Source: Bacillota bacterium
GTDB taxonomy: Bacteria; Bacillota; Bacilli; Bu12
Length of the DNA stretch: 64,000 nt
Direction: 5' to 3'
Assembly (NCBI GenBank): GCA_014896485.1
Contig: JADBKH010000001.1
Coordinates: 1 to 64,000, forward strand
Part shown: one piece after another, positions 1 to 64,000 of the stretch
How positions within the stretch are numbered: position 1 is the first letter of the stretch
How the letters are laid out: each line of letters starts with the position of its first letter
Notes under the pieces: generated by a model
What the model saw: only the letters and a program-made list of their open reading frames with translations
Database searches by the model: none
Told to the model about the DNA's origin: nothing
Translations under genes and position numbers: made by a program

Positions 1-1176
1 TAAGAGGGAGAGGCTGTAGGTCACCATCAGAAAGCCGAAGGGGATGTAAGATATAAAATAGCGCATCCACCCAGCTGATGCCCCTTTGTACAACAATCCA
101 ATCTGTAGTACTGGAATGGCAGCTGCGCTTCCAAGAAGTAATGCCCCAAAAAGACGCGTTCGAGCCTTAAGGGAAAAGAGACTGATCAGCGTGAATGCGA
201 AGCCAAGCAGTACCACCGGGTAGAGTCGTACTTCATTGGCAACATAGACGAAGCTTCTTACCCAATTGCCTTGAAGGGTTTGTTGAATGCCCGATTGAGC
301 GGTCACGGTTTTCAGTTGGGCGGCATTTCCGTAGATGGAGTTCATGAAATAGAGGGGATCTCCCATTGTACTCCAGTTCCAAAACGCCCAACAGGTGGCA
401 ACATACCCCAACGGGCTGAGCCAGAGTAAGAGGATGCCAGCTGTCTGCTCCTCCTGGCTATACATCGGGGAAATCAAACGTTGGAGTTTTTTATCAGCGG
501 CATTTTTCTTTACTACCGGAAGTTGGACAGTAATCAGAATCACGGTTTCAACTACAGCCCAAATTACCACTTCGTAGCGAATGAGAAATCCCATGGCAAG
601 CCAGAGTGAAGAAAAAACCAGTGCCCGCAGATCACGAGAATCGATGTATGCGCACAAGTTGAAGAGGGATCCGAGAAGTGTGGCAATCATCATCACTTCA
701 GTCATACCGTTTGATGCATAAAAGGCCAGCACCGGGTTGGTTCCCAAGCTAATGAGAGCCAGCAGACGGACCCAACGAGGCAGGGAAAACTGAATCAACA
801 GCCGTGCTGCATAGTAGAGCATCACACTGCCAAATGCTGCGCTAATCAAATTTGCTGAGACGCCTTGGGTAGCCAAAGGGGGCCAGAGGAAATGGAGTGC
901 AACCAAAGGAAATTCCAGGAAACTTGGCAGTGGATTCCAGACAAAACCGATAGCTTCAAGATGGGGGTCACGCGAAAAGAGGACGTAAAATGCATTGGCT
1001 ACCCGTGAGAGCGCATCGCCAAGTATAAAATTGTGTAAAGCAAGCCATACGCCCAACCCCGCATAGAAAGTACCGAAGATCCCCGCATACAGGAGGGGTT
1101 CCATCTTCGTCGACCGTTTCTGCACTATTGTTCGAGAACCCAAGGAAAGCGTATCAATGAAGTAGGAAGCAGTCAT
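1..1176 (-). CDS. GT-C type membrane glycosyltransferase, C-terminus beyond window edge
   Basis: On the minus strand this frame stays open from an ATG at 1176 to the window edge, about 392 codons, so the C-terminus is missing. The protein is a series of hydrophobic segments. Its first external loop carries GDALSR and then FVWNPLPS, the layout of ArnT/PMT-type GT-C transferases, whose first-loop Asp helps bind a polyprenyl-phosphate sugar. The ATG overlaps the TGA of the upstream glycosyltransferase as ATGA, which suggests translational coupling. The likely role is adding a lipid-linked sugar to a surface glycan or protein outside the membrane; the acceptor is unknown. The open frame is seen directly; the family comes from motif and topology by eye. 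Confidence 0.72.
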   Translation of the reverse strand, partial: MTASYFIDTLSLGSRTIVQKRSTKMEPLLYAGIFGTFYAGLGVWLALHNFILGDALSRVANAFYVLFSRDPHLEAIGFVWNPLPSFLEFPLVALHFLWPPLATQGVSANLISAAFGSVMLYYAARLLIQFSLPRWVRLLALISLGTNPVLAFYASNGMTEVMMIATLLGSLFNLCAYIDSRDLRALVFSSLWLAMGFLIRYEVVIWAVVETVILITVQLPVVKKNAADKKLQRLISPMYSQEEQTAGILLLWLSPLGYVATCWAFWNWSTMGDPLYFMNSIYGNAAQLKTVTAQSGIQQTLQGNWVRSFVYVANEVRLYPVVLLGFAFTLISLFSLKARTRLFGALLLGSAAAIPVLQIGLLYKGASAGWMRYFISYIPFGFLMVTYSLSLL

Positions 1177-3959
1177 GATGCAGCGCGACCTGCGGAATCA
1201 GTTGTCCAGAACTCGCGCGCTAAGCCGTGTTCAGTCTTTTCCCAGTAGGACGGTTTCGTAGTCAACTGCCAAAGGGCACGCCAAGCAGCAACCGACATCA
1301 TGGACCAATAGATGACGGAAAAAAGAGAAGCGATAGCCAATTCCCAAAAATCGCGCCGTGCTGCAGCAAACAAGTTCAAATACGAGAAGAAGAAGCCTCC
1401 CCAGAGCATGTTGAATACGGAAATGAAATAGATCCATGGAGGAAACAAGAAGGTAATCCAACTGGGCTGCATTAGCCACCACAAAGAAGTGAGTCCCCAA
1501 AAGATAGGTGTTACTAAAAAGCTGAAAGGGGTACCGAAAAGGATGAGCTGTACTCCCCAAAATCCCCTTCCACCCATCTCTTTATAAAGGAGCAGGGGAT
1601 GGCGCATATGGACAAGCCACGTCTGCATATAGCCTTTGACCCATCGTGAGCGTTGGCGGATCCAGTTGAACCATTCGGAGTTTGCCTCTTCGTATGTTGT
1701 TGCGTCGACGATAACCGTCTTCCACCCCTTGCGGTGCAAGCGCATCCCCAAATCGGCATCTTCTGCGACATTGAAGGGATCCCAGGCACCTACCTCCCGT
1801 AGAACATCGGTGCGGAAATGATTCGATGTACCTCCGAGAGGGATGGGCATTTTCATCTGGTGCAACGCTGGGAGCATCCAATCGAACCACTGCAGGTATT
1901 CCGCGGTAAACCAGCGTGTGAGTAGATTTTGGCGCCGGTTGTAGTAGGCCAGTTTGGCCTGCACACAAGCTACGTCTGAAGGGGATTTGCGGAACGCAAT
2001 CACGGCTTTGAGCAACTCGTCAGCTTCCGGGATATCTTCGGCATCAAGGATGGTCGTATACGTGCCGCGGGCGAGTGCCAGTCCATAGTTGCATGCTTTT
2101 GGCTTCGTTTTTGGATCGGAGTCAGGGACGACAACAATCTCTATAAAATTGGGTAAACCGAGTGAGCGAGCAACTTCCAATGTGGCATGATCTGAGGCTT
2201 CGAGGAGAAGCTTTACATCAAGTCGGTCGTGCGGGTAATGCAACGCTTTTAACGCATCGGTTAGTGTAGGGAGAATCTCGGCTTCCTGATAAGCGGGCAC
2301 AAGTACGGTATAAACAGGTAGGGAAGACCAAGCCAGTTCCGCCAGTTCGATATCACTGATGGTCATGCCACTTCGGGCGCGAAAAGCCACTTGCCCCAAG
2401 CCGATCAGTTTGCCTATGCAGATGGCGAAAAAGAGGAGTTGGCTTACGATATTTGCCAACTGGAGCATTTCCCCAGTTCCCTGGACAATGGCTCCGCCTA
2501 CCATGACAGCGATCAAACCCACAAGTCCAGCGACCTGCATTTTTGACAAAGTCCGTGAGGCAGACTCCTCTGGATCGCGGCGCAGAAGGCCGAACCGCGC
2601 TTCCTCGGAAAAAGCATCACTGTAAATGTAGGTCAAGGCTGCTTCGACATCTCGAAAGCCGGTAACCAGCCTTTCTATCTTCCACCCCGTCGCTGAGGTG
2701 AGCAGATAGACTGCCTCTTCGTCTGTAGGGTCGACCATTGCGACTTGCATCTGTCCATGAGCCTGTTGGAGCGGTACGAGCAAATATTGTCGCCAAAAGG
2801 CATCTGGCATTGCCGCGAAGAGATGAGGATCCAACTTGTCACGCAAAGATCCCTCGTCTTTTTCTTCCACCAACTTGACCAGCGGAAAACCTGTCTGTTG
2901 AGACAGAATAAAGGCTACCTGCCAAGGATTGAGCAAATTCTTACTTAGTAAAATTTGCCCGATTCTCCCCCCTTGTTTTTGCTGCTGTTGTAAAGCTTGA
3001 TCGAGATCTTCGGGATGGATCAGCTTTGCTTCCAGCAACAATTCACCAAAGCGCTTTTGCTGTGTCTCAGGTGCTGAGAGCGACGATTGCGCAGCAGCGA
3101 TTTGCTCGGTTGAGGGGGAGATTGGCTCCGACACTTTGAAGGTTTTTTGCCAAAGCTGCTCAGAGAGGTATTCGCTTGGCCACCAACAAGGCAGATGTTT
3201 CCTCTCGATGGAAGCAAGCCACTCCAGCCAAGTCAAAAGATCGTTGCAGTCAGCAACAACTGGTTCAAGTGACCAGTTTTTCGTGGCTTCCAATGCTGCG
3301 AAAGTGGATTTTTGGGTTGGATCTGCTGACGCGACAATGACTTTTCTACCAGCTTGACAAAGCGGCAGCAGAAGATGTTCGAGTAGAAAATCAGCATTTC
3401 CCTCGGCAAAGAGCAGCTTGATTTGATCGACGATTGGTTTTGCCGCTGCGGAGTCAGGTGCTGGCAAAAAGCAAAGCGGATAGCCGGTATGATATGCGGC
3501 TACCCTGGCTATCGCCGTTCCTTTCAACCCGATTTCTTGCATTAAGGCAATAGCCAAAGGCTGCTGTGTCTTTGTGACAATTTCCAATCCGTGACGTAGT
3601 TCTTGTGTTGTGACAAGGCCGGACTTGTGCAGCAATTCTCCCAGAGGCAATAAGGGCCGTTGTTCAGAGGCAGCCCAAACGCGTGCAAGTGTAGCTTCAA
3701 ATTCATCCTGTTCAACAGGCCACAGAGTGACATTGTCTATTCCATCCGCTTTCAATTTTTGCTGAATGGTTTCGATGCGATCCGCGACGACAGCCAGGTG
3801 GATACCGCTGTCAGTCTTGCGAAAAGGAAATATCCCCCAGCTTTGTGCCTCGACATACGAAAAACGTCGGGCCAAGAGAGGATCGATAGGATCCTGTACG
3901 AGAAAATCAGGAGCATGCATCGATGGATGGAGCAGTATCTGCTGAGATTTTGTCACCAA
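1173..3959 (-). CDS. Family-2 glycosyltransferase with N-terminal MshEN (GspE-N type) domains
   Basis: This 928-residue protein has two parts. The N-terminal half contains two GspE-N/MshEN-like segments, at about residues 101-165 and 301-362; the second reads FGELLLEAKLI...RIGQILLSKNLL. MshEN domains bind cyclic di-GMP in several known ATPases. The C-terminal half is a processive-type GT2 enzyme: a membrane segment near 475-525, the sugar-nucleotide domain from about 548, DAED at 639-642, EDAD at 733-736, the QxxRW signature (QRSRW, 769-773) and several C-terminal membrane spans. It probably makes or exports a surface polysaccharide under cyclic di-GMP control; that control is inferred. The start is a TTG at 3959, or a GTG one codon later, behind a purine-rich stretch. 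It lies between a small membrane gene and a GT-C gene in one operon. Confidence 0.85.
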   Translation of the reverse strand: MVTKSQQILLHPSMHAPDFLVQDPIDPLLARRFSYVEAQSWGIFPFRKTDSGIHLAVVADRIETIQQKLKADGIDNVTLWPVEQDEFEATLARVWAASEQRPLLPLGELLHKSGLVTTQELRHGLEIVTKTQQPLAIALMQEIGLKGTAIARVAAYHTGYPLCFLPAPDSAAAKPIVDQIKLLFAEGNADFLLEHLLLPLCQAGRKVIVASADPTQKSTFAALEATKNWSLEPVVADCNDLLTWLEWLASIERKHLPCWWPSEYLSEQLWQKTFKVSEPISPSTEQIAAAQSSLSAPETQQKRFGELLLEAKLIHPEDLDQALQQQQKQGGRIGQILLSKNLLNPWQVAFILSQQTGFPLVKLVEEKDEGSLRDKLDPHLFAAMPDAFWRQYLLVPLQQAHGQMQVAMVDPTDEEAVYLLTSATGWKIERLVTGFRDVEAALTYIYSDAFSEEARFGLLRRDPEESASRTLSKMQVAGLVGLIAVMVGGAIVQGTGEMLQLANIVSQLLFFAICIGKLIGLGQVAFRARSGMTISDIELAELAWSSLPVYTVLVPAYQEAEILPTLTDALKALHYPHDRLDVKLLLEASDHATLEVARSLGLPNFIEIVVVPDSDPKTKPKACNYGLALARGTYTTILDAEDIPEADELLKAVIAFRKSPSDVACVQAKLAYYNRRQNLLTRWFTAEYLQWFDWMLPALHQMKMPIPLGGTSNHFRTDVLREVGAWDPFNVAEDADLGMRLHRKGWKTVIVDATTYEEANSEWFNWIRQRSRWVKGYMQTWLVHMRHPLLLYKEMGGRGFWGVQLILFGTPFSFLVTPIFWGLTSLWWLMQPSWITFLFPPWIYFISVFNMLWGGFFFSYLNLFAAARRDFWELAIASLFSVIYWSMMSVAAWRALWQLTTKPSYWEKTEHGLAREFWTTDSAGRAAS

Positions 3960-3965
3960 ATGGAT

Positions 3966-4253
3966 TCATTCTTCTCTCTTTGTAGATCTCGATGACAGGG
4001 TTGGTTCGGTTCCCTGTGACCAACATCGTTTTATCATCCTCTGTCGAAATTGAAATAAGCGGGTCATAAGAAGAAGAAAAACAAAAAGAAGAGGAAACAG
4101 CAGGAGTGGAAATGTAAAGAAAAGAAAATAGAAGCCCCCCGTTGCAACCAGAACGAGCGCAACAATACACAAGGCCCACAACTCGGTAACGAGATGCCGA
4201 ACAAAAGCCACTACTGATTCCTCGCGGTTTTCCGAGTGGTTATGGGGGACCAT
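3966..4253 (-). CDS. Small membrane protein of the glycan operon
   Basis: Up to 95 residues with two adjacent hydrophobic segments (around residues 30-44 and 46-64) and a basic, Arg-rich C-terminus, so it is probably a small inner-membrane protein. No family was recognised. It is the first gene behind the promoter at 4379-4408 and ends a few bases before the glycosyltransferase start, so it probably serves the same pathway, perhaps as an accessory of the transferase. The start is uncertain. ATG 4253 has an SD-like AAGG abutting it, with no spacer. A GTG at 4211 with AGGA about eight bases upstream would give 81 residues and keep both membrane spans. Confidence 0.55.
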   Translation of the reverse strand: MVPHNHSENREESVVAFVRHLVTELWALCIVALVLVATGGFYFLFFTFPLLLFPLLFVFLLLMTRLFQFRQRMIKRCWSQGTEPTLSSRSTKREE

Positions 4254-4378
4254 CCTTCATTCATTGCTTCGGCTTATCCCCCTTATTTCACCATTTGATC
4301 GATGTATATCCGAAGTAATCTTCTTGGAAGGGAGGGACTTTTTTTGGCGTGGCTACTTTTGCAAAGAGAATCATGTCG

Positions 4379-4408
4379 AATATAAGTTCTGATTTGGATA
4401 GTTGTCAA
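4379..4408 (-). promoter_or_regulatory. Sigma-A-type promoter of the glycan operon
   Basis: On the minus strand TTGACA (4403-4408) is followed after 18 bases by TATATT (4379-4384), a near-consensus housekeeping promoter. It leaves a leader of roughly 115 bases before the first gene. GGGGGA in the leader (about 4285-4290) can pair with TCCCCC just inside that gene, which could hide the start site. I see no cyclic di-GMP riboswitch core. Confidence 0.6.
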
Positions 4409-4446
4409 TAGAGAAAAGATACTACACTCTGCGGATTGGAGAAGCC

Positions 4447-5425
4447 TTACCGGGTCAGCTGGCCGCCGCCGACATCGATGAGGCGCAGCACTTTGACCTC
4501 CTGGCCATTGTCGGCGTGGTTGTAGACCAGGTACGTTTCCCCGTCTTTGGAGACTTCTGTTTCATAGGCAAGCACCTCATGGGCCTGGTCGGAGGTCGTC
4601 ACGACGACCAAGCGGCTTCTACCCAATTGCAGCTGATGGTTCAACTGGGCGCGGGCCTGGGCGACTGTCCGCTTTGGCGGTGCAAGGTGACGGGTGTGGT
4701 GGTTCGTAAAGTAGGATCGAGCATCGAAGGCCAGCACTTCGCCATTGTCCAGGCCAATGGAAAGTTTGACCATGTCGGGGTAGATCAGTGCACCAGAGAT
4801 GCGGGGGACCGCTTGGACAATGAGACTGTTGCCGTTGTGCAAGCTATAGATGATCTGAAAGCCGTGGAAGCCGACGCGATCCAGAAAAGTTTCGGCACGG
4901 CGTTTGGCCTTTTCTTCATCCCATGTGGCACGGGCGGCGTTGCGATCGGATTGGTAGAGGACGACGTGCCCACCGGTTTGGCTGACATCGACCAGTCCGC
5001 TCTCATTGGAGCCACGGACCGAAACGTCATAGGCGCGCAGGGGGCCTACGACGGTACTGATCACATTGGCTTCCTGGATATTGCAGCCGCTGAGTGTGAC
5101 AAAGGGTGGGCAGGCCCGCGATCGATTGGTTGGCCGCAAAGAGGACGTCGAGGGGTGTCTGTGCTGCGCGGGCCACTTCGGGTGCACGTGCCGAGGTCAG
5201 GCTCAGCGCCTGTACCTCACCGGCAGGGTCCGCCGAAATGCTTGCCTTGCCCAGGTTGAGATCGACATCTTCCACGTTGCTCAGCTGTGTATAGAAGGCA
5301 CTTTGGTAGAGCGTCTCCAAGGCGCGTTCCTCCTGTTTGGCGGTTCTTCAGCCACTGTAGGCCCATCCGCTGCAAGCGAACAGAGCGGTTGCCAAGATGC
5401 CGATCACGCCGGACTGCCAACGCAT
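4447..5425 (-). pseudogene. ypeB: ypeB, decayed germination protein gene
   Basis: YpeB normally has about 450 residues and is needed to place and stabilise SleB in the spore. Here a well-placed ATG at 5425 (SD GGAGG) opens a membrane anchor, but codon 26 is TGA (5348-5350) where the context and family suggest Trp. Reading past it, the N-terminal domain continues in the same frame to about 5110 (ETLYQSAFY to SIAGLPTL). The C-terminal PepSY-type part, recognisable to its end (DNGEVLAFDARSYFTNHH), lies in another frame from about 5105 to 4447. Compared from memory with B. subtilis YpeB, roughly 110-150 middle codons are missing at the junction. A nonsense change plus an out-of-frame deletion makes a functional full-length protein unlikely. 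The gene follows sleB by about 30 bases, as in Bacillus. Confidence 0.75.
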
Positions 5426-5454
5426 CCCTCGGTCCTCCCCACACCATTTTTGGT

Positions 5455-5925
5455 TTAGTGGGCAAAAAGATGGTGCCCGATCTGGCGAATGACGGGTCGG
5501 GACCTAATCCAGCTGCTGCCGACCTTGGATGGATCCCAAAAATAAAGGCCGCCGAAGGTAGGATCCCACCCTGCCAGGGCGCTGATCGCAGCACGCTGCT
5601 CTTGCGGGTTGGGGGTGCGGCTCCAGAAGAGGCCGCTTTGAAGAGGTTCGAAGGCGCCGGGCTGAAAGATCACCCCAGCCAGCGTGTTTGGGAAGGCGGC
5701 ATTGTGCACGCGATTGAGCACCACCGCGCCAACTGCCACTTGACCTTCAAACGGTTCTCCGCGCGCCTCTGCAGCAATCAGGCGGGCGAGCAGGTTGGTG
5801 TCATCCGAAGGAGAAGGGGCGCTGTAGGCGTCCTGCTGCGAAAACAGCAGCGAAATGCCGAACACGCCGGCGGCCAAAGAGAGCCTTTTCGCCCATTGTC
5901 GGAGCCGAAGGGGATCTGTAAACAC
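5455..5925 (-). CDS. sleB: Spore cortex-lytic enzyme SleB, short form
   Basis: 156 residues. An N-terminal hydrophobic segment (about 15-35) ending near AYSA looks like a secretion signal. The SleB/CwlJ hydrolase domain follows, with AAEARGE (Glu53 as the expected catalytic acid), GAVVLNRV and the family ending WIRSRPVIRQIGHHLF. SleB is a lytic transglycosylase that degrades cortex containing muramic-delta-lactam during germination. The N-terminal peptidoglycan-binding domain of B. subtilis SleB is absent, so this is a short form. The GTG start at 5925 has AGGAGG nine bases upstream. The next gene is the broken ypeB, so the usual partner may be lost. A sigma-G-like promoter lies just upstream. 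Confidence 0.88.
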   Translation of the reverse strand: MFTDPLRLRQWAKRLSLAAGVFGISLLFSQQDAYSAPSPSDDTNLLARLIAAEARGEPFEGQVAVGAVVLNRVHNAAFPNTLAGVIFQPGAFEPLQSGLFWSRTPNPQEQRAAISALAGWDPTFGGLYFWDPSKVGSSWIRSRPVIRQIGHHLFAH

Positions 5926-5944
5926 CGCATTTCCTCCTGCGGCC

Positions 5945-5973
5945 TATTCTGTCAAAGGTCGTCCCTGGTATAC
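5945..5973 (-). promoter_or_regulatory. Sigma-G-like forespore promoter for sleB
   Basis: On the minus strand GTATA (5969-5973) is followed after 17 bases by CAGAATA (5945-5951). This fits the remembered sigma-G pattern (GHATR, 17-18 bases, CATnHTA) at all but one position. sleB-ypeB is forespore-expressed in B. subtilis, so position and pattern agree. Confidence 0.45.
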
Positions 5974-6027
5974 GCGCCCAATCCATCGGAACACCGGGCG
6001 CATAGGGTAGGTCGGGAGGGATGCAAG

Positions 6028-6405
6028 ATGGTCGAAGAAGAAGGGATGCGCTATCCAAAGCCACCGGAAGGGGAAGGCTGGTACTATACGGTACAGCCCG
6101 GTGATTCGATGTACGCCATCGCGCTGCGCTTTGGCATCGATCTGCAGGCACTGATCGCCGCCAATCCCCAGGTGAAAGATCCCGATCTCATTTACCCGGG
6201 GCAGGTGCTGCTCATTCCGTTTCCCCAGCCGTCGGGATGCAGTGGCTATCTCTACCGTGTGCGCAGCGGAGATACCCTGTATAAAATTGCAAAGCGTTTC
6301 GGAATTCCGTTGCGCCGCCTGATCGCTGCCAATCCCCAAATCAAGGATCCCGACAAGATCTACCCTGGACAGAAGATCTGCGTGCCGGTAGCGGTAGAAG
6401 AATGA
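6028..6405 (+). CDS. Two-LysM protein without signal peptide, probably spore-coat associated
   Basis: 125 residues made almost entirely of two LysM repeats, at about 20-65 (YTVQPGDSMYAIALRFGI) and 75-119 (YRVRSGDTLYKIAKRFGI), each ending in a YPGQ motif. LysM domains bind N-acetylglucosamine in peptidoglycan or cortex. There is no signal peptide or membrane segment. In spore formers such short cytosolic LysM proteins are typically coat or cortex-interface proteins of the SafA type; that role is inferred from this and from the neighbouring sleB. The start at 6028 is supported by GGGAGGG about seven bases upstream. Confidence 0.75.
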   Translation: MVEEEGMRYPKPPEGEGWYYTVQPGDSMYAIALRFGIDLQALIAANPQVKDPDLIYPGQVLLIPFPQPSGCSGYLYRVRSGDTLYKIAKRFGIPLRRLIAANPQIKDPDKIYPGQKICVPVAVEE

Positions 6406-6415
6406 GCGGTTAGCA

Positions 6416-6443
6416 TTGCATTTTTTCCAGTTTGTTCTATGAT
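6416..6443 (+). promoter_or_regulatory. Possible sigma-A promoter for csrA-mcp
   Basis: TTGCAT (6416-6421), 16 bases, then TATGAT (6438-6443). It lies in the only gap upstream of csrA. The match is moderate. Confidence 0.35.
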
Positions 6444-6509
6444 GCTCTTGACTTGTGCCAAAAGCGCGGTCTGTGGGGCGGTTTATGGCGCCGAAATGAG
6501 GTGCGTCTC

Positions 6510-6797
6510 TTGCTCGTCTTGACGCGTAAGGCCAACCAGTCGATCATTATTGGGGAAGATATTGTGGTGACGGTCATCGCCGTCGAAGGTGATGCGGTCA
6601 AAATTGGAATCGATGCGCCCAAAGATGTCTCGGTCTTTCGGCGCGAGGTCTATGAGACGCTGCAGCGGACGACATCGGACAAGCCTGACGAGGGAGAAGG
6701 AGGGGATGTTGTGCAAGAAGCGCTGCGCAAGCTCGATGCACATGCACCCCCTTCCAGGAAAATGTCCGAACAGCGCCGCCGTAGACGTCAGTCCTGA
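6510..6797 (+). CDS. csrA: Carbon storage/translation regulator CsrA
   Basis: The family start LLVLTRKANQSIIIG is clear. The best start is TTG 6510 with GAGGTG about seven bases upstream, giving 95 residues with the usual 60-70 residue CsrA fold and a longer, basic C-terminal tail ending in a run of Arg. CsrA binds GGA motifs in mRNA leaders and blocks ribosomes. In B. subtilis its main target is flagellin mRNA and FliW is its antagonist. No fliW is present in this window, and csrA sits before a chemoreceptor gene rather than beside fliW and hag. GGA sites in the hag leader here suggest the same target. Confidence 0.93.
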   Translation: MLVLTRKANQSIIIGEDIVVTVIAVEGDAVKIGIDAPKDVSVFRREVYETLQRTTSDKPDEGEGGDVVQEALRKLDAHAPPSRKMSEQRRRRRQS

Positions 6798-6848
6798 AGC
6801 AAGGAAGCGACTTTCCCACGGGAAGAGCATGGCAAAGGAGCGCTCCGC

Positions 6849-8969
6849 ATGGATGCATCCTCTTCTTCTACACACACAACTTGGTGGTCTCGCTGGATGG
6901 CCCGTCTCTTGGCCCCTCATCCCATGCGCCTCGAAATCCTCATCATTGCCCTGGTCATCGGCATCGTGCCGGCGGCTATCGTAGGCATCGTGGCAAACAA
7001 CCGCGCCGCTGCGGCGGTGGAGTCTGCTGTGCAACAACAGAGCCGTGAGCATCTCCAGACGGCCTCCGCGTTTGTGGGAGACCAGTTGAATACGTTCTTT
7101 CACTTGGGCCAGTCGATTCAGAACAACCCGGCCGTCGCCTCCGTACTGCTCGGCACCCAGGTCAATGAGGCCCAGTATGCGATCAATTTGAGCCGGGTGA
7201 CGCCGGTCTTGCGCGATACCCTCTCTTCCTGGCCGCAGATCGAGGGAGGGGCGGTCATTGACAGTGCCGGAAAGACGTATGGGTGGGGCATTGGATTTGG
7301 CAACGACTTTCAGCTTCAGCGGCAAAACTGGTACCCGGCGGCTGTCCAGCAGCTCAGCCAAGGGGAGCTGGCAACCTGGGTCGATGAGGGAGACGGTCGG
7401 CTGATCCTGGCCTTGCCGAATACAGGTGTCCGCTCGGAAGATCAGGCCACAGGCTGGGTCTTGCTCTCCCTTTCCAAAAGCGGCGTCCAACAGCTGTTGC
7501 AACAGGCGGCTGGCAGTGCAGAGGTGCAACTGGGATTGGTGATGGGAGGCCATCTGGTCGCCGCCAACACCGATGCCGCCGTATCGTCGTTGCGGACATC
7601 GTGGCAGCAATCCTCTGGTTGGACAAAAGGGAATGGGTTTCGCCAGCAGGTCGTAGGGAGCCGGCTGGACAGCTTTTCTCCAAACGGGGATTGGGGGCTG
7701 CTGATGCAAAGCTCGTTGGCAGCCGCCACCCAAGCCCGCAACGGGATCGTGTTGGCCACCGTTGCGGCAGGGGTGCTCGCAGTGTTGTTTGCCGTAGGGG
7801 GCAGCTGGGTGCTGCGACAGCGTATCGTCCGACCTGTGGAGCGGCTGCACAAGAAAGCGAGAGAGTTGGCCGAGGGCCATATCTCTGCAGTGGGCCGCGT
7901 CGTCGGCCCCCGCGAATTGGTGGATCTCTCTGAAAGCCTCCATGTGGCACTGGTCCATCTGGCTCAAGTCCTCCACCTTGCCCAGCAGACCAGTGCCACG
8001 GTAACCGCCGAGATGGCTTCGGCACGTGAGCAGGTGCACAACAGCGCGGACGGCAGCGAACAAGTGGCGACGGCAGTGGCTTCGATTGCCGAAGGGGCAA
8101 CCAGCCAAGCAACCGATGTAGGGCTGGTTTTGAGCATGTCGCAGGAGAGCGACGCCCATGCGCAGGAGGCAGGAGAAGAGACCGAAGCAGTCTCGGTGGC
8201 GTTGCAAGCGTTGGCCCAAGAGAGCCAAGCGACTTCGGCCCAACTGGAGGAGCTGACGGGCCATGGCAGTACCCTCGATCATGCGGCGCAAGAGACGATC
8301 GATGAGGTGCACACCTTGCTGGAAAGCCTCGGCGAGATTCCGGAGATCGTCGAAACCGTGCGAGAGACGGCCGATCAGACGACGCTTCTGGCCCTCAATG
8401 CTGCAATCGAAGCCGCCCATGCGGGCGCTGCCGGTGCGGCATTTGGCGTGGTAGCCGACGAAGTGCGCGAGCTCGCCGAACGCACCCAGCAACAGGTGGG
8501 CCATGTGACCCCGATCGTCGCCGACATCCAAGAGCGGGCTGCCAACGCGGCCCAGCGGCTGGCGGAGATGCGTACGGTGGTTTCTCAGCAGATTGCCCTG
8601 GCGGGGCAGAGCAGCGAGACGTTCCGGCGTACGGCGGAACGGATCGCGCAGTTACAGGGACGCGTCGAGCGGGCGCGGACGGCGGTGGCGCAGGTCATCG
8701 AGCAGGTCAATGCGACGGAGCTGCGCATCGAGAACATCGCAGCAGTTACCCAGGAGTCTGCGGCGACGGTCGAAGAGATCTCTGCCATCACCGAAGAACA
8801 GAGTGCCACCATGCAGGCGATCGACGAGGCGCTGGGTGCCGTCGCTGTGGAAATCGAAGCCCTCCATAAACAGCTGCAGTTCTTTGCGGTTGATGAACAG
8901 AAAGAAGAGGCGTCCCCGCTTGAGGCATCACCTCCCGGGAGTGCAGAAGCGGCGGCCGATCTCTCGTAG
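6849..8969 (+). CDS. Methyl-accepting chemotaxis protein
   Basis: 706 residues. Membrane span 1 is at about 28-50, an external sensor region of roughly 250 residues follows (Cache-like from its layout, ligand unknown), span 2 is at about 298-322, then a HAMP-like linker and the coiled-coil signalling domain. The hairpin tip that contacts CheA and CheW is DQTTLLALNAAIEAAHAG followed by FGVVADEVRELAE (about 509-544). The ATG at 6849 has AAGGAGCG upstream. It follows csrA closely and converges with the cheD end of the che operon, so it is probably the local receptor for the CheA/W system encoded there. Confidence 0.93.
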   Translation: MDASSSSTHTTWWSRWMARLLAPHPMRLEILIIALVIGIVPAAIVGIVANNRAAAAVESAVQQQSREHLQTASAFVGDQLNTFFHLGQSIQNNPAVASVLLGTQVNEAQYAINLSRVTPVLRDTLSSWPQIEGGAVIDSAGKTYGWGIGFGNDFQLQRQNWYPAAVQQLSQGELATWVDEGDGRLILALPNTGVRSEDQATGWVLLSLSKSGVQQLLQQAAGSAEVQLGLVMGGHLVAANTDAAVSSLRTSWQQSSGWTKGNGFRQQVVGSRLDSFSPNGDWGLLMQSSLAAATQARNGIVLATVAAGVLAVLFAVGGSWVLRQRIVRPVERLHKKARELAEGHISAVGRVVGPRELVDLSESLHVALVHLAQVLHLAQQTSATVTAEMASAREQVHNSADGSEQVATAVASIAEGATSQATDVGLVLSMSQESDAHAQEAGEETEAVSVALQALAQESQATSAQLEELTGHGSTLDHAAQETIDEVHTLLESLGEIPEIVETVRETADQTTLLALNAAIEAAHAGAAGAAFGVVADEVRELAERTQQQVGHVTPIVADIQERAANAAQRLAEMRTVVSQQIALAGQSSETFRRTAERIAQLQGRVERARTAVAQVIEQVNATELRIENIAAVTQESAATVEEISAITEEQSATMQAIDEALGAVAVEIEALHKQLQFFAVDEQKEEASPLEASPPGSAEAAADLS

Positions 8970-8995
8970 GGGGCCAACAGGGACTTAAAATGGTA

Positions 8996-9490
8996 CTACA
9001 GCAGCAGCTGCGTGCCATCGGAACGGCGGACCTTCATCTGCCCGTTGGCGGCAGAGGCCCAGAGGCTGCGTCCCCGACTTCCCAAAATATCTTCGGCCAC
9101 GACGGCAATGTGAAACTGGGCCAGTGCCGCTTTCACCGCTGCAACGTTTCGTGCGCCGATGCTGGCTTGGGGCGGCTGATACGGCTGTTCGAAAAGTCTC
9201 GCCCCTCCGCAGAGCTTGGCCTGGAGCGCTTCGGCCGGGACCGTGGAAAAGTGTTCCACCAGAGCCGGCACAGCCGTATTGGCATATTTCCCCGGCAAGG
9301 GGGTCGCTTCCCCGGTCGGCAACAGCACATGCGCCATGGCGGCTCGTCGGCTGGCCGGATGCCACAGAAAGACGATGACGCAGGAGCCGATCCCCAGCGC
9401 CTGAAAGCAACCCCTGCCCTGTAGGGTGCGCAGCGCCCCAATGCCGACATCAACTGTCGGTTGTACAGCCGCAAGGGCGCTCTCTTTCAT
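8996..9490 (-). CDS. cheD: Chemoreceptor glutamine deamidase CheD
   Basis: CheD deamidates receptor glutamines and, in Bacillus-type systems, binds CheC to boost CheY-P phosphatase activity. 164 residues from an ATG at 9490 that overlaps the cheC stop as ATGA. The core GIGSCVIVFLW gives the nucleophile Cys37, and MAHVLLP gives His54 seventeen residues later, matching the Cys27-His44 spacing of Thermotoga CheD. The position of the third catalytic residue, Thr six before Cys, is Ala31 here, which may weaken deamidation while leaving CheC binding. It is the last gene of the minus-strand che operon. Confidence 0.9.
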   Translation of the reverse strand: MKESALAAVQPTVDVGIGALRTLQGRGCFQALGIGSCVIVFLWHPASRRAAMAHVLLPTGEATPLPGKYANTAVPALVEHFSTVPAEALQAKLCGGARLFEQPYQPPQASIGARNVAAVKAALAQFHIAVVAEDILGSRGRSLWASAANGQMKVRRSDGTQLLL

Positions 9491-10104
9491 ACGATCGTCC
9501 TCTGTGCGTATGCCTGCAGTGCGGCGAGCGTCGTTTGGTCGGGCAGGAAGAAGAGCCCGCCAAATGTCTCCTCCGCCTCTTGCGCCCAAAAGCGGGTGCG
9601 CATCACCAGAACCGTGTTCTCGGAAGGCTCCAGGAGGGCGAGCGCTTCCTGAACGACGGCACCGAGCATGTCGGTGGCGGTCAAGGGTGGGGTGCCACGC
9701 AGGCGGAGCCGCGTGGTATCGCCGATGACGGTCAAGAAGGCGTTGAGGACGATGTTGCCAAGCTCGGCAAGCGCAGATCGCGCCTCTTCCCCTAGCGGGA
9801 GATCCACCGCCTTGCCCAGCAGCTGCGCCAGCAAGTTCTGGCCGCCCTTTTCCTGCAGGAAGAAGCCGAGCAGCGCCTGTGGCACAGCCTCACCTACCGA
9901 AACGGGCATGCAGACGGCCATCACAGGCGCCTCAAACGGGAAAAAATATTGCCATGCATCGAGGGGAAGGGCGGCGACAGCCGGCACATCCATGGCAATG
10001 CGGCGGCGAAAAAGGGTGGCGAGAGCTGTCGCGGCGTGGCCGGCCCCGATGTTGCCGAGCTCGCGGACGATCTCTTCCAGGGAAGGCAAGGAAGGCTCAC
10101 GCAT
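9487..10104 (-). CDS. cheC: CheY-P phosphatase CheC
   Basis: 205 residues. Two phosphatase half-sites are visible: ELGNIGAGHAATAL near the N-terminus, the same NIGAGHA as in B. subtilis, and SALAELGNIVLNA near residue 110. Each carries the Glu and Asn that act on the acyl phosphate of CheY-P. The start overlaps the cheW end by eight bases and the stop overlaps cheD by four, so translation is tightly coupled. CheC resets signalling and partners with CheD. FliY, encoded earlier in the same operon, is a second phosphatase of the same fold. Confidence 0.93.
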   Translation of the reverse strand: MREPSLPSLEEIVRELGNIGAGHAATALATLFRRRIAMDVPAVAALPLDAWQYFFPFEAPVMAVCMPVSVGEAVPQALLGFFLQEKGGQNLLAQLLGKAVDLPLGEEARSALAELGNIVLNAFLTVIGDTTRLRLRGTPPLTATDMLGAVVQEALALLEPSENTVLVMRTRFWAQEAEETFGGLFFLPDQTTLAALQAYAQRTIV

Positions 10105-10579
10105 CGGGGGACAGCTGCTCCTGCTGCATCATCGCTGACAGCGCCGCGCTTTCTGTGGGTTCCAGCGTTTTTGAGAGATCGAGGAGGATCAAGGGTTCAT
10201 CCCGGTAGAGGACCGCTCCTTCCACAAAGCGCCCTGCGGTTGCACTGATCAGTGGGGGCGGCGTGCTGACCGCCTGCTGGGCCACTTCCACCAGATCGAT
10301 GACCCGGTCGACCCAAAGCCCGGCCACGATCTCCCCCATCTCTACGATAATGACGCGCGCCTGCGGCGTGGGGGGCTGGGGCGCAAACCCCAGACGTTGT
10401 CGCAAGTCGATGACGGGGATCACTTCATTGCGAACCGTCATGATCCCAGCGATAAAGGGAGGAGTCCGGGGGACACTGTTGAGCTTGCCGAGACGTTCTA
10501 CGGAGCGGACATGTTCGATGCGGACCCCATAGCGTTCTTCCTCGAGGGCAAAGAGCAACAGCCGCATCTGTGCTTCCAT
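10097..10579 (-). CDS. cheW: Chemotaxis coupling protein CheW
   Basis: 160 residues from ATG 10579, chosen because AAGGAG lies nine bases upstream; longer readings enter cheA. A single CheW/SH3-like domain with the typical VPRTPPFIAGIMTVRNEVIPVIDLR core links receptors to CheA. It starts four bases after the cheA stop and overlaps cheC at its end, in the order cheA-cheW-cheC-cheD of Bacillus. Confidence 0.93.
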   Translation of the reverse strand: MEAQMRLLLFALEEERYGVRIEHVRSVERLGKLNSVPRTPPFIAGIMTVRNEVIPVIDLRQRLGFAPQPPTPQARVIIVEMGEIVAGLWVDRVIDLVEVAQQAVSTPPPLISATAGRFVEGAVLYRDEPLILLDLSKTLEPTESAALSAMMQQEQLSPDA

Positions 10580-10583
10580 CGTT

Positions 10584-12424
10584 CTAAGCTCCTTTCTCTT
10601 GGAGGGCGAGCAGCCCTTCAATGTCCAAGATGATGGCGGCGCTGCCGTCTGGTAGGATGGTTGCGCCCCGTATGCCAGCCGTTTGACTGAAAAGCCCTCC
10701 CAACGGCTTGATCACGATTTCGCGCTCTTCTAACAGTGCATCGACGCCCAAAAGGAGGGGCTGTCCTTCCAACAAGAGGACGACACCTGTCTGAGGTTCC
10801 CGGGGACGACGGGAAGGCTGGCGTTGGCTCCATGCTGTCAGGGAAAGATAGGGGAGCAACTGCCCCCCTTCCTGCCAATAGAGGGCTCCTCCCCGTGCCA
10901 CCAACTGCTCCGGGAGGACTTCTACGCAGCGTTGCACCTGTTGCAGCGCGATGGCAAACGTGGCACCGTCGCTTTGGACGAGCAGCGCTTCTAAGACGGT
11001 CAGCCGGACCGGCAGGTAGAGGAGAAACCGGGTCCCTTTGCCCAGGGTGCTCTCTACCTGGATACGGCCCCCCTGGCCTTCGACAGCCGTCTGGACGACG
11101 TCCAGTCCAACGCCGCGACCCGAAATTTCCGTCACCTGCTCGTTGGTCGAGAAGCCCGGCTGAAAAAGCAGGGCGGTCAACGCCTGTTCGTCGAGCTGTT
11201 CGGCTGCTGCCGGTGAGAGGAGGCCCTTTTCCACGCCTTTTTGGCGGACGCGTTTCCAATCGATGCCGGCACCGTCATCTTCCACTGTCAGCAGGACCCG
11301 TTGTCCGTCGGTACGCGCCTGAACGCGGACCTGTCCTTGGCGGGGTTTGCCCTGTGCAAGGCGCTGCTGGGGTGCTTCGATGCCGTGATCGACCGCGTTG
11401 CGCAGCAGATGAAGCAAGGGTTCGGAGAGAGCGGCAGCGGCCGTGCGATCCAACGCTGCTGTGCCGACATCGAGATCGAGGGTCACCTCCTTGCCAAGGG
11501 TTGCGGCGGTCTCTGCGACCACTTGGGAAGCGTTTGCCAGTAGGCTGCGCAGCGGGATGAGGCGATAGCTTTCGACGATGCGGTTGACCTCGGAAACCAG
11601 CACCCGCAGCCGCGAGAGGAAGGAGGCGACGGTGCGGTTCTCCCGCAGCAGGTGCTCCAGCTGGGTGACCAGCAGCAGTGATTCGCTGGAGCGATCGAGC
11701 AGTTGGTCGAGGACGGCCGCTTCAATGCGGATGCCGCGGTCGTGCCGGACCGCTGGCCGTTTTGGCGTGGCCGTCCCGGAAGGGGAGGATGGCGGAGCCG
11801 GGGCTGTTTCGGTCAACACCTCTGCGATGCGGATGCCAGGTACCTGCGCCAATACGGACTGGGCTTTCTTCAGCTGATCGGCTTGCAGGCGGACGGAGAG
11901 CATCTCGGGTGTCAGGTTCGCCAGCTGGGCACGGGGAGGATCTTCTCCGACGGGGGTGATCTGGGCCTCCTGTAGGGCACGCAGTGCCAAAAAAGCCCGT
12001 GCACCACGCAACGGGGGGCTCTCGTCGATGAACAGGCGCAGCGTGACAGTCTCTTTGTCCTGATTGGCGAAGTCCTGCTGCAGATGCTCCACCACGGGCC
12101 GTCGTTCGAGATCGCTGCCACAGCTTCTTCCCAAGGCGTCGATGTGCCGGCCAACAGGCTTCCGAGCCGACGATCGCGTTCCGCCAGCGTGCCCTTGTGC
12201 TGTGCCTCGTTCAGCCGATCCTCTAAGGCGTGGAAGAGATCGGCCAAAGCCTGTTGCTGCATGGAAGCAGCCATCGACTTGAGCGTGTGGAAAAGGCGAA
12301 AGAGCGTGGCGATGGCCTCCGGACCAAGAGGTGCTTGTGCGGTCAGGATCTCGGTGGCCTCTTCCAAGTGATTCTCTGCCTCTTCGATGAAAACCTGCAA
12401 ATAGCGCTGTTGCTGCTCATCCAC
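10584..12424 (-). pseudogene. cheA: cheA histidine kinase gene, frameshifted between P1 and P2
   Basis: All CheA domains are recognisable but in two frames. From GTG 12424 (AAGGAG upstream) the P1 phosphotransfer domain reads well, with LFRLFHTLKS placing the phosphorylated His at residue 46. This frame makes sense to about 12100 (residue 105-108) and then runs on as nonsense to 11912. The second frame takes over near 12110 with VVEHLQQDF and encodes the P2 CheY-binding domain, the dimer helices, the ATPase (LLRNAVDHGIE, DDGAGID, GRGVGLDVV) and the CheW-like P5 to 10584. The shift equals loss of one base. It falls in the P1-P2 linker, and I see no slippery heptamer. It may be a real mutation, a split kinase or a sequence error. 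Confidence 0.8.
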
Positions 12425-13031
12425 CGTTGTCGGCTCCTTTGATAAGCTGTTGTGCCCACCGTACGATCGCTTGCGCCAGACACGCTGGAGGCCCGACCAC
12501 ATCGGCCAGACCGCGGGTGCGCACCGCCTTAGGCATGCTGTCGATCAGGCTGCTGTCCGCGTCTTGCGCAGCCACAAGTCCGCCCCGAGCCTTGATCGCC
12601 GCAGCTCCGGCAGCGCCATCAACCCCCATGCCGGTCAAGACGACGGCGGCCAGTCTGGGTGCATCGGGGTCTTGTGCCGATGCCGCCAAAGAAGCGAAGA
12701 GGACATCGGCAGAAGGGGAAGCGATTGCGCTGGGCGGCCGTTCGGAGATGAACCAGCGTTTTCCTTGCCGCACGACGGCCAGGTCGTGTCCCCCTTGGCC
12801 GATCACGATCTGCCCAGCTGCCAGCGCTGTTCCCTCTTGCCCTTCGCAGACGCTGCTAGCGGTGAGCGTGCTCAGATGACGTGCCAATTGAGCGGTAAAG
12901 GGCTGGGGCATGTGCTGCGCGACCAGTACCGCAATCGGCAGATCTCCGGGCAAAACACTACAGAAAGACCGAAGCGCCCCGGGTCCGCCCGTCGAAGCAG
13001 CAACGCCGACCAGTCCAAGAAGGGAGTTCAC
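12417..13031 (-). CDS. cheB: Receptor methylesterase CheB, catalytic domain only
   Basis: 204 residues from GTG 13031, which overlaps the fliO stop as GTGA. The methylesterase triad is visible: Ser in VAASTGGPGAL, His in VAQHMPQPFT, Asp in LTGMGVDGAAG. It removes methyl groups from receptor glutamates. Usual CheB has an N-terminal receiver domain that CheA phosphorylates. Here there is none, and the DNA upstream is fliO, so activity cannot be controlled in the standard way. A cheR partner is not seen in the window. The stop overlaps the cheA start by eight bases. Confidence 0.88.
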   Translation of the reverse strand: MNSLLGLVGVAASTGGPGALRSFCSVLPGDLPIAVLVAQHMPQPFTAQLARHLSTLTASSVCEGQEGTALAAGQIVIGQGGHDLAVVRQGKRWFISERPPSAIASPSADVLFASLAASAQDPDAPRLAAVVLTGMGVDGAAGAAAIKARGGLVAAQDADSSLIDSMPKAVRTRGLADVVGPPACLAQAIVRWAQQLIKGADNGG

Positions 13032-13561
13032 GGCTCTTTTCCTTTCCGCGCTGTCGGGCTCTGAGAGGTCGGCCCTTGCGGGGGAAGCCTCGATGCCGAT
13101 GTGCCCTTCCATGCGCTGTAGCGCTGCTGTACCTCTGCCAAGATGGCGGCAAACCCCCGGCTTTTGGCATCGTCGGCGGTAGCCGATTCAGAAGCCGGGG
13201 TTTGGGACGGATCAAAGGGGGCAATCGTTTCACCGGCTTCAAGGACGGTGATCAGGGTGATCGATTCGCCGACGCCCAACAGCAGCCGCTGGTCTTCCAC
13301 GGTGACGATAACCAGACGGTGGTGGGCATCAAGGCGCAACTCGGCTTCCACCTGCAGGCCCTTCGGATGGGCGGTGCGTTCCTTGCCCAGCAGTCGTTTT
13401 GCCAGCCAAGCCAAGGCGAGAATGAAAGCCAGGATGGCGGCGGTTTCCAATACGACCAGCAGGACGGAAGGTCCCCCGCCGCCTGCAGCGTTGGCAGGTG
13501 AAGTGGCCTGTTGCCCCAAAGCCTGCAGGACAGATGGCTCCGCAGCGGCAGCGTGCTGCAA
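13028..13561 (-). CDS. fliO: Flagellar export protein FliO (FliZ-like)
   Basis: 177 residues with one membrane span at about 31-57, then a small domain with the FliO pattern of basic residues and LVIVTVEDQRLLLGVGESITLITVL, followed by a low-complexity tail. FliO helps assemble the FliP/FliQ/FliR export gate in the membrane. The start is TTG 13561, five bases after the cheY stop, with only a weak ribosome site, so translation may depend on cheY. It is separated from fliP, which lies about 18 kb away on the other strand; in B. subtilis the two are adjacent. Confidence 0.8.
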   Translation of the reverse strand: MQHAAAAEPSVLQALGQQATSPANAAGGGGPSVLLVVLETAAILAFILALAWLAKRLLGKERTAHPKGLQVEAELRLDAHHRLVIVTVEDQRLLLGVGESITLITVLEAGETIAPFDPSQTPASESATADDAKSRGFAAILAEVQQRYSAWKGTSASRLPPQGPTSQSPTARKGKEP

Positions 13562-13566
13562 AAAGA

Positions 13567-13932
13567 TCAGTCCCCGACCGCGCGCCGCAGCGCCGTCAGG
13601 ACGCGTTCGGCGGCAAACGGTTTGACGACAAAGTCAACAGCCCCCGCCGTGATGGCGTCGAGCACCATCGCCTGTTGGCCCATCGCCGTGCACATGATCA
13701 CTTTGGCATTGGGATCGATCGCGCGAATCTGTTTCAGTGCGGTCAAACCGTCCATCTCTGGCATGGTGATGTCCAGCATCACGACATCGGGGTGGAGCTC
13801 CTGGTACTTTTCGATCGCCTCGTTGCCGTCCTTCGCCTCGCCGATCACCTCGTAGTCGTTCTTTTCCAAAATGTCCCGCACCATCATGCGCATAAAGGCA
13901 GCATCGTCGACCACCAAAACCCGCTTACTCAT
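13567..13932 (-). CDS. cheY: Chemotaxis response regulator CheY
   Basis: 121 residues, a complete single receiver domain: acidic pair Asp9-Asp10 (VLVVDDAAF), phosphorylation site in VVMLDITMPEMDG (Asp54), Thr in CTAMGQQ and Lys in VVKPF. CheY-P binds FliM and FliY at the switch and sets rotation direction. It overlaps the fliY stop by eight bases, the Bacillus fliY-cheY arrangement. Confidence 0.96.
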   Translation of the reverse strand: MSKRVLVVDDAAFMRMMVRDILEKNDYEVIGEAKDGNEAIEKYQELHPDVVMLDITMPEMDGLTALKQIRAIDPNAKVIMCTAMGQQAMVLDAITAGAVDFVVKPFAAERVLTALRRAVGD

Positions 13933-15103
13933 CGTTGCCCATGCCTCCTTGCTCTACGTTCTCCGCAGCAGTCTCCTCGTCGATGAGGCCTGTGATGCGG
14001 ATGCCGAAATTTTCGTCGATGACCACCACTTCGCCAAAGGCGATCTGTTTGCCATTGACAAAGATGTCGACCGGCGCACCCGCTGCCTTGTCCAGTTCGA
14101 TCACGCTGCCCTCGGTCAATTGTAAAACCTGGGCGACGGTCCGGTGTGTCCGGCCCAATTCGACCGTCACCGTCAGGGGGACGTCGTAGACCCGACGCAA
14201 TCCCTTCAGTGGCGCGGCTGAAGAAGGTGCTTTGGGTGTGAGCTCGGGAAGACGGGCAGGACGGACCTTCGCTTTGGGAGATGCCTCAGCGGAAGAAGGG
14301 GGTGCCGGCGCATATGCCGCAGCGCTCTCTTGTACCCCCGCCGCAGCTGGATCTGCTTGTGCAGCCGGGGGGACAGGGGCCGGTGCTTCCGGTGCCTCTC
14401 CTACCCCCCGCAACAGGCGATCGGCGATCATGCGGCCAATCTCGCACGGGATGCATTGGACCATCGAGGCGCTGAGCATCTTTTCGACGTGGAGTTCAAA
14501 GGCGATCTCGATCAGCCGATCCTCGGGGGCAAAGCCGGGCAGCACGCCACTTCGGCCTGGCTCGATCATCATGGCCGTTGGCGGGGTCAGGTCAACGCGC
14601 TGCTGGAGAAGATCGGCCAAGGCGGTCGAAGCCGCGCCCACCATCTGGTTGGTCATCTCGTCCAGCGCGCTGTATTCGAGCTCGCTGAGGACAATCTCCT
14701 CTGATGGGGAAGGTGCCTCTTCTTCAATGCCCAGCATGGCAGCGGCGAGCCGTTTGGCTTGCTCGGGTTGCAGCAGGAAGAGTGTCTTTCCAGAAAAGGC
14801 ATGGTCAAAATCGACCATCACGGCTACGGCGGGATGGGGGAAATCGGCGGCGATCTCTGCGGCAGTACGCACCGCGACGTGAGGGGTGGTCAGGGTGACC
14901 CGTTCCCCCATCCACGTCGAGAGGGTGGTCGCACTGGCGCCCAGTGCGATGTTGCCGAGCTCTCCCAGCACATCCAGCTCGGCGTGGGTGAGGGGTGGGG
15001 CGGCCGATGGCGGATGCGGCGCTTCTCCCGATGGTGGATTGCCTTCCCTGGCTTGCAGTAGCGCATCGATCTCGGATTGGGACAGACCCTTTTCTCCCTC
15101 CAC
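13925..15103 (-). CDS. fliY: Flagellar switch protein and CheY-P phosphatase FliY
   Basis: 392 residues from GTG 15103, placed by AAGGAGG six bases upstream. Order of parts: an N-terminal CheY-binding peptide (LSQSEIDALLQ), a CheC-like domain with two ExxN sites (GELGNIALGAS and DEMTNQMVGAAS), an Ala/Pro-rich linker, and a C-terminal FliN/SpoA domain (YDVPLTVTVELGRTHRTVAQVL to the end). It both builds the rotor C-ring, in place of FliN, and removes phosphate from CheY-P. It leads the minus-strand che operon and diverges from flgM. Confidence 0.94.
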   Translation of the reverse strand: MEGEKGLSQSEIDALLQAREGNPPSGEAPHPPSAAPPLTHAELDVLGELGNIALGASATTLSTWMGERVTLTTPHVAVRTAAEIAADFPHPAVAVMVDFDHAFSGKTLFLLQPEQAKRLAAAMLGIEEEAPSPSEEIVLSELEYSALDEMTNQMVGAASTALADLLQQRVDLTPPTAMMIEPGRSGVLPGFAPEDRLIEIAFELHVEKMLSASMVQCIPCEIGRMIADRLLRGVGEAPEAPAPVPPAAQADPAAAGVQESAAAYAPAPPSSAEASPKAKVRPARLPELTPKAPSSAAPLKGLRRVYDVPLTVTVELGRTHRTVAQVLQLTEGSVIELDKAAGAPVDIFVNGKQIAFGEVVVIDENFGIRITGLIDEETAAENVEQGGMGNDE

Positions 15104-15200
15104 GGGAATGCCTCCTTGCGGGCGATCACATGTTGACAAGTGCAACACGTTTTCCGTTAGCATACACGAAAACTTTTGATGTGGCGATCGGAACATGCCC

Positions 15201-15227
15201 TTAACGGGGAGCGCCTTTGGACGATAG
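15201..15227 (+). promoter_or_regulatory. Sigma-D (sigma-28)-like promoter before flgM
   Basis: TTAA (15201-15204), exactly 15 bases, then GACGATAG (15220-15227), against the sigma-D pattern TAAA-N15-GCCGATAT. It is about 28 bases upstream of the flgM start, in the 150-base divergent gap shared with fliY. flgM-flgN-flgK-flgL is sigma-D controlled in B. subtilis. A TTGACA at 15133-15138 is also present but lacks a convincing -10 box. Confidence 0.45.
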
Positions 15228-15254
15228 ACAAGACAGAACAAAGGGGGTGGTGCT

Positions 15255-15545
15255 GTGACGGAGCCGATTCAACCGATCGGAGGTACGCCGCCTTCCAAAG
15301 GCATCGGACCTGCTCCCAACCTGCAAAACCAACCGCAGCCACCTGCTGAGGTGCAGCGTTCAGCTGTCGCAGACGGGGAGCAGGTGGAGGCAACGGCGGA
15401 TGCCTCTGCCGAGGCACTGCGCAGCGATGCCGCCCAACTGGCCAACCTGCAACGCCTGCAAGCATTGGTGAATCAACATCAATACCCGATTGATCCGTTT
15501 GCCATTGCCAAGTCGTTGGTGGCCTATGAACTCTTCCGACCGTGA
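15255..15545 (+). CDS. flgM: Anti-sigma-28 factor FlgM
   Basis: 96 residues with a disordered, Pro/Gln-rich N-terminal half and a C-terminal helix pair, LANLQRLQALV...YPIDPFAIAKSL, matching the FlgM sigma-binding region. FlgM holds the flagellar sigma factor (the fliA product at 36809) inactive until the hook is complete and FlgM is exported. The GTG start at 15255 follows AAGGGGGTGG. It overlaps flgN by 20 bases. Identification rests on the C-terminal pattern and on the flgM-flgN-flgK order. Confidence 0.78.
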   Translation: MTEPIQPIGGTPPSKGIGPAPNLQNQPQPPAEVQRSAVADGEQVEATADASAEALRSDAAQLANLQRLQALVNQHQYPIDPFAIAKSLVAYELFRP

Positions 15546-15942
15546 GGAGATCGCAGCCCGAATACGGGCCTGGGGCTTGCAGCTCGACGCGTTGACAGCC
15601 GGATGGCAGCACATGCTGGCCTTGCTGGCGACCGAGCAGACGGCGATGGAGCGCAACAACGAGACGCTGTGGGCCAGCACCTTGGCACAAAAGCAGCGCT
15701 TGCGGCAGCAGTTGGCCCGACAGGTGGCCGAAGCACGTTGGATGCGTGAGACGATTCCGCTGTATGCGTTGCGCTTTGAGGAAGGGCCCCGCCTGCTGGA
15801 AGAGCTGTACGAGGCCGAGCAGGTGGAGAGAAAGCTTGCTGCGCTGCGCGAGGCCCGTGCGGCGTACATGCAGGCTTCCCAAAGGCTGCGAGGTCAATCG
15901 GACCGTTATCTAAACCGCTACGGTCTCTCCCAAAGAGGCTGA
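15526..15942 (+). CDS. flgN: Export chaperone FlgN for FlgK and FlgL
   Basis: 138 residues, almost entirely helical, rich in Gln, Glu and Arg, with the family's long coiled-coil appearance. FlgN binds the C-termini of the hook-filament junction proteins FlgK and FlgL, encoded immediately downstream. The ATG at 15526 lies inside the flgM end, with a weak GGTGG upstream, so translation is probably coupled to flgM. The call comes from shape and gene order more than from motifs. Confidence 0.75.
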   Translation: MNSSDREEIAARIRAWGLQLDALTAGWQHMLALLATEQTAMERNNETLWASTLAQKQRLRQQLARQVAEARWMRETIPLYALRFEEGPRLLEELYEAEQVERKLAALREARAAYMQASQRLRGQSDRYLNRYGLSQRG

Positions 15943-15961
15943 GTGGAACGGAGGCAATACG

Positions 15962-17437
15962 ATGGGACTGTGGGGAGTCTACGCAGGGGCACAGGCGATG
16001 GACGTCTATCAGAAGCTGGTCGATGTGGCCGGCAACAACGTCGCCAATGCCGCGACGCCCGGGTACTCCGCACAGCGCGCCAACCTGGTCTCCGCTCCGC
16101 CAGTGACGATTGCTGGTGACGCCTATCCCGGGCCAGGAATGGTCTCCTCCGGTGCGGAGGTGGTTTCAGTCACCCGCCTCCGTTCGTTTGCCCTGGATGT
16201 GCAATATCGCCAGGCGACTGCGACCGGCGGTTTTTGGGATGCCCAGGCGCAAGGCCTGCAGCATGTCGAGGCGCTGTTGGGCGGACCGGCGACCGCGCCT
16301 TTCCAGCAGGCGCTCGACGGCTACTTTACCGCCTGGAACGCCGTCGCCCAGGATGCGCAGAACCTGGGGGTCCGTGCAGCAGCGCTGGGAAAGGCCCAGA
16401 CGCTGGTGATCGCAGCCAATGATCTCTCCATGCAGGTGCAGCAGTTGGTGGGAGATTTGCAGGGGCAGGCGCAGGCCGATGTGACCCAGGCCAATCAGCT
16501 GCTTTCCCAGATTGCCGGTTTGGAGAACGCCATCGCCCGGCAGCAGGCGATGGGCCAGCAGCCCAACGATCTGATGGATCGGCGCGATCTGCTCCTCGAT
16601 CAGCTGGCCCAGCTGATGCCAATCGGCGTCCAGATCACACCGTCCAGCGGGGCAGGTACGGGAGAGGGCTTTACGGTTACGGCAAAAGATGCCACCGGCA
16701 ACGAAATCTCCTTGCTGGGTCGAACAGCAGGCAGTGGGACGGTGACCGTGCAGCAAACGCTGCAACTGGATCCGACGGGCGGGACACTGCAGGCGGTCCC
16801 CGGCGACGGTGGCGATCCTGTGGTCTTGGCTTCCGGCGGAGAGATCGCCGGCTTGTTGGCGGCGGCACAAAAGGCAGGGAGTTTTCTGCAGGGGTTGGAT
16901 GCGCTGATGCAGCAGGTGGCCAGCCAGGCCAATGCGCTGCTGGCTTCGGGCTATGACCTTTACGGCGCGCAAGGCAGCACGCAGACGTTCCTCTTTGTAC
17001 TGGCCGATGCCACGGGGCAGCCGATCCAGGTGAGCGGCGCTTATCAGCCCCCAGAAGCGGGTGCGCCCCTCGCCGTCAACCCCACGCTGATCGACGATCC
17101 TGCCCGCTTGGCGGTGGCGCAAGCGCCGCCGGATGCGGGCCGTCCGAGCACCGATGGCCAGATTGCTGGCCGGATCGCTGGTGGGCAGCCTGCAGCGGAC
17201 GGTCAGTGGGCCCAGGTGGTCAACGCCCTGGCCACCGACAGCCAATCGGCCCAGCAGCAGGCGACGATCAGCGACAGCGTCGTGCAGACGTTGCAGCAGC
17301 AACGCCAGCAGTTCAGCGGGGTCGATCTCAACCAAGAAGTCGCCGCCCTGATCGCCAGCCAGAGCGCCTACCAGGCAGCGGCGCGGGTGGTCTCGGTCAA
17401 TTACCAGATGCTGCAGGATCTGCTACAGCACGTCTGA
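15962..17437 (+). CDS. flgK: Hook-filament junction protein FlgK (HAP1)
   Basis: 491 residues with the axial-protein N-terminus GLWGVYAGAQAMDVYQKLVDVA and the NNVANAATPGYS signature. The C-terminal helix is SQSAYQAAARVVSVNYQMLQDLL. It forms the first junction ring between hook and filament. An ATG behind GGAGGC fixes the start. It lies in flgM-flgN-flgK-flgL-hag order on the plus strand. Confidence 0.95.
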   Translation: MGLWGVYAGAQAMDVYQKLVDVAGNNVANAATPGYSAQRANLVSAPPVTIAGDAYPGPGMVSSGAEVVSVTRLRSFALDVQYRQATATGGFWDAQAQGLQHVEALLGGPATAPFQQALDGYFTAWNAVAQDAQNLGVRAAALGKAQTLVIAANDLSMQVQQLVGDLQGQAQADVTQANQLLSQIAGLENAIARQQAMGQQPNDLMDRRDLLLDQLAQLMPIGVQITPSSGAGTGEGFTVTAKDATGNEISLLGRTAGSGTVTVQQTLQLDPTGGTLQAVPGDGGDPVVLASGGEIAGLLAAAQKAGSFLQGLDALMQQVASQANALLASGYDLYGAQGSTQTFLFVLADATGQPIQVSGAYQPPEAGAPLAVNPTLIDDPARLAVAQAPPDAGRPSTDGQIAGRIAGGQPAADGQWAQVVNALATDSQSAQQQATISDSVVQTLQQQRQQFSGVDLNQEVAALIASQSAYQAAARVVSVNYQMLQDLLQHV

Positions 17438-17468
17438 AGATAAGAGATAAGGGAAGGGAGGGGCAACG

Positions 17469-18392
17469 ATGATGGCAAACCGGGTGACCTTGCCCATGTT
17501 ACAGCAGCAGCTCCTTGCCGGGCTCTCTGCCCTGCAGTCGCAGTTGCAGCAGACCCAGTCGCAGATGACCACCGGCTACCGGATCTCCTTCCCTTCCCAA
17601 GACCCGGGCTCCTCCCAGCTGATCCTGCAGTACAACGGCGCCATCGCCCAGATGCAGGGCTGGCAGCAGAACGCCCAAACGGCAGTCTCGACGCTGCAGG
17701 CAACCGACGGCTCCGTAGGGGAGCTGCAGCAGGTCTTGCAGCGGGCGCGGACGCTGGCCATTCAAGGAGAAAATGGGGCCATGACCGCAACCGACCAGGC
17801 GGCTTTGGCCAACGAGATGAGGCAGCTCTACCAGCAGGCGGTGACCATCGCCAACACCACGTTCGGCGATCAGTACCTGTTCGGCGGAACTTCCTTTTTT
17901 GGGGCAGGGGAGCGCGGCCCGGCACAGCCTTCCGCAGGCGATCTCTCCCCTGTGGTCTGGTCCGGCAATGGGAAGGAGGTGATGCTGGCGACAGGCAGCA
18001 GCACGCAGTTGGCATCCACCGCCAACGGTCAGGATGTATTCGACGTGACGGGGACGAGCTCCAAGCTGCTCGATGCGCTGTACAGCGCCTATCAGGCGCT
18101 GGAAAACGGCGATGCCACGGCGCTGGGGGACGCGACCGCACAGCTGGATCAGGAGGCGGCGCACCTTTCTGCTGCACGGGCGCGGATCGGTGCCCAGCAG
18201 AACCAAGCCCAGGCCACATCGGACATGCTTGCTGCCGCAGTTGCCACCTACACCGATCGCTTGCACCAGCTGGCCGACACCGATATGGCGCAAGCCATTA
18301 CCACCTTAAACCTCAACCAGACGGTCTACCAGGCGGCCCTGGCGACAGGTGCCAGGATGATGCTGCCCAGCTTGGCCGATTACTTGGCCTGA
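17469..18392 (+). CDS. flgL: Hook-filament junction protein FlgL (HAP3)
   Basis: 307 residues (306 if the second ATG is used). The N-terminus resembles flagellin (LQSQLQQTQSQMTTGYRISFPSQDPG) and the C-terminus carries the axial coiled coil (ITTLNLNQTVYQAALATGARMM). It is the second junction ring, on which flagellin polymerises under the FliD cap. GGGAGGGG lies upstream of the start. It precedes hag by 66 bases. Confidence 0.93.
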   Translation: MMANRVTLPMLQQQLLAGLSALQSQLQQTQSQMTTGYRISFPSQDPGSSQLILQYNGAIAQMQGWQQNAQTAVSTLQATDGSVGELQQVLQRARTLAIQGENGAMTATDQAALANEMRQLYQQAVTIANTTFGDQYLFGGTSFFGAGERGPAQPSAGDLSPVVWSGNGKEVMLATGSSTQLASTANGQDVFDVTGTSSKLLDALYSAYQALENGDATALGDATAQLDQEAAHLSAARARIGAQQNQAQATSDMLAAAVATYTDRLHQLADTDMAQAITTLNLNQTVYQAALATGARMMLPSLADYLA

Positions 18393-18412
18393 CGGTGTTT
18401 TCCAAGCAGGGA

Positions 18413-18458
18413 GGCTTCGGAAGGTCAGCCACTTTGATACAAGGAAGGAGTAAGGACG
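18413..18458 (+). promoter_or_regulatory. hag leader with CsrA-type binding sites
   Basis: GGCT (18413-18416) and AGCC (18427-18430) can pair to show a GGA (18419-18421) in the loop. ATACAAGGAAGG (18437-18448) matches 10 of 12 positions of the CsrA consensus RUACARGGAUGU and overlaps the ribosome site GGAAGGAG. Two GGA sites, one over the ribosome site, are the arrangement by which CsrA represses hag in B. subtilis. Confidence 0.5.
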
Positions 18459-19721
18459 ATGGCTTTCTCGGTGGTCTACAACCCACAGGCGAGCAACACG
18501 CTGCGCAACCTCAACATCACCAGCCAGAAGATGAACAACCTGAGCGCCCAGCTCTCTTCGGGCCTGCGCATCAACAAGGCAGCCGACGACGCCGCAGGTC
18601 TGGCGATCAGCCAGAAGATGCTCGCCCAGATCAACGGACTCAATCAGGCGACCCAAAACGCCCAGGACGCCATCTCGCTGATTCAGACCGCAGAAGGTGC
18701 CTTGGGCCAGCAGCAGGATATTTTGCAGCGCATGCGTACGCTGGCGGTCCAGGCAGCCAACGACACCGCAACTACCAGTGATCGTGCGCAGATCCAAAAA
18801 GAGATGGATCAGCTTGCCCAAGAGCTGACCCAGATTTCCAACACCACCCAGTTTAACACCCAAAAGCTGCTGACGGGCCAGTATTCTGCCACGGGACTCA
18901 CCTTCCAGGTCGGTGCCAATGCCGGAGAGAACATGCAGGTGACCCTCGCTGCAGCAGATGCCAAGTCTCTGGGTGTTACGAGAGATATGGTTGACACTGC
19001 ATCCGCAGGGACAACAAGCTCTGACGGAACAGTATTTACTGGGTCGACGGCTGTGGTCAGCAACTTGACAGTTTCTTCGAGTGATGGGTATGCGCTGACT
19101 GCTGGTACTGGCGCATATCAAGTGGTTTATAGCGCTACTGCCTCTGGCACTGGCCCATACACACTCAGTGGTCAAGCCCTTCAGTTACAGGATGGTTCCG
19201 GTAACAACATTGGTAATGCTGTAGACGTCAGCGCTGGAGCAGGTGACTATGTCGTAGGGGATGCAGCGACCGGTCAAGCTATCCACCTGCACTTTTCGGG
19301 CGAACCCGCTGCATCTGCTGCAGGAAGTGGGAACGTCACTACTACTGTGAATACTAGTGCTTCCTCACCTTCGGCTTCTGGGAGTGCTGCTAACGGTTGG
19401 AAAGCTACAGTTTCAGGCGGCATTTCTATTATGACCCAATCGAGTGCGGATGCCGCCGTTACGACCATTCAGAATGCGATTGACACCATCTCCGGGTATC
19501 GGGACAACCTGGGTGCGGTACAGAACCGCCTGAATTACATCATCAACAACCTGACCAACTCGTCCCAGAACCTCTCCGATGCCAAGTCGCAGATCACCGA
19601 TACCGACATGGCAGCGACGATGTCCCAGTTCCAGCAGAACCTGGTGCTGCAGCAGGCTGGCATCTCCGTGTTGGCTCAGGCCAACCAGTTGCCCGGTCTG
19701 ATCATGAAGTTGTTGCCTTAA
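18459..19721 (+). CDS. hag: Flagellin
   Basis: 420 residues, the filament subunit. The conserved D0/D1 arms are clear: N-terminal LSSGLRINKAADDAAGLAIS and C-terminal SQITDTDMAATMSQFQQNLV with the hydrophobic end. Between about residues 180 and 325 lies a Ser/Thr/Gly/Ala-rich central domain, the surface-exposed variable part. Its DNA (about 18970-19430) has visibly more A/T-ending codons than the arms, as if exchanged or evolving separately. The start is the ATG after GGAAGGAG. Translation is probably repressed by CsrA through the leader. Confidence 0.96.
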   Translation: MAFSVVYNPQASNTLRNLNITSQKMNNLSAQLSSGLRINKAADDAAGLAISQKMLAQINGLNQATQNAQDAISLIQTAEGALGQQQDILQRMRTLAVQAANDTATTSDRAQIQKEMDQLAQELTQISNTTQFNTQKLLTGQYSATGLTFQVGANAGENMQVTLAAADAKSLGVTRDMVDTASAGTTSSDGTVFTGSTAVVSNLTVSSSDGYALTAGTGAYQVVYSATASGTGPYTLSGQALQLQDGSGNNIGNAVDVSAGAGDYVVGDAATGQAIHLHFSGEPAASAAGSGNVTTTVNTSASSPSASGSAANGWKATVSGGISIMTQSSADAAVTTIQNAIDTISGYRDNLGAVQNRLNYIINNLTNSSQNLSDAKSQITDTDMAATMSQFQQNLVLQQAGISVLAQANQLPGLIMKLLP

Positions 19722-19731
19722 GGGAAACGAC

Positions 19732-19871
19732 AGGGCCCCACGGAGGGGGCCTACAGCATGCCTGAAGGCGTGTCGAATGCCCAGGGAAGGGACGGGCGGC
19801 GTCCTACGATCGCTTGCGAAATGTGGCAGTGCAGGAACCACGGAGGACTGCAGCGACACGGAGGTCGCAAG
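19732..19871 (+). ncRNA. Foldable RNA with three ACGGAGG motifs between hag and fliD
   Basis: This 230-base gap contains no gene. A stem (19732-19739 with 19745-19752, seven of eight pairs) shows ACGGA in its five-base loop. A second structure is closed by CTTGCGA (19813-19819) and TCGCAAG (19865-19871), with an inner GCAGT/ACTGC pairing. ACGGAGG occurs at 19740-19746, 19840-19846 and 19858-19864. GGA in hairpin loops is the CsrA target form, so it may be a CsrA sponge or a regulator of fliD. Both ideas are inference. Confidence 0.35.
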
Positions 19872-19891
19872 GCTCTGATTCTTCTGTTTTT

Positions 19892-19917
19892 CCCAGGCCC
19901 GGATTTCCGGCCCTGGG
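19892..19917 (+). terminator. Strong hairpin between hag and fliD, possible terminator
   Basis: An 11-base stem with one mismatch (19892-19902 with 19907-19917) and an ATTT loop. A T-rich stretch ending in TTTTT lies some 10 bases later, so it is not a textbook terminator. It could partly end the abundant hag transcript or protect its 3' end. Confidence 0.4.
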
Positions 19918-19953
19918 GTACATATCCTTTTTGCGTAAGGAGAAGGTGGCAGG

Positions 19954-21411
19954 ATGGCGCTGGGACTGATCTCGTTTGGGGGCATTGGATCAGGGTTGCC
20001 GGTCAACCAGATGATCGACGCGCTGGTGCAGGCCAAGCAGGCACAGCAGCAGCCGCTGCAGACCCGTCAGACCCAGTTGACCCAGGTACAGGCGGCCTGG
20101 CTCACCCTCGCCTCGCCCTTCTCGGCGCTGCAGGCCGCGGTGCAGGGGCTGAGCGATCCGGCAAACTGGCAGGCGCAAAAGATCTCCTCTGGCGATGCTT
20201 CTGTGGTGACGGCTGCATTGGCACCAGAAGGCCCGGCTCCTGTTGCCGGTACCTACACGGTGGCGGTCTCCCAGCTGGCCCAGGCGGCTTCGGTCACCTA
20301 TCGCTTTTCAGGAGAGACGCTCGGCTTTGACGGCACGTTCCAGGTGGGCAATGACGGGACACAGCCGTTGACGGTCCAGTCGTCGGAAACGGTCGAAGCG
20401 CTGGCCGATGCGATCAATGCCAGCCACCCGGGGATCTCTGCCGCCGTCATCCATGGCAGCGACGGTACCTATCTGGTGCTGACCAACGACCAGACAGGTG
20501 CCAGTGCAGGGCCAGTCGATGCCTCCGGCAACCTGATGATCACGTGGAGCAGTCCGGTCGGCGATACGGTGCCTACCCCCTTTCTCCGCACCGCAGGCCA
20601 GGATGCCCAGGCATTGATCAACGGTATTGCTGTCACCAGTGCGACCAATACGTTTTCCAATGTCCTCCAGGGAGTCTCCTTTACCGCCCAAAGCACCGGT
20701 ACGACGACCCTGACAGTCACCAGCGATCTCTCTAAACCCGAAGCGGCCCTCAACAGCTTCATCCAAGCGTATAACGCACTGGTGCAGGCGGTAGACAAAC
20801 AGGCCTCCTACGATGCGAGCACCCAGACTGCAGGGCCCCTCTTCGGGGATACGGTGCTGCAAGGGATCTTGGATCGCTTGTCTGCGACCATCTTGGGATC
20901 AGGAACCAGTGGCACAGGGATCACCTCGTTGGCCCAGCTGGGCATCGTCTTTAATCGTGACGGAACGCTCGGCTGGGATACGACGTCTGGGAACAGCGCC
21001 AATGCGGGCCAGGTTGGCTTAGATGGTAAGGCGATCTTTGAAAGCGCCTGGGCGGCAGATCCTCAGGCCGTGCAGTCGTTTTTCGGAGTGCAGTCGATCG
21101 GCGGCTTGAGTCCAACGGCAGGATTCAGCGGCAGCCTCTATGCCTTGCTGGACAGCGTCACCCGCCCCATGGGGACCTTGGCACAGGTCGGGCAGGGCTT
21201 GGATGCCTCGCTGAAGATGGTCAACGACCAACTGGCCACGTTTCAGGATCAGCTCAATGCTTACAAGCAACGCATTACCGCCCAGTTGAATGCGATGGAT
21301 CTGGCCGTCGCCCGCTACCAGCAGATGGGAAGTTTGCTGGTGGCCCAATTCCCGCAGATCTTTGGAAAGAGCAGTTCCTCGGGCGGAAGTTTCTCTTCTG
21401 CTTCCGCCTAA
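19954..21411 (+). CDS. fliD: Filament cap protein FliD (HAP2)
   Basis: 485 residues. The N-terminus GIGSGLPVNQMIDALVQAKQ and the C-terminal coiled-coil part (LDASLKMVNDQLATFQDQL...YKQRITAQLNAMDLAVARYQQM) match FliD, which forms the cap that folds incoming flagellin. AAGGAGAAGG lies upstream of the ATG. It follows the structured hag-fliD gap and precedes the flagellin chaperone gene fliS, the usual pairing. Confidence 0.94.
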   Translation: MALGLISFGGIGSGLPVNQMIDALVQAKQAQQQPLQTRQTQLTQVQAAWLTLASPFSALQAAVQGLSDPANWQAQKISSGDASVVTAALAPEGPAPVAGTYTVAVSQLAQAASVTYRFSGETLGFDGTFQVGNDGTQPLTVQSSETVEALADAINASHPGISAAVIHGSDGTYLVLTNDQTGASAGPVDASGNLMITWSSPVGDTVPTPFLRTAGQDAQALINGIAVTSATNTFSNVLQGVSFTAQSTGTTTLTVTSDLSKPEAALNSFIQAYNALVQAVDKQASYDASTQTAGPLFGDTVLQGILDRLSATILGSGTSGTGITSLAQLGIVFNRDGTLGWDTTSGNSANAGQVGLDGKAIFESAWAADPQAVQSFFGVQSIGGLSPTAGFSGSLYALLDSVTRPMGTLAQVGQGLDASLKMVNDQLATFQDQLNAYKQRITAQLNAMDLAVARYQQMGSLLVAQFPQIFGKSSSSGGSFSSASA

Positions 21412-21469
21412 AAGGAAACAGGGCCGGTACCAGGACGGAAATGGGCATGTAGAGGGGGCAGAGAAGGGA

Positions 21470-21835
21470 ATGCCAGATGCGGCTACTTTGTACAAACAGG
21501 CAGCGCTGTCGACCCTGACAGGTCCGGCGCTGGTTGCCAAGCTGTTTGAAGGGCTGGGGATCTTTGTCCGTCAGGCGCAGCAAGCGGGCCAAAATGGCGA
21601 TTGGGAGGAAGCCCATCGGCAGCTGTTGCGGGGAGAAGATATCCTTGCAGTGCTGCGCGGCACGCTCGATTTCCGCTATGAGGAGGTGGCGAGCGGGCTG
21701 GATGCGCTCTACGCCTTCTATTACCACCGGCTGGTCGAGGCAGATCTCCACCACGACGAGGGACTACTGCCAGAAATTCAGCAGTTTGCAGAGGAATGGT
21801 TTGAAACTTGGCAAAAAGTGGCGCATTCCACGTGA
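21470..21835 (+). CDS. fliS: Flagellin export chaperone FliS
   Basis: 121 residues, all helical. The start region ATLYKQAALSTLTGPALVAKLFEGL matches the FliS pattern YxxxxxxTASPxxLxxxLYxG in degenerate form, and LYAFYYHRLVEADL matches the later helix. FliS binds the flagellin C-terminus before export. The ATG at 21470 follows GAGAAGGG. It comes directly after fliD. No FliT is seen. Confidence 0.88.
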   Translation: MPDAATLYKQAALSTLTGPALVAKLFEGLGIFVRQAQQAGQNGDWEEAHRQLLRGEDILAVLRGTLDFRYEEVASGLDALYAFYYHRLVEADLHHDEGLLPEIQQFAEEWFETWQKVAHST

Positions 21836-21954
21836 TGTTCTGCTAAAAACAAACGTCAAATGGTGTAGAAAGAGGTCGCAAAAAGTCGAGGAAGCGCGTA
21901 CACTCCTTCGTAGGAACGGTGCGTTACGACACCGGGGTGCGGGGGAGTCTTGGA

Positions 21955-22329
21955 ATGGCAAGTTGGTGGATGCTGCAGGCTGCTTACCTGGCTGCAGGTG
22001 CACGTCAACAGGTGTTGGCCAACAATATCGCCAATGCCGAAGTGCCGGGTTACCAACGGCAAGATCTGCGCTTTGATCCGCAAAGCTTGAGCCAGTCTTC
22101 TTTTGCTGCGCAACTCGATCGCTTTGCCGGTTCGGCGCCTGCAGGCGTTCCCCTCTCTGTGGCGACGTTGGAACAGGAGCACCTCCTTCAGCGGAATGCT
22201 GGAGGAGGTGTCGATCTTTCTTTCGAATTGCAGCAGATCGTACAGAATGGTTTGCGCTACCAGACATTGGCCAGCCTGGTGGCACAACGCTACCAGGAAG
22301 TGGCGGCCGTCTTGGGCGCGGCACGCTGA
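21955..22329 (+). CDS. flgB: Flagellar basal-body rod protein FlgB
   Basis: 124 residues from ATG 21955 (GGGGGAG eight bases upstream). The rod signature is ARQQVLANNIANAEVPGYQRQ, and the C-terminal helix ends QRYQEVAAVLGAAR. It is a proximal rod subunit. The 119-base gap before it is A/T-richer than its surroundings and probably carries the fla operon promoter, but I found no convincing -35/-10 pair. In B. subtilis flgB opens the fla/che operon, as it seems to here. Confidence 0.93.
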   Translation: MASWWMLQAAYLAAGARQQVLANNIANAEVPGYQRQDLRFDPQSLSQSSFAAQLDRFAGSAPAGVPLSVATLEQEHLLQRNAGGGVDLSFELQQIVQNGLRYQTLASLVAQRYQEVAAVLGAAR

Positions 22330-22342
22330 GGGGGAAAGGCCG

Positions 22343-22741
22343 ATGGATGCTTTTCAAGCGTTGCAAGTCTCCGGATCGGGCATGGCCGCAGAGCGGTTGC
22401 GGCTGGACGTCATCGCCGCCAACATCGCCAATCTGCAGAGCCGCAATCCCCAGGGCAATGGCCCTTATGCCCAGGAGCTCACCCTACTCTTTCAGGTCCC
22501 GGGCTACGGCAGCGGGGTTACCGCCCAAGTGGTCCAGGACCAGCGTCCCCAGAGTTTTCCGATGGTGTATGACCCCACCAGTCCCTATGCCAATGCGGCG
22601 GGCTATGTGACGCTCTCCAACGTCGATCTGGCGACGCAGATGACCGACGCACTGGAAGCTGCCCAGGCCTACCAAGCCAATGTGAATGCCTATGCCACCA
22701 GCCGCCAGATGGAGAGTTACGCCCTGCAAAAGATGGGCTGA
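22343..22741 (+). CDS. flgC: Flagellar basal-body rod protein FlgC
   Basis: 132 residues with the rod N-terminus ALQVSGSGMAAERLRLDVIAANIANLQSRNP and the C-terminal EAAQAYQANVNAYATSRQMESYAL. It is a proximal rod subunit, exported with FlgB. The ATG at 22343 follows GAGGGGGAAAGG and sits 13 bases after flgB. The order flgB-flgC-fliE-fliF is standard. Confidence 0.94.
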   Translation: MDAFQALQVSGSGMAAERLRLDVIAANIANLQSRNPQGNGPYAQELTLLFQVPGYGSGVTAQVVQDQRPQSFPMVYDPTSPYANAAGYVTLSNVDLATQMTDALEAAQAYQANVNAYATSRQMESYALQKMG

Positions 22742-22781
22742 GGCGCTGCGGCAGCGGATCTGAAGAGAAGGAGGAGTCGCA

Positions 22782-23066
22782 ATGCTATCCATCCAGGGCG
22801 TTTCCCCGGCGGTTGGGGCTGCCCCCCGTCTGGACGCCGGCGGGTCGGTGAGCCTGGGGAGCTCGTTTGCGCAGATCTTAGACAAGCTGCAAGGCCTGCA
22901 GCAGCAAGCCGATACGGTGGCCAACCAGTGGGCAGCCGGTGCCCCTGTCTCCCTCGATCAGGTCTTGCTGAACAGCCAGCAGGCTTCCTTGGCCCTCTCT
23001 GCGGCAGCGGCGATCGAAAACCGTGCCTTGTCGGCCTATCAGCAGATGATGCAGATGCAGATCTAG
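22782..23066 (+). CDS. fliE: Hook-basal body protein FliE
   Basis: 94 residues. The family C-terminus is clear (LLNSQQASLALSAAAAIENRALSAYQQMMQMQI). FliE links the MS ring to the rod and is the first protein exported. GAGAAGGAGGAG stands before the ATG. It lies between flgC and fliF as usual. Confidence 0.93.
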   Translation: MLSIQGVSPAVGAAPRLDAGGSVSLGSSFAQILDKLQGLQQQADTVANQWAAGAPVSLDQVLLNSQQASLALSAAAAIENRALSAYQQMMQMQI

Positions 23067-23088
23067 CAGGATTCTGGAGCGACGGCAG

Positions 23089-24693
23089 ATGAACGTGGGG
23101 GCAGTGTGGCAGCGGGTACAGGGGTGGTGGTCGGCGTTGAGTCCCAACCGCCGCTTGGCTTTGCTGAGTGGCGTGGGGCTGTTGATCGTCGCCTTGGTCG
23201 TCGTTTTGGTGACGACGACGCGGACGCCGTATACGACGATCTACCGGGGCCTGTCGGCAGCAGATGCAGGGGCCATCGTCGATCAGCTGGAGACGATGAA
23301 AGAGCCGTATCGCGTTTCGGGAGACAGCATTGCGGTCCCTTCCAAGGATGCAGACAAGATCCGCGTCCAGCTGGCGGCGCAAGGGCTCCCAAAAAACGGG
23401 CGCATTAGCTATGACAGTGTTTTTTCCGGAAATACCTTCGGCATGACCGATCAGGAGTTTAACCTCAAGACGCTCGACGCCTTGCAGCAGAATCTGGCGA
23501 CGACGATTGGCCAGATGGACGGCGTCCAGTCGGCGGTGGTTCAGATCGTCCAGCCACAACAGAGCGTCTTTGCTACCTCTCCCCAACAGCAAGGCAAGGC
23601 TTCGGTCCTGGTCAGCACTTATCCGGGACAGCCGCTCTCCCAGAGCGCCGTCTACGGCATCCAGCAGCTCGTCTCCCATGCGGTGCCCGGCCTCTCCGCC
23701 CGGGACGTGGCGGTCGTCGATCAGAGCGGTACGGTGCTCTCCCAATCGACGGACGCCGGTGCGCCGGTCGCGGCGGCTTCGGACAAGCTGACCCTCGAAC
23801 AGTCGTTCAGCAAGACGCTTTCCGATCAACTCCAGCACATGCTCGATCCGCTCCTCGGTGCCGGTCACTACCGCCTCGATGTGCAGGCCAGCCTCGATAC
23901 CACACAGACCCAAAGCCAGCAGACACAGACCGTCCCGGTACAGGATCCCAATGGCCGGGCCCAGCCCAATACCATCGTGATCGGTGGGCAAAATCAAGCG
24001 ACCATCCAAAGCCCGGCAGGATCGATTCCAGAGAACATCCAGATCATCTTAAACGGGCCGGGAGCCACCGCTGCGACGGGAGGGGTTGCCGGGACCAACG
24101 GTACCGCGGCAGGGGCTCCCATCGCCCCGCAGAACTATGCAGCCACTGCCGGAGGCGGAAGTGGGCCGAGCCTGACCGCCTCCATTCAAAACGCCGCCGA
24201 CAAGGTCCAGCAGACGATTACCTCCCAGCCCTACACCATCCGCGGACTCAACGTCTCCACCGTCGTCGATACGAATGCGGTCCCTCTGACAGCGGCGCAG
24301 CAGCAGGCGCTGCAAAGCTTGCTGACCAATGCCGTTTCGGCTTACGGGCAAGGGTTTACCCCCCGGGTGGTCGTGACGGGCTTGCCCTTCCAAAACGGAG
24401 CGGTGCAGCCGGCGTCCAAGCCACCGGCGATGGCTTGGTGGTCGCGCCTGCCGATCTGGGCGTATGCAGCTGCTGCAGCGGCAGTGGTGGGACTGATCCT
24501 CGTCCTGCTGGTGGTGCGGCGTCGAGAAAGTGCGACGGCGATGGACGCAACCTTGCCGCCGGAAATGCCCAGGGAACCGGAACATCCGCCTTCTTCCCAG
24601 GATCAGCTGGCGCAGTTGGCACGCAGCGATCCTCGGGAGTTTGCCTCACTGCTGCGCGTTTGGCTCAACGATGACGGCAGTGCACGCCACTAG
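23089..24693 (+). CDS. fliF: Flagellar MS-ring protein FliF
   Basis: 534 residues with a membrane span at about 23-43, the ring-building domains including YRGLSAADAGAIVDQLE and GNTFGMTDQEFNLK, a Gln/Gly-rich periplasmic loop, a second span at about 448-470 and a cytosolic tail that contacts FliG. It forms the membrane ring on which switch and export gate assemble. The ATG at 23089 has GGAGCGACGG upstream. The last 60 residues are Pro- and acid-rich, ending in a FliG-binding type helix. Confidence 0.94.
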   Translation: MNVGAVWQRVQGWWSALSPNRRLALLSGVGLLIVALVVVLVTTTRTPYTTIYRGLSAADAGAIVDQLETMKEPYRVSGDSIAVPSKDADKIRVQLAAQGLPKNGRISYDSVFSGNTFGMTDQEFNLKTLDALQQNLATTIGQMDGVQSAVVQIVQPQQSVFATSPQQQGKASVLVSTYPGQPLSQSAVYGIQQLVSHAVPGLSARDVAVVDQSGTVLSQSTDAGAPVAAASDKLTLEQSFSKTLSDQLQHMLDPLLGAGHYRLDVQASLDTTQTQSQQTQTVPVQDPNGRAQPNTIVIGGQNQATIQSPAGSIPENIQIILNGPGATAATGGVAGTNGTAAGAPIAPQNYAATAGGGSGPSLTASIQNAADKVQQTITSQPYTIRGLNVSTVVDTNAVPLTAAQQQALQSLLTNAVSAYGQGFTPRVVVTGLPFQNGAVQPASKPPAMAWWSRLPIWAYAAAAAAVVGLILVLLVVRRRESATAMDATLPPEMPREPEHPPSSQDQLAQLARSDPREFASLLRVWLNDDGSARH

Positions 24694-24708
24694 GGGAGGA
24701 AAGAGAAG

Positions 24709-25719
24709 ATGGCGAGTACCGGTAGCGCAAGGACCGGGCGACAGAAAGCCGCTGTATTGATGACCAGCTTGCCCACCGAGATCTCTTCGCGGGTGTTGCG
24801 TGAGCTTTCTGACGAAGAGGTGGAGCTGCTCACCCTCGCCATTGCCGAGCTGCAGTTTGTCAGCAAGGAAGAGGCCGAACAGGTTGCCGCCGAATTCACC
24901 CGTTTGGCCCAGGCACGGGGTTTTGTCGCAACCGGGGGCATCAGCTCGGCACGACGGCTGCTGGCAGAGGCATTTGGGGAAGAAGAGGCGGCCAGCGTGC
25001 TCAACCGCCTGACGGCGAGTTTGCAGGCGCGGCCGTTTGATGCGCTGCGGCGATCGGCGACGGAGCAGGTCTTCTCATACCTGCAAGAGGAGCGCCCGCA
25101 GGTGATCGCACTGGTACTTTCCTACCTCGAACCCGATCAGGCGGCGCAGCTGCTCTCCCGGTTTCCCGAGGAACAGCGCGTCGACATCGTGCGCCGGATG
25201 GCCAAGATGGAAGCGGTCTCTCCGGATGTGGTGCAGCAGGTGGAGCAGATGCTGGAACGGCGGATGACCGCTTTCACTTCCTCTTATGCGGAGCCCGGGG
25301 GCATCCCTGCGGTGGTCCAATTGTTGAACAACAGCGAAACGGCCATCGAAAACGACATTTTGGACCACCTCAGTGAAACCGATCCCCAGCTGGCCGAGGA
25401 TATCCGCAAGCAGCTCTTTGTTTTCGAAGATATCGCCCACCTGTCCGACCGCGATGTCCAACGTCTGCTGCGCGAGGTGGACCATCAGGATCTGGTGCTG
25501 GCCCTCAAGGGGGCTTCCGAGATCACCCGGGCGAAGATCTTTGCCAACATGTCCCAGCGTGCCGTCGAAGTGACCCAAGAAGATCTGCGCTACTTGGGAC
25601 CGACGCTGCTGCGTGATGTGCAGGCAGCGCAGGGGCGGATTGCCTCGTTGGCGCGCATGCTGCATGCACAAGGGGAGATCACGATAGGGGGCGGCGGCAG
25701 CAATGAGATCCTCGTCTAA
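24709..25719 (+). CDS. fliG: Flagellar motor switch protein FliG
   Basis: 336 residues with the three FliG domains. The middle-domain signature is EERPQVIALVLSYLEPDQAAQLL, where the usual EHPQ reads ERPQ. The C-terminal torque helix region VDHQDLVLALKGASEITRAKIFANMSQRA contains the charged residues that face the stator. It is the rotor part that meets MotA. GGGGAGGAAAG stands before the ATG. Its end overlaps the fliH start by 17 bases. Confidence 0.95.
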   Translation: MASTGSARTGRQKAAVLMTSLPTEISSRVLRELSDEEVELLTLAIAELQFVSKEEAEQVAAEFTRLAQARGFVATGGISSARRLLAEAFGEEEAASVLNRLTASLQARPFDALRRSATEQVFSYLQEERPQVIALVLSYLEPDQAAQLLSRFPEEQRVDIVRRMAKMEAVSPDVVQQVEQMLERRMTAFTSSYAEPGGIPAVVQLLNNSETAIENDILDHLSETDPQLAEDIRKQLFVFEDIAHLSDRDVQRLLREVDHQDLVLALKGASEITRAKIFANMSQRAVEVTQEDLRYLGPTLLRDVQAAQGRIASLARMLHAQGEITIGGGGSNEILV

Positions 25720-26440
25720 CCTGCTGACGGCGGCCGAGGTGGCGGTGGCTTCCGAGGATCCCATCTTCGTCTGTGCCTCCTTGCATGGGGAGGATCCGGA
25801 CGCCGATGGGGAAGGGCCGCAGGTAAAAACCGCACAGGAGCAAGCCCTGATCCAAGCAGCAGAAGCAGAGGCTGCGCAGATCCGTCGGCAAGCAGAGGCA
25901 GAGGCGGAGCGAGTGTGTGCGCAGGCGGCACAAGAAGCCGAACGCATTTGCGAGGAGGCGCGCCAGGAGGGGTGGACGCAGGGGTATGCAGCGGGGCAGC
26001 AGGCGGCTGCCGAAGAACTGCAGGCTCAGGTGGCGCGCTGGAGCGCCGAAACCCATGCCTACCTCGACCGCTGGCAACAGGACTGGTCGGAGCAGCTCGT
26101 CGCGCTGCTTTTTGCCCTGCTGCAGCGCTGGGCGGGCAGCGTCCCTCAGGCGCAACAGCTGCTATTGGCGGAGACATTGCGCGAGTGTGTGGCCACCCTG
26201 GGCCAGATGGCTGATTGCACGTTCTGGGTAGCACCTGCTTCTTATCCCCAGGCCAAAGCGCTGATCGAGGGGTGGGCAAAGGAGACCGGCAGCCCGCTGG
26301 TGCGGCTTCTGCCCGACTTACAGATGGAACCAGGAACGGTACGGGTCACCTCCGGGCGGGGAGTTGTCGAAAGCAGTGCGGCGCAACGCCTGCAGGAGCT
26401 GCAAGCGCTGCTGCAGCAGGAGGTGGGGCGCGGTGACTGA
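25703..26440 (+). CDS. fliH: Flagellar export ATPase regulator FliH
   Basis: 245 residues. The middle is a long coiled coil with Ala/Glu/Arg heptads (about 47-90), then a GWTQGYAAGQQ turn typical of FliH and a C-terminal domain resembling V-ATPase subunit E (VRVTSGRGVVESSAAQRL). FliH holds FliI inactive and ties it to the export gate and C-ring. The ATG lies inside fliG with a weak G-rich ribosome site, so it is probably coupled. It overlaps fliI by eight bases. Confidence 0.88.
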   Translation: MRSSSNLLTAAEVAVASEDPIFVCASLHGEDPDADGEGPQVKTAQEQALIQAAEAEAAQIRRQAEAEAERVCAQAAQEAERICEEARQEGWTQGYAAGQQAAAEELQAQVARWSAETHAYLDRWQQDWSEQLVALLFALLQRWAGSVPQAQQLLLAETLRECVATLGQMADCTFWVAPASYPQAKALIEGWAKETGSPLVRLLPDLQMEPGTVRVTSGRGVVESSAAQRLQELQALLQQEVGRGD

Positions 26441-27776
26441 TGCCCAGCAGTCCCCTTGGGATTTTGACCGCTTGCTTCGGCTGGTGCGTAACCGGCCGCT
26501 GGTACATATCGAAGGAAAATTGACCAAAACCGGTGGTCTGCTGCTGGTCTCTGACGGTCCCCCTGTCCCGTTGGGGGAAGTCTGCGTGATCGATGCAGCA
26601 ACGCCCCTCTATGCCGAAGTGACCGGCTTTCGGGGCGATCAGTTGGTACTGCTGCCTCTGGGAGAGACAGGACACCTGCAGGCGGGGATGCGGGTGCGCC
26701 ACGTTGCCGGAGGCTTGCCCGTTCCCTTGGGAGAGGGATTGGTCGGGCGGGTCCTGGATGGCTTGGGGCGGCCAATCGACGGCAAAGGTCCTTTGCAGGG
26801 GGTTCAGGAAGGTGCAGTCGATCATGCCGTCGCCGATCCCCTTCGCCGCCGCATGATCGATCGGCCCTTTGTCACCGGCATCCGGGCGATCGATGGCTTG
26901 CTGACGCTGGGGGAAGGGCAACGGGTGGGCGTTTTTGCCGGCAGCGGTGTCGGCAAGTCGACGCTGCTCGGCATGGTGGCGCGCAATGCACTGGCGGATA
27001 TCAATGTGATTGCATTGATCGGGGAACGGGGACGCGAGGTGCGGGAATTTCTCGAAGACGATCTGGGGGCGCAAGGGCTGGCCCGCAGCGTTGTCGTGGT
27101 GGCCACCTCGGACCAGCCGCCGATGGTACGGGTCAAAGCCGCCTTTGTCGCGACACGCATCGCCGAATTCTTTCGCGATCGCGGCGGGCAGGTGCTTTTT
27201 CTGATGGATTCGGTCACGCGTTTCTGCATGGCTCAGCGGGAGGCCGGATTGGCCATCGGCGAACCTCCGGCGACGCGTGGCTACCCCCCTTCCGTCTTTT
27301 CTCGTCTGCCGGCGCTGTTGGAGCGTACCGGTGCAGGAGAGAAGGGGGCAATTACAGCTTTCTACACGGTCCTGGTCGAAGGCGATGACATGAACGAGCC
27401 GGTCGCCGATGCCGTTCGTGGCATTTTAGACGGACATATCGTCTTGTCGCGGGAGCTGGCCAACCGTCGACATTTCCCTGCCATCGATGTGTTGCAGAGT
27501 GTCAGCCGCCTGCGCACCCGAGTGTTGGCGGCGCCCGAACGGCAGTTGTCCGACGCCGCCCTGCAGCTGTTGGCGGTTTACGAGGAGGCCCGGGAGATGG
27601 TCGAGATTGGAGCGTATCCGCTGGGCAGCAACCGGCGTTGGGACGAGGCGATTGCGGTGCATGAACCCCTGGAGGCTTTCTTGTGCCAATCGCCAGAAGA
27701 AAAAAGCGATCTGCAAGGCTGCTTTCACACGCTTCAGCACGTGCTCTCACCGCTTCAGAAGGAGAAGAGCGCATGA
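26433..27776 (+). CDS. fliI: Flagellum-specific export ATPase FliI
   Basis: 447 residues from GTG 26433 (AGGAGGTGGGG upstream). It is an F1-beta-like ATPase: Walker A AGSGVGKSTLLG near residue 170, Walker B VLFLMDSVTRF, and the family segment ERGREVREFLEDDL. It powers and orders export of rod, hook and filament proteins. Overlaps with fliH (eight bases) and fliJ (four bases, ATGA) keep the ATPase complex genes in step. Confidence 0.96.
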   Translation: MTDAQQSPWDFDRLLRLVRNRPLVHIEGKLTKTGGLLLVSDGPPVPLGEVCVIDAATPLYAEVTGFRGDQLVLLPLGETGHLQAGMRVRHVAGGLPVPLGEGLVGRVLDGLGRPIDGKGPLQGVQEGAVDHAVADPLRRRMIDRPFVTGIRAIDGLLTLGEGQRVGVFAGSGVGKSTLLGMVARNALADINVIALIGERGREVREFLEDDLGAQGLARSVVVVATSDQPPMVRVKAAFVATRIAEFFRDRGGQVLFLMDSVTRFCMAQREAGLAIGEPPATRGYPPSVFSRLPALLERTGAGEKGAITAFYTVLVEGDDMNEPVADAVRGILDGHIVLSRELANRRHFPAIDVLQSVSRLRTRVLAAPERQLSDAALQLLAVYEEAREMVEIGAYPLGSNRRWDEAIAVHEPLEAFLCQSPEEKSDLQGCFHTLQHVLSPLQKEKSA

Positions 27777-28165
27777 GCCGATCGACGTTTCCCTACGAGC
27801 GTTTGCTCCATAGGGCCTCCTTTGAGCAGGAGATGCGCAAGCAGGCGTTTGCACGTGCCTTCCAGCAAGCGGAAGCTGCAACAGGGGAGGCACGTCAGGC
27901 CGCCGAACGTGAGGCAGCCGCTGCCGATGGGGTACAGCTGCCCTGGGCGGCGCAGTACCTCCACTACACGGCCGCTGCCCGCCAGCGTGCTGTAGACGCC
28001 TTTCACCAAGCCGAAGCACAGTGGGTGGAGAGCAAAATTGCGTTGCGGCGCTTCAAGAAGTTGCAGGCACATCACCTTGCTGCGCAGCGGGCCGAGCAAC
28101 TGCACCGCCAGCAAGAAGAGTTCGATGAAGTGGGGGTGCGCCAGTGGTGGCAGCAACATCGCTGA
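27773..28165 (+). CDS. fliJ: Flagellar export stalk protein FliJ
   Basis: 130 residues, nearly all coiled coil and rich in Ala, Gln and Arg, with no membrane segment. FliJ is the central stalk of the FliI ring and escorts empty chaperones. The ATG overlaps the fliI stop as ATGA and has AAGGAGAAGAG upstream. Position and shape, more than motifs, support the call. Confidence 0.85.
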   Translation: MSRSTFPYERLLHRASFEQEMRKQAFARAFQQAEAATGEARQAAEREAAAADGVQLPWAAQYLHYTAAARQRAVDAFHQAEAQWVESKIALRRFKKLQAHHLAAQRAEQLHRQQEEFDEVGVRQWWQQHR

Positions 28166-29490
28166 AGGCACCGACCGTGTCGGAAGGGCAACAGGACCTC
28201 CCCCCACAGCAGGGTCCGAAGCACAAAAAAGGGGAGGGGCAGCAAGCCATGCCCTTTGCCCTGCTGTTGGCGGCAGCAGGAGGGAGCCAGCTGGCGCCTC
28301 AAGAACGGGCTTCTTTTCACCGGCCGGCGACGCCCGTCAAAGGAAGTGGCGATCGGCCTGCTCCGGTGGCTGCGGCAACAGGCAAGCCTCAGCCGGCTGA
28401 TGGGCGAGCTTCGTTTGCAGGTCGGTCTGAATGGTACCGCCTGGAAGCCGAACAGCGCGATAGGGCAGATGGGGCAAAGGAGACCCCTTCCTCTTCGGCC
28501 CTGGCAAGGCCGACCCAGCAGGAGACGGTGCAACGCCCCAAAGAAGAGATGGCGTCAAAGCTGTTGAAAGACGGCGTTCAGCCTGGGGCAGCAGCGATCC
28601 CCGGGCCTTTTCCGGCCCCGCAGCAGAAGCCTGTGCTCCAAGACGAACAGGTTGGACAAGGGGTTCCGGCTCAACGGCCTCAGCCGGAGGGCGGAGCTTC
28701 CCCCAAAGCGGTTCTGCCTGCGTCCTCCTTTCCAGCTGCTCCCCCTTCCCCTCCAGAGTGGGCCGTCAAGCAGGTGCCTGCCTCGGTGCAGGGGGGCACA
28801 TCGGGGCCGAAGGCAGGGGGACAAGCACCTGTGCAGGAGGCGCACAGGGGACAAAGCCCACTGTCGGATGTGCCTGAAAATATGCCTGGCGTCTCTTTCT
28901 CTGCTCCGGAGCACGTATCGGACGGGGTGACGCCCGCGCCGATCCATTCGGGAGCTCCCCATCCGGGCCTTGTCGCTGCGGTGGGGACAATCGGCACCCT
29001 CCCGGCGTCCAGCGGCCCCGCCGTAGGGCAGACGACGGTGCCGTCCGGACATTCACCGACAGGAGGCGAGGGAGCTTCGACCGGCGCAATGTTGGCGGCT
29101 TGGACGCATCAGTCGGCTTCCTTCCAGCCCGATCGGTGGACCGCAGCGATCACTGCAGGTACGGAGACGCTGCTGCTCTCCTTTCAACAGCACAAGGAGG
29201 TGGCGCAGGCAGCACTCAGTCTCTTGCCTGGATGGCTCTATCACCAGTTGCAGCAACACCAGGGGGCGTTGGCCCAGAGCTTGGCCCAAAACGGGGTAGG
29301 GTGGGGCGGCCTTTCGCTGGCCATGGGCAGTCACCCCGGTGGTCAAGAGAACGGGCAACCGCCTTTTCCCCTCTCTTACGAGGCTGAGGGAGAAAGACCG
29401 GCATCGGATGGGCCGGCGTTGCCCGCTGGGCACGAACCGGTACCGGGCCCTTCTGCCACGGCCCGGACGGATTACCTGTGGTTCGTGTAA
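28144..29490 (+). CDS. fliK: Hook-length control protein FliK
   Basis: 448 residues. The first 320 are low-complexity, rich in Pro, Gln, Gly and Ala, as in the FliK ruler. A helical segment follows (TLLLSFQQHKEVAQAALSLLPGWLYHQL...LAQNGVGWGGLSLAM) in the position of the Flg_hook substrate-switch domain, though the match is degenerate. FliK measures the hook and switches export to filament proteins. It starts with GTG 28144 or the next GTG, inside fliJ. Its place between fliJ and flgD makes the call. Confidence 0.78.
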   Translation: MVAATSLKAPTVSEGQQDLPPQQGPKHKKGEGQQAMPFALLLAAAGGSQLAPQERASFHRPATPVKGSGDRPAPVAAATGKPQPADGRASFAGRSEWYRLEAEQRDRADGAKETPSSSALARPTQQETVQRPKEEMASKLLKDGVQPGAAAIPGPFPAPQQKPVLQDEQVGQGVPAQRPQPEGGASPKAVLPASSFPAAPPSPPEWAVKQVPASVQGGTSGPKAGGQAPVQEAHRGQSPLSDVPENMPGVSFSAPEHVSDGVTPAPIHSGAPHPGLVAAVGTIGTLPASSGPAVGQTTVPSGHSPTGGEGASTGAMLAAWTHQSASFQPDRWTAAITAGTETLLLSFQQHKEVAQAALSLLPGWLYHQLQQHQGALAQSLAQNGVGWGGLSLAMGSHPGGQENGQPPFPLSYEAEGERPASDGPALPAGHEPVPGPSATARTDYLWFV

Positions 29491-29529
29491 GCCTTGCTCT
29501 GTTCTGCCGCGATGAAGGGAGGTGAAAGG

Positions 29530-29928
29530 TTGATCGATCCTTTGACGATGCAAGCCAATGCAGTGGGCAATACGCCTTCTGCAGCCCAGAGTCCGCTGAC
29601 GCTGGATCCCTCCACCTTCTTGAAGTTGTTCATCACCGAGCTGCAGTACCAGGACCCGACCCAACCGGTCGATGCTGCAACGATGATGCAGCAGTTTTCG
29701 CAGCTGGCGACATTGCAGGCTACCCAACAGTGGATCCAGGCGGCACAGGCACAGCAGACGGCCGCCTCTGAGCAAGCAGCCCTCGCCCTTTTGGGCAAGC
29801 AGGTGACGCTGGACAATGGGGAGAGCGGGCCGGTTGCCTCTGTCAGCTTTGCCCAGGGCTACCCGCAGGTGAGTGTCAACGGAGGTCTTTACAGCATTGC
29901 GCAAGTGGTCTCTGCCGCGCTGCCCTAG
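29530..29928 (+). CDS. flgD: Hook scaffold protein FlgD, short form
   Basis: 132 residues from TTG 29530, chosen because GGGAGGTG lies about six bases upstream; the ATG at 29512 has no ribosome site. The FlgD signature FLKLFITELQYQDPTQPVDAATMMQQFSQLATLQ is complete. FlgD caps the growing hook. The protein ends soon after a short beta segment (VASVSFAQGYPQVSV), as in the short Bacillus forms. It precedes flgE. Confidence 0.92.
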   Translation: MIDPLTMQANAVGNTPSAAQSPLTLDPSTFLKLFITELQYQDPTQPVDAATMMQQFSQLATLQATQQWIQAAQAQQTAASEQAALALLGKQVTLDNGESGPVASVSFAQGYPQVSVNGGLYSIAQVVSAALP

Positions 29929-29956
29929 CGCCATTTTCAAAAAGGAGGAGATGCTC

Positions 29957-30844
29957 GTGTTACCTTCCCTCTACACCGCGGTCAGCGGGCTGGACGCACA
30001 ACAGCGGGATCTGGACGTGATTGCCAACAATGTGGCCAATGCGACGACAGTGGGATTTAAATCGAGCCGGGTCGATTTTGCCGATCTCTACAACCAGCTG
30101 CTTGCAGGTGCGACAGCGCCCCAGACCCAAGCGCCGACCTTTGGCGGAGTCAACCCACAGAGTGTGGGGACCGGCGTGACCATCGCGGCCATCGATACCG
30201 ACATGAACCAGGGGCAAGTGCAGACGACGGGCATGCCGACCGATTTGATGATCAACGGCAACGGTTTTTTTGTCGTCGGACGGGATACAGGGGCCGGACC
30301 CACCTATGCCTACACCCGGGCCGGAGATTTCCATCTCGACGCCAACGGCAATCTGGTCACCAGCGACGGGCTTTTCGTCTATGGGTACGATCCCAATGGG
30401 CCAGCAACTGGAGCCCCGACCTATCCGATCGCCATCCCCTCGGTGTGGGTCGCAAAGAACCCGCCCAATCCGAATGAGCCAGCTAATGGTGCCCAACTGG
30501 AGAGCTGGTCGATTGGCCAAAATGGTACGGTGACAGCGGTCTACAATGGGACGACCTATTCGCTGGGGCAGCTGGCCTTGGCAACGTTTAACAACCCGGG
30601 CGGGCTTCAGAAGTCCGATAATACGCGGTTTGTCGCGTCGGCGAATGCAGGGGTTCCCCTTTATGGGACACCGGATGCCCCCGGTTTCGGCCAGGTGTTA
30701 CAGAATCGCCTGGAGCTGTCCAACGTCAACCTGGGCCGTGAACTTTCCAACATGTTGGTCGCACAGAGCGCTTATCAGGCCAACGCCCGGGTGCTTTCGA
30801 CCGACAACACGATCCTGCAGACGTTGGTCACTTTGGGCCGCTAA
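29957..30844 (+). CDS. flgE: Flagellar hook protein FlgE
   Basis: 295 residues. The GTG at 29957 is preferred: GGAGG ends eight bases before it but only two bases before the ATG at 29951, and it gives the family start M-L-P-S-L-Y. Signatures are GLDAQQRDLDVIANNVANATTVGFKSSRVDF, the middle MINGNGFFVV, and the C-terminal ELSNMLVAQSAYQANARVLSTDN. It is somewhat longer than FlgG rod proteins and sits after flgD, so it is called the hook subunit. Confidence 0.9.
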   Translation: MLPSLYTAVSGLDAQQRDLDVIANNVANATTVGFKSSRVDFADLYNQLLAGATAPQTQAPTFGGVNPQSVGTGVTIAAIDTDMNQGQVQTTGMPTDLMINGNGFFVVGRDTGAGPTYAYTRAGDFHLDANGNLVTSDGLFVYGYDPNGPATGAPTYPIAIPSVWVAKNPPNPNEPANGAQLESWSIGQNGTVTAVYNGTTYSLGQLALATFNNPGGLQKSDNTRFVASANAGVPLYGTPDAPGFGQVLQNRLELSNVNLGRELSNMLVAQSAYQANARVLSTDNTILQTLVTLGR

Positions 30845-30907
30845 CGTTTCGCTTGTTGCGACCTGTTTTGGGCAACAGCGTGCAGCGCAAGCAAAGGAGG
30901 CACGTGC

Positions 30908-31879
30908 ATGGCGGATGTGCTCAGCCAAGCGGAGATCGACCGGCTTCTTTCCCAACTGCGGCAGCCGGCGGCTCTGGCGCCGGAGCTCAGCGATCAGGGG
31001 CCGATACAGCGGTACGATTTTCGCGGGAGCTACCACTTCGACCGTGAGCAGGTGCGGGCTTTCACTGTCATGGTGGAGCGGTTCCGTCGTGCTTTGGAGA
31101 CACAGCTGGCAATGTTGACGCGTATCGCTTGCCGGGCAGTAGACTTTTCGATCGAAGCGCTGCCGGTGACCGAATACATCCGTGCACAACCGCAGCCTGC
31201 CGCCATCGGCCTCTGCCGGACCGAGCACGGGGGAGAACCGCTGTGGATCAGCCTGATTCCCTCGCTGGCGTTTGCCTTGGTCGATCGCACGTTGGGTGGT
31301 CCTGAGGAGATGCCTGCAGTGGTCCATGGGCTGACCGAGATCGATCGGGTGTTGGTGGAGCAACTGATGCGCCAGGTTGGCAGTGTCCTCGCCCGTGCCG
31401 CTTCGGAGAGCAGCGGGGAGAGCTTGGCCTTTGAGGGACTGGAGACCAATCCCCTCTATCTGGATATCTCGAGTGTCGAAGGGCCGGCTTTGGTCGCCAG
31501 TGCGACGCTGACCGCCGGTAAGGCCAATGGGATCCTCAGCCTCTGCCTGCCCCAAGAGGCGGTCAAGGATCTCTTTGGCTTGCCGGCAGAGATCGCTGCG
31601 CAACACGCGACACCCTTACGCCCTTTGCCTCAGGCGGAGAAGGCTCCTTTTGTCACGCGGTTGGAAGCAGCGCCTGTCGAATTGAGGGTACAGCTCGGCC
31701 AGACCACGCTGCACTTAAACGAGATTGCACAACTAGCCCCTGGTACCTATCTGCGCCTGCAGGAGCAGGCCGACCAGCCGATGCTCTTGCTGGTCAATGG
31801 GACACCCAAATTTGAAGTCACCGTCGGACAGCATGACGGACGGTATGCCGTACAGATCTTGAAGGAACTCGCGCCATGA
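30908..31879 (+). CDS. fliM: Flagellar motor switch protein FliM
   Basis: 323 residues. The N-terminal CheY-binding peptide is LSQAEIDRLLSQL, the middle domain is CheC-like without phosphatase residues, and the C-terminal SpoA domain (VELRVQLGQTTLHLNEI...LLLVNGTPKFEVTVG) joins FliY in the C-ring. AAAGGAGG stands before the ATG. In B. subtilis fliY would follow. Here fliP follows with an ATGA overlap, so the junction has been cleanly closed. Confidence 0.95.
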   Translation: MADVLSQAEIDRLLSQLRQPAALAPELSDQGPIQRYDFRGSYHFDREQVRAFTVMVERFRRALETQLAMLTRIACRAVDFSIEALPVTEYIRAQPQPAAIGLCRTEHGGEPLWISLIPSLAFALVDRTLGGPEEMPAVVHGLTEIDRVLVEQLMRQVGSVLARAASESSGESLAFEGLETNPLYLDISSVEGPALVASATLTAGKANGILSLCLPQEAVKDLFGLPAEIAAQHATPLRPLPQAEKAPFVTRLEAAPVELRVQLGQTTLHLNEIAQLAPGTYLRLQEQADQPMLLLVNGTPKFEVTVGQHDGRYAVQILKELAP

Positions 31880-32553
31880 ACAACGCCTTGAATGCGTTGC
31901 TGCAATCTTCCGGCAGCTCTGGATTGCCGGTCACGCTGCTCCTGCTGATCGCGGCGCTGACCTTTTTGCCGGCAGCATTGGTGCTCATGACCTCTTTTAC
32001 CCGGATCATCGTTGTATTGGGATTCTTGCGATCTGCGCTCTCGGTACAGCAGATCCCGCCAACCCAGGTGCTTGTCGGCCTTGCCCTGTTTTTGACCCTG
32101 TTTGTCATGTATCCCACTGCTACGCAGATCAATCAGGTGGCGATCACGCCTTATCTCAACGGGCAGATCACCGTTCAGCAGGCGTTGACGGCCGCTGAGG
32201 GACCTTTGAAGACTTTCATGGGGGCACAGACACGTATGTCTGATCTCCAGCTTTTTCTCAACTACAACCGGACGCCGACCCCCGCTTCGATCCAGCAGGT
32301 GCCGTTGCATGATCTCGTCCCTGCTTTCGCGCTCAGCGAGTTGACCACGGCATTTCGGATGGGGTTTCTCCTCTTTGTGCCCTTTTTGGTGATCGATTTG
32401 GTGGTTGCTGCTGTTCTGATGTCGTTGGGCATGATGATGCTGCCGCCTGTGCTGGTCTCGATGCCCTTTAAAATCTTGCTCTTTGTATTGGCAGGCGGGT
32501 GGGAGCTGGTGGTCGGCTCGCTGCTCCAATCTTTTGCAGTGGTGACTCCATGA
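31876..32553 (+). CDS. fliP: Flagellar export gate protein FliP
   Basis: 225 residues with four membrane spans. Family signatures are LVLMTSFTRIIVVLGFLRSALSVQQIPPTQVL and the late AFALSELTTAFRMGFLLFVPFLVIDLVVAAVLMSLGMMM. The usual cleaved signal peptide of longer FliP proteins is missing or reduced. FliP5-FliQ4-FliR1 forms the export channel. It overlaps fliM and fliQ by four bases each. Confidence 0.96.
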   Translation: MNNALNALLQSSGSSGLPVTLLLLIAALTFLPAALVLMTSFTRIIVVLGFLRSALSVQQIPPTQVLVGLALFLTLFVMYPTATQINQVAITPYLNGQITVQQALTAAEGPLKTFMGAQTRMSDLQLFLNYNRTPTPASIQQVPLHDLVPAFALSELTTAFRMGFLLFVPFLVIDLVVAAVLMSLGMMMLPPVLVSMPFKILLFVLAGGWELVVGSLLQSFAVVTP

Positions 32554-32819
32554 GCGAACAGACGGTTTTTGCGCTGTTGCGACAGACGATGATCACTGCT
32601 TTGACTGTGGGCGGACCGCTGCTGTTGGCGGCGCTGGCTGTGGGTTTGTTGGTCGGTCTCATCTTGGCCGTGACCCAGATCCAAGAGCCGACGCTCACCT
32701 TCCTGCCCAAGGCGATCGTGCTTGGGCTCGTCTTCATGTTGTTGGGGCCGATGCTCTTTCACCAGATGGAGGGCCTGTTGACCCATGTAATCGATCTGCT
32801 GCCCCAGGCGGCCCGGTGA
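32550..32819 (+). CDS. fliQ: Flagellar export gate protein FliQ
   Basis: 89 residues with two membrane spans and the family string ILAVTQIQEPTLTFLPKAIVLGL. It is a subunit of the FliP/Q/R channel. The ATG overlaps the fliP stop (ATGA), and fliR follows after 16 bases. Confidence 0.95.
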   Translation: MSEQTVFALLRQTMITALTVGGPLLLAALAVGLLVGLILAVTQIQEPTLTFLPKAIVLGLVFMLLGPMLFHQMEGLLTHVIDLLPQAAR

Positions 32820-32835
32820 GAGGAGGGAGAGAAGG

Positions 32836-33570
32836 GTGGTTCCGTTGACGGTGGCGCTCGGTGCGTTTGCACGGGTTTTTGCCGCGCTGTGGACCTTGCC
32901 GTTGCTCTCCCGCCGCGAGCTGCCGCAGCTGTGGCGGATCGGATTTGCAGCCCTGTTGGCCGGCATCCTCGCCGTGCAACAGGGAGATGCTGCGCAAGGA
33001 GCGGCTCCCAACCTGGTGGCCACCCTGCTGAGCGAGACGGCAGTAGGCCTGTATATGGGATTGTCCGGTGCCTTGGTCTTTTATGCCATCGAACTGGCCG
33101 GGGGGCTGATCGATTACCAGGCCGGCCTGGGGTTGGCTGTCAGTATTGCTCCAGATGAAGCAGCTCCGGGGGCGCCGTTTCGCCTTTTCTTTGTGGCGGT
33201 AGGCACGCTTACCTTCCTTTCAACAGGGGGTCTTCAGGAGATGGTGGCTGCTTTGCTGGGGTCGTTTGCAGTGGTTGGCGTTGGCCAGGGAACGCTCGGC
33301 AGCGGAGCAGTGGCCGCTCTGGTGCAGGACGGGACAAAGCTTTTTCTGGTGGGATTGACGATGGCACTGCCGTTTTCCGTGGTGCTGCTGCTGTGTGACA
33401 TCGGTTTTGGGATCATCGGGCGGGTGGTACCGCAGATCAACCTCTTGTCCGACAACATTCCGGTCAAGACGATGCTGGCGGCACTGCTGTTGGCCATCAC
33501 GTTGCCGGCTTTCGGTCGACTGTTGGCTCCGTGGATGCAAGCAGTGACGCAAGCGATCCAACATCTGTAA
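32836..33570 (+). CDS. fliR: Flagellar export gate protein FliR
   Basis: 244 residues, a polytopic membrane protein with FliR features (FARVFAALWTLPLLSRRELPQLWRIGFAALLAG, LIDYQAGLGLAVSIAP, GIIGRVVPQINLL). It completes the export channel and meets FlhB. GTG start at 32836 with AGGAGGGAGAGAAG upstream. flhB follows 23 bases after the stop. Confidence 0.94.
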   Translation: MVPLTVALGAFARVFAALWTLPLLSRRELPQLWRIGFAALLAGILAVQQGDAAQGAAPNLVATLLSETAVGLYMGLSGALVFYAIELAGGLIDYQAGLGLAVSIAPDEAAPGAPFRLFFVAVGTLTFLSTGGLQEMVAALLGSFAVVGVGQGTLGSGAVAALVQDGTKLFLVGLTMALPFSVVLLLCDIGFGIIGRVVPQINLLSDNIPVKTMLAALLLAITLPAFGRLLAPWMQAVTQAIQHL

Positions 33571-33593
33571 TCGCGGCGGAGGGGGGTGCGGTC

Positions 33594-34670
33594 ATGGCAG
33601 GGGATGCAGGGGGGCAGGAGAAGCGCTTTGCGCCGACTCCGCGCCGCTTGCAGAAAGCCCGTCAACAGGGACAGGTGGCGCGTTCGGCAGAGCTGGGACC
33701 GGCAGTGGCGCTGATCGCCGGGCTGACGGTGCTGGGCGTCGAGGCGCCAGCGATCGCGCAAGGCCTGGGGGAGAGCATGCGCCGCCTGTGGGTCCTGCTG
33801 CCCAATGTTGTGACGCAAAGCAACGCTTTCTCTGCAGCACGGTTTGGGGAAGCGCTGTTGCCGCTGGTTCTGCCGACAGCGATTGTGCTCTGCGTTCCTG
33901 CCTTGGCGGGTATGGCCACAGGGTTGGCCCAAACCCGGGGGTTGCTCTCTGGCCGTGCTTTGTTGCCCCAAGGATCACGTATCAATCCGGTGGCCAACCT
34001 CGGCCGGCTCTTTTCCCGGGAAGGGCTGATGCGCGGCTTTATCGCACTGCTGAAGCTGTTGTTGCTTTTGGGTCTGTTGGCACTGGTGCTCTATGGTGTG
34101 GTCCAAAGCGTGTTGGCGGTAGTCGGCGCGCCGCCCCAGCGTTTCTTGCCCTTCTTTGGGACACACTTGCGCACGGCCGCTTTAGCGATGGGCGGCACCT
34201 ACCTGGGCATTGGCGTCTTGGATTATGTACTGCAGCGCAACCGTTTCATGCGCCAATTGCGGATGAGTGCGCAGGAGATGAAGGAGGAACTGAAAGAAGA
34301 GGAGGGCGATCCACTGTTGCGGCGGCACCGGCGGATGCGCCAGCAGGAGTTGGCGCGCCTTCGGGCGATTGCAGGAGTCGCGAAGGCCAATGTTGTCGTG
34401 ACCAATCCGACCCATGTGGCGGTAGCGTTACGCTATCGCCCGCAAGAAGGAGATCAGGTGCCGACTGTAACGGCCGTCGGTATCGATGCGGTCGCTCTGG
34501 CGATGCGCGCAGCGGCACGGCAGCAGGGGCTGCCTGTGGTGCAGAACCCGCCGCTGGCGCGTGCGCTCTATCGGGATGTGCGGGTTGGCCGTGCGATTCC
34601 GCCCAAATTTTTTGCGGCTGTGGCGCACGTGATGGCGCTGGTGATGCGCCTGCAGGGAGGGCAGCGATGA
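33594..34670 (+). CDS. flhB: Flagellar export switch protein FlhB
   Basis: 358 residues: four membrane spans, a charged linker (MSAQEMKEELKEEEGDP) and a cytosolic domain with the self-cleavage site NPTH at 271-274. After hook completion FliK and FlhB change export specificity. The ATG at 33594 follows GGAGGGGGG. The stop overlaps flhA as ATGA. Confidence 0.96.
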   Translation: MAGDAGGQEKRFAPTPRRLQKARQQGQVARSAELGPAVALIAGLTVLGVEAPAIAQGLGESMRRLWVLLPNVVTQSNAFSAARFGEALLPLVLPTAIVLCVPALAGMATGLAQTRGLLSGRALLPQGSRINPVANLGRLFSREGLMRGFIALLKLLLLLGLLALVLYGVVQSVLAVVGAPPQRFLPFFGTHLRTAALAMGGTYLGIGVLDYVLQRNRFMRQLRMSAQEMKEELKEEEGDPLLRRHRRMRQQELARLRAIAGVAKANVVVTNPTHVAVALRYRPQEGDQVPTVTAVGIDAVALAMRAAARQQGLPVVQNPPLARALYRDVRVGRAIPPKFFAAVAHVMALVMRLQGGQR

Positions 34671-36748
34671 ACCCAGGACGGATGGCCAATTTCGGTGTGA
34701 TGCTGCTGGCGATCGGCGTCGTCTTCATGATGGTGCAGCCCTTGCCGCCCGTCGCCATGGATGTGCTCTTGCTGGCCAATCTCAGCTTCGCCCTGATCGT
34801 CCTTATCACGGTCATTTCGACGCGGGAGCCCTTGCAGTTTTCAACCTTTCCTACAGTGCTCCTTTTGGCAACCATTTTTCGCATTGCGTTGAATGTCTCG
34901 ACCACCCGCCTCATTTTGACCACGGGCAATCCCGGTTCGGTGGTCGAGGCCTTCGGTTCATCTGTCATCCGGGGCAACGCCGTTGTCGGTTTCGTCCTCT
35001 TCCTCATTCTTTTCGTCGTGCAGTTCATCGTGATCACCCGTGGAGCCGAGCGGGTTTCCGAGGTGGCTGCGCGGTTTACGCTCGATGCGATGCCCGGCAA
35101 GCAGATGGCGATCGACGCCGATCTCAACAGCGGACTGCTCACCCAGGAACAGGCGAAAGCCCGTCGCGAGGAGATTCAGCGCGAGGCCGATTTTTACGGA
35201 GCCATGGATGGGACCTCCAAGTTTGTCCGTGGAGATGCCATCGCGGCCATCATCATCTTTGCAGTCAACATCATTGCGGGTTTGCTCAGCGGACTTTTGT
35301 TGCAACACCTTTCCTTCGGACAGGCCCTCTCCCGCTACACCTTGCTCTCTGTCGGGGATGGCCTGGTCACTCAGATTCCGGCGCTGTTGCTCTCGACGGC
35401 AACCGCGGTGATCGTTACCCGACAGTCCCAACAAAACGAGTTGGGCATGGCCATCTTTGGACAGTTGTTGGGGCGGCCTCAGTTGCTGTGGATTGTGGCA
35501 GGGGTCATTGGCCTGCTCGGGCTGACCACACCGGTCAACAAAGGGGTTGCGCTGCCGGTTGCATTGCTGTTGGCCGCTTTCGCCTGGTGGCAGAAAAATC
35601 GGCAAAAAACCCCGGACACTGCGTCTGTTCAGCCGACAGCTGTGCCTTCCCTTGCCCCGGAGCGTCCGGAGGAGCTGGCCCAGCGCGTGACGGCAGAGCC
35701 GTTGGCACTGGCTTTTGGGGTAGGACTGCTGCCCCTCTTTGATCCCCAGCATGGGGGCAATCTACTCGAGCGCATCACGCTGATCCGCCGTCAGTTGGCC
35801 GATGAATTGGGGGCTGTCTTGCCGGTGATGCGGGTGCATGATGATCTGGCCCTGCCGCCGTTGCGCTATTGTCTGTCGATTTACGGGGCGATCGTGGCAG
35901 AAGGCGAAGTCTACCCCGATCGGCTCATGGCGATTGGAAACGCCGCAGCGCAGCAGACGGTGACCGGCATCTCCGCAGTCGATCCGACCTTTGGGTTGCC
36001 GGTGATCTGGATTTTACCGGAGCAGAAGGGGCAGGCCGAGCAGGTGGGGCTTACGGTGATCGACGCTGCAGGGGTGATCGCGACACATCTGCAGGAGACG
36101 TTGCGACAGCACGCGTGGGAGCTGCTACGCCGTGAAGAGACGCGGACCCTGTTGGACGCGGTGGCCAAGGAACATCCTGCTGTCGTCGACGAACTGGTCC
36201 CCAATCTGCTCACGTTGGGTCAGGTCCAGCAGGTCCTGCAAAATCTCTTGCGTGAACAGGTACCGATCCGCAGTCTGCCGCTCATCTTGGAGGCGCTGGC
36301 GGATGCAGCCCCCCAAGAAAAGCGCATTCCAGCTTTGACCGAGCGGGCACGTAAGGCGTTGCGACGTGTTCTCAACCAACAGGTTGTCCAGGACGGAAAG
36401 CTGTGCGCGATACTTTTGGCACCTGCCGACGAGATGCAGTGGGTAGAACGGATCCGCGAGGAAGAAGGGGAGCCGATCTTGCAGGTCGATCCCCTTCAGC
36501 TGCAACGGGTCCTACAGGAGACAGCGATGCACAAGGAGTCCCTGGAGACACAGGGGAAAAGACCGGTTTTTCTCTGCCAACCGGCGTTGCGTTTTGCCCT
36601 TGCGCGACTCTTCGAGCGGGCGGCCTTGCGTCTTGCTGTCCTCTCCTACCAGGAGCTGGAGCCGAATGTCCAGGTGGAACGTGCTGCGGTCATCACGTTA
36701 CAGGGCAGTAGCGAGCAGCAGGTCGGAGAGGCTGCACAGACCGCCTGA
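34667..36748 (+). CDS. flhA: Flagellar export gate protein FlhA
   Basis: 693 residues: eight membrane spans in the first half, the FHIPEP-family loop (VSEVAARFTLDAMPGKQMAIDADLN, then RREEIQREADFYGAMDGTSKFVRGDAIA) and a cytosolic chaperone-docking domain. It forms the nonameric export ring and uses the proton gradient. The start is the ATG overlapping flhB. The same frame reads open about 290 codons upstream through flhB, but only as a shadow. flhF and flhG, usual next genes, are absent; fliA follows. Confidence 0.96.
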   Translation: MNPGRMANFGVMLLAIGVVFMMVQPLPPVAMDVLLLANLSFALIVLITVISTREPLQFSTFPTVLLLATIFRIALNVSTTRLILTTGNPGSVVEAFGSSVIRGNAVVGFVLFLILFVVQFIVITRGAERVSEVAARFTLDAMPGKQMAIDADLNSGLLTQEQAKARREEIQREADFYGAMDGTSKFVRGDAIAAIIIFAVNIIAGLLSGLLLQHLSFGQALSRYTLLSVGDGLVTQIPALLLSTATAVIVTRQSQQNELGMAIFGQLLGRPQLLWIVAGVIGLLGLTTPVNKGVALPVALLLAAFAWWQKNRQKTPDTASVQPTAVPSLAPERPEELAQRVTAEPLALAFGVGLLPLFDPQHGGNLLERITLIRRQLADELGAVLPVMRVHDDLALPPLRYCLSIYGAIVAEGEVYPDRLMAIGNAAAQQTVTGISAVDPTFGLPVIWILPEQKGQAEQVGLTVIDAAGVIATHLQETLRQHAWELLRREETRTLLDAVAKEHPAVVDELVPNLLTLGQVQQVLQNLLREQVPIRSLPLILEALADAAPQEKRIPALTERARKALRRVLNQQVVQDGKLCAILLAPADEMQWVERIREEEGEPILQVDPLQLQRVLQETAMHKESLETQGKRPVFLCQPALRFALARLFERAALRLAVLSYQELEPNVQVERAAVITLQGSSEQQVGEAAQTA

Positions 36749-36808
36749 CGTGCTACAGGAGCGCCAGAGGCAGGGGCAATGGTGGGGTGAGGAGGCGTTG
36801 GAGGCATC

Positions 36809-37528
36809 GTGCATGAGTTGCAGCGGGCAGTGGCGGCCTATCAACGCGGTGCAGGGGCAGCTGCATCGGAAGCGACGACCGTCTCCCTGATTCCTAAACT
36901 TCGCCGACTTGTGCAACACATGCGGGACCTGGCTCCCCCTGAAGTCGACGAAGAGGATCTGCTGATGGCAGGGGTTGAGGCTGTGGTTGCCTTTACCAAC
37001 CAGCATCCTCAACAGACGGATGTACCCCTGCTGATGCGGGTGGCACGTTCCGCCATCATCGATGAGATTCGACGCACTGCCCGGATGCCGCATGCCTTGT
37101 ATCGAAAACAGCAGCAGATCCGACGCGCCCTGGACCAGCTTGGGCCGCAGGCTTCTGAAGAAGAGCTGGCCAAGGCATTGCACATTTCTGTCGCCACCTT
37201 GCGCGAGTGGGAGGAGGCGTGCAGCGCCTATACCTACAGCGTGCCTGCAGACGGGTCGCAAGAGGAGGCAGCGGCGACGGCGGTGATCGATCCGCAGCGG
37301 GGACCCGATGAATGGGTGGATTACCAGGAAGAGACCGCTTCTCTGGCAGAAGCAGTGGCACGGCTGCCCGAGCGTGAACAACTCGTACTGGCACTTTTCT
37401 ATCAGGAAGAGCTGACCATGGGGGAGATTGCGCAGCTGCTTACTGTCAGCAAACCGCGCGTCTCCCAACTCCATGCCCAGGCCATTGCAAGATTGCGCGC
37501 ACAGCTGACAAAGGAGGCAGACGGATGA
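36809..37528 (+). CDS. fliA: Flagellar sigma factor FliA (SigD, sigma-28)
   Basis: 239 residues. Region 2 is recognisable but divergent (VDEEDLLMAGVEAVVAFTNQHPQQ...LLMRVARSAIIDEIRRTARMPHAL), region 3 follows, and region 4 is clear (LPEREQLVLALFYQEELTMGEIAQLLTVSKPRVSQLHAQAIARLRAQL). It directs RNA polymerase to late flagellar and chemotaxis promoters and is held by FlgM. GTG start at 36809 with GGAGG close upstream. It overlaps the next rod gene by four bases (ATGA). Confidence 0.92.
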   Translation: MHELQRAVAAYQRGAGAAASEATTVSLIPKLRRLVQHMRDLAPPEVDEEDLLMAGVEAVVAFTNQHPQQTDVPLLMRVARSAIIDEIRRTARMPHALYRKQQQIRRALDQLGPQASEEELAKALHISVATLREWEEACSAYTYSVPADGSQEEAAATAVIDPQRGPDEWVDYQEETASLAEAVARLPEREQLVLALFYQEELTMGEIAQLLTVSKPRVSQLHAQAIARLRAQLTKEADG

Positions 37529-38298
37529 TACGCGGCATGGATACCAGCGCATCTGCGCTGATCGCCTTGGGGAGGGAGCAGGAGACGTTGGCCCGTTCCG
37601 CCACCAACGTGTCGACGCCGGGTTTTCTTGCCCTTTGGCCGGAGAGAGAGGCAGCACCCCAACAAGCGTTGCGTGGGGTGAGCGTACAGGGGAATGCAAC
37701 GCTCGTCTCGTTGGCAGCGGCCGGAGCGTTGGCAACGGGGGTTCGTCTGGTCGGTACTGCGCTCGATCTCGCCCCCTGCCCGCTTGTGCCGGCCCCGGCC
37801 GGCCTGGATCTGGCGGTAGCCCCCCTGGAAGGCGCTTTTTTGGCTGTTCGCCAACCGGATGGTACGACCGCGTATACCCGGGACGGCGGCTTTCTGCGCG
37901 CTCCAAATGGTACGCTGATCGCCCCAGATGGCGCGCAACTGTTGGGGGTCAATGGCCAACCGCTGGTTGTACCCCAGGGGCCCTTGCAGGTACGCAGCGA
38001 TGGCAGTCTATGGGGAGCCGATGGGAGAGCGGTTGGTCAGTTGCTGCTGATGCTTCCGCAGGACGGCCAACGGCTGGTGCCTGTCGGCAATGCCCGTTTT
38101 CTCGATCCTGCTGTCACCATGCGACAGGTGGCAGGTGGACGGGTGGCGCCCGGCTTTTTGATGGGATCCAACGTTTCGCTCGATGGTCTGCTGATCCAGG
38201 AATTGGAAGCGCAACAACGCTACAATGCCAATGTGGCCTTGCTTCAGCTGCAAGATCAAGGAATGCAGCAGCTGCTCGGTGAAATTCGACTGGCCTAG
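37525..38298 (+). CDS. FlgF/FlgG-type flagellar rod protein, first copy
   Basis: 257 residues. A degenerate axial N-terminus (MIRGMDTSASALIALGREQETLARSATNVSTPGF) is followed by the FlgG-like middle (FLAVRQPDGTTAYTRDGGFLRAPNGTLI) and the C-terminal LLIQELEAQQRYNANVALLQLQDQG. It corresponds to FlhO/FlhP, the distal rod genes of B. subtilis. AAAGGAGG stands before the ATG, which overlaps the fliA stop. Which of the pair is FlgF and which is FlgG is not certain. Confidence 0.82.
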   Translation: MIRGMDTSASALIALGREQETLARSATNVSTPGFLALWPEREAAPQQALRGVSVQGNATLVSLAAAGALATGVRLVGTALDLAPCPLVPAPAGLDLAVAPLEGAFLAVRQPDGTTAYTRDGGFLRAPNGTLIAPDGAQLLGVNGQPLVVPQGPLQVRSDGSLWGADGRAVGQLLLMLPQDGQRLVPVGNARFLDPAVTMRQVAGGRVAPGFLMGSNVSLDGLLIQELEAQQRYNANVALLQLQDQGMQQLLGEIRLA

Positions 38299-38361
38299 TG
38301 ATCCCTTGCGTCCGGTTGCATTGGTGTTGCGACCGTGCCTTTTATCTGAAGGAGGGAGAAT

Positions 38362-39117
38362 GTGAACCTGAGTGTGCTGGATCTCAGTTTGAGCGGGTTG
38401 CGCGCCATAGGCCGCCAGATGGACGGCTACGCGGGCAACATCGCCCATGCGACCGATGCCGGGTATCTTCCCCAGGTGGTGCAGACAGGAGAGGCGCTTG
38501 CGCAGGCTGCGGATGCTCCAACGGACGTCGGAGCACGTCCTGGCGTCTGGTCGGGGGGCGCAACTACCCAGGTCTGGCTGGGGGGAGCCGGTCAGACCAT
38601 TGCCGGGCTAGCGGAAGATGTGGCAGCGGGAGATGGCCTCTTTCTGGCCGTGCTGCACAATGGGCAGCCCCGCTACGTCAACTGGGTGCATCTGACGCTC
38701 GATGCAGCGGGGCAAGTGACCGATGGGCGGGGAAACCTTATACTTGATGCGAATGGCCAACCGTTTCCGCCGCTGCGTGGGGCGCAGGCATTGCAGGTGA
38801 CGGCTGACGGGCAGTTGGTGGTGCAGACAGCGATGGGACGCCAGACGTTGGGCACCCTTTCTGTCGGTCGCTTCGCACAGCCGGCGGCGTTGGCAGCTGC
38901 CGGCGAAGGAACATATGCGGCGACCCCGGCTTCGGGTCCTTTCATAGGGATGGCAGCTGCGGGCAATCTCTTGCCGGGGATGCAGCGGCTTTCTGGCGTG
39001 GCATTGGGCGATGCGTTGAGCGGCTTGATGATCGCTCAGGCGGCCTATCAAGCCAACGCGGCTGTGCTGGATGGCAGCAATCGCATGTTGGCGCGTCTGA
39101 ACCAGACCGTCTCGTAG
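38362..39117 (+). CDS. FlgF/FlgG-type flagellar rod protein, second copy
   Basis: 251 residues with a rod N-terminus (LSLSGLRAIGRQMDGYAGNIAHATDAGY), a middle with GDGLFLAVLHNGQPRYVNW and DGRGNLILDANGQPFPPL, and the C-terminal GLMIAQAAYQANAAVLDGSNRML. It is a distal rod subunit paired with the gene upstream. The GTG at 38362 has AAGGAGGGAGA upstream. A perfect 16-base palindrome follows the stop, before motA. Confidence 0.82.
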   Translation: MNLSVLDLSLSGLRAIGRQMDGYAGNIAHATDAGYLPQVVQTGEALAQAADAPTDVGARPGVWSGGATTQVWLGGAGQTIAGLAEDVAAGDGLFLAVLHNGQPRYVNWVHLTLDAAGQVTDGRGNLILDANGQPFPPLRGAQALQVTADGQLVVQTAMGRQTLGTLSVGRFAQPAALAAAGEGTYAATPASGPFIGMAAAGNLLPGMQRLSGVALGDALSGLMIAQAAYQANAAVLDGSNRMLARLNQTVS

Positions 39118-39123
39118 TCGTTG

Positions 39124-39139
39124 CCGCAAACGTTTGCGG
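39124..39139. repeat. Perfect 16-base palindrome before motA
   Basis: CCGCAAACGTTTGCGG, between the rod gene stop (39117) and the motA start (39156). It could act as an operator or as an RNA stem. No T-run follows, so a terminator is unlikely. Confidence 0.6.
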
Positions 39140-39155
39140 AAGGGGAGTCTCCGCT

Positions 39156-39986
39156 GTGGAAATCGCCACGCTATTCGGGCTCGTGTTGGGCATCGGCGCG
39201 CTGATCGGCAGCATGCTCATCGAACACAACAATGTGACTGCGCTGATCAATCTGGCAGCCATCGTCCTCGTGATTGGCGGTACGCTGGGCGCGACAGCGA
39301 CCGGTGTTCCCTTGCGCCAATTGCGCAAATTGCCCAAACTCTTGCTGCTCACCTTTCGCCCGCCCGCCTTCCATGCGGAAGAAATCGTAGAGCAGGTCCG
39401 CGAGTTGGCGGACCGGGCGCGTCGGGACGGCCTTTTGGCGCTGGATGATTCCCTGGACGAGCTGAGCGATCCTTTTCTCAAGATGGGCATGCAGATGGTC
39501 GTCGATGGGACCGATCCGGGCTTGATCCGTGACGTAATGGAAAGCGAGCTGCAATCCATCGCGGAGCGTCATGAGAATGGTGCGGCCATGTTTGAAGCGG
39601 CAGGTGGCTACGCGCCGACCATGGGCATCATGGGTACGGTCGTCGGGCTGATCTCTGTCTTGGGCAATATCAGCGATGTAACCCGGTTGGCTTCTTCGGT
39701 GGCGACGGCCTTTGTGGCAACCCTGTGGGGGGTGGCGACGGCCAATTTCCTCTGGTTACCCCTGGCGACCAAGTTGCGCAATTTGCATGGCGAGGAAGAA
39801 GCGGTCCGGGAGATGGAGATTGAGGCCGTCCTTTCGATCCAAGCAGGGGACAATCCTCGGGTGATCGAGCAGAAATTGCTGACTTTTCTCTCTTCTGAGC
39901 AACGGGCGCGTTATATACAGTTGCAGGAAAAAAGTCGTACAGCCCCGGCGGAACCATTGCAGCAGGAGAGAAGGGGGAGTGCATGA
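39156..39986 (+). CDS. motA: Flagellar stator protein MotA
   Basis: 276 residues with four membrane spans. The proton-channel segment GGYAPTMGIMGTVVGLISVL has the conserved prolines, and the cytosolic loop carries charged residues (ELADRARRDGLLALDD, SIAERHENGAAMFEAAG) that push on FliG. GTG start at 39156 with AAGGGGAG upstream. It overlaps motB as ATGA. Confidence 0.95.
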   Translation: MEIATLFGLVLGIGALIGSMLIEHNNVTALINLAAIVLVIGGTLGATATGVPLRQLRKLPKLLLLTFRPPAFHAEEIVEQVRELADRARRDGLLALDDSLDELSDPFLKMGMQMVVDGTDPGLIRDVMESELQSIAERHENGAAMFEAAGGYAPTMGIMGTVVGLISVLGNISDVTRLASSVATAFVATLWGVATANFLWLPLATKLRNLHGEEEAVREMEIEAVLSIQAGDNPRVIEQKLLTFLSSEQRARYIQLQEKSRTAPAEPLQQERRGSA

Positions 39987-40804
39987 GCCGTCCATCATTG
40001 CTCCTGCGTCGATTTGGAGGGTCTGGTGGCAGGGGGGCACCCCGAAAGAAGAGTGAAAATGCGGGCGGGCTGCGCTGGATGCTCACCTACGCCGATATGA
40101 TCACGCTGTTGCTGGTTTTTTTTATTATCCTTTACGCCCTGTCAAATCTCAACAGCCAAAAGTACGAGCAACTCTATCGCCAATTGCACAGCATTTTTGC
40201 CGGCGAGGCTGTCTTTTTCAACGGCCCGGTGAGCACGATCCAGCAGTCCCAGGGCCCATCGGAAACCCTTACCTCCCTTACGCCGCAGTCCCTTCAGCAA
40301 GCCCTTACGCAAGCGATGCCTGCCACTGCTGCACCGCCGGAAAATGCCGCGTTGCAGCAAGCAGCCAACCAAATCGAACAGTACCTGACCGTGCACCATC
40401 TCAATGGAGAGGCGCAGGTGACGCAAACCAGTCGAGGCGTCCGGATCACGTTGGGGGAGGCGCTGCTCTTTCCCCTAGGCAGTGCCGATCTCACCCCGGA
40501 GGGAGAGACGCTGTTGCGGAATCTGGCCCCCATCTTAAAGGAAGTTCCGAATTTGATTTCGGTGGAGGGCTATACCGATGATATTCCCATCGGGCCGACG
40601 AGTCCCTACCGGAGCAATTGGGAGCTTTCGGCAGCGCGCGCACTGACGGTCTTGCATGTGTTGACCACTTTTGGGGTCGATCCGGCCCGACTTTCAGAGA
40701 CGGGCTACGGTGAACAACGCCCGCTGTATCCCAATGACACCCCGCAACATCGTCAGCAGAACCGACGTGTCGACTTGGTGTTGCTGCTGCCAGGACAGCA
40801 CTGA
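39983..40804 (+). CDS. motB: Flagellar stator protein MotB
   Basis: 273 residues: a single span after RWMLTYADMITLLLVFF, in which Asp38 is the proton-carrying residue, a plug/linker rich in Gln, and a C-terminal OmpA-like peptidoglycan-binding domain (VEGYTDDIPIG...NWELSAARALTVLHVL...RRVDLVLL). It anchors the stator to the wall. The ion (proton or sodium) cannot be decided from sequence alone, though the residues look MotB-like. Confidence 0.95.
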   Translation: MSRPSLLLRRFGGSGGRGAPRKKSENAGGLRWMLTYADMITLLLVFFIILYALSNLNSQKYEQLYRQLHSIFAGEAVFFNGPVSTIQQSQGPSETLTSLTPQSLQQALTQAMPATAAPPENAALQQAANQIEQYLTVHHLNGEAQVTQTSRGVRITLGEALLFPLGSADLTPEGETLLRNLAPILKEVPNLISVEGYTDDIPIGPTSPYRSNWELSAARALTVLHVLTTFGVDPARLSETGYGEQRPLYPNDTPQHRQQNRRVDLVLLLPGQH

Positions 40805-40830
40805 GCTGTTCATGTCTGTATGAGGAGGGG

Positions 40831-41490
40831 ATGGCCGTGCCGCCGAGAATGTGGCCAACGGAGTTAACCCTGGTTTCCGGCCAACACATCCGTGGGATGC
40901 TCTTTTTGCCAGGGGAACCGGATGGCAAGCAATGGCCAAAAGAAGCGGTGCGCTTTGTCGCAGATGTGCGCGACAGGGAACCGCTCGAGGCGATCGGGGA
41001 CAGGGGACCACTTCCCCGAATTCGTGGGGAGGTGCTAACCAGCGGGGGACGGGTGGGCTTTCTGGGGCGGGTGACCTACTGGTCTGCTGCGGAGCCTCTC
41101 TTGTTTCTGCAACTGGAAACGCTCCAGGAAGCGGTGCCCGTGCAGCGGCGGGGCTTTTTTCGCGTGCCTTTCCGTCTTCCCGTAGAGGTGCAGTTGCCAG
41201 ACGGTCAGGTGATTTCAGCCAAGACGCAAGACCTTTCCGGAAGTGGGATCTGTCTGCACTTCCGACAGCTATCGGCTTCCCTTGTGCCTGGGAGCACGGT
41301 ACAGCTCGCCTTTTGGCTGGAAGGATTTGAGATACGGACACCTGCTCGGGTGGTGTGGCGCCGCGACAAAGAGGGGGCTGTCACGGCAGGTCTGCAGTTT
41401 GAAGGGCTGCGTAGCACGCTGCAGGATCGCATCATCCATTTTTTGTTTCGGATCAGCCGCTCGTCTGAAAGAAGACTGCGTTCCAACTAG
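40831..41490 (+). CDS. PilZ-domain cyclic di-GMP receptor (YcgR/YpfA type)
   Basis: 219 residues: an N-terminal YcgR-N-like domain and a C-terminal PilZ domain with VQRRGFFRV (RxxxR type) and DLSGSGI (DxSxxG), the two parts that clamp cyclic di-GMP. It follows motB, so it probably acts as a brake on the stator or switch, as YcgR and YpfA do. The start may be ATG 40831 or GTG 40837; GGAGG lies only two bases from the ATG but eight from the GTG. Confidence 0.88.
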   Translation: MAVPPRMWPTELTLVSGQHIRGMLFLPGEPDGKQWPKEAVRFVADVRDREPLEAIGDRGPLPRIRGEVLTSGGRVGFLGRVTYWSAAEPLLFLQLETLQEAVPVQRRGFFRVPFRLPVEVQLPDGQVISAKTQDLSGSGICLHFRQLSASLVPGSTVQLAFWLEGFEIRTPARVVWRRDKEGAVTAGLQFEGLRSTLQDRIIHFLFRISRSSERRLRSN

Positions 41491-41502
41491 GAGGCGAGAA
41501 CG

Positions 41503-41907
41503 ATGGCACTGGCCAACTGTCCGGATTGTGGGGCACTCTTTGTAGACAACGGAGCGGGACTTTGCCCGGCTTGTATCGCCAAAGAGGAAGCGGCGATTCA
41601 GCAGTGTAACGAAGTCCTGCGGGAAGGGGAAGTGGCCGATGTGGCCAGTTTGGCCAACAAGACAGGAATAGAAGAACGGCTGATCTTGCGCTTGCTGCAC
41701 AAAGGGCGATTGCTCGCACAATCCTCAGCTCCGCTGCAGTATCCCTGTGCCAACTGCGGGAAGCCGATTACCCAGGGAAAGTGGTGCTCGACCTGTGCCC
41801 AAAAGCTTCAGCTGGCTTCGCGCTCCCAAGGTACTGCTTCTACCCAGGCGCGACGGCGTGCGAATGCCTTTCACTTTTACTCCAAATCCGATCCCGATGA
41901 CCGTTAG
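41503..41907 (+). CDS. YvyF-like flagellar zinc-ribbon protein
   Basis: 134 residues with an N-terminal zinc motif (CPDCGALF...CPAC), a helix-turn-helix-like middle (VASLANKTGIEERLILRLLHKGRL) and a second zinc pair (CANCG...CSTC). This matches the Bacillus flagellar-region protein YvyF, which normally precedes flgM. Function is poorly known and a regulatory role is assumed. Here it closes the plus-strand motility series, about 26 kb from flgM. AGGAGGCGAG stands before the ATG. Its stop overlaps that of the convergent gene. Confidence 0.8.
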   Translation: MALANCPDCGALFVDNGAGLCPACIAKEEAAIQQCNEVLREGEVADVASLANKTGIEERLILRLLHKGRLLAQSSAPLQYPCANCGKPITQGKWCSTCAQKLQLASRSQGTASTQARRRANAFHFYSKSDPDDR

Positions 41908-42317
41908 TGCGGGTTGGCAGTCGGATAGGTGCAGCGGTACCCTTCGGTACGATGGCTTTTGGCCCGGCGACTCTCCCTGCGGTAGAGCTCCATCACACGA
42001 TCGATAAAGGAAAGATCGACGGTGTACCCATGCTTTTCTGCCACTGCTGCGGCATAGAGCAACTCTGTAAAAAATGCCCGGGTCTGATCTTCAAAAGTCG
42101 AAGGCTCCGGATCCCGAGGGAGGGGCGGTATCGGTTGGTGCTTGGACGAAGTGGACAGGCGTTGGCGTTTGCGTGCCACAGAAGCTGTCGATCGGCCGAG
42201 ACGCTCGGCAATGGTCACATCCGATGCCCCGGAGGCGACCAGACGTCGCAAGAGGGCTTCTTCTTCCTTGCTCCAAAGCGCACTTATCGGTAGTACCCCC
42301 TCCCTACGAATTACCAA
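41904..42317 (-). CDS. Myb/SANT-like DNA-binding protein
   Basis: About 137 residues. The N-terminal domain WSKEEEALLRRLVASGASDVTIAERLGRSTASVARKRQRL has the Myb/SANT helix-turn-helix pattern of bacterial regulators. The C-terminal half is helical with no recognised family. The start is uncertain: TTG 42317 overlaps the upstream stop, but GGGAGGGGG lies downstream of it and only a non-standard ATA sits at the right distance. It is last in the thyX/DUF4149 operon and could regulate it. Confidence 0.62.
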   Translation of the reverse strand: MVIRREGVLPISALWSKEEEALLRRLVASGASDVTIAERLGRSTASVARKRQRLSTSSKHQPIPPLPRDPEPSTFEDQTRAFFTELLYAAAVAEKHGYTVDLSFIDRVMELYRRESRRAKSHRTEGYRCTYPTANPH

Positions 42318-42799
42318 CGCGAAAGGCGCGGATGCAACAACTGCGGACGTGCGCCTATGACGATGAGGGCGATTGCGCTCATGAAAAGCTCCACGACATT
42401 CATGCCCAAAGAGATCCCGTGATAGGTGGCAAAGCGGCTTGAAGCGGCAGCAGTGCCTGCCTGCATCTCGTGGAGGGCAGTGTCGGTTTGGGGGAGTAGA
42501 TAGAACTCCCCGACGAGGTTGAAGACCCAAGAAAGGCCAATCAGAACGAGCACGACCCACAGCGCCCTTGTCGGGCGGCCAACGTCGATCAGACGCCACA
42601 ACAGCATCAACAGCGCGATGCCCAACGCGATCGTTCCAGCCAGGTAATACCGTGGGAAAAGCACGGCGAGCACCGCTCCGCCGCGATCAAAACCGAGAGC
42701 GGCAAAGATTCCTGAGGTTGCGAAAAAGGTAAAGTAGGCTGACGCTCCCACCCAAAAGCCGAGGCTCAATATCCAAAGCGCGTTACGCACAGAGGACAC
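42311..42799 (-). CDS. DUF4149-type membrane protein
   Basis: 162 residues with four hydrophobic segments and the DUF4149/TMEM205-like pattern (FWVGASAYFTFFATSGIFAALGFDRGGAVLAVLFPRYY near the start, RFATYHGISLGMNVVELFMSAIAL near the end). No function is established for the family. GTG start at 42799 with AAGGAGCG upstream. It sits 12 bases after the thyX-like stop and overlaps the Myb-like gene. Confidence 0.72.
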   Translation of the reverse strand: MSSVRNALWILSLGFWVGASAYFTFFATSGIFAALGFDRGGAVLAVLFPRYYLAGTIALGIALLMLLWRLIDVGRPTRALWVVLVLIGLSWVFNLVGEFYLLPQTDTALHEMQAGTAAASSRFATYHGISLGMNVVELFMSAIALIVIGARPQLLHPRLSRW

Positions 42800-42811
42800 G
42801 TCTTTCGCTCC

Positions 42812-44251
42812 TTACGCGCGACGTACGGCAAAGCCGATCAAATGGGGATGGACGCGGGCAACAGCACGCTGCATGGCGCCTGCCAGTGCCCGGATCTCCC
42901 ATTGTGCTTCTGCCGTGCTGCGCAAATTGAGAAAGTGATAGAGCTCTGCCAAGTCGATCTCGCAGATCACCTGGCGCCGATGCGCATTGGTGACGGTATA
43001 AGCAGCTGCTTGCGGGACGTCCTGGACGAGTTCGTCAAACAGTTCTTTTGCCGCTTCGGTTGCATCGATCAGCAGCTGTTCACCGCCGGCAGCCGAAACA
43101 GCCGGGGGAATTACCGGCGTGCCTGCTGTCGTGGGCGCTCCGGCAACGAGGAGCATCCGACGGCCATGGCGCAGCAGCTGGTGAAAAGCTGCTTCGGAGA
43201 GAGAGAAGCGGAACCGGTAGCGGATCGAGGTAAAGGCTGCCGGCAACGCATCGAAAGGGCCCAGCAGCTGAAGGTACCTTTCCAGCTGTTGGAGCCGTTC
43301 CGCTGGCGAAGCATCCGCTGCGAAGGGGAGGGCTTGTCCGATGAGCTGGGAGACGGCAGTTGTTTCCGCTGCAGCACTTCCTGCCCCCGTGTAGTCGATC
43401 AAGGCCAACTCGCCAGAAGAATCGAAAACAGCGGGGGGTTGGTGATCGTACCAGTCACGCTCGAAAACGGAGGGTTCGACATGGCGCAACAGGGTCGGGG
43501 TCACCTTCGACGCCTGTTCCCGCAAGGCTTCGGCCAACTGGCGTACCTCGCCGTAAGGAGAAGCAGCCAGGCATCGGAGCGCTTCGCCCAAGGCGCGGGC
43601 ATTGGTGGTCATCCCGAGGCTGGTTCGTACGGCAAGAGAGAGGACATACCGGGCGTCTTCAAAAGAGGCGCGCCGCAACCGGCGCTGGTACTGAGCCTCA
43701 CGCTCGTCGGGCTTTGCGGGCTCCTGGGAAGCGCGGGCTGTGACCAGTTTGTCCAGCAGTGCTTCGTAGCTCTGGTACAAGCGATTCTGCAAGGTGGAAA
43801 AACGTTCTTTCCACCTGGGATGATCGGCCAGTTCCACAGGCATGGCAAAAGCACCGGCCTTGGGCTGCTGATAGCGCTGACTATACTCTGTAAACGAAAG
43901 GTAGGGATTGGACAGCTCCAGCTGAGCGGATGCGAGTCGGGAGATGCCTTCGACACCCAGATGTACGACCGCGTGCTCGGCGACGCTGGAATGCCCGTAG
44001 CCGACGACCCAACGCTCGTGGAAAGCAGCGGCTTTGGCGCTGGGGGCCAGCCAGTTGTGGCCTGTCGGTGCCTGGGTGATCTCCCCTGTGGCAAGCAATT
44101 CGGCCAGGTTCTCGCGAAATCCATGGGGGCGTCGGCTGACATAAGCGAAGACGACTGCGATGACCTCTTCGGGAAGTCCAGCGATGGCGAAGACGGGGCC
44201 TTCCATCTCAGAGACGAAAGGAGCAATCAACGCACGTTGGGCGTCGGTCAT
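42812..44251 (-). CDS. Tandem-domain ThyX-like flavoprotein
   Basis: 479 residues from ATG 44251 (AGGAGGGG upstream). Two ThyX-like halves are visible: one with GYGHSSVAEHAVVHLGVEGISRLASAQLEL then SFTEYSQRY, the other ending YHFLNLRSTAEAQWEIRALAGAM, the classic ThyX C-terminus. ThyX makes dTMP with FAD and NADPH. The defining RHR of the motif RHRxxS is not present at the expected site (LSNPYLS instead), so thymidylate synthase activity is doubtful. Related two-domain proteins are often named ThyX by homology. It leads a minus-strand operon and diverges from pstC. Confidence 0.72.
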   Translation of the reverse strand: MTDAQRALIAPFVSEMEGPVFAIAGLPEEVIAVVFAYVSRRPHGFRENLAELLATGEITQAPTGHNWLAPSAKAAAFHERWVVGYGHSSVAEHAVVHLGVEGISRLASAQLELSNPYLSFTEYSQRYQQPKAGAFAMPVELADHPRWKERFSTLQNRLYQSYEALLDKLVTARASQEPAKPDEREAQYQRRLRRASFEDARYVLSLAVRTSLGMTTNARALGEALRCLAASPYGEVRQLAEALREQASKVTPTLLRHVEPSVFERDWYDHQPPAVFDSSGELALIDYTGAGSAAAETTAVSQLIGQALPFAADASPAERLQQLERYLQLLGPFDALPAAFTSIRYRFRFSLSEAAFHQLLRHGRRMLLVAGAPTTAGTPVIPPAVSAAGGEQLLIDATEAAKELFDELVQDVPQAAAYTVTNAHRRQVICEIDLAELYHFLNLRSTAEAQWEIRALAGAMQRAVARVHPHLIGFAVRRA

Positions 44252-44321
44252 GCAATCACCCCTCCTGTAGCACCATCTACTGGATTTGGCCTGGCCATGC
44301 TGCCTATCAAACTCGTTGAGC

Positions 44322-44351
44322 ATGATACCAAAAAGCGACTCCATTCGACAA
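44322..44351 (-). promoter_or_regulatory. Sigma-A-type promoter for the thyX-like operon
   Basis: On the minus strand TTGTCG (44346-44351), 18 bases, then TATCAT (44322-44327), preceded by TGG as an extended -10. It lies about 70 bases before the start codon. Confidence 0.5.
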
Positions 44352-44382
44352 ACCCACATGTCGCGTGAGGTAATCTGTCAAA

Positions 44383-44436
44383 TTAACGAAATCTTAACGT
44401 TGCGGGAAGGCACGACATCAGGCGACGCGTTACACT
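44383..44436 (+). promoter_or_regulatory. PhoP-box-like repeat and -10 box of pstCAB
   Basis: TTAACG at 44383-44388 and again at 44394-44399, an 11-base spacing, matching the direct-repeat PhoP box of Bacillus. CTGTCA (44375-44380) precedes it. TACACT (44431-44436) is a likely -10. This places the box about 45-60 bases before the inferred start of transcription, as in Pho-activated promoters. Confidence 0.55.
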
Positions 44437-44527
44437 TGAATATCGCATTGCAAAGTGATAGCAAACAGATAGCAGCACTACCGTTTAGGCCAAGCGAGAC
44501 ATTGTTCCAGCAGGAAAGGAGTTTCGT

Positions 44528-45487
44528 TTGTCTGCCGTTCAACCGACTTTGAGACGGAGACACCTGCGCCTTGGGGATCCGATCTTTTTCGGCTTCTGTG
44601 CGCTCTTTGGTGCCGTCATTCTCGCGGTCGTCATCGCCATTCTCATCTCGCTGATCAGTGGTTCGTGGGAAGCGCTGAAAAACCTTGGCCTCTCTTTTTT
44701 TACTGGAAGTGACTGGGCACCACTTGAGGGACGGATGGGTGCGTGGCCGATGCTGTACGGCACCCTCGTCTCTTCCTTGATTGGCATGGTCATCGCAGTT
44801 CCTGTCTCGTTGGGCATCGCCATCTTCCTGGTCGAATGGGCACCCCACTGGTTGCGGGAGCCGATCGGCTTTTTGGTCGAACTGCTCGCAGCAATCCCGT
44901 CCATCATTTTCGGCATGTGGGGCATGCTCGTCTTGGCACCCCTCCTACAGCAACATACGGAGCCGTGGCTGGCCGATCATCTGGGATTTCTACCGATCTT
45001 TTCTGGGCCAGTGTTGGCCGGTACGGGTCTGTTGACCGCTGGGCTCATTTTGGCGCTCATGGTGATTCCGATCGTCACCTCCATTGCACGGGATGCCATG
45101 CGGGCAGTACCGGTGAGTCAGCGTGAAGCCGCGCTCGCCCTCGGTGCGACGCGATGGGAGTCGGTACGCCTTGCCATCCTTCCCTACGCGCGCAGCGGCA
45201 TTTTCGGCGGAATTATCTTGGGCCTGGGACGGGCACTCGGGGAGACGATGGCGGTGGCGCTGGTGATCGGCACCACCCCGCAAGTGAAAGCTTCCCTTTT
45301 CCAGCCGGCCTACACCATGTCTTCGGTGATTGCCAATGAATTTTCAGAGGCGACGACCGATCTTTACCGATCGGCTTTGATGGAGATTGGCTTGGGCTTG
45401 TTTGTGGTGACCTTGTTGGTCAATGTGGTAGCGCGCGTACTGCTGCGGTCTGTCAATCACCGAGCACCTGCGGGGACAACGACGTGA
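44528..45487 (+). CDS. pstC: Phosphate ABC transporter permease PstC
   Basis: 319 residues with six membrane spans and the permease EAA-type loop (VSQREAALALGATRWESVRLAILP, then GGIILGLGRALGETMAV). It forms the high-affinity phosphate channel with PstA. The TTG start at 44528 has AAAGGAG about seven bases upstream. The gene is expected to be switched on in phosphate starvation by the repeat upstream. No pstS precedes it: the gene upstream is the divergent thyX-like gene. Confidence 0.93.
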   Translation: MSAVQPTLRRRHLRLGDPIFFGFCALFGAVILAVVIAILISLISGSWEALKNLGLSFFTGSDWAPLEGRMGAWPMLYGTLVSSLIGMVIAVPVSLGIAIFLVEWAPHWLREPIGFLVELLAAIPSIIFGMWGMLVLAPLLQQHTEPWLADHLGFLPIFSGPVLAGTGLLTAGLILALMVIPIVTSIARDAMRAVPVSQREAALALGATRWESVRLAILPYARSGIFGGIILGLGRALGETMAVALVIGTTPQVKASLFQPAYTMSSVIANEFSEATTDLYRSALMEIGLGLFVVTLLVNVVARVLLRSVNHRAPAGTTT

Positions 45488-46344
45488 ACGCCGAACGCAG
45501 GCCCCGCGGTCATGTCGGTGCTCGCCGGCGTCGCGACAAGACGATGCTTGTTCTCTGCATCCTGGCCGTGATCGTTGCGGTTGTCCCGTTGCTCTTCATT
45601 TTGGGGTACACCATTGTCAAAGGCCTTCCGGCCTTGGACCTTCGTTTCTTCATGATGGATCAACCGCCGGCCGGTGCCTCCGGAGGCGGCTTGCGGAATG
45701 CCATTGTGGGGACGCTTTTCACCCTGGTTATCGCCTTGGTGTTCGGGGTGCCGACCGGCATTTTGGCGGGGACTTTCGCTTCTGAGTTTGGCAAGCCGAA
45801 ACTGGCCGAAAGCCTCCGGTTTGTCAACGATGTGCTCGCTGGTGTCCCTTCCATCGTCATCGGCTTGGCGGTCTATGGAATTGTGGTCGCCTCGATGGGA
45901 CACTACTCCGGTTTGGCAGGTGGGATCGCTTTGGGTATGCTGATGATCCCGACGGTGACGACAACAACCCATGAGATGATGAAGTTGGTGCCCGATGCTT
46001 TGCGGGAAGGTGCGCTTGCATTGGGAGCGCCGCGTTGGCGTATGATCACCAGCATCGTCTTCCCCTCGGCCCTGCGCGGTATCTTGACCGGGATTATGCT
46101 CGCCGTAGCACGGGTGATTGGCGAGACAGCGCCGTTGCTGTTTACCTCTTTTGGAAACACTCACCTGACGTTTAACATTACCCAGCCCATGGACGCGCTG
46201 CCCCTGCGCATCTTTATCTTCGTCGCATCCCCTTACAACCGTTGGCAGACGCTGGCGTGGGGCGGTGCCCTCTTTTTGGTAGTGATTGTACTGATCCTCA
46301 ACATCGTCGCTCGACTGCTCGGCCGGAAGAGGGCCCGGGATTAG
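45484..46344 (+). CDS. pstA: Phosphate ABC transporter permease PstA
   Basis: 286 residues, six spans, with the matching permease loop ([49 protein letters not shown]). It is the second half of the phosphate channel. The GTG start overlaps the pstC stop (GTGA), so the two subunits are made together. pstB follows after 32 bases. Confidence 0.94.
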
Positions 46345-46376
46345 GAGCAAAAACGTCTGTAGGGAGGGCGATCGCG

Positions 46377-47177
46377 GTGGGTGCACTACGCGCAGCGGAC
46401 GGTTTTTCGGTCAGTCGAGAGAGTGTAGCCGTCGAGGTCAAGGATCTGCACGCCTTTTATGGTCGTCAGGAGGCACTCAAGGGCGTGACGATGATGTTGC
46501 CGGCCAATGCCGTGACAGCGATTATTGGCCCTTCCGGCTGTGGCAAAAGCACGTTTATTCGCTGCCTCAACCGCATGCATGAAGAGGTCGAAGGAGCGTC
46601 GGTCCAAGGCGCTGTGATCATTGGTGAGGCCAACATCTACGCGCCAGGGGTCGATCCGGTAGAGGTTCGCCGAAGGGTAGGGATGGTCTTTCAACGCCCC
46701 AACCCTTTTCCGCATCTGTCCGTCTTTGAAAATGTAGCCGCTGGGCTCCGACTCAACGGGATGCACAGTCGCAGTGAGATTGCCGATCGTGTCGAAGAGG
46801 CCCTTCGTCTGGCTGCCCTGTGGGATGAGGTACGGGACCGGCTGTCTGCTCCGGGAACCAGCCTTTCCGGGGGGCAGCAGCAACGGCTCTGTATTGCCCG
46901 AGCCATTGCCTTGCAGCCCCAGGTGCTTTTGATGGACGAGCCTGCCTCGGCATTGGATCCTGTTGCCACCTCGCGTATCGAGGAGTTGGCTGTCTCCCTC
47001 AAATCGGTCTACACCATCGTAATTGTGACCCACAACATGCAACAAGCGGCCCGAATCGCGGATAAGACCGCCTTCTTTTGGCTCGGAGAGCTGGTCGAAT
47101 TTGACGATACCGATACCATCTTTACCTTGCCAAAAGACAAGCGGACCGAAGATTATGTGCGTGGACGCATGGGGTAA
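46377..47177 (+). CDS. pstB: Phosphate ABC transporter ATPase PstB
   Basis: 266 residues: Walker [10 protein letters not shown], signature LSGGQQQRL, Walker [13 protein letters not shown], and the Pst-typical [12 protein letters not shown] and [14 protein letters not shown]. It energises phosphate uptake. GTG start at 46377 with AGGGAGGGCG upstream. It ends the pst operon; no phoU follows in the window. Confidence 0.95.
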
Positions 47178-47190
47178 CCGACAGGGAACG

Positions 47191-47236
47191 CCGCACCTGT
47201 GGCGAACGCCGCTTCCTTTTTCTATTTTACCGCGCT
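47191..47236 (+). terminator. Possible terminator after pstB
   Basis: CGCCGCA and TGTGGCG (about 47191-47206) can form a short stem with one G-T pair and a two-base loop, followed by a T-rich stretch (CCTTTTTCTATTTT). The loop is too tight for a confident call. Confidence 0.25.
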
Positions 47237-47289
47237 ATCATGATCCCATCAGAATCTGTACGCTCACGGATGAGCTGCAGGAGGCTACG

Positions 47290-48057
47290 ATGGCAACGGT
47301 GCAGGGCTTCTGGAGCGGGGAAGTCTCTTCTTACACACAACGGCGTATCGATATCGAACGGATTCTTTCGATGCGCACGGTCGATACTTTCTTTCAACCG
47401 ATCGTCGATTTACAGCAGATGCAGATCATCGGGTGGGAGGCCCTTTCCCGTGGACCGGCGGGTACCCCCTATGAACGACCGGATTGGCTGCTGCAGGAGG
47501 CCGAACGGGTTGGCCTGGCCGACGAGATGGACTGGCTTTTTTTTACTTCTGCTCTGGATCATGCATTGGCAGCGCAGTTGCACGGGTACATATCGGTCAA
47601 CATACGCCCCCCTTCCTTTGACAGTGTCGTCTCTTATCTCTACCGCAGCGATCTGCTCGATCGCTTTGGCGCAGCAAAACTGATTCTCGAAGTCACAGAA
47701 AGTGCACCGGTGGTCCATCCCGAACATATGCGTGAAGCATTTCAGCCCTTGCGTGAGCGGGGTGCTTTTTTGGCATTGGATGACGTTGGTGCGGGACACA
47801 GCAACCTGTATATTCTGGCAGTGCTCAAGCCGGATTTTATCAAATTGGATCGCCGCTTGGTCGATGGTGTTGCCGAAAACCCATCCTTGGCAGCGCTGGT
47901 GATGGCTGTAGCCCAGTGGGCGGCGAAAGAGGGGATTGGTGTCATCGCAGAAGGGGTTGAGCGCCCGGCAGATCTTGTTGCCTTGCGCAAGATGCCGGTC
48001 CACTGTGTGCAAGGCTTCCTGTTGGGACGGCCACGTCGACATCAGGAGTCGGTATGA
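47290..48057 (+). CDS. EAL-domain cyclic di-GMP phosphodiesterase
   Basis: 255 residues, a stand-alone EAL domain. The key residues are present: EAL in GWEALSR, Asn in SVNIRP, Glu in LEVTES, the Asp pair in LDDVGAGHSN (usual DDFGTG), Lys in FIKLDR, Glu in IAEGVE and Gln in VQGFLLGRP. It should therefore be an active phosphodiesterase making pGpG. ATG 47290 follows CAGGAGG. It overlaps the next gene by four bases. It probably lowers the signal sensed by the PilZ and MshEN proteins encoded in this window. Confidence 0.9.
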   Translation: MATVQGFWSGEVSSYTQRRIDIERILSMRTVDTFFQPIVDLQQMQIIGWEALSRGPAGTPYERPDWLLQEAERVGLADEMDWLFFTSALDHALAAQLHGYISVNIRPPSFDSVVSYLYRSDLLDRFGAAKLILEVTESAPVVHPEHMREAFQPLRERGAFLALDDVGAGHSNLYILAVLKPDFIKLDRRLVDGVAENPSLAALVMAVAQWAAKEGIGVIAEGVERPADLVALRKMPVHCVQGFLLGRPRRHQESV

Positions 48058-48797
48058 GGGAGAAGGGTAAGCGTTTACTCGTCACCGGAGCAGGAGGAGC
48101 CATTGGCGCTGCCGTCGCTGCGCGCATGGCTGCGGCAGGATGGGAGGTAGCTGCGACCAGCCGGCGTCCAAAGCCTGCTATCGTAGCTGCAGTCACGAAA
48201 GCCGGATTGCCCGATGGTGCTTTCTTTGATTGTTGCTCGGCAGATTTGATCCAAGCTGGCGCTGTGCAACGCGTGGTGCAATGGGCACAGACCAGGTGGG
48301 GCGGGATCGACGGATTCGTCCATGCTGCAGGCGGCGGGTGGCGGGGCTTTTTTGAGACGATGACGCCAGCGACTTGGACCGAGCTGCGTACGGTGCACAT
48401 CGATGCGGCCATTGCCTTCAGCCAGGCGCTGCTTCCGGCGATGCGGGCCCAGCACTTTGGGCGGCTTCTCTTTTTGTCCAGTGTGTACGCCCAGCGGGGG
48501 GCAGCCCTTGAAGTCGCTTACAGCAGCGCCAAGGCAGCGATCGAAGGGTTGACCCGCGCGTTGGCCCAGGAAGTCGGTCCCGCCGGAATTACGGTCAATG
48601 CCGTCGCTCCCGGGGCCATTGCTTCCCCGCTCAATGGTTGGCTTACCCCTAAAGAACAGCAAGAACTTGCCCAATCTATTCCACTGGGCCGCCTTGGGAG
48701 GGCCGATGAGGTGGCGGAGTTGATCGCCTTTCTTCTCTCTCCTTCTGCCGCTTATATCAATGGAGCAGTGCTTCCTGTCGATGGCGGTTGGCGATAG
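48054..48797 (+). CDS. Short-chain dehydrogenase/reductase (FabG-like)
   Basis: 247 residues of classical SDR fold: TGAGGAIG for the nucleotide, HAAGG, the active-site Ser in LSSVYAQ, YSSAK (YxxxK) and the C-terminal YINGAVLPVDGGW. The substrate is unknown; FabG-type 3-oxoacyl or sugar/polyol reduction are both possible. The ATG overlaps the EAL gene stop (ATGA). A stem of CTTCTGCC and GGCAGAAG (48798-48805 with 48826-48833) begins right after its stop. Confidence 0.88.
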   Translation: MREKGKRLLVTGAGGAIGAAVAARMAAAGWEVAATSRRPKPAIVAAVTKAGLPDGAFFDCCSADLIQAGAVQRVVQWAQTRWGGIDGFVHAAGGGWRGFFETMTPATWTELRTVHIDAAIAFSQALLPAMRAQHFGRLLFLSSVYAQRGAALEVAYSSAKAAIEGLTRALAQEVGPAGITVNAVAPGAIASPLNGWLTPKEQQELAQSIPLGRLGRADEVAELIAFLLSPSAAYINGAVLPVDGGWR

Positions 48798-48833
48798 CTT
48801 CTGCCGGTTCGATTGCTTTCGCCTTGGCAGAAG
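48798..48833 (+). terminator. Stem-loop after the SDR gene
   Basis: A perfect eight-base stem (48798-48805 with 48826-48833) closing a 20-base loop, starting at the base after the stop codon. A weak T-rich stretch follows. It may end the EAL-SDR transcript before ftsE. Confidence 0.35.
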
Positions 48834-48974
48834 GGGATTACTTGCTTTTGCGAAAGATGTCGTTTTTCGTCGTCGCTGGGCAGGAGTTCCGCCGGCTGTG
48901 GCGAAATGATATTTAAGAGAAGGTCAAAGAGTCGGCCGCGCTTCTGCAGTGGCGTTTTGTTGTGGAGGGAGTGC

Positions 48975-49673
48975 GTGATCGAGTTTGCGGATGTGACCGT
49001 GCGCTATCAGACGGGTGTCAAGGCGTTGAAGGACATCTCGTTGCGCATCAATCTCGGTGAATTTGTCTATGTCGTGGGGCCTTCCGGCGCTGGAAAGACG
49101 ACGCTCATCAAGCTGATCTATTTGGAGGAGCGGCCAAGCAGCGGACGGGTCTTTGTCAACAATGTCGATGTCAGCCAGGTACCGTCGCGTCGCATTCCCT
49201 ACTTGCGGCGCAATATTGGCGTTGTCTTTCAAGACTTCAGATTGTTGCCGCGCCTGACAGCCTTTGAAAATGTTCGATTTGCCATGGAAGCTGTCGAAGC
49301 GCCGCCGAAACTGATTCATCGCCGTGTGATGGAGGCACTCGATCAGGTGGGCTTGGCCCATCGAGCCGACGCTTTTCCGGAACAACTCTCCGGCGGAGAG
49401 CAGCAACGGGTTGCGTTGGCCCGCGCGATCGTCAATCGGCCGAAAATTCTCGTGGCAGATGAGCCAACAGGCAACCTCGATCCAGAAACTTCTTGGGAAA
49501 TTGTGAAATTGCTCGAAACCATCAGTGTCGATGGAACCACCGTGGTGATGGCGACCCACGATCGGGAGATCGTCAATGCGCGCAAGAAGCGCGTCATTGA
49601 GCTGGATGGAGGACGGATTGTACGCGATCAACAAAGGGGGATGTACGCCGGTGTCAGCGCACTCCTTCCGTAG
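48975..49673 (+). CDS. ftsE: Cell-division ABC ATPase FtsE
   Basis: 232 residues: GPSGAGKTT, LSGGEQQRVALARA, ILVADEPTGNLD and ATHDREIV. It works with FtsX as a membrane signal relay to wall hydrolases rather than as a transporter. GTG 48975 is chosen for GGAGGGAG upstream and the family start IEFADVTVRYQ. The frame also reads open upstream without a ribosome site. It overlaps ftsX by 23 bases. Confidence 0.95.
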   Translation: MIEFADVTVRYQTGVKALKDISLRINLGEFVYVVGPSGAGKTTLIKLIYLEERPSSGRVFVNNVDVSQVPSRRIPYLRRNIGVVFQDFRLLPRLTAFENVRFAMEAVEAPPKLIHRRVMEALDQVGLAHRADAFPEQLSGGEQQRVALARAIVNRPKILVADEPTGNLDPETSWEIVKLLETISVDGTTVVMATHDREIVNARKKRVIELDGGRIVRDQQRGMYAGVSALLP

Positions 49674-50535
49674 GCATTGGCGGGAAGCGCTGCAAGGGTT
49701 TTGGCGCAATGGGGCGATGACCGTCGCGGCAGCCAGTGCTGTGGCGGTTACGGTGCTGATCCTTGGTTTTCTCTTGGCCCTTGTGGCCAACACCAATCAC
49801 CTGACCACGGAGGTTCGTGGTCAGGTGACTATGGTTGCTTATTTTAAAGATGGGGTCACGACACAACAGATTTCCGCGCTGGAGCAGCAGCTTCGCAGCG
49901 ACTCCAAGGTGCAGGAGGTCCGTTATATCAGCAAAGCCCAGGCCCTGCAACAAATGAAGGAGCAGCTGGGGGCCAACTCAAGCTTGCTGGCGGGGATGGA
50001 GAATCGCAATCCATTGCCTGCTTCCCTGCAGATCAAACCGAAGCAGACCGAAGAGGTAGCCGCCCTTTCCCAGATGTTGCAGGAGAATCCGGCGATCGAG
50101 AAGGTCAACGATGGAGGCCAAGTCGTGCCGCAGATCACACGTGTGACCAACATCGTGCGCGGTGTCGGTGCGGCGTTGGTGATCGCATTGGCGTTGACTT
50201 CGGCGTTTCTCATTGCCAATACCATCCGTCTGACGATCTATGCACGCCGCCATGAGATTGAAATCATGCGCCTGGTGGGGGCGACCAACGGCTTTATCCG
50301 CTGGCCATTTATCATCCAGGGGTTTCTCCTCGGCCTTTGTGGGGCCATCTTGCCGATTGTCGTGCTCAATGTGGGCTATCAGTATGCTGCGCAACGGTGG
50401 GGAAGCTCGCTGATTTTTTCGATGGTGTCGCCAGATGCCCTCTTGGGCCCATTGACAATTGTGTTGTTGCTCATTTCGATCGCGGTAGGCGTTGGGGGCA
50501 GCTTGACCGGGATGCGGCGCAGTCTGCGCGTCTGA
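49651..50535 (+). CDS. ftsX: Cell-division membrane protein FtsX
   Basis: 294 residues from GTG 49651, giving the family N-terminus (FRRHWREALQGFWRNGAMT). It has four membrane spans, a large extracellular loop after the first, and the FtsX/MacB segment TIRLTIYARRHEIEIMRLVGATNGFIRWPFI. It passes FtsE ATP hydrolysis to an outside hydrolase, most likely the coiled-coil M23 protein encoded 28 bases downstream. Confidence 0.93.
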   Translation: MSAHSFRRHWREALQGFWRNGAMTVAAASAVAVTVLILGFLLALVANTNHLTTEVRGQVTMVAYFKDGVTTQQISALEQQLRSDSKVQEVRYISKAQALQQMKEQLGANSSLLAGMENRNPLPASLQIKPKQTEEVAALSQMLQENPAIEKVNDGGQVVPQITRVTNIVRGVGAALVIALALTSAFLIANTIRLTIYARRHEIEIMRLVGATNGFIRWPFIIQGFLLGLCGAILPIVVLNVGYQYAAQRWGSSLIFSMVSPDALLGPLTIVLLLISIAVGVGGSLTGMRRSLRV

Positions 50536-50563
50536 GCGTACAGCTCAAAAGGGGAGGGAATCT

Positions 50564-51865
50564 TTGGGGAAAAGAAGGCGTTCGCTTTACATTCAACAAC
50601 AGACAGGCCGTTACTTGGGTGGGGTCGCGACGGCTGCCCTTCTAATGGTCAGCTTGCCATCGCCAGCTACTCAGGCGAGTGGGCTTTCGAATGCGCAACA
50701 GCAGTTGCAACAGGCCAATCAACGCGCCGAACAGCTGCGTCAGCAGATCGGTGCGTATCAGCAACAAGAAGCTTCGCTCAACCAACAGATTGCCCATCTT
50801 GACGATCAGATCAATGCCAAGCTGCAAGCGATCGAACAGATGGCCCGGCAGATCAACCAGACCAAGCAGCAGATTGCCCAAAAAAAGGAGGCCATCGCTG
50901 CCAAGCAGCACGAGATTGAAGCGACCCATCAGCGCATCGCGCAGCGTCAACAATACCTGGATCAGCGATTGCGCGCGACCTATGAGGATGGCACCGTCAG
51001 CTATCTGGAGGTGCTCTTTTCTGCAACGAGTTTCAGCGACTTCCTCACCCGCTTAGATCAGCTGACGTTCATCGCACAGCAGGATCGCACCCTACTCAAG
51101 GAACAGCAGGCCGACCTTGAAAAGCAGCAGCAACAAAAGGCGCAATTGGCAAAAGAGCAGGAACAATTGGTCGCTGCACAGGATGCGCTTTCCCAACAAC
51201 AGCGACAGTTGGTGGCCATCAAGGACGCATTGCAGCAGCAGCAGTCAGAAAAGCGTCAGCAACTGGGGGTAGCCACCCGAGGGCGTAACTTGGCCGCAGG
51301 AGAGTTGACGACCACCCTCGCACAGGCTCAGCAGATGCAGGCTCAGATCAAGCAGTTGCAACAGCAGGAAGCAGCGCGACAGGCTGCAGCTGCTGCAGCG
51401 GCAAGGGCAGCGTCCAGCGCTGCCGGCGGGGCTTCCAGCTCAGGCAGCTCCGGTGGATCACCGGTACAGGAGGGGGTCTGGGCTTGGCCGCTTCCCGGCC
51501 ATTCGTACATATCGACCGATTACGGATTTGCCAACGATTCTGTCCACAAGGGATCGTTTCACGACGGGATCGATATTCCGGCCCCTCTGGGTACGCCCAT
51601 CCATGCGGCCGGTGACGGCATCGTGATCGCGGCAGGGCCTGCTTCGGGATACGGCGATTGGATCGTCATCGATCACGGCAACGGCATTGCCACCTTCTAC
51701 GGACACATGTATCCTTCGGGACTGTTGGTCAGCGTGGGGGAACATGTGCGCAAGGGTCAAGTGATCGCGCTGGTCGGCAGCAACGGATTCTCGACCGGGC
51801 CGCACCTGCACTTTGGGGCCAGCAGAAATGGGGCCAGCGTCAATCCGTGGACGTTGTACCGCTGA
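50564..51865 (+). CDS. Coiled-coil M23 peptidase, EnvC-like
   Basis: 433 residues: a signal or membrane-anchor segment (about 18-36), a long Gln-rich coiled coil (about 40-285), a Ser/Gly/Ala linker and a C-terminal M23/LytM domain with HDGIDIPAPLGTP (HxxxD) and HLHFG (HxH), so the zinc ligands appear intact. In E. coli EnvC and in Firmicutes CwlO/PcsB, such coiled coils are regulated by FtsEX. Direct linkage to ftsEX supports that. TTG start with GGGGAGGG upstream. Confidence 0.9.
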   Translation: MGKRRRSLYIQQQTGRYLGGVATAALLMVSLPSPATQASGLSNAQQQLQQANQRAEQLRQQIGAYQQQEASLNQQIAHLDDQINAKLQAIEQMARQINQTKQQIAQKKEAIAAKQHEIEATHQRIAQRQQYLDQRLRATYEDGTVSYLEVLFSATSFSDFLTRLDQLTFIAQQDRTLLKEQQADLEKQQQQKAQLAKEQEQLVAAQDALSQQQRQLVAIKDALQQQQSEKRQQLGVATRGRNLAAGELTTTLAQAQQMQAQIKQLQQQEAARQAAAAAAARAASSAAGGASSSGSSGGSPVQEGVWAWPLPGHSYISTDYGFANDSVHKGSFHDGIDIPAPLGTPIHAAGDGIVIAAGPASGYGDWIVIDHGNGIATFYGHMYPSGLLVSVGEHVRKGQVIALVGSNGFSTGPHLHFGASRNGASVNPWTLYR

Positions 51866-51894
51866 GACGACGTGGGGCAAGGGATTGACCAACG

Positions 51895-51924
51895 TTGAAT
51901 GGGCGACACGGTGCCTTCTATAAT
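51895..51924 (+). promoter_or_regulatory. Sigma-A-type promoter before ctpB
   Basis: TTGAAT (51895-51900), 18 bases, then a perfect TATAAT (51919-51924). A small hairpin GCTCTC-TT-GAGAGC (51946-51959) lies in the leader, about 20 bases before the start codon. Confidence 0.6.
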
Positions 51925-51980
51925 GAGGCAAATGGATATCTGCTGGCTCTCTTGAGAGCACAAAGGATGTGTAGCCCAAC

Positions 51981-53411
51981 TTGCATTTGCGAAGGCGAAC
52001 GTTGGTCATCATCATTGCAGGCAGCGTCGTCATCTCCAGCGTACTTTCTTTTTTGGCTGACGGGCTCAGCGGAGGAACGCTTTCGGCGCTCCTCTTTGGC
52101 AACCGCAGTTTTGGGAAGCTTTATTCGGTCTATCGGACGTTGCTCTCCGACTATCTGTATCCCGTAGACAGCAATACGTTGGTAGAGGGCGCCCTAAAAG
52201 GGATGGCGCAGTCGACCAACGATCCATATACGGTCTATATGCCGCCGTCCCAGGCCGCTTCTTTTCACGAGGGATTAAGCGATCAGTACGAGGGTATCGG
52301 TGCTCAGGTGGAGCAAGTCGGAGAAGCCATCGTGCTGACGCCGATGAAGGGCAGTCCGGCAGAGAAGGCAGGGATGCGCCCAGGAGATCAGTTGATCAGC
52401 GTCGACGGCAAGACGGTGGCGGGCCAGCCGGTCGATGAGATTGTCTCCAAGATCAAGGGCCCTGCCGGTACAAAGGTGACGGTGGGTGTGCGCCGGGATG
52501 ATAACCCGCAGATCATCCAGCTGACGATCACGCGGGAAGCCATCCCCCTGCAGAGTGTCATCACAAAGCGTTACTCCGATCAGACAGTGCTCGTGCAGAT
52601 CACCCAATTTGGTGAAGATACCGGTGACAAGCTGAAACAACAGCTGCAGACCCTGAACAAACAAGGACTTTCCGGATTGGTCCTTGACATGCGTGGCAAT
52701 CCGGGCGGATATTTGAGCACTGTTCAAGAGATTGGGGACCTGCTGCTTCCCAAGGGCGCTGTACTCTATCGATTGGTGGATCGCGATGGACACGAGCAAG
52801 TGGCCCGATCCAATGGCAGTACGATTCCTTTCCATGTACCCATTGTCGTGCTGATGGATGGGAACACGGCATCGGCCGCAGAGATTTTGGCAGCAGCTCT
52901 TCATGATTCGGCACAGGCGCCGTTGGTGGGGACGCATAGTTTCGGAAAGGGCATCGCCCAAACCGAAGAGACATTCGGAGACGGATCGTCACTGAAATAT
53001 ACCCAGTTGAAATGGCTGACGCCCAAAGGAGTCTGGATCCAAGGGAAGGGATTACAGCCCGATTATCCAGTTGCAGCACCTTCCTGGGCTTCGCTGCCGC
53101 CCTTGCAAAAGTTGCCCCTACAACCCAATACCACGGGTGACGATGTCGCAACGGCACAGAAGATGCTGCGTGCACTCGGCATGAGTGTCGATCGCACCGA
53201 CGGGTATTTTGATGCTTCCACCCAGCAGGCGGTGGCCACGTTTCAGCAGCGACATGGGTTGGCACCGACCGGTTCCATTGATACCCAGACGGCTATGGCG
53301 CTTCAGGATGCCCTGACGCAAAAGGCAAAAGAAGAGGATCCGCAGCTTGCTAAGGCACGTCAGGTGTTGGCGGGAATCTTGGGGCAGTCCTATGCACAAG
53401 GCGCGGCATGA
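51981..53411 (+). CDS. ctpB: C-terminal processing peptidase CtpB-like
   Basis: 476 residues: an N-terminal membrane anchor, a PDZ domain (YEGIGAQVEQVGEAIVLTPM...GMRPGDQLISVDGK), the tail-protease core with Ser in GNTASAAEI and Lys in HSFGKGIAQ, and a C-terminal peptidoglycan-binding domain (DDVATAQKMLRALG...YFDASTQQAVATFQQRHGL). In Bacillus CtpB cleaves SpoIVFA during sporulation. TTG 51981 is the first possible start after an in-frame stop; TTG 51987 or 52002 are alternatives with closer ribosome sites. Confidence 0.9.
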   Translation: MHLRRRTLVIIIAGSVVISSVLSFLADGLSGGTLSALLFGNRSFGKLYSVYRTLLSDYLYPVDSNTLVEGALKGMAQSTNDPYTVYMPPSQAASFHEGLSDQYEGIGAQVEQVGEAIVLTPMKGSPAEKAGMRPGDQLISVDGKTVAGQPVDEIVSKIKGPAGTKVTVGVRRDDNPQIIQLTITREAIPLQSVITKRYSDQTVLVQITQFGEDTGDKLKQQLQTLNKQGLSGLVLDMRGNPGGYLSTVQEIGDLLLPKGAVLYRLVDRDGHEQVARSNGSTIPFHVPIVVLMDGNTASAAEILAAALHDSAQAPLVGTHSFGKGIAQTEETFGDGSSLKYTQLKWLTPKGVWIQGKGLQPDYPVAAPSWASLPPLQKLPLQPNTTGDDVATAQKMLRALGMSVDRTDGYFDASTQQAVATFQQRHGLAPTGSIDTQTAMALQDALTQKAKEEDPQLAKARQVLAGILGQSYAQGAA

Positions 53412-53483
53412 TCAAACGCGTAGGAGCGTCTGCCAGGGGAGGTCAGCGCGACGACATTCACTTTCTGGCTCCGCACAGCGGGG

Positions 53484-54683
53484 ATGACCCTGCTCCTTTC
53501 CCCTTGGCTGTGGGTGTCGGTGGCACTGGCAGCCGCGGCCCCATTGGCGTTCTCCGATGCGTCCCGGCACCTTGCCGGGGTCGCACTCCCTTCCTATCGC
53601 CGACGGTTGTTGCTTAGCATCGGCACCGGTCTGGCTCTTGGCCTGCTCGGCAGTGCCTTGTTGTTTTTTACTGGGGTGACGTTTAGTCGGCAAGAGGCGC
53701 TCCTTGCTTCGTCGCTGAGTGTGATTGCACTGCTGCTGTTTGGGCGAGGAGGTGCGGCTGTAGGCGCATGGGCAGGTGCGTGCTTTGTCTGGTTGGCCCA
53801 CCAACTGCCCGCGCTGCCGGCGGGTCGCAGTCTGCCCAATGCCGTGATCCGTTTTCTCCAAATCTGTGACGTGCGGGCTTTGCTGCTGCTTGGCAGCATT
53901 GCGGCGCTCTGCACCGGCTGCTTCCTGGTGGGTCGACGGGCAATTTGGCCTGCCCAGGTACCGGGATTGCGCGGCAAGCCGGTAGGCGCCCATTGGTATG
54001 CAGCTTGGTTGCCACTGCCCCTTGTGGCACTTTCAGGAGGTCCGGATCTTTGGATGGCTATGCCCATGGTGATCGGTGTGGGTGGTTATCTGACCGGCAG
54101 CCATCCCTGGAGGGCCCTGCGCCGGCGCGGTTACATACAGTTTTTTTTGGGTAGTGCGATGGTGGCTGTACTGCTGTTGCCACTTCCTTCCGGTGCGTTG
54201 CCTGTGCTGCTTTTCCTGCCACCACTGCTCTACGCTGGGGCGACCCGTCTGTGGAAACGCCTCGAAGATGAGGAGCCACCTTTTCTGTTGCCTGCAAACG
54301 CGGGGTTACGCATCGCTGCTGTACGGCAGGGATCGCCTGCACAACGACTCGGCCTGCGCAGTGGCGACGTCGTGTTACAGATCAACGGCCGACCCGTACA
54401 CAACCGCGAAGAGGCCATGCGCGCCCTTTCAGCCGTGCCGACCTATGCGAAGATTGTGGTCTCCCACACCGACAGCGATCCCACCCTTGTTCAGACCCCT
54501 GTCTTTCAACGCGATCCGCCAGCACTGGGGCTGGTCTTCCTGCAAGAAGAGATGCCGATTGGGGCCTGGCGTCCTGTGAGCCGCTGGCAGCGGCCTGTGA
54601 TCTTCTTGCGGCGCCCCCCCTATCGTCGCCGCAGGCGCCCTGTGGCGTTTTCCTCTGAAGAGATGGCAGAGGGATCGCCTTAG
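53484..54683 (+). CDS. minJ: MinJ-like membrane PDZ protein
   Basis: 399 residues: seven or eight hydrophobic segments, then a C-terminal PDZ domain (AVRQGSPAQRLGLRSGDVVLQINGRPVHNREEAM) and an Arg-rich tail. In B. subtilis MinJ bridges DivIVA and MinD at division sites, has the same architecture and lies near ctpB, so the name rests on architecture plus context. ATG 53484 has a weak ribosome site. An AGGGGAGG at about 53434-53441 points to a start nearer 53450, but no standard start codon is in frame there. Confidence 0.75.
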   Translation: MTLLLSPWLWVSVALAAAAPLAFSDASRHLAGVALPSYRRRLLLSIGTGLALGLLGSALLFFTGVTFSRQEALLASSLSVIALLLFGRGGAAVGAWAGACFVWLAHQLPALPAGRSLPNAVIRFLQICDVRALLLLGSIAALCTGCFLVGRRAIWPAQVPGLRGKPVGAHWYAAWLPLPLVALSGGPDLWMAMPMVIGVGGYLTGSHPWRALRRRGYIQFFLGSAMVAVLLLPLPSGALPVLLFLPPLLYAGATRLWKRLEDEEPPFLLPANAGLRIAAVRQGSPAQRLGLRSGDVVLQINGRPVHNREEAMRALSAVPTYAKIVVSHTDSDPTLVQTPVFQRDPPALGLVFLQEEMPIGAWRPVSRWQRPVIFLRRPPYRRRRRPVAFSSEEMAEGSP

Positions 54684-54714
54684 AAGGAGGATCGGACGGG
54701 TATGCTGGGGGGTA

Positions 54715-54720
54715 TATAAT
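54715..54720 (+). promoter_or_regulatory. -10 box before uvrB
   Basis: A perfect TATAAT 30 bases before the uvrB ATG, without a convincing -35 and without a DinR/LexA-type operator that I can recognise. Confidence 0.4.
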
Positions 54721-54749
54721 TAGGTACAGACAGACGAGGGGTGAGTTGC

Positions 54750-56816
54750 ATGGCAGAGGAGCGCTTTGAACTCGTCTCAGCCTTTGAACCGACGGGCGAT
54801 CAGCCAGAGGCAATTGAGAAGCTGTGTGAAGGGATACGTCAGGAAGCACCACTGCAAACCCTGTTGGGGGTCACGGGGAGCGGAAAGACGTTTACCATGG
54901 CCAATGTGATTGCCCGGATGAATCGACCGACGCTTATTCTGGCCCACAACAAGACTTTGGCCGGACAATTATACGGAGAGTTCAAGGAATTTTTTCCGCA
55001 CAACCGTGTCGAATACTTCGTAAGTTATTATGACTACTATCAACCGGAAGCCTATGTGCCTCAGACCGACACCTACATTGAGAAGGATGCGACGGTCAAT
55101 GCCGAGATCGACAAACTGCGCCATTCGGCGACAGCATCCCTCTTTGAAAGGCGTGATGTCATTGTCGTGGCTTCGGTCTCCTGCATCTTCGGCCTAGGCT
55201 CTCCGGATGAGTACTGGAACCAGATGCTTTCATTGCGGGTCGGTCAGCAGAAGAGCCGAAGCGAGTTGCTGCGACGCCTGGTCGAAATCCAATACGATCG
55301 CAACGATATCGATTTTCAGCGCGGGACGTTCCGGGTACGGGGGGACGTGATCGAGGTCATTCCCGCTTCTCAGTTCGAACAGGCCATCCGCATCGAGCTG
55401 TTCGGCGATGAGATTGAACGGCTCACCGAGATCGATGTGGTCACGGGAGAGGTGTTGGGAGAGCGCGAGCATGTCGCTATCTTTCCTGCCAGCCATTATG
55501 TGACTGCTCCGGATCGGATGAGTCGGGCCATCCGATCGATTCGGGCCGAGTTGGTGGAACGGCTGGCCGAACTGCGTCAGGCAGGGAAGCTGCTTGAGGC
55601 AGAAAGGTTGGAGCAGCGCACCAACTACGATCTCGAGATGATGGAGGAGCTTGGCTTTTGCTCGGGAATCGAAAATTATTCGCGGCACATTGACGGGCGC
55701 AAACCCGGTGAAACACCTTACTGCCTGCTGGATTATTTTCCGGACGATTACCTTCTTTTCGTCGACGAGTCCCACGTCACCCTGCCGCAGGTGAGGGGAA
55801 TGTACGAGGGGGATCGTTCACGCAAGGAGATGCTCGTCGAGCACGGATTTCGCCTTCCTTCCGCGCTGGACAACCGACCACTGAAATGGGACGAATTCGT
55901 CGCGCGTATGCCACAGACGATCGCCGTTTCGGCAACCCCAGGGGACTGGGAATTGACGCACAGCGCCCAGGTGGTCGAGCAACTCATCCGGCCTACCGGT
56001 TTGCTCGATCCAAAAATTGAGGTGCGTCCGGCGCGCGGGCAGGTGGACGATTTGATTGGAGAGATCAACCGACGTATCGCCCGACAGGAGCGGGTGCTGC
56101 TCACCACCTTGACCAAGCGGATGGCCGAAGAGCTGACCCAGTATCTGAAAAACGTAGGTATCCGCGTGCGCTACATGCACGCCGACATCAAGGCGCTGGA
56201 GCGCATGCAGATCATTCGGGATCTGCGGTTGGGCGCGTTTGACGTCTTGGTGGGCATCAATTTGTTGCGGGAAGGACTGGATCTTCCGGAAGTGAGTCTG
56301 GTCTGTATTCTTGATGCGGACAAGGAAGGATTTTTGCGCGGCGAGCGGGCGCTGATTCAGACCATTGGCCGCGCCGCTCGCAATGTCGACGGTACCGTAA
56401 TTCTCTATGGGGACACGATGACCGAGGCGATGCGCCGTGCGATCGACGAGACGCAGCGCCGCCGGCAGATCCAGATGGCCTATAACGAGGAGCACCATAT
56501 CACCCCGCGGACAGTCGAAAAAGCGGTACGGGATCTGATCCGAGCAACCGAGGTGGCCGAAGAGCAGGTGCTCTATCACCTGCCCGCAAAAGAGATCCAG
56601 AAGATGTCCAAGCGCGAACTGCGTACGCTGATCGGCCAGCTGCGCCAAGAGATGAAAGAGGCGGCGCAGCATCTTCAATTCGAGCGTGCCGCCGAGTTGC
56701 GGGACGCCATCATCGAGCTGGAAAGTGAACTGGCCCCTGAACGCAAGCAAAAGGGGATCAGCGCCCCTTCTTCAGCGACATCACGTGTCAAGAAAGTCCG
56801 TACAGCCGCGAAGTGA
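54750..56816 (+). CDS. uvrB: Excinuclease ABC subunit B
   Basis: 688 residues from ATG 54750 (GAGGGG eight bases upstream). UvrB features: Walker [11 protein letters not shown], the DNA-gripping beta-hairpin [21 protein letters not shown], helicase motifs including [29 protein letters not shown], and a C-terminal UVR motif for UvrC ([24 protein letters not shown]). It verifies damage in nucleotide excision repair with UvrA and UvrC. uvrA, often the next gene, does not follow here. Confidence 0.97.
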
Positions 56817-56821
56817 GCGTT

Positions 56822-56859
56822 TTCGACGCATTTCCCGGGAAATGCCTGGGCTTCGACGC
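56822..56859. repeat. 18-base perfect palindrome flanked by direct repeats
   Basis: GCATTTCCCGGGAAATGC (56828-56845) is a perfect palindrome. TTCGACGC occurs at 56822-56829 and 56852-56859, one copy on each side and 30 bases apart. It lies in the 72-base gap between uvrB and the next gene. Confidence 0.6.
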
Positions 56860-56888
56860 CTACATTCGGTCGGAAGGGAGGAGGGCAG

Positions 56889-57149
56889 ATGGCTTACCTA
56901 TATCTTTACCTGATCTTAGGCGTGGTCTTTGGCCTGCTTTGCCGTCGCGCAGCGTTGGAAAAAGACCGTAACGGGCGTACATGGTTTTGGCTTGGATTTT
57001 TTCTGAGCATTCCGGCTTTTCTCGTCCTACTCCTTCTGCCGGAGGGTGGGCCGCATCGACAGTGTCCCCGCTGCGGCCGGCGGGTTCCCCAGAAAGCCGT
57101 TGTCTGCGGCTTTTGCGGGACGCGTCTGGATCGCAGCATCGATGTGTAG
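56889..57149 (+). CDS. Small membrane protein with zinc ribbon
   Basis: 86 residues: two membrane spans (about 3-18 and 31-50), then a C-terminal zinc ribbon CPRCGRRVP...CGFCG. No named family was recognised. Similar short membrane/zinc-ribbon proteins are common in Firmicutes with unknown roles. GAAGGGAGGAGGG stands before the ATG, so it is well translated. A perfect palindrome lies between it and uvrB. It converges with the next gene. Confidence 0.7.
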   Translation: MAYLYLYLILGVVFGLLCRRAALEKDRNGRTWFWLGFFLSIPAFLVLLLLPEGGPHRQCPRCGRRVPQKAVVCGFCGTRLDRSIDV

Positions 57150-57174
57150 CGGCGTAGGAAAGCCTAGGATGCTC

Positions 57175-58047
57175 CTAGGCAGGACGCTCGAAGAGACGGT
57201 TGCGCCGGTTGATCAAGTAACGTTGGCTGACAAAGTTGAGTGCGCGCCGGGTAGGATGAAACGAGTCGGCCAAGCGCTCCAAGAGTACCTGTTCCCCACG
57301 CTGTTTGGCTTGCGGATGGGCAGCGGCCAAGCGGTAGTAGGTGGCACCTTCCTCTTCTAATGCACGGATGTCTTGGGGTGCTTGAACCGGTTGGGATGTC
57401 GGAACAAGGTGTACTTTGCCCTCCAAGAGCTTGCCGATCTGTGGGCGGACATTGCTCTGCTGGCGATATCGGTAGCCAACCGCGTCGGCGAAAACACCGC
57501 TGAGGAAAAGGGCGAGATCCCCCATGCGTTTGAAGATCGGGTAGCGATCCTCTTCGTCCAGAGATGCCGCGAATGCCAGCCAATCGTTTAAATCCAAGTC
57601 AGAAAGGCGTACGCGCCGAACCTGCTGGCCGTTTTTCATCCAGACGACACTGCCTTGTAACTTGGTGTAACTGGCAAGGAGGCGTACCAGATAGCTGCGC
57701 AGCTCTTCGTCATCGAACACCCAACGTGCTTGAGTGACGTCGAAAACGGGCACTCGATCTTTGCCGTCCCAATCCATGTAAAAGCTGGTCTGGGCGAGAT
57801 CGCGCTGTGCTTGGCGCATGAGGATGGTAAAGAGCAGATACGGCGAGATGTGGACCAAGGGTTCGTGCTCGTCGCTGATGCGCCGGTAGAGGGCTTCGTC
57901 GTCCAGCAACGTTTCCACTCTTTCCGGTTGTTGGCGAAGCCAGTCTACCCAATCGTCGACATCGGCCTTTTCCTTTGCGTATGTTTCGGCCAAAAAGCGG
58001 AGATCGGCTTCGGTGAGCCATTGTACGATATTGTTCTTTGCGTCCAT
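57175..58047 (-). CDS. Conserved-looking hypothetical protein
   Basis: 290 residues, not recognised. It is soluble and charged, rich in Asp, Arg, Leu and Gln, without signal peptide, membrane span or cysteines. It is mostly helical by appearance, with a Leu-rich middle (SYLVRLLASYTKLQGSVVWMKNGQQVRRVRLSDLDLNDWL). The ATG at 58047 is followed by good codon usage throughout, and the frame is clean, so it looks like a real gene. It diverges from the aldo/keto reductase across a gap containing an inverted repeat, so the two may share control. Confidence 0.7.
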   Translation of the reverse strand: MDAKNNIVQWLTEADLRFLAETYAKEKADVDDWVDWLRQQPERVETLLDDEALYRRISDEHEPLVHISPYLLFTILMRQAQRDLAQTSFYMDWDGKDRVPVFDVTQARWVFDDEELRSYLVRLLASYTKLQGSVVWMKNGQQVRRVRLSDLDLNDWLAFAASLDEEDRYPIFKRMGDLALFLSGVFADAVGYRYRQQSNVRPQIGKLLEGKVHLVPTSQPVQAPQDIRALEEEGATYYRLAAAHPQAKQRGEQVLLERLADSFHPTRRALNFVSQRYLINRRNRLFERPA

Positions 58048-58085
58048 TGCAAAGACCCCCTTACCCCCAGGTGCATGCCCTCTCT

Positions 58086-58139
58086 ATCAGCGTTGCTTTT
58101 CAAGAATCCTGCTCCTTTTGATATAGTATACACGCTGAT
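58086..58139. promoter_or_regulatory. Divergent promoter region bounded by an inverted repeat
   Basis: ATCAGCGT (58086-58093) and ACGCTGAT (58132-58139) are perfect inverted repeats 38 bases apart. Between them lie TTCAAG (58099-58104), 17 bases, then TATAGT (58122-58127), a possible plus-strand promoter for the reductase. The layout suggests a two-site operator. Confidence 0.4.
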
Positions 58140-58223
58140 GCAATGGCGCGAAGCCGTAGCGGGGTGGTTTGATGCCTCGGGGTCGGGTGGGCGCTGTCCC
58201 TCAGGTTTTGGAGGAGGTTGTCG

Positions 58224-59174
58224 ATGCAGTTTAGGCATTTAGGCAGATCGGGGATCAAACTCAGCGAGATTTCCTTGGGCTCTTGGTTGACGTACGGAGG
58301 CTATGTAGAAGAGCAGCAGGCGATCGAGACCATCCGCCGCGCCTATGATCTTGGCATCAATTCGTTCGATACCGCCAATGCCTACGAGCATGGGCGTGCA
58401 GAGGAGATCGTGGGGAAGGCACTACGCGATGTGCCACGTTCCTCCTACGTTTTGGCGACAAAAGCGTATTGGCCGATGGGCGAGGGTCCCAATGATCGTG
58501 GCCTTTCGCGAAAGCACCTCATCGAACAGTGCAACGCCAGTTTGAAGCGTTTGGGCGTCGAGTACGTCGACATCTTTTACTGCCATCGCTACGACAAGGA
58601 AACACCGCTGGATGAGACTTTGCGGGCGCTCGACGATCTCATTCGCCAAGGCAAAGTGCTCTATGCAGGGGTCTCGGAATGGAGTGCGGTGCAGATCGAT
58701 GATGCGCTGCATGTAGCCGATCGGCGCAATTTCGATCGGATTGCGGTGGATCAACCCCACTACAACCTGCTCCAGCGGGAGATCGAGGAGGAGATCCTCC
58801 CGCTGTGTAACCGGGAAGGGATCGGGGTGGTTGTCTTTTCACCGCTGGCGCAAGGGGTATTGACCGGCAAGTACCAGCCGGGAGAATCGTTGCCACGTGG
58901 CAGCCGGGCTGCCGCGCCGGGTTCTTCCTTGGCCCATTCGGCATTGATGCAGGAAAGCACCTTGCGAAAAGTTCAGGCGTTGAAGCCGATTGCAGAAGGG
59001 TATGGATTGACCCTATCCCAATTGGCGTTGGCATGGGTATTGCGACGTCCCGAGATCACTTCGGCATTGATCGGGGCAAGTCGACCAGAACAGGTCGAAG
59101 AAAATGTCAAAGGGGTAGGCGTCCAGTTGTCGCAAGGCGATCTGGAGAGCATTGAAACCTTGCTGAGTGCTTAA
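58224..59174 (+). CDS. Aldo/keto reductase (YghZ / potassium-channel beta-subunit type)
   Basis: 316 residues, TIM-barrel AKR. The tetrad is visible: Asp49 in [11 protein letters not shown], Tyr54, Lys80 in LATKAYWP and His in FYCHRYD. The NADPH-binding end is [15 protein letters not shown]. It resembles the voltage-gated potassium channel beta-subunit branch (YghZ-like), which reduces aldehydes such as methylglyoxal. Start ATG 58224 has GGAGGAGG six bases upstream; the TTG at 58218 has no spacing. acnA follows after 20 bases. Confidence 0.92.
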
Positions 59175-59193
59175 AAAGAAAGCAGGTGATACA

Positions 59194-61908
59194 TTGAATC
59201 CGATCCATGATCCGTTTGGTGCGCGGGCCACGCTATCGGTTGGTGATCGCAGCTACACCTACTGGCGTTTGCAAACCTTAGAAGAGCAGGGAATTGGCAA
59301 GGTCAGTCGTTTGCCGTACTCGATCAAGATATTGTTGGAAGCCGTCTTACGCCAATGTGACGACCGTGTGGTCACCCAAGAGGATGTTCGTCGGCTGGCG
59401 CGTTGGCTTCCCGATGCGGAACGCACCTCAGAGGTGCCTTTTAAGCCGGCCCGTGTCTTGTTGCAAGATTTTACGGGGGTTCCCGCCGTCGCAGATCTGG
59501 CTGCGTTGCGCGATGCCATGCAGACATTGGGCGGTGACGTCGAAAAGGTCAACCCCCTGATTCCGGTCGATCTGGTTATCGACCACTCGGTCCAAGTCGA
59601 CGTCTTTGGCAATCCGGACGCGCTGGAACGTAACATGGAGCGCGAGTTTGAACGCAACCGGGAACGCTACCTTTTCTTGAAATGGGCCCAAAGTGCCTTC
59701 CAAAATTTCCGCGTTGTGCCTCCCGGATCGGGAATTGTTCATCAGGTCAACTTGGAGTACCTGGCCAAACCCATCCGGTATGCAGAGCAGAACGGCGAAA
59801 CGATCGCTTACCCCGATTCGCTGGTCGGGGCCGACTCGCATACTACGATGATCAACGGCTTGGGCGTTTTGGGATGGGGCGTCGGTGGTATCGAGGCCGA
59901 GGCAGGGATGTTGGGCCAGCCGGTTTACTTCCTTACGCCGGACGTGATCGGCGTACGCTTGGTCGGCCGCCTGCCAGAAGGTGCCACGGCAACCGACTTG
60001 GCGCTGACGGTGACACAGCGCTTGCGCCAAAAGGGCGTTGTCGGTAAATTCGTGGAATTCTTTGGCCCAGGGCTTAACGCATTGCCGCTTTTTGATCGTG
60101 CCACCATCGCCAATATGGCTCCAGAATACGGGGCCACGATGGGCTTCTTTCCCATCGATGAGGAGACGCTGCGCTATTTACGACAGACCGGTCGGCCTGA
60201 GGAAGAGGTGGCTTTGGCCGAAGCCTACTGCAAAGCACAGGGACTCTTTCACACTCCTGCAGCGCCTGAACCGACGTATACCGACGTCGTCGAGCTTGAT
60301 CTTGGTACTGTGGAACCGACGCTGGCAGGTCCGCGCCGTCCCCAGGATCGCGTACCGCTGACCGAGATGAAGCAGCGCTTTGAAGAGGCGTTAAACGCCC
60401 CGGTTGCCCAAAACGGCTTTGGGCTCAGCCCACAAGCCGTAAAGACCGAAGTGACCGTGCAGCATCCCGACGGGCAACGGTCGGTCTTGCGCAACGGAGC
60501 TGTCGTCATTGCTGCCATCACCAGCTGCACCAATACGTCCAATCCAACGGTGATGCTCGGGGCAGGACTTTTGGCGAAGAAAGCCGTGGAACGGGGCTTG
60601 AAGGTTGCCCCATATGTCAAAACTTCCCTTGCACCCGGGTCCCGGGTGGTCAGCCGCTACCTGAAGGAAGCGGGATTGCTCGATGCGTTGGAGCAGATCG
60701 GCTTTGATATTGTCGGTTTCGGCTGCACGACTTGTATCGGCAATTCGGGCCCCTTGCCGGAAGAGGTGGCGGAAGCGATCACCAGTCATGATCTGACCGC
60801 AGCAGCCGTCCTTTCTGGAAACCGCAATTTTGAGGGACGTATTCATCCGTTGGTCAAGGCAAATTACCTGGCGTCGCCTCCGTTGGTGGTGGCCTATGCC
60901 TTGACTGGAACGGTCGATATCGATCTCAACGCAGAGCCGATCGGCGTCGACCGAGACGGACGACCGGTTTTTCTGCGGGAGATCTGGCCTTCCTCCGAAG
61001 AGATCCAGGCAGTGATGGAACAAGCGGTGCGGCCGGAGTTTTTCCATGAAGCCTACGATGCTGTCTTTACACAGAATCAGCGGTGGAACGAACTTCCCGC
61101 ACCGCAAGGGGCGCTCTACCAGTGGGATCCCGATTCCACCTATATCCGGCGCCCGCCCTTCTTCGAAGGCTATACCGGCAAATCCCAAGGCATTCACGAT
61201 CTTTTGGGAGCAGTGCCACTGGCCCTGTTGGGGGATTCGGTGACAACCGATCACATCTCTCCGGCAGGTTCGATCGCCAAAAACAGTCCGGCTGCCCAAT
61301 ATCTGATGGAGCATGGTGTACAGCCACGAGACTTTAATTCCTATGGCAGTCGCCGGGGCAATCATGAAGTCATGATGCGGGGGACCTTTGCCAATATCCG
61401 CATTCGCAACCAGATGGTACCCGGCACAGAGGGCGGAGTGACCAAACATCTGCCGGGCGGAGAGATCCTGAGCATCTATGATGCCGCGATGCGTTACCAG
61501 CAAGAAGGCATCCCGGTGATTGTCTTGGCTGGCAAAGAGTATGGGACCGGTTCTTCCCGGGACTGGGCTGCGAAAGGCCCGGCGCTGTTGGGCGTTCGGG
61601 CGGTGATTGCAGAATCGTTCGAACGGATTCATCGTTCCAACTTGGCAGATATGGCCGTCCTGCCGTTGCAGTTTCAACCCGGCGACAGCTGGAAGTCACT
61701 GGGTATCACGGGGGAAGAAAGATTCGATATCATCGGATTGGATCAACCCCTTACGCCGCACCAGACGCTGACGGTGCGGGTACATCGGCCCGACGACTCG
61801 ATCTTCACCTTTCCTGTGATCCTACGGCTCGATACACTGGTGGAAATCGAATATGTCGAAAACGGTGGCATCCTTCAGACGGTGTTGAGCCATTTGCACA
61901 GTGCCTGA
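59194..61908 (+). CDS. acnA: Aconitate hydratase A
   Basis: 904 residues from TTG 59194 (AGGTG about six bases upstream), the usual AcnA length. It converts citrate to isocitrate through cis-aconitate in the TCA cycle. The iron-sulfur cysteines lie in [10 protein letters not shown] and [13 protein letters not shown], and the swivel domain is at the C-terminus ([34 protein letters not shown]). Apo-AcnA can also bind RNA in Bacillus. It closely follows the reductase gene and ends at a strong terminator. Confidence 0.97.
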
Positions 61909-61940
61909 CAGAGCAATGTTTTGCCGCTCGGAAGCAGGAG

Positions 61941-61973
61941 AGAGGCCCCGGCACTGCCGGGGCCTCTTGTTAA
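61941..61973 (+). terminator. Intrinsic terminator after acnA
   Basis: A perfect 12-base GC-rich stem (61941-61952 with 61956-61967), loop ACT, followed at once by TTGTTAA. It is the clearest terminator in the window. Confidence 0.85.
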
Positions 61974-62000
61974 CAGGAAGTTTAGGAAGTGTCTTCTTTC

Positions 62001-62029
62001 TTGACAAAGGTAAAGCATTCATGCAGCAT
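62001..62029 (+). promoter_or_regulatory. Possible promoter before the DUF4282 gene
   Basis: A perfect -35 TTGACA (62001-62006). The best -10 at 17 bases is CAGCAT (62024-62029), which is poor. It is supported mainly by lying after the acnA terminator. Confidence 0.3.
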
Positions 62030-62087
62030 TTGAGACGTACCGGATCTGCGCGCCGGTCCAATGGTCTGTACCCAAGGAGGCGATTCC

Positions 62088-62474
62088 ATGCAAAGCTTAG
62101 AAGATCCAGAGGGTCGGGGGTTCTTTGATTCGCTCTTTGATTTTTCCTTCCGGACCTTTGTGACCGACAACATCATCCGGATTCTCTACCTCATCGCGAT
62201 CGTCGTTGCGGGATTGGTAGGCATTGCCGAGATCGTCCGTGGCTTTTCGTCTGGCATTGGCATTGGCCTCTTTACGCTGATCATCCTCGCACCTCTTTCG
62301 TTCTTCCTGATGATCCTTTACGCGCGTGTCGTCTTGGAACTGATCATGGTCGTTTTTCGCATTGAGCAAGAGATGACCAAAAGCCGTATGCAGATCGATG
62401 AGATTGCGGCACGATTGCAAGGTGCAGGCGATCACCCAACCCCCCCTTCTTCGCTACAGGAGCCCTTTTCTTAG
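62088..62474 (+). CDS. DUF4282 membrane protein
   Basis: 128 residues with the DUF4282 layout: an N-terminal FFDSLFDFSFRTFVTDNIIRILYLIAIV, two membrane spans (about 28-47 and 55-80), a conserved ARVVLELIMVVFRI segment and a polar C-terminal tail. Function of the family is unknown. ATG 62088 with AAGGAGG upstream. It is a single gene between the acnA terminator and the convergent thioredoxin-fold gene. Confidence 0.82.
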   Translation: MQSLEDPEGRGFFDSLFDFSFRTFVTDNIIRILYLIAIVVAGLVGIAEIVRGFSSGIGIGLFTLIILAPLSFFLMILYARVVLELIMVVFRIEQEMTKSRMQIDEIAARLQGAGDHPTPPSSLQEPFS

Positions 62475-62514
62475 GGAAGAAGGGGGCGGACTCTTTTCTT
62501 TGGCCGCTCTGCGG

Positions 62515-63228
62515 TCAAGGGCTTGAGGAGCTGGCCGAAGAGAGGGCGGCGCGAATGGTCGCTTCTAGCTCGGACCAACGGGTACCGACGACCTTTTGAC
62601 CATTGACCAAAAAGGTTGGCGTTCCCGAGACGCCGTGGTCCTTGGCCAGCTGCTTGTCCTGTGCGACGTCTTTCGCATAGGTATGTGCATCGAGTGCTTG
62701 GCGCAGCTGGACGGGGTTAAGCTCAGGCGCGACGGCGGTGGCCAAGGCGATCAAATTGCCGGCCGAAGCCCAACCGCTTCCTTCTTTTCCTTGGTGGGCG
62801 TAGACATTCTGGTAGTAGAGCCAAAAATTCTGCGGATTTTGGTGATAAATCGCTTCTCCAAGCTCCGCTGCGGTCTGGGAATCCTTGCCTAAGACGACGT
62901 CGTTGACGAAAACGAAGCGGACTTGCCCTGTTGCAATGTAATGGTCGCGCAGCTGCTGGAAAAAGTTTCGTTCAAACTGAGCGCAGTATGGGCATTGAAA
63001 GTCGGCAAACTCGACCACTGTAACTGGAGCTGATACAGCGCCAAGTGTTGGTTGGTTTGCCCACTCCCCACTCGCGCTTGGTGGTGTCGCTACAGCTGGA
63101 GACTGGGTCAGTCTCCAAGCAACAACGCTTCCGATGGTGACGATGGCGGCAATGAGAAGGATAAACCAGCGTACACGGGAAGGGGCAGGCGGTCGACCTT
63201 TTGCAGTGGAAGAGGCATTATTCTGCAC
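62515..63228 (-). CDS. DsbA-like thiol-disulfide oxidoreductase
   Basis: 237 residues: an N-terminal membrane anchor (about 19-41), then a thioredoxin fold with helical insert. The active site is FADFQCPYCAQFERNF (CPYC) and the cis-Pro is in GVSGTPTFLVNG. It resembles BdbD/DsbA proteins that oxidise secreted proteins on the outer face. No BdbC-type partner is seen in the window. The role could include sporulation or surface proteins, not decided here. Confidence 0.88.
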   Translation of the reverse strand: MQNNASSTAKGRPPAPSRVRWFILLIAAIVTIGSVVAWRLTQSPAVATPPSASGEWANQPTLGAVSAPVTVVEFADFQCPYCAQFERNFFQQLRDHYIATGQVRFVFVNDVVLGKDSQTAAELGEAIYHQNPQNFWLYYQNVYAHQGKEGSGWASAGNLIALATAVAPELNPVQLRQALDAHTYAKDVAQDKQLAKDHGVSGTPTFLVNGQKVVGTRWSELEATIRAALSSASSSSP

Positions 63229-63282
63229 CTTTCACGCTCCTCTGTGACGTCTTGCGGTCGGCGAGATACTGAAGATAGCATT

Positions 63283-64000
63283 CTATCCGCATGGATCAGA
63301 GGCACTTTTTCGCCACTTTTCCCAACGAGGATCGATCGCCATACGTGCAAAGTTGGCAACGGGGAGTGACCCGAGCCGATGGCGTGCGCACAGCTGATCG
63401 AGTTCGTCACGCATAACGGTTTCGTGTGCTGAAAGAGAGTCTTCGGAAAAATGGTAGCGGATCGTACACGTTGAAAGACGGGTCAGCGGAATCTGGGCTG
63501 CAAGCGCCCGCAGTGCGAAGTCCCAATCCCCATAATGACGAAACCTGCTGTCAAAACCGTTTAGGCGGCTCCAAAGGCTTTTGTGAAAGACCATGGTTGA
63601 AGGGATGAGAGGATTGGTCTTGCTCAAAAGATCAGCCGTAGCCTCAAAACGGAAAGGGACACTTTCCCCCGTCTCATCAAAGACGATGAGTGCGTCCGAG
63701 TAAACCAAAGGATGAGGGTGTTGTATGGCCAGTGGATACGCACGGACGATGTGTCCGGGCAGCCATTCGTCATCATCATCGCACAGTGCGATCACTTCCC
63801 CTTGAGCGGCTGCAACGCCCGCATTGCGTGCAGCAGAGACACCGACCGGATTACCCAGAGAGAGCAGCCGGAGAGAAGGGAGTGGGGGTAGGATGGGTGT
63901 AGGATGATGATGGCCATCCTGCACGACGATGATCTCGTCTAAGGGCATTTGCTGTCCGTACATTGCTCGCAACGCCCGCTCTAAGGATTGGGGACGTGCG
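63283..64000 (-). CDS. Family-2 glycosyltransferase, N-terminus beyond window edge
   Basis: The frame is open to the window end, where ARPQSLERALRAMYGQQ leads into DEIIVVQDG, the GT-A nucleotide-sugar fold. About ten N-terminal residues are probably missing. NPVGVSAARNAGVAAAQGEVIALCDDDDEWLPGH contains the metal-binding acidic run, and later HYGDWDFALRAL fits the acceptor-side acidic residue. It is a GT2 transferase of unknown sugar and acceptor, with no membrane spans seen. About 50 bases separate it from the DsbA-like gene on the same strand. Confidence 0.85.
   Translation of the reverse strand, partial: ARPQSLERALRAMYGQQMPLDEIIVVQDGHHHPTPILPPLPSLRLLSLGNPVGVSAARNAGVAAAQGEVIALCDDDDEWLPGHIVRAYPLAIQHPHPLVYSDALIVFDETGESVPFRFEATADLLSKTNPLIPSTMVFHKSLWSRLNGFDSRFRHYGDWDFALRALAAQIPLTRLSTCTIRYHFSEDSLSAHETVMRDELDQLCARHRLGSLPVANFARMAIDPRWEKWRKSASDPCG

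Follow-up and report, generated by a model that had tools for sequence, protein, structure and literature searches.

What does the spacer between the flagellin gene hag and fliD do in a Bacillota genome that carries csrA and in which no FliW was found? Many bacteria restrain CsrA with FliW, and Gammaproteobacteria do so with sponge RNAs; in Bacillota, FliW is the usual antagonist. We addressed this question in a 64,000-nucleotide stretch of DNA (the window), in which hag (PF00669/PF00700) occupies positions 18459 to 19721 and fliD (PF02465/PF07195) positions 19954 to 21411, leaving a spacer of 232 nt (19722 to 19953). All features described below lie on the forward (+) strand.

Motifs and predicted folds of the hag-fliD spacer

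A preliminary description of this DNA had reported that the gap holds no gene. Indeed, the overlapping open reading frames of the spacer, on either strand, matched no Pfam family, so it contains no recognizable gene, and the possibility of a hidden one was rejected. Consensus scans were empty for a sigma-A-like promoter within the spacer and for a sigma-D-like site in or near it, and a promoter of either type inside the spacer was rejected on that basis. Nor did these scans show a clear terminator in the spacer. An Rfam search of the spacer at gathering and relaxed thresholds (E up to 5) returned no Csr/Rsm family and nothing else of relevance. Membership in a repeat family or mobile element was rejected, given that the genome holds no second copy of the spacer.

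The three identical heptamers noted earlier are present: ACGGAGG begins at 19740, 19840, and 19858. Each is preceded by C, so that all three copies read CACGGAGG, and each is able to occupy an ACGGA(G) hairpin loop. All are instances of CANGGANG, the core of the published CsrA/RsmE consensus, (A/U)CANGGANG(U/A) (PMC6692469; PMC4894983). A fourth instance, CAGGGAAG (19782 to 19789), had been missed. The four CANGGANG sites, starting at 19739, 19782, 19839, and 19857, fit in 126 nt, with gaps of 43, 57, and 18 nt between successive sites.

In the predicted folds, hairpin 1 (GGGCCCC-ACGGAG-GGGGCCU; 19733 to 19752) holds the first copy of the heptamer with a loop presentation probability of 0.96, and hairpin 2 (UGCAG..CC-ACGGA-GG..CUGCA; 19830 to 19852) holds the second with a probability of 0.71 to 0.82 (0.71 in the full-length ensemble). 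The predicted ensemble has the site at 19782 mostly in paired form, with a loop probability of 0.02. For the third copy, two mutually exclusive states were predicted, a feature that had escaped the preliminary description. In fold A, a multi-stem at 19813 to 19871 is closed by perfect pairing of CTTGCGA (19813 to 19819) with TCGCAAG (19865 to 19871), and the third copy is occluded. In fold B, the same copy sits in hairpin 3 (GCGAC-ACGGAG-GUCGC; 19853 to 19868), which matches (A/U)CANGGANG(U/A) at 10 of 10 positions. The energies of folds A and B, computed on a 67-nt stretch, are about -23.1 and -19.0 kcal/mol, respectively, and the predicted loop probability of the third copy is 0.95 locally versus 0.10 in full context. 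The preliminary description, with one motif in a hairpin loop and two inside a multi-stem closed by the perfect CTTGCGA/TCGCAAG pair, was otherwise correct, but the 3' hairpin (19892 to 19917), given there as 11 bases long, is not a run of 11 perfect pairs: it has 10 pairs and one C-C mismatch. This hairpin has no adjacent U-run and lies where relatives carry a simple hag-fliD hairpin.

Clustering and loop presentation relative to controls

Across the whole window, ACGGAGG was found 11 times against 9.3 expected and is thus not enriched, and the folding of the whole spacer is ordinary (z = -1.35). What is unusual about the spacer is the clustering of the sites and their presentation in loops, not the heptamer count or the overall folding. 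Whole-genome counts were made on a 2,173,759-base sequence (2.17 Mb) reassembled from stretches. There, CACGGAGG occurs 50 times, with 3 copies within 126 bp in the spacer and no other cluster among the positions listed. CANGGANG occurs 1463 times on both strands, and the spacer is the sole genomic site with four occurrences within 130 (or 250) nt. Because 5 of 59 other letter permutations of CANGGANG, used as controls, also gave at least one quadruple within 130 nt, the clustering by itself is suggestive, not conclusive.

Loop presentation was compared with controls in three ways. Only one quadruple of ANGGA hairpins within 150 nt was found in the genome, that of the spacer, whichever cutoff between -5 and -8 kcal/mol was applied; GNAAG was the one control motif among three with any hairpin quadruples, 4 at -5 and 1 at -6 kcal/mol. 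When the motifs were held fixed and the remainder of the sequence was shuffled, loop presentation of the three copies exceeded that in 299 of 300 shuffles, and with the fourth site included it exceeded 398 of 400. Genome-wide, the share of CANGGANG occurrences with a perfect stem of 4 or more pairs equals that of the control motifs.

CsrA-type sites in the hag leader

The leader of hag holds two further sites, CAGGGAGG at 18407 and CAAGGAAG at 18440, which are 33 nt apart. The upstream CANGGANG site could form a hexaloop hairpin (AAGC-AGGGAG-GCUU; 18404 to 18417) that competes with UUUUCC pairing, and its GGA is possibly paired in the predicted fold. The downstream site overlaps the Shine-Dalgarno (SD) sequence and lies inside a CsrA-like element, AUACAAGGAAGG (18437 to 18448), recognized as a CANGGANG match; the CsrA consensus obtained by SELEX is RUACARGGAUGU (PMC7652899). 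An upstream site paired with an SD site is the known arrangement at Bacillus subtilis hag (PMC7652899), and the leader described here, with two CsrA-type sites of which one lies over the SD, appears to share that layout. When the genome was searched for such pairs before a start codon, hag was the only recognized gene start found; the few others precede unverified open reading frame starts. Since the spacer quadruple is unique and the leader pair occurs at a recognized start only at hag, the densest cluster of putative CsrA sites and the clearest putative CsrA operator flank the same gene.

Upstream of hag (18392 to 18459), a sigma-D-like promoter was looked for and not found, so transcription of hag may start at the promoter of a flagellar operon farther upstream. 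At the other end of the spacer, the SD region of fliD (AAGGAG at 19937) carries one ANGGA, which is not a CANGGANG match.

csrA without a detectable FliW

The genome encodes a single CsrA (PF02599, E = 4.6e-25; 95 amino acids, TTG start) at 6510 to 6797, 12 kb upstream of hag. The FliW family, PF02623, had no match in this genome, which is 96% complete and in which the csrA flanks are intact in the contig; at this completeness, a FliW gene located away from csrA could have been missed. Among 121 Bacilli genomes, 80 carry csrA and 78 of those also carry FliW, the two exceptions being the present genome and one other (G010). In 299 genomes of the phylum, csrA was found in 213 and FliW in 204, and several of the remaining exceptions at the phylum level are fragmented assemblies or weak csrA matches.

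The CsrA protein itself has lost a FliW contact residue. Residues V/I51 and N55 of CsrA are required for FliW binding, changes at N55 abolish that binding, and N55 is conserved in every FliW-type species examined (PMC7829508). In our alignment, the N55 position is T and position 51 is L in the present genome, and N55 is found in 14 of 14 aligned FliW-bearing relatives. The alignment also shows that MLVLTRK and R44, which belong to the RNA-binding face, are retained. The protein has a long C-terminus with an arginine-rich tail (RRRRRQS) at its end. Most FliW-bearing relatives carry csrA beside fliW; here, a chemoreceptor-like gene comes after csrA, which stands apart from hag. Two other genomes (G639 and G679) have no FliW match yet keep N55, and in G679 csrA lies near a contig end.

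Direct searches with the spacer sequence in 60 Bacilli genomes matched only the spacer itself, scans of GTDB r220 with FliD and FliG gave no close relative, and no second species with the element was found. In 22 relatives, the 232 nt downstream of hag contain zero CANGGANG sites; their spacers hold a simple hairpin and the SD of fliD or flaG. The hag-fliD spacers of the nearest families are short, lack the motif, and are not homologous. A general rule by which FliW loss brings a hag 3' array was rejected, as G010 and a second csrA-bearing genome of the Bacillota without FliW (G556) have no such array. In G010, two CsrA domains are fused in one frame (a tandem CsrA) beside hag. In G556, a short CsrA without the C-terminal extension is encoded directly upstream of hag, and the 164-nt hag leader holds two CANGGANG and four ANGGA motifs.

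Proposed function of the spacer and alternative explanations

The earlier reading of the heptamers as GGA motifs of the CsrA type is strengthened by the match to the published consensus, the hexaloops, the uniqueness of the cluster in the genome, the presence of csrA, the two hag-leader sites, and the absence of a FliW match. We propose, and give an even chance, that the 3' untranslated region (UTR) of hag carries, in this spacer, an array of CsrA-binding sites that takes over the part of FliW in RNA form, titrating CsrA and thereby easing the repression of hag. That repression would come from CsrA bound across the two leader sites, the upstream one and the one at the SD. The spacer, transcribed together with hag, would offer three to four ANGGA loops and might accommodate as many as two CsrA dimers on each transcript, because its spacings of 43, 57, and 18 nt fall within the range of 10 to 63 nt over which one dimer bridges two sites (PMC7652899). 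Produced in step with hag mRNA, the 3' array would sequester CsrA and lower the free pool, and such titration would limit how strongly CsrA represses hag and its other targets, if any, as an RNA version of the protein antagonism exerted by FliW in other Bacillota. The third copy would be hidden in the CTTGCGA/TCGCAAG multi-stem, and formation of the local hairpin would display it in a hexaloop; cooperative or switch-like binding of CsrA may result. More tentatively, and with somewhat less than even confidence, we suggest that a Bacillota lineage has lost FliW and that a sponge in the 3' UTR of the flagellin mRNA replaces the protein antagonist, creating positive feedback from hag transcription to hag translation.

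A sponge should display several ANGGA motifs in the hairpin loops of one RNA, and the spacer has three that are well presented locally and two at full length. Several observations count against a sponge. At full length the third copy is mostly hidden, the site at 19782 is mostly paired, and a total of three to four sites is small beside that of CsrB. The stability of hairpin 1 is very high, whereas SELEX ligands for CsrA mostly had no more than 4 contiguous pairs (PMC7652899). In addition, the two other clear csrA-positive, FliW-negative genomes examined (G010 and G556) lack a 3' array on hag.

The main rival to the sponge makes hag not the chief object: the array would be a CsrA operator in a long fliD 5' leader, through which CsrA would govern translation of fliD, decay of the mRNA, or read-through past the 3' hairpin. 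The spacer can just as well be called the 5' leader of fliD, the SD region of that gene contains an ANGGA (19937), and the 3' hairpin follows shortly after the two-state stem. Moreover, the Escherichia coli pgaA leader, in which six CsrA sites affect translation and termination by Rho (PMC7652899), shows that several sites can serve one downstream gene. However, 90 to 215 nt separate the strong sites from the downstream start of fliD, whose SD is not a CANGGANG match, consensus scans gave neither a sigma-A-like promoter in the spacer nor a sigma-D-like site nearby, and the two-site repression layout occurs at hag, not at fliD. We consider an operator for fliD unlikely, though far from negligible. 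CsrA might instead bind the array and act in cis on hag mRNA, through protection or exposure of the 3' end or through control of its processing into a stable 3' fragment, with no meaningful titration. Such an action would suit an abundant mRNA whose 3' end carries stable hairpins, and CsrA is known to stabilize or destabilize the RNAs that it binds (PMC7652899), but several high-consensus sites exceed what a single stabilizing site would need, and we regard this explanation as very unlikely.

It is also conceivable, though quite unlikely in our judgment, that CsrA has no role and that the spacer holds GC-rich terminator or stabilizer hairpins whose purine loops resemble CsrA sites by chance. 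The unremarkable overall fold energy, the quadruples formed by 5 of the 59 permuted motifs, and the equal genome-wide share of stems for CANGGANG and control motifs all favor coincidence, and an 8-mer found post hoc to be repeated is not rare in a genome. Against this, the motif class was fixed by the literature and not picked from the window, the motif is absent after hag in the 22 relatives, and this cluster, unique within a csrA-bearing genome, adjoins the classic CsrA target of Bacillota.

Relation to known CsrA antagonists

The preliminary statement that no element of this form has been described was slightly too strong: the flaA mRNA of Campylobacter jejuni is a described flagellin-mRNA sponge, whose 5' leader titrates CsrA (Dugar et al. 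2016, PMC4894983) with FliW alongside. This closest precedent has CANGGANG-like hexaloops on a flagellin mRNA that is a target of CsrA and antagonizes it too, the double role proposed here for the hag mRNA. In C. jejuni, with FliW as main antagonist, the sites occupy the 5' leader, whereas here a 3' array accompanies the 5' sites and no FliW was found. Thus, CsrA sponges (CsrB/RsmZ) and a CsrA-titrating flagellin mRNA (flaA 5' leader, FliW present) are known already; for a 3' array on hag in FliW-less Bacillota, we found no description in the open-access literature.

Other systems share parts of the arrangement. Like CsrB/CsrC and RsmX/Y/Z of Gammaproteobacteria, the spacer combines multiple GGA hairpin loops per RNA at bridging distances, but it is part of or next to an mRNA, has 3 to 4 sites, and has no Rfam match. 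With the B. subtilis Hag-FliW-CsrA partner switch it shares a hag leader with upstream and SD-overlapping CsrA-type sites; it differs in that the FliW gene was not found, CsrA N55 is lost, and csrA lies 12 kb from hag and not beside fliW. The E. coli pgaABCD leader likewise combines several CsrA sites with alternative folds over a long untranslated stretch, but the array here is intergenic (hag-fliD) and the downstream SD is not a full consensus site.

FliW and sponge-RNA systems are strongly anti-correlated, and the small-RNA route has been proposed to be rare or absent outside Gammaproteobacteria (PMC4682653). If our proposal is true, a FliW-less Bacillota genome with a flagellin-mRNA array would be a natural case of one CsrA control replacing the other, and the array makes it testable how flagellin homeostasis survives FliW loss. 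In the members examined, the flagellated families nearest by FliD (f7, f47, and f48) lack csrA as well as FliW, a pattern that suggests stepwise loss of the flagellin homeostasis system.
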